Assembly (NCBI RefSeq): GCF_004116495.1
Contig: NZ_PDKC01000027.1
Location: 1-37,067 of the forward strand
Source: Arcobacter sp. CECT 8985
Lineage (GTDB): Bacteria; Campylobacterota; Campylobacteria; Campylobacterales; Arcobacteraceae
Length of the DNA: 37,067 nucleotides
Reading direction: 5' to 3'
Each line of letters starts with the position of its first letter. Within the stretch, counting starts at the first letter, position 1. Positions 1-37,067 of this stretch are shown here, piece after piece. The position numbers and the translations under genes were made by a program. The notes beneath the pieces are model-generated. The model did not search any database and had not been told where the DNA came from. It saw only the letters and a list, made by a program, of their open reading frames with translations.

Positions 1-594
1 GAGTTACCATCTTATACTATAAAAAGTTTAGAAAAATTAGATATTGATGTATTAAAAATAAACAACAATTTTTATATATCAACAGATATAAAAAAAGCTG
101 ATTTAGATTTGGTAAAGAGTAAAGATTTTATATATGTGCTAAGCTTTTCTATGCTTTTTGAAAAATCACTACAAGATAGTAAAAATAATCTTCTTTTATT
201 AGGAAGTATAACTTTATTTATAATATTTATAATTTTATATATTGTTACAAAAAAAAGATTTTTTAATGCAGTTAATTTTATTTTATTTCCAATATCAATT
301 ATTCTTTATTACTCATATTTTGTAGAATTTAATATTTTACATATTTTTATGATTTTTATAATCTTAGCTTTGAGCATTGATTATGGTATCTACTTTTCAA
401 AAGATGCAACTTTACAAACGAATAAAGCAATTGCATACTCTCTTCTTAGTACATTTGCTGGATTTGGAGTTTTAATATTTAGTCAAATAAACTCTTTAAA
501 ATCCATTGGAATGGTAACTACAATCGCAGTTATTAGTATAACTATATTATTAATATTTTCAAAAAGGTATAAAAATGAAACTAATCGTTCATAA
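1..594 (+). CDS. MMPL/RND-family exporter, C-terminal part (5' end outside window)
   Basis: The frame is open from the first base, so this is the tail (about 197 residues) of a larger membrane protein. An internal TTG at 109 would give a 161-residue protein, but the open frame before it argues for a gene that starts left of the window. Several hydrophobic helices follow one another, and the ALSIDYGIYFSKD segment matches the D-Y pair in a transmembrane helix of MMPL proteins. MMPL exporters are regular members of aryl-polyene and flexirubin clusters, where they are thought to move the lipid product or intermediate across the inner membrane. The last 20 bases overlap the AMP-ligase gene, so the two are translationally linked. 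Family call good; substrate inferred from context. Confidence 0.8.
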   Translation, partial: ELPSYTIKSLEKLDIDVLKINNNFYISTDIKKADLDLVKSKDFIYVLSFSMLFEKSLQDSKNNLLLLGSITLFIIFIILYIVTKKRFFNAVNFILFPISIILYYSYFVEFNILHIFMIFIILALSIDYGIYFSKDATLQTNKAIAYSLLSTFAGFGVLIFSQINSLKSIGMVTTIAVISITILLIFSKRYKNETNRS

Positions 595-1792
595 TGATGA
601 TTTAACAATAGATGAATTTTCTTTAAATAAAAAAGATTTATTTGATAAAAAGCTAACTAATCATGTTAGTTATATAAGCTCTGAAAAAAAAGCAGAGAAT
701 GCAATAAATATGATAAAAGCATATCATAGTAATGCAAAATCAATAGTTTTTGACCATACAAATAAAATAATAACAAAAAAACTAGAAAATTTAAATATTC
801 CAAAATTTGAATCATCTTTTGAACATATAACTATCTTTGATGATAAAGATTTTTCTATGATGTATTTTACTAGTGGAAGTACAGGAGAACCAACAGGTGC
901 TTTAAAAACAAAAGAACATTTAGAAAGTGAAATTAGAATATTAACAAAAATGTTAAAAGATTATAATATTAAAAAAGTTATTGTTACTGTACCATTTATT
1001 CATATTTATGGAACACTATTTGGACTTATTTATCCATTATTAAATGACCTTGATATTGTGCTTAAAGAGCACTTTTTACCTAATGATTTATTAAATATAA
1101 TAGAAGAGAACTCTTTAATAATTACAACTCCTCTTTATATAAAAGCTTTAAATCAAATAAGCGCTTCAAAAGATTTAAAAGATTCACTATTTGTTAGCTC
1201 AACTGGACCTTTGGATAAACAAAATGCAAAAGAGTTTGCTACAAAATTCAATACAAAAGTAATGCACATATTTGGTTCTACTGAAACAGGTGGAATTTCA
1301 TATAAATTTAATGATGAAGAGTTATGGACACCATATGAAAAAGTAGAGATATCAACAAATAAAGAAAGTGAACTAAAAATAAAATCACCTTTTGTTTCTA
1401 CAACAATTTTTGAAAAAGATTTTAAAGATATTAATGGAGAAATTCAAACATTTGATTATGTAGAAATTCAAAAAGACAATAGGTTTAAACTTATAGGAAG
1501 AAGTTCTCAAATACTTAAAATTGCAGGAAAAAGATATTCAACAATTCAGATTGAACAAATTTTAGAAGAACATAAAGATATTCAAAAAGCACTCGTATTT
1601 GTAAATAACTCAAATAATGAGTTTAAAGATGAAATATTAGATATTACTTTAGAAACAAAAAAAGATTTCACATCAAAAGATATAAAACTATTTTTAAAGA
1701 AAAATCTATCAAATTTAAAATTTTCTATTAAACTAAAATTAGTAGATAAAATACCAACATCAACTATTGGTAAAAAATTGAAAATAATATAA
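575..1792 (+). CDS. Acyl/aryl-AMP ligase (ANL superfamily) of the aryl-polyene cluster
   Basis: ANL-type adenylating enzyme of 405 residues. Visible motifs: P-loop YFTSGSTGEPTG (about 97-108), FGSTETGG (about 233-240), the hinge region LIGRSSQILKIAGKRYS, and a C-terminal TIGKK with the expected catalytic lysine. It is shorter than typical acyl-CoA synthetases (500-600 residues), lacking much of the N-terminal subdomain, as is common for the AMP-ligases of APE clusters. Inferred role: activate an aryl acid such as a 4-hydroxycinnamate- or hydroxybenzoate-type starter and load it on the ACP encoded further down. ATG at 575 is preceded by AAAAAGG and lies inside the end of the MMPL gene. The exact substrate cannot be read from sequence. 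Confidence 0.85.
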   Translation: MKLIVHNDDLTIDEFSLNKKDLFDKKLTNHVSYISSEKKAENAINMIKAYHSNAKSIVFDHTNKIITKKLENLNIPKFESSFEHITIFDDKDFSMMYFTSGSTGEPTGALKTKEHLESEIRILTKMLKDYNIKKVIVTVPFIHIYGTLFGLIYPLLNDLDIVLKEHFLPNDLLNIIEENSLIITTPLYIKALNQISASKDLKDSLFVSSTGPLDKQNAKEFATKFNTKVMHIFGSTETGGISYKFNDEELWTPYEKVEISTNKESELKIKSPFVSTTIFEKDFKDINGEIQTFDYVEIQKDNRFKLIGRSSQILKIAGKRYSTIQIEQILEEHKDIQKALVFVNNSNNEFKDEILDITLETKKDFTSKDIKLFLKKNLSNLKFSIKLKLVDKIPTSTIGKKLKII

Positions 1793-1823
1793 CTTTTGTT
1801 ATACTTTCAAAAAAAGATGGTAA

Positions 1824-2681
1824 ATGTCAATAGAGATAAAAAATCTAACTAAAACTTATAAAAAGCACTTAATACTTGATAATTTAAATTTAAGTATACA
1901 AAAAGGTAGTATTTTCGGATTATTAGGACCAAATGGTGCAGGGAAAACTACTTTAGTATCAATTTTAAATTTTTTAATTAATAAGAATAGTGGTCAAATT
2001 AATATTGAAGGTTTTGATTTAGATAAACATGGGGAAAATATAAAATCAATTAGTAGTTATGTTCCTCAAACTTATGCTTTTTATCCTAAACTTACTACAT
2101 ATGAAAATTTAGAATTTTTTGGTGCACTTTATGGACTAAAATCTAATAAATTAAAAGAAAGAATTGATTATTGCATCAATGCAACCTCATTAGAAAAATA
2201 TATTAATCGTCAAGCATATACTTATTCAGGTGGCTTAAAAAGAAGACTAAATATTGCTATTGGTTTATTAAATGATCCTAAAATTTTATATTTAGATGAA
2301 CCAACAGTAGGAATTGACCCTCAATCAAGAAAATATATTTTAAATGTAATAAAAAATATTAATAAAAAGAAAAAAACAACAATAATTTATACTTCCCATT
2401 ATATGGAAGAAGTAGAGTTTTTATGTGATGAAATTGCTATCTTAGATAAAGGTAAAATAATTTTACAAGATAAAAAAGATGATTTAATTAACAAAAATTC
2501 AAAAATAACAATTAAATTTGATGATGAAACAACAACTGAAATAGACATAAAAAATGATTATAATAAATTTACTGAATATATAAAATCACTTGAAAATAGA
2601 AATATCAAAAATATAGATTTTGGATATAAAAATTTAGAAGAGATGTTTTTAAATTTAACAAAACAGGATTTAAGAGACTAA
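1824..2681 (+). CDS. ABC-2 type transporter, ATP-binding protein
   Basis: A 285-residue nucleotide-binding subunit. Walker A GPNGAGKT (35-42), Q-loop VPQTY, signature SGGLKRR (135-141), Walker B ILYLDEP (154-160) and a switch His in the TSHYMEE segment are all intact, so it should hydrolyse ATP. Closest in type to DrrA/CcmA-like exporters that pair with one ABC-2 permease. The stop TAA shares its last A with the ATG of the permease gene (TAATG), strong evidence for a pair. Located between the ligase and the ACP, so export of the polyene lipid or a precursor is the natural inference; an ABC exporter is also found in flexirubin-type clusters. Confidence 0.88.
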   Translation: MSIEIKNLTKTYKKHLILDNLNLSIQKGSIFGLLGPNGAGKTTLVSILNFLINKNSGQINIEGFDLDKHGENIKSISSYVPQTYAFYPKLTTYENLEFFGALYGLKSNKLKERIDYCINATSLEKYINRQAYTYSGGLKRRLNIAIGLLNDPKILYLDEPTVGIDPQSRKYILNVIKNINKKKKTTIIYTSHYMEEVEFLCDEIAILDKGKIILQDKKDDLINKNSKITIKFDDETTTEIDIKNDYNKFTEYIKSLENRNIKNIDFGYKNLEEMFLNLTKQDLRD

Positions 2682-3844
2682 TGTTTAAATATTTACTAAA
2701 AAAAGAATTTACACTAATCTTAAGAGATATTCATGCCCTTTTAGTTCTTTTTATTATGCCAACACTTTTTATACTAATAATGTCTTTAGCTTTAAAAAAT
2801 AGCTATTCAAACACAATTGATGTAAAGTTAAAAGTCGCAATATTATCAAATAAAAATAGTAGTAGTATTAAAACTTTAATAAAAGATATAAATAAAAATA
2901 GTTTTTTTAAAGCTACATATATTAATACAAATGATGATAATAAATCACTTTTATATAAAAAAAACTTTGATTTTTTAATAAATATAGAAAGCAATTATAT
3001 TTTAAAAGTTAAATCAGCAAAACAGGATTTTAAAATTCATTTATATTCAAAGCCAGATACACAACAACAAAAGATTTCATTAATAAAAAGTATTATTGTA
3101 TCTTCTATAAAAACAACTGTATTAAAGCAATTATTAAAAGTACAAAAAATTGAATCTAAATCTATGAATGATTTAAATAGTTTTATTCAAAATAATATTG
3201 TTTATAAAAATAAAAAAATTGATCTAAAACCAACTTCAGTTCAGCAAAGTGTTCCTGCTTGGTTAGTTTTTTCAATGTTTTTTATTCTTATTCCAATATC
3301 AAATACTTTTATTAATGAAAAAAATTTTGGAACAATAAATAGAATAAGAAGTATAAATGTCTCATTTTTACCAATTTTAATTAGCAAAATCTTTCCTTAT
3401 TATATTATAAATCAAATACAAGTAATTTTTATGATTTTAGTTGGTATATATATAGTACCAATGTTAGGTGGAGATAAATTAGTAATTTTAGGTAACTATT
3501 TAATGATTTTTATTGTATCAAGTGTAGTTAGTCTTACATCAATATCTTTTGCACTATTAATTGCAAATATAAGTAAAACTACAGAAGAAGCAACTACTTA
3601 TGGTGGTGTTTCAAATATAATTTTAGCCGCACTTGGTGGAATAATGGTACCTAAATTTGTCATGCCTTTATTTATGCAAGAGGCAACAGAGTATTCACCT
3701 ATGGCATGGGGTTTGCAAAGTTTTTTAGAAGTTTTTGTAAGAGGTGGTAATTTTAATGATATTTCTACTTACATATATAAAATGATAATTTTTGCTATAA
3801 TTTGTCTATTAATTGCATATTTCTTATTAAAAAAAAGGAGTTAA
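2681..3844 (+). CDS. ABC-2 type transporter permease
   Basis: A 387-residue protein with classic ABC-2 layout: one N-terminal membrane helix (about 19-37), a large polar outside domain (about 40-190) and five further helices (about 193-212, 234-258, 268-292, 305-325, 362-383). This matches the YhhJ/DrrB type of permease (ABC2_membrane_3). It overlaps the ATPase gene by one base and its stop codon directly abuts the ACP start, so the exporter is part of the biosynthetic operon. Cargo is unknown; being beside an MMPL exporter, it may handle a different step, such as delivery to the periplasm before outer-membrane transfer. Confidence 0.85.
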   Translation: MFKYLLKKEFTLILRDIHALLVLFIMPTLFILIMSLALKNSYSNTIDVKLKVAILSNKNSSSIKTLIKDINKNSFFKATYINTNDDNKSLLYKKNFDFLINIESNYILKVKSAKQDFKIHLYSKPDTQQQKISLIKSIIVSSIKTTVLKQLLKVQKIESKSMNDLNSFIQNNIVYKNKKIDLKPTSVQQSVPAWLVFSMFFILIPISNTFINEKNFGTINRIRSINVSFLPILISKIFPYYIINQIQVIFMILVGIYIVPMLGGDKLVILGNYLMIFIVSSVVSLTSISFALLIANISKTTEEATTYGGVSNIILAALGGIMVPKFVMPLFMQEATEYSPMAWGLQSFLEVFVRGGNFNDISTYIYKMIIFAIICLLIAYFLLKKRS

Positions 3845-4111
3845 ATGATAGGATCTAAAGATAATAACTTAAAAATTGAACTTAAAAAACTTATAGTTGA
3901 AGAGTGCGATAAAGATATAGAACCTAATGATATAAAAGATGATGAAATACTATTTGGAAGTAGTTCTTCTTTAGAATTAGACTCTATGGATGCTTTACAA
4001 ATTTCAATGGCTTTACATAAAAAATATGGTGTTGATACAAATGATAGTAAAAAACTAAGAAAAATTATGGAGTCAATTAATACATTGGCAGACTACGTGC
4101 AACCGGAGTAA
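3845..4111 (+). CDS. Acyl carrier protein
   Basis: An 88-residue acidic protein with the carrier-protein attachment site LELDSMDALQIS; Ser47 is the expected 4'-phosphopantetheine site (DSMD in place of the usual DSL). The helical layout and length fit a free-standing type II ACP. The ATG follows the permease stop with no gap and is preceded by AAAAAGGAG. Inferred role: carries the growing aryl-polyene chain for the ketosynthase just downstream. It is distinct from a housekeeping acpP, which would normally sit beside fabF/fabG. Confidence 0.88.
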   Translation: MIGSKDNNLKIELKKLIVEECDKDIEPNDIKDDEILFGSSSSLELDSMDALQISMALHKKYGVDTNDSKKLRKIMESINTLADYVQPE

Positions 4112-4113
4112 AT

Positions 4114-5259
4114 TTGAGTTATATTATTGGAAGTTCATTAGTTTGTAATCTTGGAGATAATTTTCAAGATATTACAAATAATTTAATATCTATTAATCAA
4201 GACAATTATTTAAAAAGAATAAAAAATATTTTTAAAGATAAACTATATTATCCAATAAATAATGATTATGAGACAAAAAAAGACAAGTATGAACAAATAT
4301 TAAAAAAAATAGTATTTGATGCCATAAAAGAGGCTGGTCTTACAAAAGATCAACAAAAAGAGTTACATATTTTTATTGGTTCTACTTCTATGGATATTGC
4401 TACAAATGAAGAATATTGTAATAATTTTATAAACAATAAATCTAGTATAAAATATAAAGAGATTGGTAATGGCCCCATTGGAACATATATTGAAGATTTA
4501 ATAGATTCAAAATATAAAGCAACACTTTTTGCAACAGCATGCACATCTGCAACAAATGCACTTTCTTATGCTTCACGACTTATAGAGCAAAAACAGATTA
4601 AAAGAGCATTGGTAATAGGACTTGAACTATTTAATAAATCTACTTTTGGAGGCTTTTCATCATTAATGTTACTTTCTAAAAAAGGTATTTATAGACCTTT
4701 TGATATTAATAGTGATGGAATAATTTTAGGAGAAGGTTGTTCTGCAATTATTATTGATGAGAATAAAAAAAATAAAAATGATTTTAAATATATTAGTTCA
4801 TCGAATATCTGTGACAACTATTCTGAAACAACAAGTGATCCAACAGGTATTCCTATTTTTAACACTTTAGATTCAACTTTAGAAAAAGCAAACTTAGGAC
4901 TAAAAGATATTGACTGTATAAAAGCTCATGCAACAGGAAGTGAAAATAATAACTTATCAGAAGCAAGAGCAATTAAACTTCTTTTTGATAAATATAAAAC
5001 AACTACAAGAGTTACATCTTTAAAACCTTTAATTGGTCATACTCTTGGAGCATGTGGAACAAATGAAATTGTATTAATGTTATATGCATTAAAAAAAGGT
5101 TTTTTACCTGCAACATTTGGATTTGAAACGCCTGCTGAAGATGTTAAATTTACTCCAATTTTGGAAAATGAAAAGTTCAATAATAAAGCAACAATTTTAT
5201 TTAATTATGTGGCTTTTGGTGGGAATAATAGTTCAATTATTCTTTCAAATAAGGATTAG
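4114..5259 (+). CDS. Beta-ketoacyl-ACP synthase (FabF type), catalytically complete
   Basis: A 381-residue condensing enzyme. The Cys-His-His set is present: Cys143 in ATACTSATNAL, His272 in KAHATGS and His309 in LKPLIGHTLGACG, with Lys304 before the second His. The start is TTG at 4114, chosen because GGAG lies just upstream and the ORF begins two bases after the ACP stop. It should perform decarboxylative Claisen condensation of malonyl-ACP with the aryl-acyl chain, giving iterative elongation. The partner subunit is probably the next gene, as APE ketosynthases work as pairs with a chain-length-factor-like protein. Confidence 0.88.
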   Translation: MSYIIGSSLVCNLGDNFQDITNNLISINQDNYLKRIKNIFKDKLYYPINNDYETKKDKYEQILKKIVFDAIKEAGLTKDQQKELHIFIGSTSMDIATNEEYCNNFINNKSSIKYKEIGNGPIGTYIEDLIDSKYKATLFATACTSATNALSYASRLIEQKQIKRALVIGLELFNKSTFGGFSSLMLLSKKGIYRPFDINSDGIILGEGCSAIIIDENKKNKNDFKYISSSNICDNYSETTSDPTGIPIFNTLDSTLEKANLGLKDIDCIKAHATGSENNNLSEARAIKLLFDKYKTTTRVTSLKPLIGHTLGACGTNEIVLMLYALKKGFLPATFGFETPAEDVKFTPILENEKFNNKATILFNYVAFGGNNSSIILSNKD

Positions 5260-5261
5260 TT

Positions 5262-6098
5262 ATGTATATTCACGCATCAGCAAAGATATTAAATGAAAAA
5301 AAAGACATCAAGGAGTATAGAGCTCTATTAAAACAGATTTCATCAATTAATCTAAGAAGATCTAGTAAATTTAATATTTTATCTGTTTATGGTGCTTTAC
5401 TTTGCATGAAAAATATTAATACTCTTGGAAATAGTGGAATATATATTTCTACTGAAAATGGACCTATTACAGATGTATGCAAAGTGATTGATACAGTAAA
5501 TGAAAAAGATTTTATTATTATGCCTTTTGATTTTTTGAATATTAATGTTAATAATGTTAGTTTTTATGTTGCAAAAGCTTTAAATTTCAATGGTAAAAAT
5601 ATGGTTTTGATGAATGAAACTTTAGGATTTGAAAAAACTTTACAACTTGCAAAATTTGATCTTGATACAAATGATATAAATGAGGCATTAATTGGAGCTG
5701 TTGATGAATCTGTTGAAAATATTCATAACTACTGTTCGTATATTGAAAATCCTTTAAATAAAGAGATAAAAGAGGGAAGTTGCTGGATATATACAAATAA
5801 ACAAAAAGAAAATAACCTAGGAAAAATTGAATATATAAAAGAGTTTTATTCTGTTAAAGAACTTATTGAAAATATTAGTTTTGATACAGATTCTATTTCA
5901 TTAAATAGCTTTGCATATTTAGATAAAAATCTTTCTGAAATCATAAAAAATAAAAATATTGTATTATCAAATATATATTATGGATGTGAAGGAGTATTAA
6001 ATATATTAAAAATTATAAAAAATAAAAAAGATACTATTCATATAGCAAAAGATAAAAATAATAAAGTAATAGTAATAAAAGTTTTATTTGAAGACTAA
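5262..6098 (+). CDS. Ketosynthase-like protein without catalytic Cys (chain-length-factor-like)
   Basis: A 278-residue protein whose middle (about 85-150) follows the ketosynthase N-terminal pattern: PFDFLNINVNNVSFYVAKAL, then VLMNETLGFEKTLQLA, then NEALIGAVDES. Aligned to its upstream neighbour, the nucleophile position carries Asn118 instead of Cys, and neither catalytic His motif is present in the short C-terminal part. It resembles Ketoacyl-synt_2-type proteins that accompany an active ketosynthase in APE/flexirubin clusters. Inferred role: non-catalytic partner that shapes chain length or heterodimer formation. It begins two bases after the active ketosynthase stop. Alternative: a decaying gene, but the frame is intact over its full length. 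Confidence 0.7.
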   Translation: MYIHASAKILNEKKDIKEYRALLKQISSINLRRSSKFNILSVYGALLCMKNINTLGNSGIYISTENGPITDVCKVIDTVNEKDFIIMPFDFLNINVNNVSFYVAKALNFNGKNMVLMNETLGFEKTLQLAKFDLDTNDINEALIGAVDESVENIHNYCSYIENPLNKEIKEGSCWIYTNKQKENNLGKIEYIKEFYSVKELIENISFDTDSISLNSFAYLDKNLSEIIKNKNIVLSNIYYGCEGVLNILKIIKNKKDTIHIAKDKNNKVIVIKVLFED

Positions 6099-6118
6099 AG
6101 TAATATTACTTTAGCTTC
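6090..6118. terminator. Bidirectional terminator-like palindrome between convergent operons
   Basis: Perfect 20-bp palindrome CTAAAGTAAT/ATTACTTTAG at 6095-6114, extended by GAAG (6090-6093) and CTTC (6115-6118) with one unpaired A. It contains the stop codon of the plus-strand ketosynthase-like gene and that of the minus-strand BtrH-like gene. There is no long T tract on either side, so termination strength is uncertain. Confidence 0.6.
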
Positions 6119-7098
6119 AATAATAATTTAGCAGCTTCTTTTTCATAATTTGAAGCTTCGATTAATTTATTTGCAACCTTAGACGCATCAAATTTCTGTG
6201 GTTTTTTACTTGATTCTACACATAATAAGGCAAATTCTCTTAAAGTATTTCCAGATTTTACAAATAATTCGGATGATTCTTTTAATATATCTTCATCAAT
6301 CTCATATTTTATAGATTCTTTCAAAAATGCAGCATATAAGAAACGGAAACCTCCACCTCCAGTTCCTATTTCTTCTTGCATTCTTACAATGTGCGTTAAA
6401 AAATTTTTAATATATCGTTCATTATTGTATACATTTAAAGATTTTATCTTTTTTGCAAGTTTAGTCATCCCTTTTATTCCAGCATAAGGGAAAGGAGTCA
6501 ATAAAGATTTTGCATTTTTTATGATTGCTTTTTTTATGATTTTTGCAAAATCAATATTTGTAGGAATATTTGTAGGATAATATAAAAAACCTTTTGGGGC
6601 AAAAATACCCTTTGCAAATCTAGCTTTATTTAAATCTTTCTCTTCACACTCAACTAAATGTTCAAAAACAGGATCAGAAATATAATATTTTGTACCCTCC
6701 TTTTTAAAAACAAGTAAATTATGTGCATTAAAATGAAATCTCATATCTTTAGGGAAATAAGGTAAATAAAAAACTGAAGTTTGTAATCCAACTAGTTGAT
6801 TTTTATCTAAAAGCCTTTCTAATTCTTTATTTGCATCTTTTTCATTTTTAAAACTCATCTTTACCATTTTTATATCTAATACTTTAGATATTCTATTTAT
6901 TATATTTTTTGGTAATTGTCTATAAGCAATTAAAGGCATATTACTAATTTTTGCAATAGGTAAATATACAAATGATAAAGAACTAGTAATTCCAAAAGCC
7001 ATTGGTTCTGATAATTTTAAGCCATAACTAGTAAGAAGAGTTGAAATTACACCACTTTCACAATGTGCAAATTGAGAATGTTCAAACTCTTTAATCAT
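6106..7098 (-). CDS. BtrH-like acyltransferase (BtrH N-terminal domain, DUF4872-type)
   Basis: A 330-residue protein. The N-terminal half has the BtrH_N pattern: AHCESGVIST with a candidate nucleophile Cys13, LSEPMAFGI, then FNAHNLLVF with His126 and YYISDPVFEH with Asp142, a Cys-His-Asp set like papain-fold acyltransferases. BtrH itself (butirosin pathway) moves an acyl chain from a carrier protein to an acceptor. Here the gene ends the DarA-DarB operon and sits opposite the aryl-polyene ACP. Inference: it takes the ACP-bound polyene and attaches it to an alcohol or phenol, possibly the dialkylresorcinol. ATG overlaps the previous stop as ATGA. Domain call is good; the acceptor is a guess. 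Confidence 0.8.
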   Translation of the reverse strand: MIKEFEHSQFAHCESGVISTLLTSYGLKLSEPMAFGITSSLSFVYLPIAKISNMPLIAYRQLPKNIINRISKVLDIKMVKMSFKNEKDANKELERLLDKNQLVGLQTSVFYLPYFPKDMRFHFNAHNLLVFKKEGTKYYISDPVFEHLVECEEKDLNKARFAKGIFAPKGFLYYPTNIPTNIDFAKIIKKAIIKNAKSLLTPFPYAGIKGMTKLAKKIKSLNVYNNERYIKNFLTHIVRMQEEIGTGGGGFRFLYAAFLKESIKYEIDEDILKESSELFVKSGNTLREFALLCVESSKKPQKFDASKVANKLIEASNYEKEAAKLLLKLK

Positions 7099-7478
7099 AC
7101 TTTTAACCCCTTTAGCTCTTCAATTGTTATATTAAGTGCAATTGCATATTTATTTAATAATTTATCATTTAACTTTTGAAATTTTTTCATTTTTAAATGT
7201 CTTTTAACTCTAAAAGAGAATATTCCCATTACACTTGCCAATGTGGAGATATCCATTCTATTTTTATACATAAAATATTCAATTGGCGAACTTAATTTAT
7301 TTTCTAAACTCTCTTTTGCTAATAATTCAAACTCTTCAACTGCAGTTTGTGTAGCAAACTCTTCTACACTACTTCCATAATTTTCTGTATGAAATCCTTC
7401 TTCATCGGCAACATACATTACTTTTTGTTGTCCTTCAAGAATTTTATTCTCTTCTTTTGGAATATTAATTTTTTCCAT
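7095..7478 (-). CDS. Small HTH (XRE-like) protein of the resorcinol operon
   Basis: Start placed at 7478, giving 127 residues beginning MEKINIPKEE: this ATG overlaps the DarB stop as TAATG, whereas the longer frame from 7538 would intrude 60 bases into darB. The C-terminal half (DISTLASVMGIFSFRVKRHLK... NKYAIALNITIEELKGL) reads like a Cro/CI-type helix-turn-helix; the N-terminal about 60 residues are acidic and unrecognised. It overlaps the BtrH-like gene by ATGA, so it is made together with two enzymes. It may be an autoregulator of the cluster or a degenerate HTH fold used for protein contact. Confidence 0.65.
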   Translation of the reverse strand: MEKINIPKEENKILEGQQKVMYVADEEGFHTENYGSSVEEFATQTAVEEFELLAKESLENKLSSPIEYFMYKNRMDISTLASVMGIFSFRVKRHLKMKKFQKLNDKLLNKYAIALNITIEELKGLKV

Positions 7479-8617
7479 TAAACAACTTCTAAATACATAA
7501 ATGAAGTTGAAAATCTCCCACTTTCTGGAATATAGCAAAGTATCTTGTCAGACTTTTTCAATCTATTTGAATTAAATAACTCTTCAAGTATTATATAAAT
7601 AGAAGCACTTCCTGTGTTTCCAAATTCTGTTAAATTAGTGAACCATTTTTCATATGGAATTTCAAAATTAGCTTGTTTCATACCTTCATATACTTTATTT
7701 CTAAAAAATGTAGAGGAATAGTGAGGTAAAAAGTAATCAACATCATCTACACTTATTCCTCTTTTTTTAATTACATCACTTAAAGGTTTTGTAACTGTAT
7801 ATTCAATTATATTTTCATTTAATAATTTTACATTTTGTTTTACAGAAAGAAGAGATTTATTCATCACTTCTTCTTGCTCAAATGCTCTCCAAGAAGTAAC
7901 ATTATTATTTTCGTCAACTTCACATCCACTATACATACAAATTGGCATTTCACCTGCATAAGATAAAATATCAATCCATTTTACTTCTAAAGATAATTTA
8001 TTTTCATTTGGTTTATTTTCTAAAAGCATTGCTCCTGCACCATCTGAAAGCATCCATCTTAAAAAATCTTTTTCAAACTCAATTCCAGGCTTTTTTTCTA
8101 AATCTTTATAATCAGACTCTTTTTTAAAATTATTAGAGTTTAAAATCATTGATGAAGTTTCTGATCCAGTTGACACACCATTTGATAATTCACCTGACTT
8201 AATTCCATAGTATATATATTTTAATGCATTTATTCCACTTAAACAAATTCCAGAAGTACTAATTGTCTCAATTTTATTTATTCCTAATTCTCCTTGAACC
8301 ATTAAAGTATGTCCAGGCATTAATTGATCAGGAGAAGTAGTTCCACAAGATAATGCTTCAATTTTATCTATAGAAAAATTATCATTTTGTAATTTTTTAA
8401 TTGCATTTGCAGTTATCTGTGCATTTGTAAATAATGGTTTTAATGTATGTTTCTCTAAAACATAAAATCTTCTTTTTATTCCATTACTTTTTAAAACAAT
8501 ATTTTTTGCTTTAGATTTTTTGCCACCGATATAGCCTAAATAATCCTCTATCTCATCATTTAATACAGGTTCATTTGGCATAAACTTTTGTACATTATTT
8601 ATATATACTTTACTCAT
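7478..8617 (-). CDS. darB: DarB-like beta-ketoacyl-ACP synthase III (dialkylresorcinol ketosynthase)
   Basis: A 379-residue FabH-fold condensing enzyme with a full Cys-His-Asn triad: Cys125 (SGICLSGINAL), His299 (FLPHYSS) and Asn334 (FGNTGSASI). It is longer than housekeeping FabH (about 320). In known dialkylresorcinol pathways DarB joins two beta-ketoacyl units head to head, a step followed by cyclisation. The assignment rests on its place one base after darA and on the aryl-polyene genes opposite. The cytoplasmic enzyme would take ACP- or CoA-bound chains. An alternative is a generic KASIII that starts chains, which I find less likely next to DarA. Confidence 0.82.
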   Translation of the reverse strand: MSKVYINNVQKFMPNEPVLNDEIEDYLGYIGGKKSKAKNIVLKSNGIKRRFYVLEKHTLKPLFTNAQITANAIKKLQNDNFSIDKIEALSCGTTSPDQLMPGHTLMVQGELGINKIETISTSGICLSGINALKYIYYGIKSGELSNGVSTGSETSSMILNSNNFKKESDYKDLEKKPGIEFEKDFLRWMLSDGAGAMLLENKPNENKLSLEVKWIDILSYAGEMPICMYSGCEVDENNNVTSWRAFEQEEVMNKSLLSVKQNVKLLNENIIEYTVTKPLSDVIKKRGISVDDVDYFLPHYSSTFFRNKVYEGMKQANFEIPYEKWFTNLTEFGNTGSASIYIILEELFNSNRLKKSDKILCYIPESGRFSTSFMYLEVV

Positions 8618-8618
8618 C

Positions 8619-9566
8619 TTATAAAAATTCCTTCATTCTATAGTCACCATTACCAGATGGTAACTCATAAAACTCTTTTTGCTTTAAAACTTTTTGTTTA
8701 TCTATTTTTCTTAATATCGTTTGAATTAACATATTTAAAGGAACAATTGTCAAAATAATCAATAATAAAAACACCACATATAACATTACAACTGGTCTTC
8801 TTTTTTTACTTCCGAAAGGACCGATTTTTCTTATTAATCCACCCCAAATTTTAAAACTTTTTGTCGCAATTTTTTCGCTTTTTATCAATTTCACATCTAC
8901 ATTAACTGCTCTTAATCCATCACAAATTGGTCTATTATTTTTTTCTTTATTATTTTGTAATGCATATTTTATTGCATTCCCAAATCTTTTTGCATCTTCT
9001 ATTTCTCTATTTGAGATTCCTGCTTTTGGGAATAAATTCCATAAACTATCTTTTTTACCTGTTAACATCCATCTAGGAGTTGTAACAAATGTAGAAAAAG
9101 AGTCTCCTTGATCAATCAAAACGATATTATCAATTAATATTGCATTTAATTGTTTTAACATTCCTTTTACTTTTTCTTGTGCCATTATCCACATATTTCT
9201 ACAACCAATTAATGTTATTACTGGTTTATTACGTAATTTTCTTTTTGCATAATCACTTTTCAAAAAAGCTGTTATTGGTAAGGAAGGAGATAAAAACCAA
9301 ACTTGATAAGGTAAAATAACTAAATCATAATCATTTTCATCATCTTCTATTGGTAATATTTCTGGGGGGTCTAAGTAGACAGATTCAGGAAAGGTATCCA
9401 TAAATGTCATAAAATCCCAAGGAAAAGGATAAGGATTTACAGGTTGAATATTTTTTACTACAACCTCAACATCTTTATCTTTTTTCAAAGGACTTATAAC
9501 ACTTTGTGTTAATCTATCTAATTGCCCAGTTTGTGAATAGGATATAACTAATACTTTTTTATTCAA
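8619..9566 (-). CDS. darA: DarA-like dialkylresorcinol condensing enzyme, flavodoxin-like N-terminus with C-terminal membrane helix
   Basis: A 315-residue protein. Residues 4-23 (KVLVISYSQTGQLDRLTQSV) form the first strand and SxTG phosphate loop of a flavodoxin-like fold; the LPYQVWFLSPSLPI and TLIGCRNMW segments match proteins annotated as dialkylresorcinol condensing enzyme DarA. A hydrophobic helix lies at about 258-282 (VVMLYVVFLLLIILTIVPLNML) after a basic patch, so the enzyme is probably tied to the inner membrane. It is the first gene of the minus-strand operon; darB follows after one base. Family-level knowledge says DarA acts with DarB in forming the resorcinol ring; the precise step is not shown by the sequence. 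Confidence 0.78.
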   Translation of the reverse strand: MNKKVLVISYSQTGQLDRLTQSVISPLKKDKDVEVVVKNIQPVNPYPFPWDFMTFMDTFPESVYLDPPEILPIEDDENDYDLVILPYQVWFLSPSLPITAFLKSDYAKRKLRNKPVITLIGCRNMWIMAQEKVKGMLKQLNAILIDNIVLIDQGDSFSTFVTTPRWMLTGKKDSLWNLFPKAGISNREIEDAKRFGNAIKYALQNNKEKNNRPICDGLRAVNVDVKLIKSEKIATKSFKIWGGLIRKIGPFGSKKRRPVVMLYVVFLLLIILTIVPLNMLIQTILRKIDKQKVLKQKEFYELPSGNGDYRMKEFL

Positions 9567-9595
9567 ATTATCTCTTTTGCATTATAAAATACTAT

Positions 9596-9601
9596 ATTAT
9601 A
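9596..9601 (-). promoter_or_regulatory. -10 box for the darA operon
   Basis: Read on the minus strand, TATAAT preceded by AATTTGG lies about 30 bases before the darA ATG, fitting the T-rich plus TG-extended promoter style of Campylobacterota. An AAGAG ribosome site follows closer to the start. Confidence 0.55.
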
Positions 9602-9663
9602 CCAAATTTTCATTAAACTAGTAGCTAGCTATTTGTATGATAAATCTATCAAATAACTCACTA

Positions 9664-10065
9664 TTATTTATCTAATATTGTTAGTTCATAATTAATATTT
9701 CTTTGTAAATAAGCCACCCATTTATTATAGTTTGGATGAATTGTATTTTTTGCTGGATCATAATCCATATTTTTACTATCTCTATATGAAATTTTATAAC
9801 CTTTTGAATTATATGCAATATTTACTGCAACATAATGTTTTCCTCTTACAGTAATATCCGCAACAATTAGACCTGATTTAATTTTTTTTGTTCTCCAACC
9901 TTTTCTAATTGCACCTTTTTTAATAGCATTTTCAACTTTTGATAGAGATAGACTTTTAGAAGTAAATCCACTATTGTCAACATTTTGAACTAAAGCTGTT
10001 CCACAACCAGTCACCATTAGCATAATAGCTAAAAGTAATCCTAACAAACTAAATGTTTTTTTCAC
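9664..10065 (-). CDS. Small putative lipoprotein
   Basis: A 133-residue protein with an N-terminal signal MKKTFSLLGLLLAIMLMVTG followed by Cys21 (lipobox VTGC), so it should be lipidated and membrane-anchored. The mature part is basic and contains an alternating beta-rich segment (GLIVADITVRGKHYVAVNIAYNS) ending in an aromatic C-terminus. I do not recognise a named family; similar small lipoproteins occur widely in Campylobacterota. It lies 97 bases upstream in coordinates of the darA start on the same strand, but darA has its own promoter, so it is probably not part of the pigment cluster. Confidence 0.7.
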   Translation of the reverse strand: MKKTFSLLGLLLAIMLMVTGCGTALVQNVDNSGFTSKSLSLSKVENAIKKGAIRKGWRTKKIKSGLIVADITVRGKHYVAVNIAYNSKGYKISYRDSKNMDYDPAKNTIHPNYNKWVAYLQRNINYELTILDK

Positions 10066-10131
10066 ATTATTCTCCTATCTTTTAATGTTATCAATTTTAT
10101 CAATTATTAATTTACATATTTATTAATATAT

Positions 10132-11460
10132 TTATATCTCAACTGAAATTGTAATATATGGATTATATAGTACATTTGCTCCTGATTGTATCTTTACATT
10201 TCTTCTTTGTGTATAATCTACTAAGTAATTTCCTGAAAACTCTACTGAGAATTTAGCACATAATTGAGAAGCTTTAAATATTACATCTTCTGGTAAAGTT
10301 TTTTTACTATTTTGAACTATAACATGACATGAACTTCTATCTTTTAGATGAAACCAAAAATCACTTGCTTTTGAATTTTTTAATAAATATATATTTTCTC
10401 TTTCATTTCTTCCTAACATTATTCTATATCCATTATAGAAAAATAATTCGAAGTGTTGTTGTTTTGAAGTTTTCGTCTGATTTTTTTGTTTTTTAGGAAC
10501 TAAAAATTCCACTTCATCTATTGATGATGATTTTTCAATATTTTTAATCATTCTTGTTAAAAAGTCATATTTTTCTTCTAGATTTTTCTTTTCAATAATT
10601 ACATTTATCGATTTTTGTTTTACTCTTTTTGCTTTCTTAAATAATTCATTTGCATATGTTGAAGCACTTAAATCTTGTTTTAATTCTATTTTTACTTCAT
10701 TCCCATCATAATCGTAAGCTTCTAGTATTTTTTGATATGGTTTAATATTATGTAAATTCCCTAAAATTATATTTGCATCATTATATAATTTTTCAGACTC
10801 TTTTTCTAAGTACTCTTTTTTTGGCAATTTATCAATAAGATTTTTTAATTTATTAACTTTTTTATTTAAAACTTGAAGCTTTTGTTTTTTTAGATTTTGT
10901 AAATTTTTTTGTTCTTTTTGCTCATAAATTTTATATAAATAATCTTCAATATCTTCAACGCTATCTTCTTTAAACACAAAATCTTGTTTTGGAATTTCAT
11001 CAAGTTTATGTCCTACTTTTACAACTCTACTTGAAGAGAATTCATCAACATGTCTTAATGCTTCAAGAACTACTCTATTTTCATCTAATATGATAATATT
11101 TGTATGTTTACCTGTAAATTCTAATTGTAAGATTGTTGTTAGTTTTTTATAAGAAGAAGAGGAGTTTACTTTTATATTAATAACTTTATCCTCATTATAT
11201 ATATATACATCTTCTACTTTTGAATTAATAAATCTTTTTTGTAATAAAACATCAAAAGGAGCATTAAAATCTTTTTTAATATTTGCTCTACTATTTTTTT
11301 TATAAGAGGTACTTTGTCCTTTTGTCATATCAAAATATATATATTGAGCATTGTTATACTCTATTAAAATTGTATTATTATCAATTCTTTTAACTAATTT
11401 TATATTTTTTAAATTATCTTTTAGATAATTAACTAATTGCTTTATTATATAGTATTTCAC
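10132..11460 (-). CDS. NFACT-family protein (RqcH-like ribosome quality control factor)
   Basis: A 442-residue protein with an NFACT-N-like N-terminus (KLVKRIDNNTILIEYNNAQYIYFDM ... LEFTGKHTNIIILDENRVVLEALRHVDEF), a Lys/Leu-rich coiled coil (about 180-310) and a C-terminal NFACT-R (DUF814) domain with SDFWFHLKDRSSCHVIV. Family members bind stalled 50S-peptidyl-tRNA complexes and direct alanine tailing (RqcH) or were annotated as fibronectin-binding proteins. It is shorter than Firmicutes RqcH (about 570), and I did not find a clear HhH region in the middle, so its activity could be reduced. It seems to be followed by nothing in its operon; the next upstream gene (11488-12000) is 27 bases away on the same strand. 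Confidence 0.75.
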   Translation of the reverse strand: MKYYIIKQLVNYLKDNLKNIKLVKRIDNNTILIEYNNAQYIYFDMTKGQSTSYKKNSRANIKKDFNAPFDVLLQKRFINSKVEDVYIYNEDKVINIKVNSSSSYKKLTTILQLEFTGKHTNIIILDENRVVLEALRHVDEFSSSRVVKVGHKLDEIPKQDFVFKEDSVEDIEDYLYKIYEQKEQKNLQNLKKQKLQVLNKKVNKLKNLIDKLPKKEYLEKESEKLYNDANIILGNLHNIKPYQKILEAYDYDGNEVKIELKQDLSASTYANELFKKAKRVKQKSINVIIEKKNLEEKYDFLTRMIKNIEKSSSIDEVEFLVPKKQKNQTKTSKQQHFELFFYNGYRIMLGRNERENIYLLKNSKASDFWFHLKDRSSCHVIVQNSKKTLPEDVIFKASQLCAKFSVEFSGNYLVDYTQRRNVKIQSGANVLYNPYITISVEI

Positions 11461-11487
11461 GGCTAATCACTTTTTGTATTTTATATT

Positions 11488-12000
11488 TTATTTTAAAGAG
11501 AGTCTATCATAATTAAAAATTACGTTTTCTGCAATATCCATCATTTTTATATTAATCTTTTTGAATTCATCATTTTTTACTTCAAGTAAAAGCTTGTCAT
11601 ACATATTTGAATAAGGGAACAATGTAAAATATATAAACTCTTTTGAGTTTTTCTCTTTATCTAATTCTTTAAACCAAACAGCTAAAAGTGCAAGATATAA
11701 CATAGCAGGGTTAAATGTAGAGTCTTTTGCAAGATAGTTTGAAATTTCACTATTAATATAATTATAACTTCTTAAAACAGCTTTAATTCTATAATGGTTT
11801 TTATTATTAATGTAATGTTCATTTTCAAATGTAACTGTTTTTATTTGTTTTAATATATCTTCACTTATAGATGTTATATATTTATCTATATGTGTTGGAA
11901 CATCAAAAAGTTTCGCTTCATTATCTTTATAAGATAAAATCAAATCTTTGCAAAACAGTAGTAAAGCTTCAGTTTTTATTTTAGATAAATTTAAAATCAT
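11488..12000 (-). CDS. Conserved-looking hypothetical protein
   Basis: A 170-residue, mostly helical protein with no signal peptide or membrane helix that I can see and no motif I recognise. The middle contains AMLYLALLAVWFKELDKEKNSKEF, probably a buried helix. The gene lies 27 bases upstream of the NFACT gene on the same strand, suggesting co-transcription, and diverges from thrS. A complete frame with normal codon use for this genome supports a real gene; no function is proposed. Confidence 0.6.
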   Translation of the reverse strand: MILNLSKIKTEALLLFCKDLILSYKDNEAKLFDVPTHIDKYITSISEDILKQIKTVTFENEHYINNKNHYRIKAVLRSYNYINSEISNYLAKDSTFNPAMLYLALLAVWFKELDKEKNSKEFIYFTLFPYSNMYDKLLLEVKNDEFKKINIKMMDIAENVIFNYDRLSLK

Positions 12001-12047
12001 TCTTTATTTTACCCAAACTTTATTAATAAATTGTTATTAAGATTAAA

Positions 12048-12070
12048 TTTAAGTGCAATTGCGCTAAAAT
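12048..12070 (+). promoter_or_regulatory. Promoter of thrS-infC
   Basis: TTTAAGT (12048-12054), then ten bases, then -10 TAAAAT (12065-12070) preceded by TTGCGC. The start codon is about 60 bases downstream; the leader holds a short stem AGTATT/AATACT near 12085-12102, too weak to call an operator. Confidence 0.5.
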
Positions 12071-12131
12071 GTAATAAATCTATAGTATTGCGATGAAATA
12101 CTTGCAAAATTTTATAAAATAAAGGAAATTA

Positions 12132-13940
12132 TTGGAACCTATTGGTGTATTAAGTGAAGGTAAAATATATGACCTTCAGACTGCGGAAGCTTTAAATATA
12201 ACTGGTGAGGAAATCAAAAGTGATAATTCTGCTGAATCTTTAGAGATTCTAAGACACTCTTGTGCTCACTTAATGGCTCAAGCTATTAAACAGTTATATC
12301 CAGAAGCAAAATTCTTTGTTGGTCCTGTCGTAAAAGAAGGATTTTATTACGATTTTAAAGTCGATTCAAAGATATCAGAAGAAGATTTGACGACAATCGA
12401 AAAGAAAATGAAAGAGCTAGCAAATGCTAAGCTACCAATTCAAAGATATGAAACGACCAAAGAAGAGATCCTAAAAAAATTCCAAAATGATGAATTAAAA
12501 CAAGCTGTATTAAAAAATATCACAGATGATACTTTAACTATATATAAACAAGGAGATTTTGAAGACTTATGTAGAGGTCCTCATGTTCCAAATACTAGAA
12601 TGATTAGATACTTCAAACTAACAAGAATAGCTGGAGCTTATCTTGGTGGTAATGAAGAAAATGAGATGATTACTAGAATATATGGTATTGCATTTTTTGA
12701 TAAAAAAGAGCTAAATGATTATACAAGAATGCTTGAAGAAGCTAAAAAAAGAGATCATAGAAAATTAGGAACTCAATTAGAACTATTTACATTTAACGAT
12801 GATGTTGGTGCTGGACTTCCTATGTGGTTGCCTAATGGTTCAAGATTAAGAAGTAAATTAGAAAAATTACTTTATAAAGCACATAGAGTTAGGGGTTATG
12901 AACCTGTACGTGGTCCAGAAATTCTTAAAGCTAATATGTGGAAAATATCTGGCCACTATGATAACTATAAAGAAAATATGTATTTTACTGAAATTGATGA
13001 ACAAGAATATGGAATTAAACCTATGAACTGTGTAGGTCATATTCAAATATTTAAAAATGATTTAGTATCATATAAAGATTTACCAAAAAAATTATTTGAA
13101 TATGGTGTTGTTCATAGACATGAGATGAGTGGAGCAATGCATGGATTATTTAGAGTAAGAGAATTTACTCAAGATGATGCACATATTTTTTGTACTCAAG
13201 ATCAAGTTAAAGATGTTATTATTGATGTATTAGAGTTTGTTGATTCATTAATGAAACTATTTGATTTCAAATATGAGATGGAAGTATCAACTAAGCCTAA
13301 AAAAGCAATTGGTGATGATACATTCTGGGAGAAAACAACTAAAGGAATCATGGATGCACTTGATTCTGAAGGTCTACATTACGGTATTGATGAAGGTGGA
13401 GGAGCATTTTATGGTCCAAAAATTGACATCAAAATTTTAGATGCTATTGGTAGAAAATGGCAATGTGGTACGGTTCAAGTTGATATGAACTTACCAAGTA
13501 GATTTAATGTAGAATATATTAACGATAAAGGTGAAAAAGAACAACCTGTGATGATTCATAGAGCCATTTTAGGTTCTTTTGAAAGATTTATTGGTATTCT
13601 TACAGAGCATTGTGCTGGAGAGTTTCCATTTGTTATTGCACCAACTGAAGTTATATTTGTACCTATTGCAGATACTCACGTTGAGTATGCAAAACAACTT
13701 CAAAAAGAACTTTTATATAAAGAGATTGATTCAAAAATCTTTAGTATGAATGAAAGTTTAAACAAAAGAATCAGAATGGCTGAAAAGCAAAGAGTTCCGA
13801 TGATTGTTGTACTGGGAGATGAAGAGGTTCAAAACAACTCAATAGCATTAAGAGACAGAAGAAAGAGAGAGCAGTCAAACATGTCAAAAGAGGAGTTTAT
13901 TTCAATGTTAGAAGAAATCAAAAAAGGATGTGAAATTTGA
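12132..13940 (+). CDS. thrS: Threonyl-tRNA synthetase
   Basis: A 602-residue class II synthetase. The editing domain has HSCAH near the N-terminus and CRGPH (about 143-147), the four metal/proofreading residues of the family. The catalytic domain shows class II motifs and the zinc ligands in [14 protein letters not shown] and MIHRAILGS; the anticodon domain lies at about 500-602. Compared with E. coli ThrRS (642 residues), the N-terminal TGS-like domain is largely absent, as usual in Campylobacterota. The start is TTG at 12132, supported by AAAGGAA upstream and by the absence of a good ATG. The end overlaps infC by four bases. Confidence 0.95.
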
Positions 13941-14473
13941 GTCGAAACAATAAAAAAGACGAAGTTCTAATGAACGAAGACATTAAAGTAAAAGAGGTTA
14001 GATGTACATCTGATGATGGAACTAATTATGGTATTATTTCTACAAAAGATGCACTAGCTGCAGCAGAAGAACAAGGGCTAGACTTAGTATTAATTGCAGC
14101 AACAGCAAAACCACCTGTTGTTAAAATTATGGATTATGGTAAATTTAAATACCAAGAAGAAAAAAAGAAAAAAGAAGCTAAGAAAAAACAGAAAGTTATT
14201 GTTGTAAAAGAAGTAAAATTTTCTGTTAAAATTGCAGAAAATGATATTAACTATAAAGTTAAACATGCAATTGAATTCTTAGAAAAAGGTTACCATGTAA
14301 AATGTAGAGTATTTCTAAAAGGTAGAGAAATGGCTCATCCAGAAGCGGGAGTTGAAGTACTTGAAAAAATATGGCCAATGCTTGAAGACTATGGAGTTAG
14401 AGAAGCTGAACCTAAACAAGAAGGAAGATTTGTAAATATGCAAGTTTTTCCTAAAAAAGAAGAAAAAAAATAA
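13937..14473 (+). CDS. infC: Translation initiation factor IF-3
   Basis: A 178-residue IF-3 with the N-domain ([23 protein letters not shown]), a lysine-rich linker ([13 protein letters not shown]) and the C-domain ([16 protein letters not shown]). It binds the 30S subunit and checks the initiation codon. The start is TTG in a TTGA overlap with the thrS stop, with AAAGGA nine bases before it. E. coli infC uses the rare AUU so that IF-3 can limit its own synthesis; TTG is common in this genome, so the same logic is possible but not shown. An ATG at 13970 is a less likely start, as it would remove residues before the conserved NEDI. Confidence 0.94.
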
Positions 14474-14483
14474 CTACATTATA

Positions 14484-14514
14484 AATAGAGAAGATTAAAT
14501 ATTTCTTCTCTATT
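14484..14514 (+). terminator. Strong hairpin after infC
   Basis: Arms AATAGAGAAGA (14484-14494) and TCTTCTCTATT (14504-14514), 11 perfect pairs, nine-base loop. Only short T runs follow, so it may be a terminator, an RNA-processing site or an mRNA-end stabiliser separating thrS-infC from rpmI-rplT. Confidence 0.6.
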
Positions 14515-14543
14515 CTACTCACTTAATAATAACTTAAGCTTTT

Positions 14544-14575
14544 TTTAAGTAAAATCACTCACTTTTTCATATTAT
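14544..14575 (+). promoter_or_regulatory. Promoter of rpmI-rplT
   Basis: TTTAAGTAAA (14544-14553), a T-rich stretch (14563-14567) and -10 TATTAT (14570-14575) match the three-part promoter described for Campylobacter. The predicted start site is about 25 bases before the rpmI ATG. Confidence 0.55.
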
Positions 14576-14606
14576 GAAAATGCAAATTTAAAGAAAGGAT
14601 TCCACA

Positions 14607-14804
14607 ATGCCAAAGATGAAATCTAATAGTGGAGCTTTAAAGAGATTTAAAGTGAAAAAAAATGGTTCTATCAAAAGAGGATCAGCTTTTAGAAGCCATA
14701 TCTTAACTAAAAAGAGCCAAAAAAGAAAAAGAAACCTAAGAGGTCCACAAACTGTTGCATCTGTAGATAATGCAAGAGTTAAAAAAATGTTAAACCAAGC
14801 GTAA
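14607..14804 (+). CDS. rpmI: 50S ribosomal protein L35
   Basis: A 65-residue, very basic protein beginning [20 protein letters not shown], the standard L35 N-terminus, and containing [17 protein letters not shown]. It is a late-assembly component of the large subunit. AAAGAAAGGA precedes the ATG. It is followed by rplT after a 96-base structured spacer. A 93-codon frame on the opposite strand over this gene is only a shadow. Confidence 0.96.
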
Positions 14805-14814
14805 TTTTTAATAA

Positions 14815-14866
14815 AATTACTTAGTCCCTCCACAATACGGTGGACAAGTTCGATTAAAGTAATCGA
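14815..14866 (+). promoter_or_regulatory. Structured rpmI-rplT spacer, candidate L20-responsive RNA element
   Basis: Three stems can form. A: ATTACTT (14816-14822) with AAGTAAT (14857-14863). B, nested in A: TCCAC (14829-14833) with GTGGA (14840-14844). C: TCGATTA (14850-14856) with TAATCGA (14860-14866), seven perfect pairs with a three-base loop. A and C use the same bases, so they exclude each other. The element lies directly before rplT; L20 is a known autoregulator of this operon in other bacteria. A regulatory switch is an inference. Confidence 0.45.
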
Positions 14867-14900
14867 CACCTAATTAAAAAATGGTAAAGAAAGGAAAAAT

Positions 14901-15260
14901 ATGCCTAGAGTTAAAACTGGTATAGTTAGAAGAAGAAGACACAAAAAAGTATTAAAACAAGCTAAAGGTTTTTTTAGTGGTAGAAGAAAACACTTTAGAA
15001 AAGCTAAAGAGCAGTTAGAGCATTCATTAGTATATGCTTATAGAGATAGAAGACAAAAGAAAAGAGATATTAGAAAACTTTGGATCATTAGAATCAACGC
15101 TGCTTGTAGACTAAATGATATTAACTATTCAAGATTCATGAATGGATTAAAATTAGCTAATATTGAATTAGACAGAAAAATCTTAGCAGATATGGCTATG
15201 AACGATGCAGAAGCATTCGCATCATTAGTTGTAAAAGCAAAAGAAGCACTTGCAGCATAA
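14901..15260 (+). CDS. rplT: 50S ribosomal protein L20
   Basis: A 119-residue protein starting [25 protein letters not shown], the classical basic L20 N-terminal extension, with the globular C-domain [19 protein letters not shown]. It is required early in 50S assembly and, in E. coli and Bacillus, represses its own operon by binding the mRNA. AGAAAGGA lies just before the ATG. Transcription ends at a strong hairpin shared with mobA. Confidence 0.97.
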
Positions 15261-15280
15261 TTAAATTTGCAAAATATATA

Positions 15281-15314
15281 AAAAAGGTAAATAAGTTTTC
15301 TTATTTACCTTTTT
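15281..15314. terminator. Bidirectional terminator between rplT and mobA
   Basis: Arms AAAAAGGTAAATAAG (15281-15295) and its complement (15300-15314) around a TTTT loop. The T tract on the plus side and the A tract (T on the minus strand) on the other make it an intrinsic terminator for both convergent genes. Confidence 0.85.
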
Positions 15315-15890
15315 TTATGCCTTATTAATTAAAGTTAAGGCTTTTTTATAATCTTCTGGTTTATTCAAATTTATAAACTCATCATCATTAAAAAAATCAA
15401 TAATCTTTGTATTTAAATTATTTAATAAATATCCTACTTTATGAAAATCATCATCTAACATCTTTTTAGTTAAAGAAATTATATTACTTGAAAAAACTCC
15501 ACATAAACTGTGTGTTCTTTCAGTTCTAGGCACTGTTACATCAAATCCAATAGATTGATCAATCAAACTTTTTATTGATGAGATTTGCACTAATGGCGTA
15601 TCTACAGTAATAATAAATATTTTATCATCTTCTAATTTATTAAATATTGTATTAAGTCCAACAATTGGAGAGTATATATCATTTTCTTCAATTATTAAAT
15701 CAGCTTCAAAATCAAATTTATTATTTTTACAAGATAAATATATTTTCTTAAAATATGGCTTCAAACGATTGTATTGATATTTTGCTAAAGAAGTTTCATT
15801 TGCAAATGGAAGAAGAGATTTATCTTCTTTCATTCTTGAGCTTTTTCCACCACATAAAATTACACAAGGCAGATCAAATTGTGGTTTCAT
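15315..15890 (-). CDS. mobA: Molybdenum cofactor guanylyltransferase (MobA-like)
   Basis: A 191-residue nucleotidyltransferase. The N-terminus LPCVILCGGKSSRMKEDKSLLPF carries the GTP-binding loop and the catalytic-region Lys, and ITVDTPLV corresponds to the metal-binding D-x-P segment. MobA attaches GMP to Mo-molybdopterin to give the MGD cofactor used by DMSO-reductase-family enzymes (nitrate reductase, formate dehydrogenase), common in Campylobacterota respiration. It starts two bases after leuC, so the two are probably co-transcribed without a functional link. Confidence 0.85.
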   Translation of the reverse strand: MKPQFDLPCVILCGGKSSRMKEDKSLLPFANETSLAKYQYNRLKPYFKKIYLSCKNNKFDFEADLIIEENDIYSPIVGLNTIFNKLEDDKIFIITVDTPLVQISSIKSLIDQSIGFDVTVPRTERTHSLCGVFSSNIISLTKKMLDDDFHKVGYLLNNLNTKIIDFFNDDEFINLNKPEDYKKALTLINKA

Positions 15891-15892
15891 AA

Positions 15893-17161
15893 TTATAATG
15901 AGTTAGGATCAGTAATATATCCAGAAATTGCACTTGCTGCAGCAACTGCACTATTTGCTAGATAAATTTTAGAACTTCTACTTCCCATTCTTCCAACAAA
16001 ATTTCTATTTGTTGTAGAGATACATACTTCATTATCTCCTAAAATACCCATATATCCACCAAGACACGCACCACATGTTGGATTTGAAACAACAGCACCT
16101 GCATCAACTAAAGTGTCAATATATCCAAGCTTTGTCGCTTCTCTTAAGATTTTTTGAGTTCCAGGAGTTAAAATAAGTCTTACATGTCTTGCTACTTTTT
16201 TGTCTTTTAAAATTTTTGCAGCTACTGCAAAGTCACTTAATCTACCATTTGTACAAGACCCAATAAATACTTGATCTACTCTAATTTCATCTGAAACTGC
16301 TTGAGATACTGAATGTCCATTTGAAGGTAAGAAAGGATATGCAATTACTGGTTCTAAATTTGCCACATCAATTTCTATAATTTGAGAATAAGTTGCGTCA
16401 TCATCACTATAGTGAATTTTTGGTTCATCTCTTAAAGAATCTCTACTATCCAAAAATTCTTTAGTAACTTCATCATATGCAACAATACCATTTTTAGCAC
16501 CTGCCTCAATTGCCATATTACATAATGAAAATCTATCATCCATTGTTAAATAAGGAATTGTACTTCCAGTAAACTCTAAAGTTTTATAAAGTGCTCCATC
16601 AACACCTAAAATTCTAATAACTTCTAAGATTAAATCTTTACCAGTTACATATTCACTTGGTTTACCATTAAATACTACTTTTATTGATTCAGGAACTTTA
16701 AACCAATTTCCACCTGTTATCATACCAAATGAAATATCTGTACTTCCCATTCCTGTACTAAATGCACCAAGTGCCCCATGTGTACATGTATGAGAATCTG
16801 CTCCAATAATTACATCACCTGGAAGAACTAATCCTTTTTCTGGTAATAATGCATGTTCAATTCCCATATCTTTTTCATCAAAAAAGTTTTTTAAATTATG
16901 TTTCATTGCAAAATCTCTAGAGATTTTTGCTTGGTTTGCACTAGCTATATCTTTTGCTGGAATAAAGTGATCAAGAACAATTGCGAAGCCATCTGGATTA
17001 GCAAGTTTATCTTTGCCGCTTTGTTCAAATGCTTTAATTGATATAGGTGTAGTAATATCATTACCAATTACCATATCAATATTACATCTAATGATTTCTC
17101 CTGCATGTACTTCTCTTCCTACATGCTCACTAAATATTTTTTCTGTTATTGTTTGTCCCAT
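15893..17161 (-). CDS. leuC: 3-Isopropylmalate dehydratase large subunit
   Basis: A 422-residue aconitase-family protein. The [4Fe-4S] ligands are visible in GSCTNGR and SNPTCGAC, with GADSHTCTHGALG and the C-terminal GRMGSRSSKIYLANSAVAAASAI segment. It isomerises 2- and 3-isopropylmalate in leucine synthesis. The length and the LDHFIPAKDIASANQ segment fit the LeuC/homoaconitase-type subfamily rather than aconitase A. The small subunit leuD and leuB are not in the window. It has its own promoter and is followed closely by mobA. Confidence 0.92.
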   Translation of the reverse strand: MGQTITEKIFSEHVGREVHAGEIIRCNIDMVIGNDITTPISIKAFEQSGKDKLANPDGFAIVLDHFIPAKDIASANQAKISRDFAMKHNLKNFFDEKDMGIEHALLPEKGLVLPGDVIIGADSHTCTHGALGAFSTGMGSTDISFGMITGGNWFKVPESIKVVFNGKPSEYVTGKDLILEVIRILGVDGALYKTLEFTGSTIPYLTMDDRFSLCNMAIEAGAKNGIVAYDEVTKEFLDSRDSLRDEPKIHYSDDDATYSQIIEIDVANLEPVIAYPFLPSNGHSVSQAVSDEIRVDQVFIGSCTNGRLSDFAVAAKILKDKKVARHVRLILTPGTQKILREATKLGYIDTLVDAGAVVSNPTCGACLGGYMGILGDNEVCISTTNRNFVGRMGSRSSKIYLANSAVAAASAISGYITDPNSL

Positions 17162-17193
17162 TTATTACCTACTTATATATATAAATTTCTGCG

Positions 17194-17199
17194 ATTATA
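17194..17199 (-). promoter_or_regulatory. -10 box of leuC-mobA
   Basis: TATAAT on the minus strand about 30 bases upstream of the leuC ATG, in the spacer after lspA. The T/A-rich AAAATTTAGA stretch precedes it. Confidence 0.5.
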
Positions 17200-17220
17200 T
17201 CTAAATTTTAGTTAAGCCTC

Positions 17221-17679
17221 CTAAAGACTTTCCTTCTGTTTATTTTTCTTAAATATTTGTTGACAAATTATTATTGCAACGGCAAGATTAATTATCATAT
17301 CAGCAAAATTAAAAATTGCAAATTCAAAACCATAATGCCAATAGATATAATCAACTACAGCGCCATATGTAAATCTATCTAGAATATTTGACAAGCCACC
17401 TGCGTACAAAAGAGCAATTGCAATAAAATATTTTTCAAAAACTGCTTTATTAAAATATAAATATATTATTCCTGCAAATAACATAAATAATTGGATATAT
17501 TTCAAATACTGTTTTAAAAATGAAAACATTGAAAAAGCTACACCATGATTATATGCTAATTGTAAAGATAAAAATTTACCTTCATATCCCCAATCAAAAT
17601 ATACAAATCCATATTTTATAAATTGGTCAAGAATAAAAACAAGAATAAATAAAAACAGTACTAAAAAGATTTTTTTCAT
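17221..17679 (-). CDS. lspA: Lipoprotein signal peptidase (signal peptidase II)
   Basis: A 152-residue protein with four membrane helices. The catalytic aspartates of this aspartyl protease are Asp101 (LSNILDRF) and Asp127 (FNFADMI). It cuts the signal peptide before the lipidated Cys of prolipoproteins in the inner membrane. ATG overlaps the glmM stop as ATGA. The neighbouring lipoprotein gene at 9664-10065 would be a substrate. Confidence 0.95.
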
Positions 17680-19010
17680 AGTTTATTTTTAAAAAACTCC
17701 ACTAATTTTTGCATGTATTTTTCAACTTGCTTTTTATCTTTTCCTTCTAGTAATACTCTTAATTTTTTCTCAGTTCCAGAATATCTAATTAAATCTCGCA
17801 TTCCAAGTTTTTTTATTTCTTCTTCTAATTTGTTTAAACCTTCAATTTCATTTAATGGTTTCTTTTCACTTACTACAATATTTTCTAACACCTGAGGATA
17901 AAGTTCAAAAGGATTTAAAACTTCACTTGCTTTTTTACCACTTTTTACCATTAATGCTAATACTTGTAATGCTGAAGCTAGACCATCTCCTGTTTTTGCA
18001 ACATTTGAGAAGATAATATGTCCACTTTGTTCTCCACCAAAATTAATATTATTTTTTTTCATTCCTTCTAGAACATTTTTATCGCCAACATCTGTTCTAA
18101 TTAATTCTAATTTTTGTGTTTTCAAATAATCTTGCAATGCTTGATTACTCATTACTGTTGCAACACAAGAGTCACCTACTAATTTATTTTCATTTTTCAA
18201 ATATGTGCATAAAGCCCCAAGAAGTTTATCACCTGATACAACATTTCCTTCTTCATCAATAATTACAAGTCTATCTGCATCTCCATCTAATGCAATTCCT
18301 AAATCAGCTCTAGTTTCTAATACAACTTTACCAACATTTTTAGGATGCAATGCACCACAATCTTCATTTATATTGTATCCATTAGGCTTATTGTTTATAG
18401 TAATTACTTCTGCACCTAATTCTTCTAAAATTGTAGGTCCAACTTTGTAAGCTGCTCCATTTGCACAATCAAGAACAATTCTTAATCCTTGCAAAGTCAA
18501 ATCTCTTGGAAAAGAACTTTTGATTGACACAATATATCGTCCAATTACATCATCAATTCTTTTTGAAGAACCAATTTCCCTTCCTATTTTTTGTTGAGAA
18601 TTGATATATTCTTTGTCTGCAAATATTTTTTCTATCTCTTTTTCACAATCTATATTTAATTTATTTCCATGATTATCAAAGAACTTAATTCCATTATCAT
18701 CATAAGGATTATGGGAAGCACTAATCATAATTCCAGCATCGCATCTCATACTTTCAGTTAAATATGCAATTGCAGGAGTTGGCATTGGCCCTATCTGTAT
18801 TACATCATAACCAACTGCTGTAAGTCCTGATACTAGGGCATTTTCAATCATATATCCACTTCGTCTTGTATCTTTACCAACTAATATTTTATTTGTTGTA
18901 GAATGCTTTCTAAAGTAGATTCCAGCAGACATGGCAAGTTTCATTGTAGTTATTGAATCTAAAAAATCACCTGCTTTACCTCTAACACCATCAGTTCCAA
19001 ATAGTTTCAT
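17676..19010 (-). CDS. glmM: Phosphoglucosamine mutase
   Basis: A 444-residue alpha-D-phosphohexomutase. The phosphoserine loop [15 protein letters not shown] puts the active Ser at 99, the metal loop is ALDGDADRL, the sugar-binding loop GGEQSGH and the C-terminal phosphate loop [11 protein letters not shown]. It converts glucosamine-6-P to glucosamine-1-P for peptidoglycan and LPS. The N-terminus [14 protein letters not shown] is typical GlmM. AGGAAGG precedes the ATG. It is divergent from rpsT. Confidence 0.96.
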
Positions 19011-19035
19011 TAAACCTTCCTAAATTTAAACTTAA

Positions 19036-19058
19036 TTTAAAGTTATTTTAGGTAATAT
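19036..19058 (+). promoter_or_regulatory. Promoter of rpsT
   Basis: TTTAAAGTTATT (19036-19047) followed by TAATAT (19053-19058), similar to the elements before rplM and rpmI. The region also serves divergent glmM. Confidence 0.4.
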
Positions 19059-19095
19059 TCTACCCTTAAATTTTTTACAAAGAGGTTAAACTAAA

Positions 19096-19356
19096 ATGGC
19101 AAATCATAAATCTGCTGAAAAAAGAGCTAGACAAACAAAAGTTAGAACTGAAAGAAATAGATTCTATAAAACTAGAATCAAAAACATAACTAAAGATGTA
19201 TTATCTGCAGTTGAAGCAAATGACAAAGAAAAAGCATCTGAAGCAATCAAAACTGCAAATAAATATATCCATCACTGCGTAAGCAAAGGTGTACTAAAAA
19301 AAGGTAATGCTGCTAGAAAAATTAGTAGATTACAAGTTAAAGTTAATTCTTTATAA
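19096..19356 (+). CDS. rpsT: 30S ribosomal protein S20
   Basis: An 86-residue, Lys/Arg-rich helical protein: [21 protein letters not shown] at the N-terminus and [16 protein letters not shown] at the end, the S20 signature. It binds 16S rRNA helices early in 30S assembly. AGAGG lies upstream of the ATG. prfA follows after 15 bases with a weak ribosome site, suggesting coupling. Confidence 0.96.
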
Positions 19357-19371
19357 TTTTGAAATAAATTA

Positions 19372-20439
19372 ATGTTAAAAGAAAAACTACAGCCTTTTAT
19401 TGATAGATATGAAGAGATTAACAAATTGTTAATCTCACCAGAAATAACATCTGACATAAAAAGAATGACACATCTATCAAAAGAGCAATCATCAATTGAA
19501 CCAATTGTTAATAAAGCACAAGAGTATATTCAAACAGTAAATGATATTGAAGAGAATAAAATACTTCTTGAAGATCCTGAACTAGGTGAACTTGCAAAAG
19601 AAGAATTAAAAGAGCTTGAAGCTAGAAAACCACAAATTGAAGAAGAAATAAAAATTCTAATGGTTCCAAAAGATCCTAATGACGATAAAAATATCTATTT
19701 AGAACTTAGAGCTGGAACTGGTGGTGATGAAGCTGCTATTTTTGTTAGTGACTTATTTAGAGGTTACTTAAGATACGCAGAGAACAATGGCTGGAAAGTT
19801 GAAGTTATGAACTCTAGTGAGAGTGAAGCTGGCGGATACAAAGAACTTGTATTACTTATAAAAGGTGATCATGCCTATAGTAAACTTAAGTTTGAAGGTG
19901 GTACTCATAGAGTTCAAAGGGTGCCAGCTACTGAATCACAAGGGAGAGTTCATACATCAGCAATTACTGTTGCAGTAATGCCAGAAGTTGATGATGTTGA
20001 AGTAGATATAAGTCCAAATGATTTAAAAATAGATGTTATGAGATCAAGTGGTTGTGGAGGACAATCTGTTAATACTACAGATAGTGCAGTTAGAATTACA
20101 CACATTCCAAGTGGAATTGTTGTTACTAACCAAGATCAAAAATCACAACATAAGAATAAAGAAAAAGCCATGAAAGTTCTAAAAGCAAGACTTTATGATT
20201 TACAAATGCAAGAGAAAATGGCTCAAGAAGGTGCAGATAGAAAAGCCCAAGTTGGTACTGGAGATAGAAGTGGAAGAATTAGAACATATAACTATCCACA
20301 AAATAGAATATCAGACCACAGAATTAACCTTACACTTTATAGACTTGAATACATAATGAATGATGGATTATTTGATGAAATTATTAATCCATTAATCGCT
20401 GACTATCAAACAAAACTTATGGAAGCAAATGGCATATAA
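19372..20439 (+). CDS. prfA: Peptide chain release factor 1
   Basis: A 355-residue class I release factor. The GGQ peptidyl-hydrolysis loop is in [14 protein letters not shown], and the [17 protein letters not shown] segment holds the RF1-type PAT tripeptide, so it reads UAA/UAG. The N-terminal helical domain (1-100) is of normal length. No prmC methylase gene adjoins it. The stop codon lies inside the loop of an intrinsic terminator. Confidence 0.96.
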
Positions 20440-20454
20440 TTGCCTTTGCTTTTT
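20425..20454 (+). terminator. Intrinsic terminator overlapping the prfA stop codon
   Basis: GCAAA-GGCA (20425-20434, bulged T at 20430) pairs with TGCCTTTGC (20441-20449), loop TATAAT, followed by five T. The prfA TAA is in the loop. Confidence 0.75.
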
Positions 20455-20520
20455 CTACATAAAAAAATTATATTTATAACTAAACCTAATAATAGTAATC
20501 AAAATGTAACTTATTAATAT

Positions 20521-20526
20521 TATAAT
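20521..20526 (+). promoter_or_regulatory. -10 box upstream of the small ORF / c-di-GMP gene
   Basis: TATAAT in the stretch after the prfA terminator. Transcription from here would run through 20557-20841 and the long hairpin into the EAL-GGDEF gene. The rest of 20455-20550 shows nothing recognisable. Confidence 0.4.
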
Positions 20527-20556
20527 TTTCCAATTAAATATTTATGGAGATTGGAA

Positions 20557-20841
20557 ATGACACTTAAAAAAAATACTTTTGTAATATTTCTAAGTGTAAT
20601 ATTTACAATAATACAAAATGCTATAAATACCTTAAAAAAAAACTCATTTTATATTTCACATTCTAAAAAATACAATAAAATAATTCATTATACAATTTCA
20701 AAATCATTATATTTTTATATAAAAAATTTGTATCATAAAAAGAGTATATCAATAAAAAAGTATATAAATTCTAGTTCTTATTGTTATATATATAGGTCTT
20801 TAATATTTACGCGAACAAATAATAAAGATCTATATATATAA
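20557..20841 (+). CDS. Doubtful small membrane-protein ORF
   Basis: The 94-codon frame from ATG 20557 (GGAGA eight bases before) encodes a hydrophobic N-terminal helix (FVIFLSVIFTIIQNAI) followed by a Lys/Tyr/Ser-rich, low-complexity tail. The frame could also begin at TTG 20551. Its 3' end forms one arm of a 20-bp hairpin, which is unusual for coding sequence. It may be a real small protein upstream of the c-di-GMP gene, or simply an open stretch in an A+T-rich leader. No family recognised. Confidence 0.25.
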   Translation: MTLKKNTFVIFLSVIFTIIQNAINTLKKNSFYISHSKKYNKIIHYTISKSLYFYIKNLYHKKSISIKKYINSSSYCYIYRSLIFTRTNNKDLYI

Positions 20842-20842
20842 C
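20783..20842 (+). repeat. 20-bp inverted repeat (long hairpin) before the EAL-GGDEF gene
   Basis: Arms 20783-20802 and 20823-20842 pair over 20 bases with a single G-U; the loop is the 20 bases 20803-20822, which include ACGCG. No T tract follows on either strand, so it is not a standard intrinsic terminator. It ends 18 bases before the ATG of the c-di-GMP gene and so would sit next to its ribosome site. Confidence 0.75.
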
Positions 20843-20860
20843 TAAAAAAGGCTATTTAAT

Positions 20861-22612
20861 ATGACATTACCTAAATATGAAAAACAGAATGATTTTACAA
20901 TATTAATAGATAAACTAGATTATGCATTTCAACCTATAGTAAATACAAGAACCGGTAAAATATATGCAGTTGAAGCATTGATTAGAGGTTATCAAAACTT
21001 AGGGTTTAAAACTATTCCTGATTTATTTGATAATTTATTTGATAAACAAATACTTTATAAAATTGATTTAATGTTAAGAAAAAAAGCATTTGAAAAATTT
21101 GGACACATTAAGATTACTAATTTAAAACTATTTTATAATTTAGATAATAGACTTTTATTTATGCCTGATTTTAAAGAAGGAAATACTTCAAATATACTAC
21201 GTGAACTCAATATAAAAGAAGATTCTATCTGTTTTGAAATCACTGAAAATGGTACTATGCAAAATAAAATGATGATTAATAAAATCCTTAATAATTACAA
21301 AAATGAAGGTTTTCATATTGCTATTGATGATTTTGGAACTGGAATATCAGGGCTTGAATTATTGTATTTAAGTGAAGCACACTATATAAAACTTGATAGA
21401 TTTTTCATAAGAAATATAAATAAAGATTCAAGAAAAAAATTATTTTGCTCTTCTATTGTTGATATGGCTCATGTCATGGGAATTAAAGTAATAGCAGAAG
21501 GAATAGAAGAAATTGGTGAATATTATACTTGTAAAGATATAAATATTGATTTTATTCAAGGTTTTCTAGTTGCTAGACCAACATTAGAAATAAGTAAAAT
21601 TAAAAGTACCTATGAAAATATACCGAATTTATTTAAAAATGATAAAAGAAAACTTACCAACAATTTAATTGAAGATGATTATATCAAATATATTGAACCT
21701 TTAAATATAAATGCTTCACTTTATGATTTGTTTTTATACTTTAAAGAGTATCCAACAAATACATTTGTTCCAATAATAAATGAAGAAAATGAATTGATTG
21801 GAGTAATTTATGAAGTTGATATAAAAAAATTATCCTATTCACAGTATGGAATTTCACTTGCACAAAATAAATCTTTTAGCTCAAACCTTAGTTCATATAT
21901 AAAATCAACTCTATCAATAGAAATATCATGGGGAATTGATAAAACATTAGAAATGTTTAATCTAAGAGGAAATGAATCAAAAGGTATATTTGTAACAAAA
22001 GAGAATAAATACCATGGATTTATAAATGTAAATAATTTACTTTCACTTTCATATAAAAGAAATATTGAAATTGCACAAAATCAAAATCCATTAACCAAAC
22101 TACCAGGTAATAATAAAATTGACAGTTTTATACAAGATAGTTTTAAATCAAATGAGATAACACATATTATATATTTTGATTTTAATGATTTTAAACCTTT
22201 TAATGATTATTATGGCTTTAGACAAGGAGATAGAGCTATTCTAATATTTTCAGAACTATTACAAAAAGAGCTTAATAAAAGCTCTTTAATTGCTCATATT
22301 GGAGGAGATGATTTTTTTGTAGGTTTTAAAGGAAAGAAATATGAAAAAGTTCATAAAAAGATTGAAGAAATTCAAAAACAATTCAAAGAGAATGTAAGTA
22401 GTTTATATGACGATGAAGATATTTATAATGGATATATAAAAACAAAAGATCGATTTGGAGTTGTAAGAGAGTTCAATTTACTTAGTGTAAGCTCTGCAAT
22501 AATAGAAATAACACCAAAATCAAATCCAAATAATTTAGATTCTATTTTAGGAAAAATAAAAAAAGCTTCTAAACAATTAGAAACACCTCTTGGCTGTGCT
22601 ATTACTATGTAA
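20861..22612 (+). CDS. c-di-GMP signalling protein, EAL-CBS-CBS-GGDEF
   Basis: A 583-residue soluble protein. The EAL phosphodiesterase domain (about 18-250) has EALIRG (38-43), FEITENG, IAIDDFGTG, KLDRFF, VIAEGIEE and FIQGFLVARP, so metal-binding and catalytic residues look intact. About 260-405 reads as a CBS pair that could bind an adenine nucleotide. The GGDEF domain (about 415-583) has YFDFNDFKPFND and signature GGDDF (481-485); no RxxD inhibitory site is seen just before it. It could break down c-di-GMP, make it, or use one domain as a sensor. A weak site (AAAAAAGG) precedes the ATG. Membrane helices are absent; it appears to be a single-gene unit. Confidence 0.88.
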   Translation: MTLPKYEKQNDFTILIDKLDYAFQPIVNTRTGKIYAVEALIRGYQNLGFKTIPDLFDNLFDKQILYKIDLMLRKKAFEKFGHIKITNLKLFYNLDNRLLFMPDFKEGNTSNILRELNIKEDSICFEITENGTMQNKMMINKILNNYKNEGFHIAIDDFGTGISGLELLYLSEAHYIKLDRFFIRNINKDSRKKLFCSSIVDMAHVMGIKVIAEGIEEIGEYYTCKDINIDFIQGFLVARPTLEISKIKSTYENIPNLFKNDKRKLTNNLIEDDYIKYIEPLNINASLYDLFLYFKEYPTNTFVPIINEENELIGVIYEVDIKKLSYSQYGISLAQNKSFSSNLSSYIKSTLSIEISWGIDKTLEMFNLRGNESKGIFVTKENKYHGFINVNNLLSLSYKRNIEIAQNQNPLTKLPGNNKIDSFIQDSFKSNEITHIIYFDFNDFKPFNDYYGFRQGDRAILIFSELLQKELNKSSLIAHIGGDDFFVGFKGKKYEKVHKKIEEIQKQFKENVSSLYDDEDIYNGYIKTKDRFGVVREFNLLSVSSAIIEITPKSNPNNLDSILGKIKKASKQLETPLGCAITM

Positions 22613-22715
22613 CCAGCTTGTAACTCTTATTTTATAAAATTTTAAAAATTTTATAAAATAAGTATATACATATTACTTAATACACTTGCTCTATAAAAGA
22701 AATATTTAAGCTGGT
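22612..22715. repeat. Nested inverted-repeat block between the c-di-GMP gene and phoU
   Basis: Outer 8-bp inverted repeats ACCAGCTT (22612-22619) and AAGCTGGT (22708-22715) enclose a perfect palindrome with 18-base arms (22626-22643 and 22645-22662) around a single central A. The inner palindrome is pure A/T apart from its end C/G. It may act as a transcription terminator for the upstream gene, a cruciform or protein-binding site, or be a remnant of a very small mobile repeat. Confidence 0.6.
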
Positions 22716-22790
22716 AAACTACGCAATTTTAATTTAAATAAAGTAATCAAAATAATAAAATATAAAACTAGAGAATGGGAGATTTTTCTA

Positions 22791-23462
22791 ATGTTGAAAA
22801 CATATGAAGAAAAAGTAGATATAATAAGAAAAGAGATAAAACAAATAGGTACTATTGTTTTAGAAGCAAATAAAATTTCATTAAAAGCATTGAAAGATAA
22901 TGAACTGTCTTTATTAAAAGATATTGATTTATCTTTAAAAAAACTTATATCAAGATCAAATGATATTGATAATATGATAGTAACAACTCTTGCGTTATAC
23001 TCACCAGAAGCAAAAGATTTAAGAGAGATGGTATCATATTTAAAAATTACAAATGAACTTGTAAGAGCAGGATCTAACTCTAAAACATTCATTAAAACTT
23101 TTAGAAAATCATTTTCTGAAGACTTAGATGAAGCATCAATTTTAGAGTATGCTATTCCTCTTCAAAAAGCAGCAGTGAATGCCCTTGAAATAACATTATC
23201 AATGTTAGAAGAACATAATGAAAAATTAATTGAAGAATCATTTAATAAAGTATTAGTAGAAGAGAGTAAAACAGATGATTTATATGCTATGGTTGAAAAA
23301 AATATTTTAAAACTTATAACAAATAATTATGAGTTATCAAAGGATTATTTTAATCTACTAAGTAGTTTAAGAAGATTAGAGAAGTGTGCTGATAGAGCAT
23401 CAAGTATTGCAAATTTAATTATATTTGCTCATTTAGGGGGAGAATTAGATAGACCACTATGA
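22791..23462 (+). CDS. phoU: PhoU-family phosphate signalling protein
   Basis: A 223-residue all-helical protein with the duplicated PhoU three-helix pattern; LYSPEAKDLREMVSYLKITNELVRAGSNSKTF and LLSSLRRLEKCADRASSIANLIIFAHLGGELD match the two conserved metal-binding E/D-rich helices. PhoU links the phosphate transporter to the PhoR kinase and keeps the Pho response off when phosphate is high. A GGGAG site precedes the ATG. The stop overlaps psiE by ATGA. No pst transporter genes are in the window. Confidence 0.82.
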   Translation: MLKTYEEKVDIIRKEIKQIGTIVLEANKISLKALKDNELSLLKDIDLSLKKLISRSNDIDNMIVTTLALYSPEAKDLREMVSYLKITNELVRAGSNSKTFIKTFRKSFSEDLDEASILEYAIPLQKAAVNALEITLSMLEEHNEKLIEESFNKVLVEESKTDDLYAMVEKNILKLITNNYELSKDYFNLLSSLRRLEKCADRASSIANLIIFAHLGGELDRPL

Positions 23463-23851
23463 AAAATGCCTTACGTAAAATAAAAAACTATTTTGAAAAC
23501 AATTACGAATTTTTAGCAGCATTTGTTATTTTTGTTTTTGTTTTAGTTTCAAATTTAGACTTTCAAAAAACAATAGTATTAATGCTAGAATTTATTGTAA
23601 TTATTGAAGTTATGAAAATGATCTCAGACTTTATAAAAAAAGAGACATTAAGACTTCGTTTTGTTATTGATATATTTATTATATTTCTAATTAGAGATGT
23701 AGTAATTTATACATCAAAACCACAAAAAGATTACTTTACTATTCTTTTTTTATTATTTGTAATTTTGGTTTTCTTTATATTCAGAATACTTGCTATAAAA
23801 TACTCACCTAGTAAAAAACAGAATCTGGAAGAAGAAAGAAATGAAAAATAA
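23459..23851 (+). CDS. PsiE-family membrane protein
   Basis: A 130-residue protein with four hydrophobic helices (about 18-33, 36-55, 64-84, 91-110). The RFVIDIFIIFLIRDVVIY helix matches the conserved segment of phosphate-starvation-inducible PsiE-like proteins. The molecular role of the family is unknown. It overlaps phoU by four bases and the response regulator by eleven, so it is translated as part of the phosphate operon. Confidence 0.7.
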   Translation: MKNALRKIKNYFENNYEFLAAFVIFVFVLVSNLDFQKTIVLMLEFIVIIEVMKMISDFIKKETLRLRFVIDIFIIFLIRDVVIYTSKPQKDYFTILFLLFVILVFFIFRILAIKYSPSKKQNLEEERNEK

Positions 23852-24515
23852 ATTAATATTAATAGTTGAAGATGAAGAAGATATTTTAGAATTACTAGAA
23901 TATACTTTACAAAAAGCTGGGTTTGAGACAATTGGCTGCTTAAATATTAATCCAGTTCTAAATCAAATATTAGATGAAGAAAGAGTTGATTTAATTTTGA
24001 TGGATAGAAATTTACCAGGAATTGATGGAGCAACTTTTATAACACAGTTAAAAGAAAAAGGTTATAATAATCCAGTAATTTATGTAACAGCAAAAGACAA
24101 AGATGAAGATATTTTAGAAGGTTTTGATTCATATGCTGATGATTATATTACAAAACCATTCAATTTAAAAGAGTTAGTAGCAAGAGTAAAAGCTGTAATA
24201 AAAAGATCAACTAAAGAAGTTGAAATTCTAAAAGTAAGAGATATAATCTACAAAGCTAATAATAAAAAATTTTATATTGAAGATAATGAAGTTGAACTAA
24301 CTCATTTAGAACATGATTTATTATTAGAGTTTATAAAAAATAAAGATATATTATTGTCAAGGGAACACCTTTTAAATACTGTATGGGAAGATTCTTTTGA
24401 TAAAAAATTAAAAACTGTAAATGTTGCTATAAAAAGATTAAAAGCAAAAATAGATCCAGAAGGGCAAAAAGAGTATATAAAATCTATTCGAGGGGAAGGT
24501 TATATCTTTTGTTAA
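23841..24515 (+). CDS. phoB: OmpR/PhoB-family response regulator
   Basis: A 224-residue regulator. The receiver domain has acidic pocket residues in VEDEED, phospho-acceptor Asp55 (LILMDRNLPGIDG), T in VTAKD and K in TKPFN. The C-terminal winged helix (about 130-224) has LTHLEHDLLLEFIKN, SREHLLNTVW, VNVAIKRLKAKI and the final RGEGYIF. It is placed as PhoB by its neighbours PhoU, PsiE and a PhoR-type kinase; the sequence alone only says OmpR family. It overlaps psiE by 11 bases and the kinase by seven. Confidence 0.82.
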   Translation: MKNKLILIVEDEEDILELLEYTLQKAGFETIGCLNINPVLNQILDEERVDLILMDRNLPGIDGATFITQLKEKGYNNPVIYVTAKDKDEDILEGFDSYADDYITKPFNLKELVARVKAVIKRSTKEVEILKVRDIIYKANNKKFYIEDNEVELTHLEHDLLLEFIKNKDILLSREHLLNTVWEDSFDKKLKTVNVAIKRLKAKIDPEGQKEYIKSIRGEGYIFC

Positions 24516-25885
24516 AAATACATCAACTATTCCTTAGAACTTATGTAATTATTTTTGTATTGATATTTTTATGTATTAGTTTTGCTACATACTTTTGGTC
24601 AAAAAATATTTATATGAATCAAATAGAGACTAATTTATCTCAAAATATTGATTCTTTATCTTTACTTTTACATAATATTAATGACATAGAAAAAATAGCA
24701 AAAGAGTTTAAAAAAAGAACTAAACTTAGAATCACAATAATAAATAAAGATGGTGTAGTAATTGCTGAAAGTGATAGAGATAAAAACAAAATGGGTAACC
24801 ATAAAAATAGATATGAAATTATTCATGCCAAATATGATGGTATAGGTAAAATTATTCGTTTCTCTAAAACTTTAGATAGAGAACTTTTATATGTGGCAAA
24901 AAAAGTAAAAGTTAAAAATAAAATTTATTATATTAGATTAGCAGATTATACAGATAAAATACAAAAAAATTTTATCAAATTATCTTTACATGTAATAGCA
25001 ATTATTACTCTATTTTTAATAATTGCATTTATTACAACATATTTTATAAGTATAAAAATAAAAAATGAAACAGATGCAATTTTAAAATACTTGATTGATT
25101 TAAGTGATAAAAAGATAAATTATGAAATCAGTTCATCTTATACTCAAGAGTTTGATAAAATTGCAAAATTACTAAATAAAGTAGCACAAAAACTATCAAA
25201 AAAAGAGAGACAAAAAGCTAAACAAACTGCAAAATTAAAACTTGCAAATAGACAAAAAGATGAAATAATTTCTGCAATTTCCCATGAATTTAAAAATCCA
25301 ATAGCCATTATTTCAGGTTATAGTGAAACTTTATTATCAGATAAAGATTTACCAGAAGGTATGAAAGAGAAGTTTTTAAACAAAATACAATCAAATGGTA
25401 ATAAAATGACTCAAATAATTGATAAATTAAGACTTACACTAAAACTTGAAGAGGGCAAACAACAAACTACATTTACAAATTGTTCAATGAAAGATATGTG
25501 TCAAAGAGTTATTTCTGATTTAAAAGATAAATATAAAGATTATGAAGTAAATATAATAGGTGAAGATGTTAAGTTACATGTAGATGAGACATTAATGGAA
25601 ATGGCTTTAACAAACTTAATTGAAAATGCTTTGAAATATTCAGAGAATGATGTAATTGTTAAATTATCAGATGGTTATATAAGTATAATAGACAAAGGAA
25701 TTGGAATAGAAGAAAAAGAGTTAAGTAAAATAAATAAAAAATTTTATCGTATCTCAAAAAATGGCTGGAACAATTCCCTTGGTTTAGGGCTTTTTATCGT
25801 TCATTCTATTCTTTCATTACATAATTTTAAATTAGAAGTTAAAAGTAAAATTCATGAAGGCTCTGAATTTATAATAAAATATTAA
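24509..25885 (+). CDS. phoR: PhoR-type sensor histidine kinase
   Basis: A 458-residue kinase with membrane helices at about 10-29 and 158-182. The outside domain (31-157) contains KLRITIINKDGVVIAESDRDKNKMGNH and a later RFSKTLDRELLYVAKKV, which resembles the extracytoplasmic domain of the PhoR/WalK kinases of Gram-positive bacteria rather than E. coli PhoR. Next come a HAMP-like linker, HisKA with His259 (AISHEFKNPIAI), the N box NLIENALKYS, the G1 box DKGIGI and the G2 box GLGLGLF. The start is TTG at 24509 inside the regulator gene. Inferred signal: phosphate limitation, by PhoU context. Confidence 0.8.
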   Translation: MLKIHQLFLRTYVIIFVLIFLCISFATYFWSKNIYMNQIETNLSQNIDSLSLLLHNINDIEKIAKEFKKRTKLRITIINKDGVVIAESDRDKNKMGNHKNRYEIIHAKYDGIGKIIRFSKTLDRELLYVAKKVKVKNKIYYIRLADYTDKIQKNFIKLSLHVIAIITLFLIIAFITTYFISIKIKNETDAILKYLIDLSDKKINYEISSSYTQEFDKIAKLLNKVAQKLSKKERQKAKQTAKLKLANRQKDEIISAISHEFKNPIAIISGYSETLLSDKDLPEGMKEKFLNKIQSNGNKMTQIIDKLRLTLKLEEGKQQTTFTNCSMKDMCQRVISDLKDKYKDYEVNIIGEDVKLHVDETLMEMALTNLIENALKYSENDVIVKLSDGYISIIDKGIGIEEKELSKINKKFYRISKNGWNNSLGLGLFIVHSILSLHNFKLEVKSKIHEGSEFIIKY

Positions 25886-25896
25886 AAAAAACTTAA

Positions 25897-25930
25897 TTTA
25901 AGTATTTTTTAAGTAGATATTGTATATTAT
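25897..25930 (+). promoter_or_regulatory. Promoter of rplM-rpsI
   Basis: TTTAAGTATT (25897-25906), a T run with a second TTTAAGT (25908-25914) and -10 TATTAT (25925-25930). The spacing from the first element to the -10 is 18 bases, fitting the Campylobacter consensus well. Confidence 0.6.
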
Positions 25931-25960
25931 TCCACCTCATTAATCAAATCGGAGAAATAA

Positions 25961-26380
25961 ATGAAATTTACTCAAATGGCAAAAGCTAACGAAATCGAGA
26001 GAGATTGGATAGTAGTAGATGCAACTGATAAAGTATTTGGTAGAATTATTACTGAAGTTGCAACTATCTTAAGAGGTAAACATAAACCTTCTTATACTCC
26101 TCACGTAGATTGTGGAGATTATGTTGTAATTATCAATGCATCTAAAGCTAAATTTTCTGGAACAAAACTAGAAACTAAAAATTATTATACTCACTCAGGA
26201 TATTTTGGAAGTACAAAAACTCACAGAATGTCAGACATGTTTGAAAAAAACCCTGAGAAGTTATATAAATTAGCTACAAGAGGTATGCTACCAAAAACTA
26301 AACTTGGTAAAGATATGTTAAAAAAATTAAAAGTATATGCAGGTTCTGAGCACCCTCACACTGCGCAAATTAAAGGATAA
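25961..26380 (+). CDS. rplM: 50S ribosomal protein L13
   Basis: A 139-residue protein: [46 protein letters not shown] is the L13 core and [30 protein letters not shown] the C-terminal signature. GGAGA precedes the ATG. It forms the usual pair with rpsI, which starts six bases later. Confidence 0.97.
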
Positions 26381-26385
26381 GACTA

Positions 26386-26775
26386 ATGGCAAAAGTTTAC
26401 GCAACAGGAAGAAGAAAAACAGCTGTAGCTAAAGTATGGCTAGAAAATGGTAATGGTCAACTTACAATTAATGGTCAATCTTTAGATGAGTGGTTAGGTG
26501 GTCTTGAATCAATTAAAAAAAGAGTTATGCAACCACTAGAAGTATCTAAACAAGAAACTTCTGTTAACTTAGTAATTAAAACTGTAGGTGGTGGATATTC
26601 TGCACAAGCTGGAGCTATCAGACATGGTATTTCTAGAGCATTAGTTGCTTATGATGAGCAATTTAGAGCTATTCTTAAACCTTATGGATTATTAACAAGA
26701 GATGCGAGAAGCGTTGAGAGAAAAAAATACGGAAGAAAAAAAGCGAGAAAATCAACTCAATTCTCAAAAAGATAA
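26386..26775 (+). CDS. rpsI: 30S ribosomal protein S9
   Basis: A 129-residue protein with [40 protein letters not shown] and the C-terminal [24 protein letters not shown] tail that reaches the P-site tRNA. It follows rplM closely and ends 52 bases before a strong intrinsic terminator. Confidence 0.97.
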
Positions 26776-26827
26776 TCAACACAAAACAATTTTGCTTTTG
26801 TCGATTACAACAAATCAAGTATTTATC

Positions 26828-26856
26828 AAAAGGAAGCAATTGCTTCCTTTTTTTTT
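26828..26856 (+). terminator. Intrinsic terminator of rplM-rpsI
   Basis: AAAAGGAAGC (26828-26837) pairs with GCTTCCTTTT (26842-26851), loop AATT, followed by T to 26856. This is the clearest intrinsic terminator in the window. Confidence 0.9.
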
Positions 26857-26861
26857 AGCTA

Positions 26862-26886
26862 TTTTTTTACAAAAAAACACTACAAT
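26862..26886 (+). promoter_or_regulatory. Promoter of the peptide-binding protein gene, abutting its start codon
   Basis: T tract (26862-26869) followed by -10 TACAAT (26881-26886), only five bases before the ATG at 26892. A start site six to seven bases after the -10 would fall on the ATG itself, giving a leaderless mRNA; no Shine-Dalgarno sequence is present. Confidence 0.45.
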
Positions 26887-26891
26887 TATAT

Positions 26892-28391
26892 ATGAAAAAA
26901 TCAATTATTTTAATCTTTTTAATTTCAACTTTTTTAATTTCAAGTACTTTAAATCTATCTATTAGTTCAAGTCCTAGTAGATTAAACCCTGTATTGTCAA
27001 ATGATACTGCAAGTACAGAAATATCTCAATGGCTTTTTAATGGTCTATTAAAATATGACAAATTTGGTAATATTGTCCCTGATATTGCAAAATCATATAA
27101 ATTTAAAACTAATAAAGAATTAATTATAACTTTAAAAAAGGGTGTTTTATGGCAAGATGGAGTTGAAGTTACTTCCAAAGATGTTATTTTTACTTATAAA
27201 ACAATTATTAATCCTAAAATATATATATCATTTAAATCAAACTTTAATAAAGTAAAAAGTGTAAAAGCTCTTGGAAAATACAAAATAATGATTACTTATA
27301 AAGAACCATATTTTAAAGCATTAGAAATATGGATGGTTGGACTTTTACCTTATCATATATTAAAAGATGAAAAAAACTTAATGACAAGTAAATTTAATAA
27401 ACATCCAATAGGTACTGGTCCATATATTTTAAAAACATTCAAAAACTCTTCTAATATTGTACTTAAGGCAAATGATAACTACTTTGAAGGTCGCCCTAAA
27501 ATTGATGAAATTAATTATAAATTTTATCCAGATACAACTACTTCTTTTTTAATGCTAAAACAAAAAAAACTTGATGTCTCTTCATTATCTGCTTTACAAG
27601 TAGATAGACAAATTGATAAGAAATTTTTAAATAATTATAGAATAATTGAATCTCAATCTTTTTCATATGATTATGTAGGATTAAATTTAAAAAATAAAAA
27701 ATTTAAAGATATAAAAGTTAGAAAAGCGTTGTCTTTAGCTATAAATAGAAAAGAACTTGTTGATATTTTATTTTTTGGGCATGGAAAAGTTTGTACTGGA
27801 CCTTTTTTACCAGGAAGTTATGTTTATAACAACAAAATTAAAGCTGATAAGCAAAATATAAAAAAAGCCAAAGAGTTATTAAATGAAGCAGGATATAATA
27901 AAAAAAATCCTTTAGAGTTTGAACTCACAACAAATACTGGAAATGATATAAGAATAAACGCAGCACAAATAATTCAACATCAATTAAAAAAAGCTGGAGT
28001 GAACGTAAAAATTAGAGTCTTAGAATGGCAAGCTTTTTTGAATACTGTTGTTTTACCAAAGAAATTTGAAGCTATTTTATTAGGTTGGTCAACAACACTT
28101 GCACCTGATGCGTATCCATTATGGCATAGTAAATCTGCTAAAAAAGGTGGATTTAATCTTGTTAGTTACAACAACAAAAAAGTTGATAAATTAATAGAAG
28201 AAGGTTCTATTACAGTAAATAGAGATAAATTTGCAAAAATATATAAAAAAATATTTTCATTAATAGCAAAAGATATTCCTTATCTTTTTTTATATATTCC
28301 TAACTCTATTACAGTTGTAAATAAAGATATTAAGCATATTGAACCTACATATTTAGGTATAATGCATAACCAAATAGAATGGGAAAAATAA
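26892..28391 (+). CDS. Peptide/nickel-type ABC transporter substrate-binding protein (SBP_bac_5)
   Basis: A 499-residue periplasmic protein with a signal peptide (MKKSIILIFLISTFLISSTL). The mature part follows the DppA/OppA pattern: SQWLFNGLLKYDKFGNIVPDIAKSYKF, LKKGVLWQDGVEVTSKDVIFTYK, PIGTGPYILKTF, VRKALSLAINRKELVDILFFGHGKV and the late LGWSTTLAPDAYPLWHSKSAKKGGFN. It should capture peptides or a similar ligand. No permease or ATPase genes adjoin it, so it must share a transporter encoded elsewhere. A Gph-like phosphatase gene follows after ten bases. Confidence 0.85.
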   Translation: MKKSIILIFLISTFLISSTLNLSISSSPSRLNPVLSNDTASTEISQWLFNGLLKYDKFGNIVPDIAKSYKFKTNKELIITLKKGVLWQDGVEVTSKDVIFTYKTIINPKIYISFKSNFNKVKSVKALGKYKIMITYKEPYFKALEIWMVGLLPYHILKDEKNLMTSKFNKHPIGTGPYILKTFKNSSNIVLKANDNYFEGRPKIDEINYKFYPDTTTSFLMLKQKKLDVSSLSALQVDRQIDKKFLNNYRIIESQSFSYDYVGLNLKNKKFKDIKVRKALSLAINRKELVDILFFGHGKVCTGPFLPGSYVYNNKIKADKQNIKKAKELLNEAGYNKKNPLEFELTTNTGNDIRINAAQIIQHQLKKAGVNVKIRVLEWQAFLNTVVLPKKFEAILLGWSTTLAPDAYPLWHSKSAKKGGFNLVSYNNKKVDKLIEEGSITVNRDKFAKIYKKIFSLIAKDIPYLFLYIPNSITVVNKDIKHIEPTYLGIMHNQIEWEK

Positions 28392-28401
28392 AAGGAAGAA
28401 T

Positions 28402-29070
28402 TTGAAAGAAAAGAATATTTTATTATTTGATTTAGATGGAACACTTATTGATTCAACAGAAGCAATTGTCTGCTCTTTTAATCATACTTTTAATAAATTA
28501 GGTTTTGATTATAAAGGAAATGATGAAGATATAAAAAATCTTATTGGATATCCACTTGATATTATGTATAAAGATTTAGGAGTTGATGAAGATAAAGTAT
28601 GGGACTATGTAGATGCTTATAAAGAAAAATACAAAGAAGTATCAAAAGAGAAAACTCTATTACTAGAAAATGTAAAAAATACTTTAGATTTAGCTTCACA
28701 ATTTGCAAGACTTGCAGTTGTTACTACCAAAACAGCTAAATACTCCCTTCCATTATTAGAACACTTAGAAATATTAGATTATTTTGAGTTCATTACAGGA
28801 AGAGAAGATGTTGAATATCCAAAACCTCACCCTCAACCTATTTTAAAAACTTTAGAACTTATGAATTATGATAAAGAACATCATAAAGTATGGATGATTG
28901 GGGATACAAAACTTGATTTAATTTGTGCTAATAGTGCAGGTGTAAATTGTGTTGGTGTATTATGTGGTTATTCAAATGAAGATGCATTAAAAGAGTATTC
29001 AAAACATATTTCAAAAGATGCATTTGAAGCAGTAAAACTAATAAAAGACAATTTATATCCTATTTTATAA
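28402..29070 (+). CDS. HAD-family phosphatase, phosphoglycolate phosphatase-like
   Basis: A 222-residue HAD hydrolase: motif I LLFDLDGTLIDST (nucleophile Asp and acid Asp), motif II VVTTKT, the lysine in EYPKPHPQP and motif III MIGDTKLDLICANSAG. The cap domain between motif I and II is of Gph/PGMB type. Likely substrates are small phosphates such as 2-phosphoglycolate or pyrophosphate (PpaX-like); the sequence does not decide. The TTG start at 28402 is supported by AAAGGAAG directly before it. Confidence 0.82.
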   Translation: MKEKNILLFDLDGTLIDSTEAIVCSFNHTFNKLGFDYKGNDEDIKNLIGYPLDIMYKDLGVDEDKVWDYVDAYKEKYKEVSKEKTLLLENVKNTLDLASQFARLAVVTTKTAKYSLPLLEHLEILDYFEFITGREDVEYPKPHPQPILKTLELMNYDKEHHKVWMIGDTKLDLICANSAGVNCVGVLCGYSNEDALKEYSKHISKDAFEAVKLIKDNLYPIL

Positions 29071-29157
29071 AATTTAGCTTACTTTAGATAAGTTAATACC
29101 ATATTAAGCTATTTTTAATTATTATTAATACAAATAATAGTAATATAAGGATAGATA

Positions 29158-32100
29158 ATGACTAATAAGTTTGCTACGATGGATGGAAATGAAGCAGCTG
29201 CATATGTATCTTATGCTTTTACAGAAGTTGCGGGAGTGTATCCTATTACTCCATCTTCTCAAATGGGTGATTCTACTGAAAAGTGGGCAACACAAGGTAA
29301 AAAAAACCTATTTGGTTCAACAGTTAAAGTTGTTGAAATGCAAAGTGAGGCAGGTGCAGCTGGAACATTTCATGGTTCACTTCAAGCTGGTGCTTTAACT
29401 ACAACATATACAGCTTCTCAAGGGTTACTACTTAAAATACCTAACATGTATAAAGTTGCTGGACAACTACTTCCTGGTGTTATTCATGTAAGTGCAAGGG
29501 CACTAGCTACTCATGCATTATCTATTTTTGGTGACCACCAAGATGTAATGGCTACAAGAGCAACTGGATTTGCAATGCTTGCAACTGGTTCAGTACAAGA
29601 AGTAATGGATTTAGCTGGAGTTGCACATCTTAGTGCAATAAAAGGAAGAGTTCCATTTCTTCACTTCTTTGATGGATTTAGAACTTCACATGAAATTAAT
29701 AAAATTGAAGTTATGCCATATGAAGTATTTGATAAATTAATTGATTATGATGCTGTACAAAAATTTAGAGATACATCTTTAAATCCAGAATCTCCAATTA
29801 CAAGAGGAACAGCACAAAATGATGATATCTATTTTCAAGGAAGAGAAGCTTCAAATAAATATTATAATGCTCTTCCAGATATTGTAAATGAATATATGCA
29901 AAAAATATCAAAAGCTACAAATAGAAATTATGCTCCATTTACTTATTATGGAGATCCTGCAGCAACAGATGTAATTGTTGCAATGGGTTCTGTTACTCAA
30001 GCAATAAAAGAAACAATTGATTACTTAAGAGAAAAAGAAAATAGAAAAATTGGACTTTTAAATGTTCATTTATATAGACCATTTTCTGCAAAATATTTTA
30101 TGAATGTATTGCCTTTAACAACACAAAAAATCTGTGTAATTGATAGAACAAAAGAACCAGGAAGTCTTGGCGAACCTTTATACTTAGATGTAAAATCCTT
30201 ATTTTATGGACACAAAGATCAACCATTAATTATTGGAGGAAGATATGGATTATCTTCAAAAGATGTACCACCTAATCAAATTATTGCACTATATGACAAT
30301 TTAGCAAGCAATAATCCAAAAGATAACTTTACAGTTGGAATAATTGACGATGTTACAAATACTTCAATTGACGTAAAAGATAATATAACAGTAACTACTG
30401 ATGTTACAGAGTGTTTATTTTATGGATTAGGAGCTGATGGTACAGTTGGAGCAAATAAAAATTCAGTAAAAATTATTGGTAATAAAACTGATCTTTATGC
30501 ACAAGCATATTTTGCATATGATTCTAAAAAAAGTGGTGGTTATACTAGATCACATTTAAGATTTAGTAAAAATCCAATTAGATCAACTTATCTAGTATCA
30601 AATCCTAGCTTTATAGCTTGTTCTAAAGAAGTGTATTTAGAACAATATGAAGTTATTGATAAATTAAAACAAGATGGTACATTTTTATTAAATTCAATTC
30701 ATTCAAAAGATGAAATTGAATCAAAACTTCCAAATCGAATAAAAAAATTACTTGCACAAAAAAATGTTAATTTTTATATAATAAATGCCACAAAATTAGC
30801 AAGAGATATTGGATTAGGGAATAGAACAAATACAATTATGCAGGCTGCTTTTTTCAAACTTGCTAATATTATTGATTATGAAGATGCGAAAAATTATATG
30901 AAAGAGTATGCTCTAAAAGCTTATGGTAACAAAGGTGAAGATATAGTAAATATGAACTATCAAGCCATTGATTCAGGAGCGGAAGGCTTAGTAAAAATTG
31001 AAATTAAAGATGAGTGGTTAGATTATAATGATGAAGTATTAACATTAGATTCAAAATATGAAGGTTCTGAATATGTTGAGAACTTTGCAAAAGTTGTAAA
31101 TGCTGCAAAAGGTGATGAAATTCCCGTATCTACAATAATAGATTTAGGAATGGAAAGTGGTACATTTGAAAATGGATCTACGAAATATGAAAAAAGAGGA
31201 ATTGCAACTATGGTTCCTCAATGGAATGAAGAAACATGTATTCAATGTAATCAATGTGCATTTGAGTGTCCACATGCAGTTATTAGACCATTTTTGATGG
31301 ATAGTAGTGAATTTGAGAATGCCCCTGATAGTATAAAAGAGCATGCAATTGATGCAAAAGGTAAAGAATTTAAAGATAAAGATTTAAAATATAAAATACA
31401 AGTATCTATACTAGATTGTACAGGATGTAATATTTGTGTTGATATATGCCCTACAAAAGATAAATCACTTAAAATGGTACCTTTTGAAGAAGAAAAAGAA
31501 AATTTTGAACAAGAAAATGCTGATTACTTATTTAATGATGTTTCATATAAAGACTATTTAGTAGAAGCGACAAATGTAAAAAATTCTCAATTTTCACAAC
31601 CTTTATTTGAATACCACTCAGCATGTCCAGGATGTGGTGAAACACCATATATAACTTTAGCAACACAATTATTCGGTGATAGAATGATGATTGCAAATGC
31701 AACAGGTTGTTCATCTATTTACTCTGCTTCTGCTCCTTCAACTCCTTATACAAAAAATGATAAAGGTGAAGGTCCAGCTTGGGCAAACTCATTATTTGAG
31801 GATAATGCAGAGTTTGGATATGGAATGTATATGGCAGTAGAGACGATTAGAAACAGAATTGAAAACATTATGAAAGAAAGTATTGATAGTGTTAATAATC
31901 CTTTAAAAGTTTTATACAAAGAGTGGATAGAAAATAGAAATAATGGAGCAAAGACTCAAGAAATAAGAGATAAACTAGTACCACAATTAGAACAAAATCA
32001 AGATTTACCTAAAGTAAAAGAACTTTTAAATCTAAAAAAATATATTGTTAAAAAATCACAATGGATGATAGGAGGAGATGGTTGGGCTTATGATATTGGA

Positions 32101-32730
32101 TATGGTGGCCTTGATCATGTTTTATCTACAGGTAAAGATATTAATATTATAGTTGTAGATACAGAAGTTTATTCAAACACAGGTGGTCAATCATCAAAAT
32201 CAGCAAGAGCTGGGTCAATTGCTGATTTTACAAATGATGGTAAAACTAATTCAAAAAAAGATTTAGGATATATTTCTATGACTTATGGAAATATATATAT
32301 TGCACAAATAAACTCAAAAGCAAATCAAAAACAAGCTATACAAGCTATGAGAGAAGCAGAAGAGTATCAAGGTCCATCTTTAATCATATGTTATGCTCCA
32401 TGTATTGCTCACGGGATAAAAGGTGGATTAATGAATTCAGTTGAACAAGGGCAACTTGCTACTGATTGTGGTTATTGGCCAATTTACACATATGACCCTA
32501 GAAAAATTAAACAAGGTGAAAATCCAATTAAGATTTTTGGTAAAAAACCAAATTGGGATAGATATGAAGAATTTTTATTAAGAGAAACAAGATATAAATC
32601 TCTTAAAAAATTAAATCCTGAACATGCTGATTTTCTTTTAAATAAAAATAAAAAAGACTCTCAATATAGATATAGACAATTGTTAAGAATGGCAACAGCT
32701 GATTACTCAGACGAATTAGAAGATGCATAA
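29158..32730 (+). CDS. nifJ: Pyruvate:ferredoxin (flavodoxin) oxidoreductase, single-chain
   Basis: A 1190-residue fused PFOR. Domain order: pyrimidine-binding domain with GVYPITPSSQMGD and SARALATHALSIFGDHQD (1-250), domain II, the gamma-like domain (about 415-630), a two-cluster ferredoxin domain with CIQCNQCAFECP (from Cys694) and CTGCNICVDICP (from Cys754), and the TPP-binding domain starting at ACPGCGETPY with IANATGCSSIY and GGDGWAYDIGYGGLDH. It oxidises pyruvate to acetyl-CoA with ferredoxin or flavodoxin as acceptor. All cluster cysteines are present. AAGGA precedes the ATG. A strong hairpin ends the gene; it appears to be a single-gene unit. Confidence 0.96.
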   Translation: MTNKFATMDGNEAAAYVSYAFTEVAGVYPITPSSQMGDSTEKWATQGKKNLFGSTVKVVEMQSEAGAAGTFHGSLQAGALTTTYTASQGLLLKIPNMYKVAGQLLPGVIHVSARALATHALSIFGDHQDVMATRATGFAMLATGSVQEVMDLAGVAHLSAIKGRVPFLHFFDGFRTSHEINKIEVMPYEVFDKLIDYDAVQKFRDTSLNPESPITRGTAQNDDIYFQGREASNKYYNALPDIVNEYMQKISKATNRNYAPFTYYGDPAATDVIVAMGSVTQAIKETIDYLREKENRKIGLLNVHLYRPFSAKYFMNVLPLTTQKICVIDRTKEPGSLGEPLYLDVKSLFYGHKDQPLIIGGRYGLSSKDVPPNQIIALYDNLASNNPKDNFTVGIIDDVTNTSIDVKDNITVTTDVTECLFYGLGADGTVGANKNSVKIIGNKTDLYAQAYFAYDSKKSGGYTRSHLRFSKNPIRSTYLVSNPSFIACSKEVYLEQYEVIDKLKQDGTFLLNSIHSKDEIESKLPNRIKKLLAQKNVNFYIINATKLARDIGLGNRTNTIMQAAFFKLANIIDYEDAKNYMKEYALKAYGNKGEDIVNMNYQAIDSGAEGLVKIEIKDEWLDYNDEVLTLDSKYEGSEYVENFAKVVNAAKGDEIPVSTIIDLGMESGTFENGSTKYEKRGIATMVPQWNEETCIQCNQCAFECPHAVIRPFLMDSSEFENAPDSIKEHAIDAKGKEFKDKDLKYKIQVSILDCTGCNICVDICPTKDKSLKMVPFEEEKENFEQENADYLFNDVSYKDYLVEATNVKNSQFSQPLFEYHSACPGCGETPYITLATQLFGDRMMIANATGCSSIYSASAPSTPYTKNDKGEGPAWANSLFEDNAEFGYGMYMAVETIRNRIENIMKESIDSVNNPLKVLYKEWIENRNNGAKTQEIRDKLVPQLEQNQDLPKVKELLNLKKYIVKKSQWMIGGDGWAYDIGYGGLDHVLSTGKDINIIVVDTEVYSNTGGQSSKSARAGSIADFTNDGKTNSKKDLGYISMTYGNIYIAQINSKANQKQAIQAMREAEEYQGPSLIICYAPCIAHGIKGGLMNSVEQGQLATDCGYWPIYTYDPRKIKQGENPIKIFGKKPNWDRYEEFLLRETRYKSLKKLNPEHADFLLNKNKKDSQYRYRQLLRMATADYSDELEDA

Positions 32731-32733
32731 AAA

Positions 32734-32760
32734 ATAGTAAGGTATTTTATACCTTACTAT
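32734..32760 (+). terminator. Terminator hairpin of nifJ
   Basis: ATAGTAAGGTAT (32734-32745), loop TTT, ATACCTTACTAT (32749-32760), 12 perfect pairs. The following sequence is only moderately T-rich. Confidence 0.7.
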
Positions 32761-32888
32761 CTCTTGCTTTAAGATTTATTCCTTTATCTTTATAAGTATT
32801 AAATACCATTAAATGCTTCTAATTTATTATATCTTGCACGATTTAATCCTTTATGATACAATTATTCTTTATTAAAAAAGGAGTTTAT

Positions 32889-33803
32889 ATGCAATTAAGA
32901 GATATAACATGGGTTCCATTAACTCGCACTGAAAAGTTTTTTACTTATCTTTTAGGTTTTGCTTTAATATATATAGGTATTTCACATTTATTTTGGGAAA
33001 GGACAGAATTTCTAGCACAGGTTCCCAAATGGGTATTTATGGATCCAGATTTAGTTGTACTACTTTCTGGTGGTGTTGAGATATTATTAGGAGTTTGTTT
33101 ATTATTCTTAACACGTTATCGAGTTTATGTTGGTTTTATGGTAGCTTTATTTTTTGTATTGGTTTTCCCAGGGAATATTTCTCAATACGTAAATGAAATA
33201 AATGCTTTTGGATTAGATACTGATACAAAAAGATTAATTCGGCTTTTCTTTCAACCATTATTAGTTTGGTGGGCTTTATGTGCGACTGGAGCATTAAGGG
33301 CATGGAGTATTTCTAAACAAAGTAATATAGAAATATATAATTTTTCTGCAAAAAGTTTATCTGGTGAAGAGATAAACTTCGATAAATATAAAGGTAAAAT
33401 AATATTAATTGTAAATACTGCAAGTAAGTGTGGTTTTACTTATCAGTACAAAGGTTTAGAAGAACTGTATAGAAAATATAAAGATAAAGGGTTGGTTATA
33501 CTAGGTTTTCCTTGTAATCAATTTGGAAATCAAGAACCAGGAAATGAAAATTCTATAAAAGAAGGTTGTTTAATTAATTATGGTGTTTCTTTTCAAATGT
33601 TTTCGAAAGTTGATGTTAATGGTTCATCTGCACATCCTTTATTTAATTATTTAAAGTCTTGTATGAGTGGTATTTTAGGCTCTAGAATTAAATGGAACTT
33701 TACTAAGTTTTTAATTGATCAAAATGGAGTTGTAATTAAAAGATTTGGAAGTATTGATTCTGCAAAAAAAATAGAGTTTTTTTTGAAGCAAATAATATCA
33801 TAA
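32889..33803 (+). CDS. DoxX-like membrane domain fused to glutathione peroxidase
   Basis: Start set at 32889, with AAAAGGAG five bases before it; a frame from ATG 32853 would overlap the -10 region. Of 304 residues, about 18-140 carry four membrane helices with DoxX/MauE-like features (LLGFALIYIGISHLFW, LSGGVEILLGVCLLF). Residues about 147-304 are a complete glutathione-peroxidase fold: Cys181 (TASKCGFT), Cys209 (FPCNQFG), Gln211, Cys227 and Trp269-Asn270 (KWNFTKF). The three Cys fit thioredoxin-dependent (non-selenium) peroxidases. An N-in topology with four helices would leave the peroxidase in the cytoplasm. Inferred role: membrane-bound reduction of lipid hydroperoxides. The MarR/OhrR-type gene follows after 46 bases. 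Confidence 0.85.
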   Translation: MQLRDITWVPLTRTEKFFTYLLGFALIYIGISHLFWERTEFLAQVPKWVFMDPDLVVLLSGGVEILLGVCLLFLTRYRVYVGFMVALFFVLVFPGNISQYVNEINAFGLDTDTKRLIRLFFQPLLVWWALCATGALRAWSISKQSNIEIYNFSAKSLSGEEINFDKYKGKIILIVNTASKCGFTYQYKGLEELYRKYKDKGLVILGFPCNQFGNQEPGNENSIKEGCLINYGVSFQMFSKVDVNGSSAHPLFNYLKSCMSGILGSRIKWNFTKFLIDQNGVVIKRFGSIDSAKKIEFFLKQIIS

Positions 33804-33849
33804 GTAAAAGTTTTGTGCATAGATTGTATAATTTTAAAAAAGGACTATT

Positions 33850-34296
33850 TTGAGCTGCGAACAACTTAAGCTTGATAATCAAATTTGTTTCCCTATTTAT
33901 GCTCTTTCTAGGTTAATAACAAGTGAATATAAACCTCTTTTAGAAAAATTAGAATTAACATATCCTCAATATTTGGTTATGTTACTTTTATGGGAAACAG
34001 ATGGTTTGTTAGTTAGCGAAATAGGAAAGAAGTTATTTTTAAATACAAATACAATAACTCCTCTTTTAAAAAGAATGGAATCAAATGGATTATTAACAAG
34101 AGAAAGAAATAAAGAAGATGAAAGAAAAGTTATAGTCAAATTAACTAAAAAAGGTCATGAACTAGAATTAGAAGCTTCAAAAATTCCTGAAAAATTATTC
34201 TCTAAATTTGATAAAAGTGAGATAAAAAAAGAAAGTTTAATTGAATTTAGAAGTACATTAAATTTACTTATAAATCATCTTAATAAAAATAAATAA
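33850..34296 (+). CDS. MarR-family regulator, OhrR-like
   Basis: A 148-residue winged-helix regulator. LDNQICFPIYALSRLI near the N-terminus places Cys13 at the position of the peroxide-sensing Cys of OhrR, and the DNA-binding part has LTYPQYLVMLLLWE, SEIGKKLFLNTNTITPLLKRMESNGLLTRERNKEDERKVIVKLT. OhrR proteins repress organic-hydroperoxide defence genes until the Cys is oxidised. It is next to a peroxidase gene, so autoregulation of the pair is likely. The start is TTG at 33850, after AAAAAAGGA. A second Cys at position 3 is also present. Confidence 0.85.
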   Translation: MSCEQLKLDNQICFPIYALSRLITSEYKPLLEKLELTYPQYLVMLLLWETDGLLVSEIGKKLFLNTNTITPLLKRMESNGLLTRERNKEDERKVIVKLTKKGHELELEASKIPEKLFSKFDKSEIKKESLIEFRSTLNLLINHLNKNK

Positions 34297-34460
34297 AAGA
34301 AAGTACTTCTTATTAAATTTATATTTTTTAGTAAATTATAAAAAATTCATAACCCATTAAACCTTTTATAAAAAACTCTCTTTTTTGTATGTTTATTGCT
34401 CATAGATAGTTCAAAAATAAAAAATATTTTTGCTATACTGAAAAAAATTCAAGGAAATCT

Positions 34461-34859
34461 ATGGGTATATTTGACATTTCAATACAACAAAAATCACACA
34501 ATATAGAAAAAAAAGATGAAATAATTAATAGATTGAATGATACGTTTAAAACTCTTAGTGAAGAGTTTGAATCAAACAATGATCTCTTTGTATTTAAAAA
34601 ATTTAAAGCTGAAAAATGTTTTTTAAGTTATGATTTAAAAGCAACAGTAAAAAAAACAAAAGAATCTTTCACTATAGATTTTGAAGGAGAACTTCAAAAT
34701 GTTTGGATTTTAGTAATTTTAATTGTTATTGGAATACTTGTTACTTATGGTATAGGTGTAATTTTAATTGCATTTTTTGCATATTTACAAAAAAAATCTT
34801 CTACAAAATATATTGAAAATACTTTTGAAAAAATAAAAAAAGAGACCCCTCCAAAATAA
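34461..34859 (+). CDS. Small membrane protein of unknown function
   Basis: A 132-residue protein. The first about 78 residues are polar (SIQQKSHNIEKKDEIINRLNDTFKTLSEEFESNND, then a beta-rich stretch); one or two close hydrophobic segments follow (VWILVILIVIGILVTYGIGVILIAFFAYL, about 80-109) and a basic tail. A good AAGGAA site stands before the ATG. It stands alone: 164 bases of A+T-rich spacer upstream and 215 downstream contain no gene that I can see. No family recognised. Confidence 0.6.
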   Translation: MGIFDISIQQKSHNIEKKDEIINRLNDTFKTLSEEFESNNDLFVFKKFKAEKCFLSYDLKATVKKTKESFTIDFEGELQNVWILVILIVIGILVTYGIGVILIAFFAYLQKKSSTKYIENTFEKIKKETPPK

Positions 34860-35042
34860 AATTTATACTCTTCTTAGAAAGAAATGAATAAACATATAAA
34901 AAAGCTTCTAATTGGCAATTTTTAAAGATACTAAATAAAAGTATTTTCAATTGTTATAAATTTATTAAATCAACTCTTTTACAAAAAACCTCATTATTAA
35001 TGATTACTTATGAAATTTAAGCCTTTAAAATGGGAATTTTGA

Positions 35043-35048
35043 TAAAAT
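35043..35048 (+). promoter_or_regulatory. -10 box of luxS-mnmD
   Basis: TAAAAT about 26 bases before the luxS ATG, after a T-rich GGGAATTTTGA stretch. The remainder of the spacer 34860-35040 holds only short A/T stems. Confidence 0.4.
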
Positions 35049-35074
35049 CATAAAAATATATATAAGGATTTAAA

Positions 35075-35590
35075 ATGCCAGTATTAGATAGCTTTAGAGT
35101 TGATCATACAATTATGCCAGCACCTGCTGTTAGAGTTGCTAAAAGAATGAAATCACCATCTGGTGATGAAATAACAGTATATGATTTAAGATTCTGTGTT
35201 CCAAATGAAAAGAACTTAGGAGAAAAAGGTATTCATACATTAGAGCATCTTTTTGCAGGATTTATTAGAAGTCATTTAAATTCAGATAAAGTTGAAATTA
35301 TTGATGTATCTCCTATGGGATGTAGAACTGGATTTTATATGAGTTTACTTGGATCTCCAAGTGAAGAAGAAGTTGCAACTGCATGGAGAAAATCTATGGA
35401 AGATGTATTAAAAGTAAAATCACAAAGTGATATTCCAGAATTAAATAAATTCCAATGTGGTACATATAAAATGCACTCATTAGAAGAAGCAAAACAAATT
35501 GCGCAAGATATTTTAGATAATAAAATTGGCGTAATGTCAAATGAAGATCTATTTTTACCAGAAGATAAATTAAAAGAAGTAGAAATTTAA
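35075..35590 (+). CDS. luxS: S-ribosylhomocysteine lyase
   Basis: A 171-residue metalloenzyme. The HxxEH motif is HTLEH (His54, Glu57, His58), the catalytic Cys83 is in MGCRTGFYM and the third metal ligand Cys128 in FQCGTYK. It splits S-ribosylhomocysteine to homocysteine and DPD, the precursor of autoinducer-2, in the activated methyl cycle. AAGGA precedes the ATG. It is followed after three bases by an SAM-dependent methylase, whose by-product feeds this cycle. Confidence 0.96.
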
Positions 35591-35593
35591 AAT

Positions 35594-36334
35594 ATGAATC
35601 CAATTGCGACAGTTGATGGTTCAAATACTCTATTTTCAACTCAATATAATCAGCACTATCATAATATAGATGATGGTGCTATTCATGAATCTTTATCAAA
35701 ACATATTATTCCAGCTTTTAAATTCCATCAAGATAAAGATGAACTAAATATTTTAGATATCTGCTTTGGACTTGGATATAATACTCTTAGCACACTTTAT
35801 TATATAAAAAAAAATAATCTAAATAAAAGAATAAATATATTTTCTCCTGAGTTAAATAAAAAATTGGTAAATGAATTAAAAGATTTTGTATATCCTAAAG
35901 AGTTTGATGATTTGAAAGATATTATTTATCAATTAAGTACAAATAAATATTATAAAAATGAACAATTTGAAATTACAATTTATATTGGAGATGCAAGAGA
36001 TTATTTGGAAAAATTAAATTTAAAATTTGATGTAATATATCAAGATGCTTTTTCAAGTGATGTAAATTATGAATTATGGACTAAAGAATATTTTGATTTA
36101 TTATATAAACTCTCAAATGAAAATACAATAATTACTACGTATTCAATTGCAACACCGGTTAGATTATCAATTTATGAAGCAGGATTTATAATATACCAAG
36201 ATATTCCAATAAAAAGAAAAATAACTCTTGCTTTTAGAAAAAAGCAAAATAAGATTGGTAAATATGTAGATATGGAATTAAAAAAACAAAGAAATAAAAA
36301 AGCATGTGCCCTTTATGATGATATTATTAGATAA
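35594..36334 (+). CDS. tRNA (mnm5s2U34) methyltransferase, MnmC1/MnmD-type
   Basis: A 246-residue stand-alone MnmC N-terminal-type methylase (DUF752). The N-terminus TVDGSNTLFSTQYNQHYHNIDDGAIHESLSKHIIPAF is the family signature; ILDICFGLGYNTL is the SAM loop and VIYQDAFSSDVNYELWTKEYF the catalytic-region motif. It would methylate the 5-aminomethyl-2-thiouridine wobble base in some tRNAs. The FAD-dependent half found in E. coli MnmC is absent. It is co-transcribed with luxS; the last codons form one arm of a shared terminator. Confidence 0.82.
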   Translation: MNPIATVDGSNTLFSTQYNQHYHNIDDGAIHESLSKHIIPAFKFHQDKDELNILDICFGLGYNTLSTLYYIKKNNLNKRINIFSPELNKKLVNELKDFVYPKEFDDLKDIIYQLSTNKYYKNEQFEITIYIGDARDYLEKLNLKFDVIYQDAFSSDVNYELWTKEYFDLLYKLSNENTIITTYSIATPVRLSIYEAGFIIYQDIPIKRKITLAFRKKQNKIGKYVDMELKKQRNKKACALYDDIIR

Positions 36335-36357
36335 TTAATCAGATAAATTATCTAATA
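36325..36357. terminator. Shared terminator of the mnmD-type gene and the opposite membrane-protein gene
   Basis: TATTAGATAATT (36325-36336) pairs with AATTATCTAATA (36346-36357), loop nine bases. Both stop codons are inside the hairpin, adjacent to each other with no gap. Confidence 0.6.
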
Positions 36358-36823
36358 TATACTTTTCTAATTCTCTTTTAGGTAATTCAAGTTTATTAGC
36401 TTTAGTAAATATCTTATCAATTTTTTCACTATACTCTTTATATGGGAAAAAAGGGAAATGAACTTGCCAGCCTTTTTTAATTTGAGATAATGCAACTTCA
36501 TCTACTAACCACACTCTAAAAAAATTAAAGAAAATAAATATAACTGCTGTTAAAACCATTGCAACTAAAATAGATACATGTGGGTCTAATTCTGCAAAAA
36601 GTCTATGTGTAATGGCTGTAAATGGCACTAAAAATAAAATAACAAATAAAATATATAATAAATATGCTCTACCAACTTTCAATCTAAATCCAAGTCTAAC
36701 TGGATCTACATGTAACTTTTCATTATATTGTGCATTAGCAATTAATAAATCTTTTAATAAAATAGGTTGTTTTGATACGGTAAATACATAATCTATAATC
36801 TTTTGTTTAAAAGATGTAAACAT
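36335..36823 (-). CDS. Conserved-looking membrane protein of unknown function
   Basis: A 162-residue protein with two membrane helices (about 53-72 and 83-106), a short N-terminal cytoplasmic part (SKQPILLKDLLIANAQYNEKLHVDPVRLGFRL) and a basic C-terminal part with aromatic HFPFFPYKEYSEK. AAAGGAATA precedes the ATG on its strand. It converges with the luxS-mnmD unit and is 195 bases from the 5S rRNA end. No family recognised. Confidence 0.6.
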   Translation of the reverse strand: MFTSFKQKIIDYVFTVSKQPILLKDLLIANAQYNEKLHVDPVRLGFRLKVGRAYLLYILFVILFLVPFTAITHRLFAELDPHVSILVAMVLTAVIFIFFNFFRVWLVDEVALSQIKKGWQVHFPFFPYKEYSEKIDKIFTKANKLELPKRELEKYILDNLSD

Positions 36824-36914
36824 AAAATATTCCTTTAATTAATAATTTATTATTCTAGCAAAATATAATTAATAATATGTTAATTGAATGAAGGAATGAT
36901 ACAATAAAAATAAA

Positions 36915-36938
36915 AAGTAAGGGGATAAGTAAGGGGAA
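36915..36938. repeat. 12-bp tandem direct repeat
   Basis: Two adjacent copies of AAGTAAGGGGAT/A (36915-36926 and 36927-36938), differing only in the last base. G-rich against an A/T-rich background, just downstream of the rRNA terminator. Confidence 0.7.
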
Positions 36939-36939
36939 T

Positions 36940-36992
36940 AAAAAAAAAGCCCATATCAATAACAAGAGAAAAGTTGTTATAGATAAAGGCTT
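36940..36992 (-). terminator. rRNA operon terminator
   Basis: On the minus strand, AAGCC...ATAACAA pairs with TTGTTAT...GGCTT (plus-strand arms about 36947-36964 and 36973-36992, with small internal mismatches), followed by nine T. It lies 26 bases past the 5S rRNA end. Confidence 0.75.
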
Positions 36993-37017
36993 AGTAAAAA
37001 GTAAAAACAAAACTCAA

Positions 37018-37067
37018 GAGCTGGCAGAGACCTACGTTTCCACACCTGAAAGGTGCAGTATTATCAG
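37018..37067 (-). rRNA. rrf: 5S ribosomal RNA, 3' part (5' end outside window)
   Basis: Read on the minus strand, the last 50 bases hold the 5S 3' domain: GATAATACTGCACC, a GGTGTGGAAACGTAGG segment and the end GTCTCTGCCAGC. About 65-70 more bases, and presumably 23S and 16S, lie right of the window. The exact 3' end is uncertain by a few bases because the 5' strand of helix I cannot be seen. Confidence 0.85.

Follow-up and report, generated by a model that had tools for sequence, protein, structure and literature searches.

The window (the whole stretch of DNA analysed, 37,067 nucleotides of Arcobacter sp. CECT 8985) is the whole of contig C19. On its minus strand it carries darH (6106..7098), an open reading frame of 330 amino acids that starts with ATG and was assigned as a BtrH-related acyltransferase by Pfam, NCBIfam, an invariant triad and its fold. 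Directly upstream on the same strand lie darG (7095..7478), for a protein of 127 amino acids, putatively a partner, whose C-terminal domain is predicted to be helical and XRE/Cro-like; darB (7478..8617), for a StlD/DarB family beta-ketosynthase of dialkylresorcinol (DAR) ring formation; and a darA-like gene (8619..9566), which had no Pfam or NCBIfam match and was assigned as a DAR aromatase by synteny with Azoarcus darA (gene table of PMC3949708). DarB scored 594.1 bits against NF005293 (cut-off 450) and DarG 123.6 bits against NCBIfam DarG_fam (cut-off 70). The start of darG is the ATG at 7478, downstream of the TTG at 7538 that had been listed. The darB stop and darG start overlap in TAATG and the darG stop and darH start in ATGA, which indicates that darH is a real gene of the dialkylresorcinol operon.

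On the opposite strand, genes for an ABC ATPase (1824..2681) and an ABC-2 permease (2681..3844), both recognised by Pfam, a darC-like acyl carrier protein (ACP) with the serine motif LDSMD (3845..4111), a darJ-like ketosynthase (4114..5259) and a darK-like protein (5262..6098) converge on darH from the left. The ketosynthase, identified by the Pfam ketoacyl-synt model and by alignment, keeps its Cys (TACTS) and both His residues (KAHATGS and IGHTLG). The darK-like protein matched no family in Pfam or NCBIfam. Aligned loosely with ketosynthases, it is without the catalytic Cys, and it may therefore serve the 4114-5259 ketosynthase as a chain-length-factor-like partner. Also on the plus strand are an AMP-forming acyl ligase (575..1792) and the C-terminal fragment of an MMPL-type exporter truncated by the contig end (109..594), both assigned to the polyene half through relative G029, in which the ligase is contiguous with polyene genes and a 709-amino-acid protein is 64% identical to the fragment. 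The rest of that half in the source genome was found on contig C28 (ammonia-lyase, ketoreductase, ACP, ketosynthase, dehydratases, methyltransferase, LPLAT, glycosyltransferase and LolA). Both the DAR half and the aryl-polyene half are therefore present, and because the two are contiguous in G029, C28 and C19 probably adjoin in the source genome.

We surveyed the neighbours of darH in 80 loci from several bacterial groups. DarG was adjacent in 79 of the 80, followed by the ABC ATPase (71/80), the permease (69/80), the darA-like gene (68/80), the window-type ACP (66/80), the window-type ketosynthase (58/80) and the darK-like gene (40/80), whereas the AMP-forming acyl ligase was present in only 7 and the C28-type polyene ACP near DarH in only 10. 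The window ACP therefore belongs to the dar module. The sequence-only reading had taken it for the only ACP, serving the polyene, and this has to be corrected: the source genome has three, one each on C55 and C28 and one in the window, and the polyene ACP is the one on C28. The window-type ACP stays with DarH at Desulfobacterota loci from which darA and darB are absent, for example L073, L098 and L056, and three Gammaproteobacteria that have darA and darB alone lack the ACP, ketosynthase and ABC genes at that locus as well as darG and darH. Since the ACP tracks DarH rather than DarA and DarB, its gene context fits a role as acyl donor to DarH. The corrected picture changes the choice of carrier protein for an assay.

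The arcuflavin dar cluster of Azoarcus sp. BH72 (PMC3949708) shares with the window darA, darB, a conserved hypothetical gene, a BtrH-like gene, the ABC transporter, an ACP, a ketosynthase and darK, but in the window the ACP, ketosynthase and ABC half is on the opposite strand and converges on darH. The BtrH-like gene of that cluster is darE (azo0290), listed as a "BtrH-like peptidase", whereas NCBIfam makes the window's darH an acyltransferase. The names clash, in that darH and darG of PMC3949708 are PilT-domain and prevent-host-death proteins.

DarH has two Pfam domains, BtrH_N at residues 12-143 (E 4.5e-45; 153.6 bits against a gathering cut-off of 29.7) and DUF4872 at residues 154-326 (E 8.9e-49). 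It also matched the curated NCBIfam equivalog NF053550, DarH_acyl ("BtrH-related acyltransferase DarH"), at 457.7 bits (cut-off 300) over residues 4-326 of 330; the match is full-length and we found no difference from the family, whose name is an annotation. By its sequence, DarH thus clearly belongs to a named family and is not new as a kind. Cys13, His126 and Asp142, picked out beforehand as a set in BtrH_N-type motifs, are all present, in AHCESG, FNAHN and SDP. They were invariant in an alignment of 15 members, namely the window protein and 14 relatives of 50-78% identity, all from the window's own family. They were also invariant in 97/97 members from Campylobacterota, Proteobacteria and Desulfobacterota, a collection scanned with FHFNAHN or RMQEEIGT as seed, so that the invariance of His126 is partly a product of selection; Asp142 entered no selection, and the requirement for H[CS]E at extraction lost 0 loci. 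There are further invariant stretches, among them RMQEEIGTGG.GFR of the C-terminal domain.

Searching the PDB by sequence found no true relative, either with DarH itself or with its profile, which matched designed helical bundles only; a fold comparison was therefore needed. The AlphaFold2 model of DarH was confident (pLDDT 85.9, pTM 0.86). Its best solved matches were full-length: AziU3 (Z 23.1), CtaG (Z 22.7, 295 aligned residues) and CcbD (Z 20.3, 304 aligned residues). The next matches, at Z 14.7 or below, were smaller papain-like domains, aligned mostly over about 150 residues, among them the pseudomurein endoisopeptidase PeiR, C39 peptidases and phytochelatin synthase. CtaG (closthioamide) and CcbD (celesticetin) have the same two-domain fold as DarH, along about 300 residues, yet share only 10-13% identity with it and gave no sequence-profile match. 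CtaG also has the same Cys-His-Asp order, with a His-Asp spacing of 16 in both proteins. By their titles, PDB entries exist for the CtaG variants C11A, H128A and D144N, and for CcbD with a carrier-protein domain (PCP). Family and fold together thus support the earlier view of DarH as a BtrH-type Cys-His-Asp carrier-protein acyltransferase.

The kind of bond is a different matter. The products of CtaG, CcbD and BtrH are amides and not aryl esters, BtrH acylating an amine. This counts against ester formation by DarH, which on a phenol is thus an extrapolation. BtrH, of butirosin synthesis, is an ACP:aminoglycoside acyltransferase (PMC10318531); it has the BtrH_N domain in common with DarH, a kinship at domain level only, whereas the acceptor proposed for DarH is a dialkylresorcinol. 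The earlier description of BtrH as transferring an ACP-bound acyl group to a hydroxyl or amine is therefore inaccurate.

We then compared the distribution of DarH with those of DarB and of polyene markers. Of 61 genomes in the window's family, 17 had DarH and the same 17 had DarB, counted over cut-off. A polyene-type ammonia-lyase (at least 62% identity) was present in 22 of the 61, including 16 of the 17 with DarH; in the exception, G022, DarH and DarB are on contigs of 3-4 kb. DarH was absent from all 6 family genomes that had the ammonia-lyase without DarB. In a sample of 321 Gammaproteobacteria, with DarB and the polyene-type ketosynthase PRK09185 counted over cut-off, DarH occurred in 15 genomes, DarB in 18 and the ketosynthase in 72. 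All 15 DarH genomes were within the 18 DarB genomes, all 18 of which had the ketosynthase, and DarH was found in none of the 54 genomes with the ketosynthase but without DarB. It was likewise absent from 4 genomes whose DarB is remote and in which the ketosynthase did not reach cut-off. Within ketosynthase-positive Gammaproteobacteria, Fisher's test gave p = 7e-13; it corrects for neither common ancestry nor operon linkage, and the evidence is therefore the pattern and not the p-value. The use of PRK09185 as a polyene marker is an assumption, supported by its position on the same contig as DarH, within about 27 kb, in G147, G148, G231, G328 and G364. Across the genomes sampled, DarH was thus nearly confined to bacteria equipped for both halves of a yellow, flexirubin-like pigment, and this co-occurrence with DarB and the polyene markers indicates that DarH most likely joins the two halves.

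Flexirubins are esters of a polyene half and a dialkylresorcinol half, and arcuflavin is inferred to be so likewise (PMC3992019, PMC3949708). In Azoarcus the ester link was inferred from MS2 fragmentation, and free DAR was undetectable in extracts (PMC3949708). Considering the family, fold, operon and distribution together, we think it probable that DarH, as a two-domain papain-fold acyltransferase, esterifies dialkylresorcinol with the ACP-bound aryl-polyene. Cys13, with His126 and Asp142, would take the acyl chain from the ACP as a thioester and pass it to a hydroxyl acceptor; in this way the carboxyl of the finished aryl-polyene would be moved from its ACP, either the darC-like protein (3845-4111) or the polyene ACP on C28, to a phenolic OH of the resorcinol made by DarA and DarB. 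The product would be an ester of the flexirubin/arcuflavin type, which the ABC transporter of the dar module may then help to move. A polyene-resorcinol ester had been proposed from the sequence alone; co-occurrence with both halves, the family and the fold now speak for it, but the pattern does not prove the acceptor. The role of DarH is well supported, and at the biochemical level it is a candidate only. In the literature searched, no DarH had been assayed or knocked out, and we found no tested reaction for NF053550 and no tested enzyme for joining the flexirubin halves. What is added here is the three-way co-occurrence, the placement of the window ACP in the dar module, and the likeness in fold between DarH and both CtaG and CcbD; the conjunction makes DarH the leading candidate for joining the halves in Proteobacteria and Campylobacterota.

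We also considered whether DarH is required for resorcinol synthesis itself and rejected this, since three Gammaproteobacteria (G180, G274 and G297; loci L157, L158 and L159) have darA and darB without DarG or DarH. Heterologously expressed darB and darA produce DAR (PMC3992019), so DarH is not needed for it, and the step of DarH would come after DAR formation. The same three genomes have a polyene-type ketosynthase elsewhere, which tells against the proposed esterification by DarH; they may make no ester or use another enzyme. They are natural test cases for the need for DarH in ester formation.

Other possible explanations concern the acceptor and the enzyme. DarH could attach the polyene or a fatty acyl chain to a protein, sugar or membrane lipid, or transfer acyl groups between the two ACPs, while another enzyme makes the ester. 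The LPLAT-like acyltransferase, glycosyltransferase and exporter of polyene clusters would suit this explanation, as would the finding that DarH, with DarG, the ACP and the ketosynthase, is sometimes apart from darA and darB. Such separation was seen in several Desulfobacterota, and of 16 genomes selected largely for separated loci, 5 had no DarB match (mostly draft MAGs), which also counts against the proposed ester. However, most separated DarG-DarH loci examined have DarB elsewhere in the genome, on another contig, which weakens the argument that these loci point to a different acceptor. Moreover, the absence of DarH from the 54 Gammaproteobacteria and 6 family genomes with polyene markers but no DarB means that DarH is not a general polyene-lipid enzyme. 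We therefore regard another acceptor, including the lipid that the sequence-only reading allowed for, or transfer between ACPs as unlikely though possible.

Still less likely is that FlxW or another ligase-type enzyme makes the ester in place of DarH. FlxW, of the flexirubin cluster, was suggested for this same step (PMC3992019) and is ligase-like, a different enzyme type from DarH, but its role is a proposal only. In the survey above, the AMP-ligase seldom accompanied DarH, and its place among the polyene genes is the one expected of a ligase that activates the starter; 4-coumarate-CoA ligase activity has been demonstrated for FlxY (PMC3992019). The sequence-only reading could name no assigned enzyme for the ester step; besides FlxW, the NCBIfam name DarH and the Azoarcus darE entry were already on record. 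It is very improbable that DarH is an inactive scaffold, or a peptidase like the label given to its counterpart in the Azoarcus table: the PeiR and C39-type matches and the classification of BtrH_N near C39 and C70 (PMC10318531) would favour a peptidase, but carrier-protein acyltransferases match far better, over both domains and the full length (Z 20-23), nothing near darH was recognised as a peptide substrate, and the invariant triad makes a scaffold unlikely.

The DarG model has a Cro/C1-like helical domain despite the place of the gene inside a biosynthetic operon. Its best solved match was NGO0477 of Neisseria gonorrhoeae (Z 9.2). The fold matches listed were mostly XRE/Cro-like helix-turn-helix proteins at Z 9.2 or below, and AziU2, of the AziU2-U3 complex, was absent among them. 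A PDB sequence search with DarG gave nothing meaningful. DarG could be either a regulator or a partner protein for DarH, and it probably acts as the partner. The more specific proposal, that DarH is a papain-fold enzyme forming an aryl ester from a polyenoyl-ACP and a phenol together with the XRE-fold DarG, is put forward tentatively and is somewhat more doubtful than not. If true, a papain-fold enzyme of the BtrH/CtaG type would be making a phenolic ester instead of an amide, and it would supply, across Proteobacteria and Campylobacterota, the coupling step still missing for flexirubin-type pigments, which are in wide use as taxonomic markers.

Some loci lay outside these patterns. In two MAG loci, L058 (Deltaproteobacteria bacterium) and L069 (Syntrophaceae), DarG-DarH is beside divergent ketosynthase and ACP genes, with darA and darB absent at the locus; in L069 a radical-SAM-like protein is also beside the pair. 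Loci L160-L163 have remote DarB homologues, two of them in reading frames of 627-643 amino acids, and no polyene or dar genes were recognised around them; they possibly belong to another pathway with a DarB-like enzyme. Each of these remote DarB genes adjoins a gene for a protein of 230-330 amino acids, with DPSPW and LDQS motifs in L162 and L163.

Follow-up and report, generated by a model that had tools for sequence, protein, structure and literature searches.

The DNA analysed here, referred to as the window, is a stretch of 37,067 nucleotides from Arcobacter sp. CECT 8985 (contig NZ_PDKC01000027.1). On its + strand lie, in this order, thrS, infC, rpmI and rplT, named from the translations of their open reading frames. 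The gene for ribosomal protein L35, rpmI, occupies positions 14607-14804 with its stop codon at 14802-14804, and is followed at 14901-15260 by rplT, the gene for ribosomal protein L20, whose reading frame has matches in 41 of 41 relatives and which is presumed to encode both the regulated product and the ligand. The two genes are separated by a spacer of 96 nt, and rplT stands directly after rpmI in all examined members of the order for which both genes are readable. PMC9241687 mentions for C. jejuni that rpmI has a primary start site and is co-transcribed with rplT.

Neither a promoter nor a terminator is listed on the + strand of the spacer, and the + strand between 11900 and 15500 holds no terminator-like site. 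The window contains no tRNA, and a reading of the spacer as a tRNA-like remnant was dropped. Further upstream, infC starts at a TTG codon in the mechanical list of reading frames, with a four-base overlap with the thrS stop codon (13937-13940). By eye, the infC-rpmI spacer (14474-14606) contains a long hairpin (AATAGAGAAGA / TCTTCTCTATT) and, ahead of rpmI, a second inverted repeat that is AU-rich; the infC transcript may end here and an rpmI-rplT transcript begin.

The minimum-energy fold of 14799-14903 (-18.4 kcal/mol) organises the rpmI-rplT spacer into the hairpins P0, P1 and P2, a short P3 and a P4 of 3 bp. P0 (14801-14820, + strand) is an accessory AU-rich hairpin of 8 bp over the rpmI stop codon, in which GUAAUUUU at 14801-14808 pairs with AAAAUUAC at 14813-14820 (mean pair probability 0.96). 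The conserved strand AGUCCC (14823-14828) leads into P1 (UCCAC/GUGGA, 14829-14844; pair probability 0.75 in CECT 8985), and its GUCCC recurs in 42 of 43 distinct Arcobacteraceae spacers, L011 being the one without it. Between P1 and P2 runs a conserved unpaired strand, AAGU (14846-14849), which matches 23S rRNA and stands within an AAGUU that is invariant in 20 Arcobacteraceae. P2 (UCGAUUA/UAAUCGA, 14850-14866; pair probability 0.91) is separated from P3 by a bulged C at 14867, present in 115 of the 116 distinct spacers parsed by a strict script. P3 (14868-14885) joins ACC at 14868-14870 to GGU at 14883-14885, with 99.5% of cells paired, and AAAG follows. The Shine-Dalgarno sequence of rplT, AAAGGA, lies at 14890-14895, and its GGA (14893-14895) pairs with UCC at 14825-14827 to form P4; the AGUCCC strand may take part in this pairing, or it may echo GGUCCC of 23S rRNA.

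The fold of 14800-14880 has a z-score of -3.28, and none of 200 dinucleotide shuffles folds as low. The stretch 14815-14866 holds two Watson-Crick helices of 7 bp; among 500 shuffles, at least one such helix occurs in 6.6% and at least two in 1%. Single-sequence folds vary with the chosen ends, however: 14800-14880 yields a GUCC/GGAC variant of P1, and a spacer cut at the rpmI stop retains P2 but neither P1 nor P3. Such folds are not the main support for the element.

According to the original prediction, the spacer contained three stems: a stem A (14816-14822 with 14857-14863) enclosing a stem B, and a hairpin C (14850-14856 with 14860-14866) that competes with stem A for common bases, the whole resembling a two-state RNA switch. 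The stems exist as stated, B at 14829-14833 with 14840-14844, and A, B and C have 7/7, 5/5 and 7/7 pairs, respectively, all of them Watson-Crick in A and C; that A and C are perfect 7-bp stems with bases in common speaks for such a switch. Stem A is complete, however, in only one of 42 distinct Arcobacteraceae spacers, that of CECT 8985 itself. In the same 42 spacers, the seven bases before [A/U]GUCCC form on average 5.19 of 7 pairs with the P2 hairpin, compared with 5.07 for shuffled arms; stem A was accordingly rejected as a conserved alternative stem. In the fold of 14799-14903 its mean pair probability is 0.00025, P0 excludes it, and the best fold that keeps it reaches -12.2 kcal/mol compared with -18.4 kcal/mol when the fold is free. 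Stems A and B together give -7.2 kcal/mol and P0, P1 and P2 together -15.9 kcal/mol, a difference of 8.7 to the disadvantage of the former. As a conserved feature the two-state switch is refuted, it has next to no credibility otherwise, and chance pairing in an AU-rich spacer best accounts for stem A. The comparison with relatives that disposes of stem A strongly upholds stems B and C, which correspond to P1 and P2; P0, P3 and the strongly conserved letters that separate the stems had gone unremarked.

The mean longest Watson-Crick helix of the P0 stretch is 7.3 bp across 42 distinct Arcobacteraceae spacers, compared with 4.3 bp in shuffles, and a helix of at least 7 bp is found in 29 of the 42, with differing sequences; within this family, the only one considered for P0, the observed length is reached by 17% of shuffles on average. 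P0 may separate the translation of rpmI from that of rplT, or it may protect the mRNA. For P4, the mean duplex energy is -2.37 for a spacer's own partners, -2.13 (sd 0.10) for swapped partners and -1.63 for shuffled 5′ letters; 3 of 300 swaps are as low, a comparison that is confounded by relatedness. It was made on 101 of 127 distinct spacers, with a P1 finder that misplaced a few rows (for example L060 and L083), and it omitted unparsed rows, rows lacking a downstream partner or bulge, those in which P2 starts right after AAG, L208 and L215. The support for P4 is weak and suggestive only.

The spacers of the 41 relatives share P1, P2, the AAGU before P2 and the C and ACC after it, and in them GGU-AAAG precedes the Shine-Dalgarno sequence; in Arcobacteraceae, GUCCC stands before P1. 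AAG occurs twice, before P2 and again after GGY. Covariance models were built in steps from 20 Arcobacteraceae sequences (R1), 39 sequences (R2) and 73 sequences (R3). R1 recovers 39 of the 41 relatives at E <= 0.6, missing L025 and L036, and R2 matches 73 of 74 sources, missing only L025. With 39 sequences, 97.3% of cells are paired and the covariation score is 0.537 compared with 0.176 in shuffled alignments (sd 0.014), while slid partners are only 23-47% paired; with 73 sequences, the corresponding values are 94.8%, 0.644 compared with 0.171, and 22-49%. The pairing figures favour the model structure because the alignments were fitted to that structure. Two of five measures applied to the 73 sequences, the number of pairs with double changes and that of further pair types, do not go beyond shuffles (60/500 and 90/500 as high). 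By helix, P1 has 96.1% of cells paired and double changes in four of five pairs, and P2 has 91.3% paired and double changes in all six modelled pairs. In P3, ACC/GGU is replaced by GCC/GGC in seven of the 73 sequences, a compensatory joint change, and the two C-G pairs are present in 73/73 and 72/73. In one spacer, L015, part of the element looks duplicated, with GGACAAGUUCA followed by GGAUAAGUUCA and two copies of AAGUUC.

The taxonomic range was assessed in a sample of 397 genomes of the phylum, every one of them from the order of the window. R2 has exactly one match in 280 of them and R3 exactly one in 320, covering 59 of 68 genera; the latter search served as the positive control for those outside the phylum. 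The surroundings of 70 R2 matches, namely the 30 best and a further 40 chosen among the matches listed, all read rpmI, element, rplT. Of the 77 genomes missed by R3, 50 were inspected: 48 of 49 readable spacers carry the scripted core, one contig starts at rplT, and L223 has the core letters with a shorter P2. Two loci of genus group g64 (L249 and L253) have rpmI-rplT spacers of 251 and 345 nt, in which the core string is kept and insertions occur.

Among 80 named loci, all 13 titled Campylobacterota match R2 at E <= 0.0013, in every case in the rpmI-rplT spacer; the carriers include Aliarcobacter, Sulfurospirillum, Sulfurimonas, Sulfuricurvum and Helicobacter. The other 67 named loci give no R2 match at E <= 1, and 58 of their 63 readable rpmI-rplT spacers are 12-50 nt long. 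Whole-genome searches with R3 outside the phylum found nothing in 29 genomes or, with stricter filters, in 148 genomes of the phylum to which a Deltaproteobacteria-labelled MAG belongs.

The element occurs in several layouts, which were counted with a looser script in 156 distinct spacers from 172 loci. The core together with a partner is present in 147 of the 156, in 6 of 1560 shuffled spacers and in none of 63 spacers from other phyla. Most spacers (116/156) have ACC with a GGU downstream in the spacer, and four have GCC with a GGC at the corresponding place; in 20, all from family f10, the GGC that answers GCC lies inside the start AUGGC, and in seven, all from family f15, it lies upstream. 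Four spacers are without an exact partner, among them L041 and L252, whose GCC could pair with GGU by wobble, and five (L027, L084, L104, L114 and L223) are without the scripted core, although by eye the letters are present with an irregular or very short P2. The strict parser left 11 of 127 distinct spacers unparsed. A downstream partner was parsed in 108 of these spacers; GGY begins 9-25 nt ahead of the AUG in 95 of them and inside AUGGC (at +3) in 12; in the remaining one, L208, which is probably misparsed, it starts 40 nt before. Since 107 of the 108 thus have GGY next to or within the start region, a closed P3 would compete with the 30S subunit.

Where the start codon itself supplies the partner, 13 distinct P3 segments were folded. 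In 11 of them the stem extends to 9-10 pairs, with the AUG in or beside it and the Shine-Dalgarno sequence in the loop (ten segments) or within the stem itself (L098); for L232 and L243 the fold stops at 5 and 4 closing pairs. Loop shuffles fold as low in 15% of cases on average, and support for the extended stem beyond its closing pairs is moderate. Ten other spacers that have an AUGGC start but no GCC nearby were skipped in this folding.

In family f15 (L207-L210, L212, L025, L226 and L229), GGC(A/C/T)AAG stands upstream of AAGU-helix-C-GCC and there is no GGC partner downstream; L208, parsed otherwise, is the eighth spacer of this kind and has by eye the same upstream GGCAAAG. Judged by its conserved letters, this is possibly the unpermuted form, with the same order as 23S rRNA. 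GGC/GCC together with P2 does not appear in the minimum-energy folds of L207 and L212. The GGC is upstream and the Shine-Dalgarno sequence is by eye free in f15, so that one blocking mechanism misfits some families.

The letters that hold the element together recur in 23S rRNA. In E. coli, 23S rRNA reads G1002 G1003 U1004 CCCAAAGU1012, then a helix starting at the pair C1013-G1149, then C1150 A1151 C1152 C1153, and the organism's own 23S rRNA reads CUAAGGUCCCAAAGUUACAUCU ... AGAUGUACACCGAAGC. The mRNA reads AAGU-[P2]-C-ACC ... GGU, with the same core letters: AAGU at 14846-14849 is the counterpart of A1009-U1012, P2 at 14850-14866 that of the helix starting at C1013-G1149, and the bulged C at 14867 that of C1150. 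A descriptor of the mRNA motif (AAGN, helix, C, RCC and GGY, arranged in rRNA order) finds a single match in E. coli 23S rRNA, at 1002-1153, and a single match in the organism's own 23S rRNA, at the homologous place, each with a 7-bp helix. We take the E. coli segment 1002-1153 to be the helix 40-41 junction and thus the L20 site. L20 is described as contacting the helix 40-41 junction of 23S rRNA (PMC6962249), and known L20 leaders as keeping two G-C pairs and an AA dimer (PMC7247131). Like the 23S site, the mRNA element has two G-C pairs in succession together with an AA dimer, and we infer which A's form the latter. With a helix of 7 bp, the descriptor occurs in 5/300 and 0/300 dinucleotide-shuffled 23S sequences, and with one of 4 bp in 63/200 and 46/200 block-shuffled ones; the rRNA-like letters are few and at 4 bp common in shuffles, so the weight of the likeness lies in its falling on the L20 site.

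The small number of rRNA-like letters, and the position between two genes, would also suit a conserved RNA for another ligand, such as L35, another ribosomal protein or an RNase, that sets the L35:L20 ratio and resembles rRNA by coincidence. The likeness coincides, however, with a single place in 23S rRNA, presumably the one bound by L20, and with the gene that encodes L20, and the changes between ACC/GGU and GCC/GGC preserve it; we regard the other-ligand reading as very improbable. A caution that rRNA-like similarities of such leaders might arise by chance is voiced in PMC7247131 and speaks in its favour.

There are differences between the mRNA and the 23S junction. GGU lies 5′ of AAGU in the rRNA but 3′ of ACC in most mRNAs, so that the motif is circularly permuted; in addition, the mRNA has P1 inserted before AAGU and a second AAG after GGY. 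Across the order, one 23S L20 motif may have been rebuilt in permuted mRNA forms, with the f10 start AUGGC contributing the two G-C pairs to be gripped by L20 and the Shine-Dalgarno sequence in the loop, and with f15 representing the rRNA order; we give this scheme an even chance.

Structure, covariation, conservation, position and core identity with the rRNA place are computational results. Both the location on the rplT mRNA and the covarying structure agree with the class of L20 autoregulatory leaders that act by rRNA mimicry, and we put at roughly 0.8 the probability that the spacer RNA is an autogenous, L20-responsive translational operator of rplT. We infer L20 binding, repression and the blocking step along the following lines. 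The spacer RNA would fold into P1, P2 and P3 around conserved unpaired letters, such that AAGU, a helix, a bulged C and an ACC paired with GGU reproduce the L20 site of 23S rRNA, while the closing strand of the permuted motif ends inside the ribosome-binding region of rplT. Once L20 exceeds the free 23S rRNA, it would bind this mRNA copy and clamp P3, perhaps also P4, thereby covering the Shine-Dalgarno sequence, and the closed form would block 30S initiation on rplT. The site lies after rpmI, so L35 would escape direct repression.

An L20 operator could also act on mRNA stability, processing or downstream transcription rather than on 30S binding, for instance with P0 and a U-rich stretch as an attenuator. 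Some P0 hairpins do precede a run of U, and the Bacillus L20 leader is described as using attenuation (PMC6097659), but P0 is AU-rich, weak and tested in Arcobacteraceae only, the + strand has no terminator-like site over 11900-15500, and the conserved part reaches up to or into the start region. These points make action at such a level unlikely.

Known L20 systems share some of these properties. Rfam 15 has no family at its gathering threshold in the window; at E up to 10 no family overlaps the spacer, and at E up to 1 the spacers of 19 relatives are likewise free of overlapping matches. Membership in the Firmicutes family RF00558 (L20_leader) was considered and set aside, as the window holds no match. 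This leader, described as binding L20 at a two-helix junction (PMC6097659), presumably has the same ligand, but it lies upstream of infC and ends in a terminator. None of 21 genomes passes its cut-off of 58.7 bits, compared with seven of eight Bacilli in a positive control, and none of five weaker matches is in an rpmI-rplT spacer. Below the cut-off, RF00558 matches at the 3′ end of rplT (G004:C14:23328-23413 and G003:C1:245853-245941), probably on terminator-like hairpins.

The E. coli operator, a pseudoknot and a hairpin before rpmI, likewise has L20 as its repressor, the translational level as its point of action and rRNA mimicry as its basis (PMC10931766, PMC6962249), but it represses rplT through coupling, whereas the element described here follows rpmI, stands directly at rplT and has another scaffold. 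The E. coli layout, with a site upstream of rpmI and joint repression, does not apply: the element is downstream of rpmI, and matching genomes have one model match each. A search of the E. coli infC-rpmI-rplT region for the core string gave seven loose matches.

The original prediction also invoked L20 autoregulation by a site between the genes, as a design different from those of Escherichia and Bacillus. The first part stands in the form of a conserved, covarying RNA element between rpmI and rplT whose best reading is that of a site for L20 autoregulation, although not of switch design. As for the second, the E. coli and Bacillus sites do precede the co-regulated genes (PMC10931766, PMC6097659), unlike the present one, but its location has published parallels. 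The candidate RNAs HMP2_39 (Alistipes) and HMP2_3043 (Treponema) are described as lying immediately before the L20 gene (PMC8040213); they come from other phyla and measure 49 and 57 bp. A Deltaproteobacteria L20 r-leader candidate (Eckert and Weinberg 2020, PMC7247131) shares the two G-C pairs, the AA dimer and a single ribosomal protein gene downstream, printed as rpsT, and its description gives it another scaffold. With L20-upstream candidates thus described for other phyla in PMC8040213, and perhaps PMC7247131, the position by itself has precedents. The literature searched, mainly open-access papers, yielded nothing on the scaffold, its range across the order, the permutation or the involvement of the start codon, and no report of the Campylobacterota rplT element; an earlier report may exist.

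L20 is needed early in the assembly of the large ribosomal subunit. If the proposed reading is true, nearly the whole order of Campylobacter, Helicobacter and Arcobacter would control it through a compact RNA that is absent from Rfam 15, which would add another scaffold for L20 and a natural circular permutation of a protein-binding RNA. The design would be a simple one, with the start codon of rplT as part of the binding site of its own repressor, and it would explain how L20 could be controlled separately from L35 within a two-gene operon.
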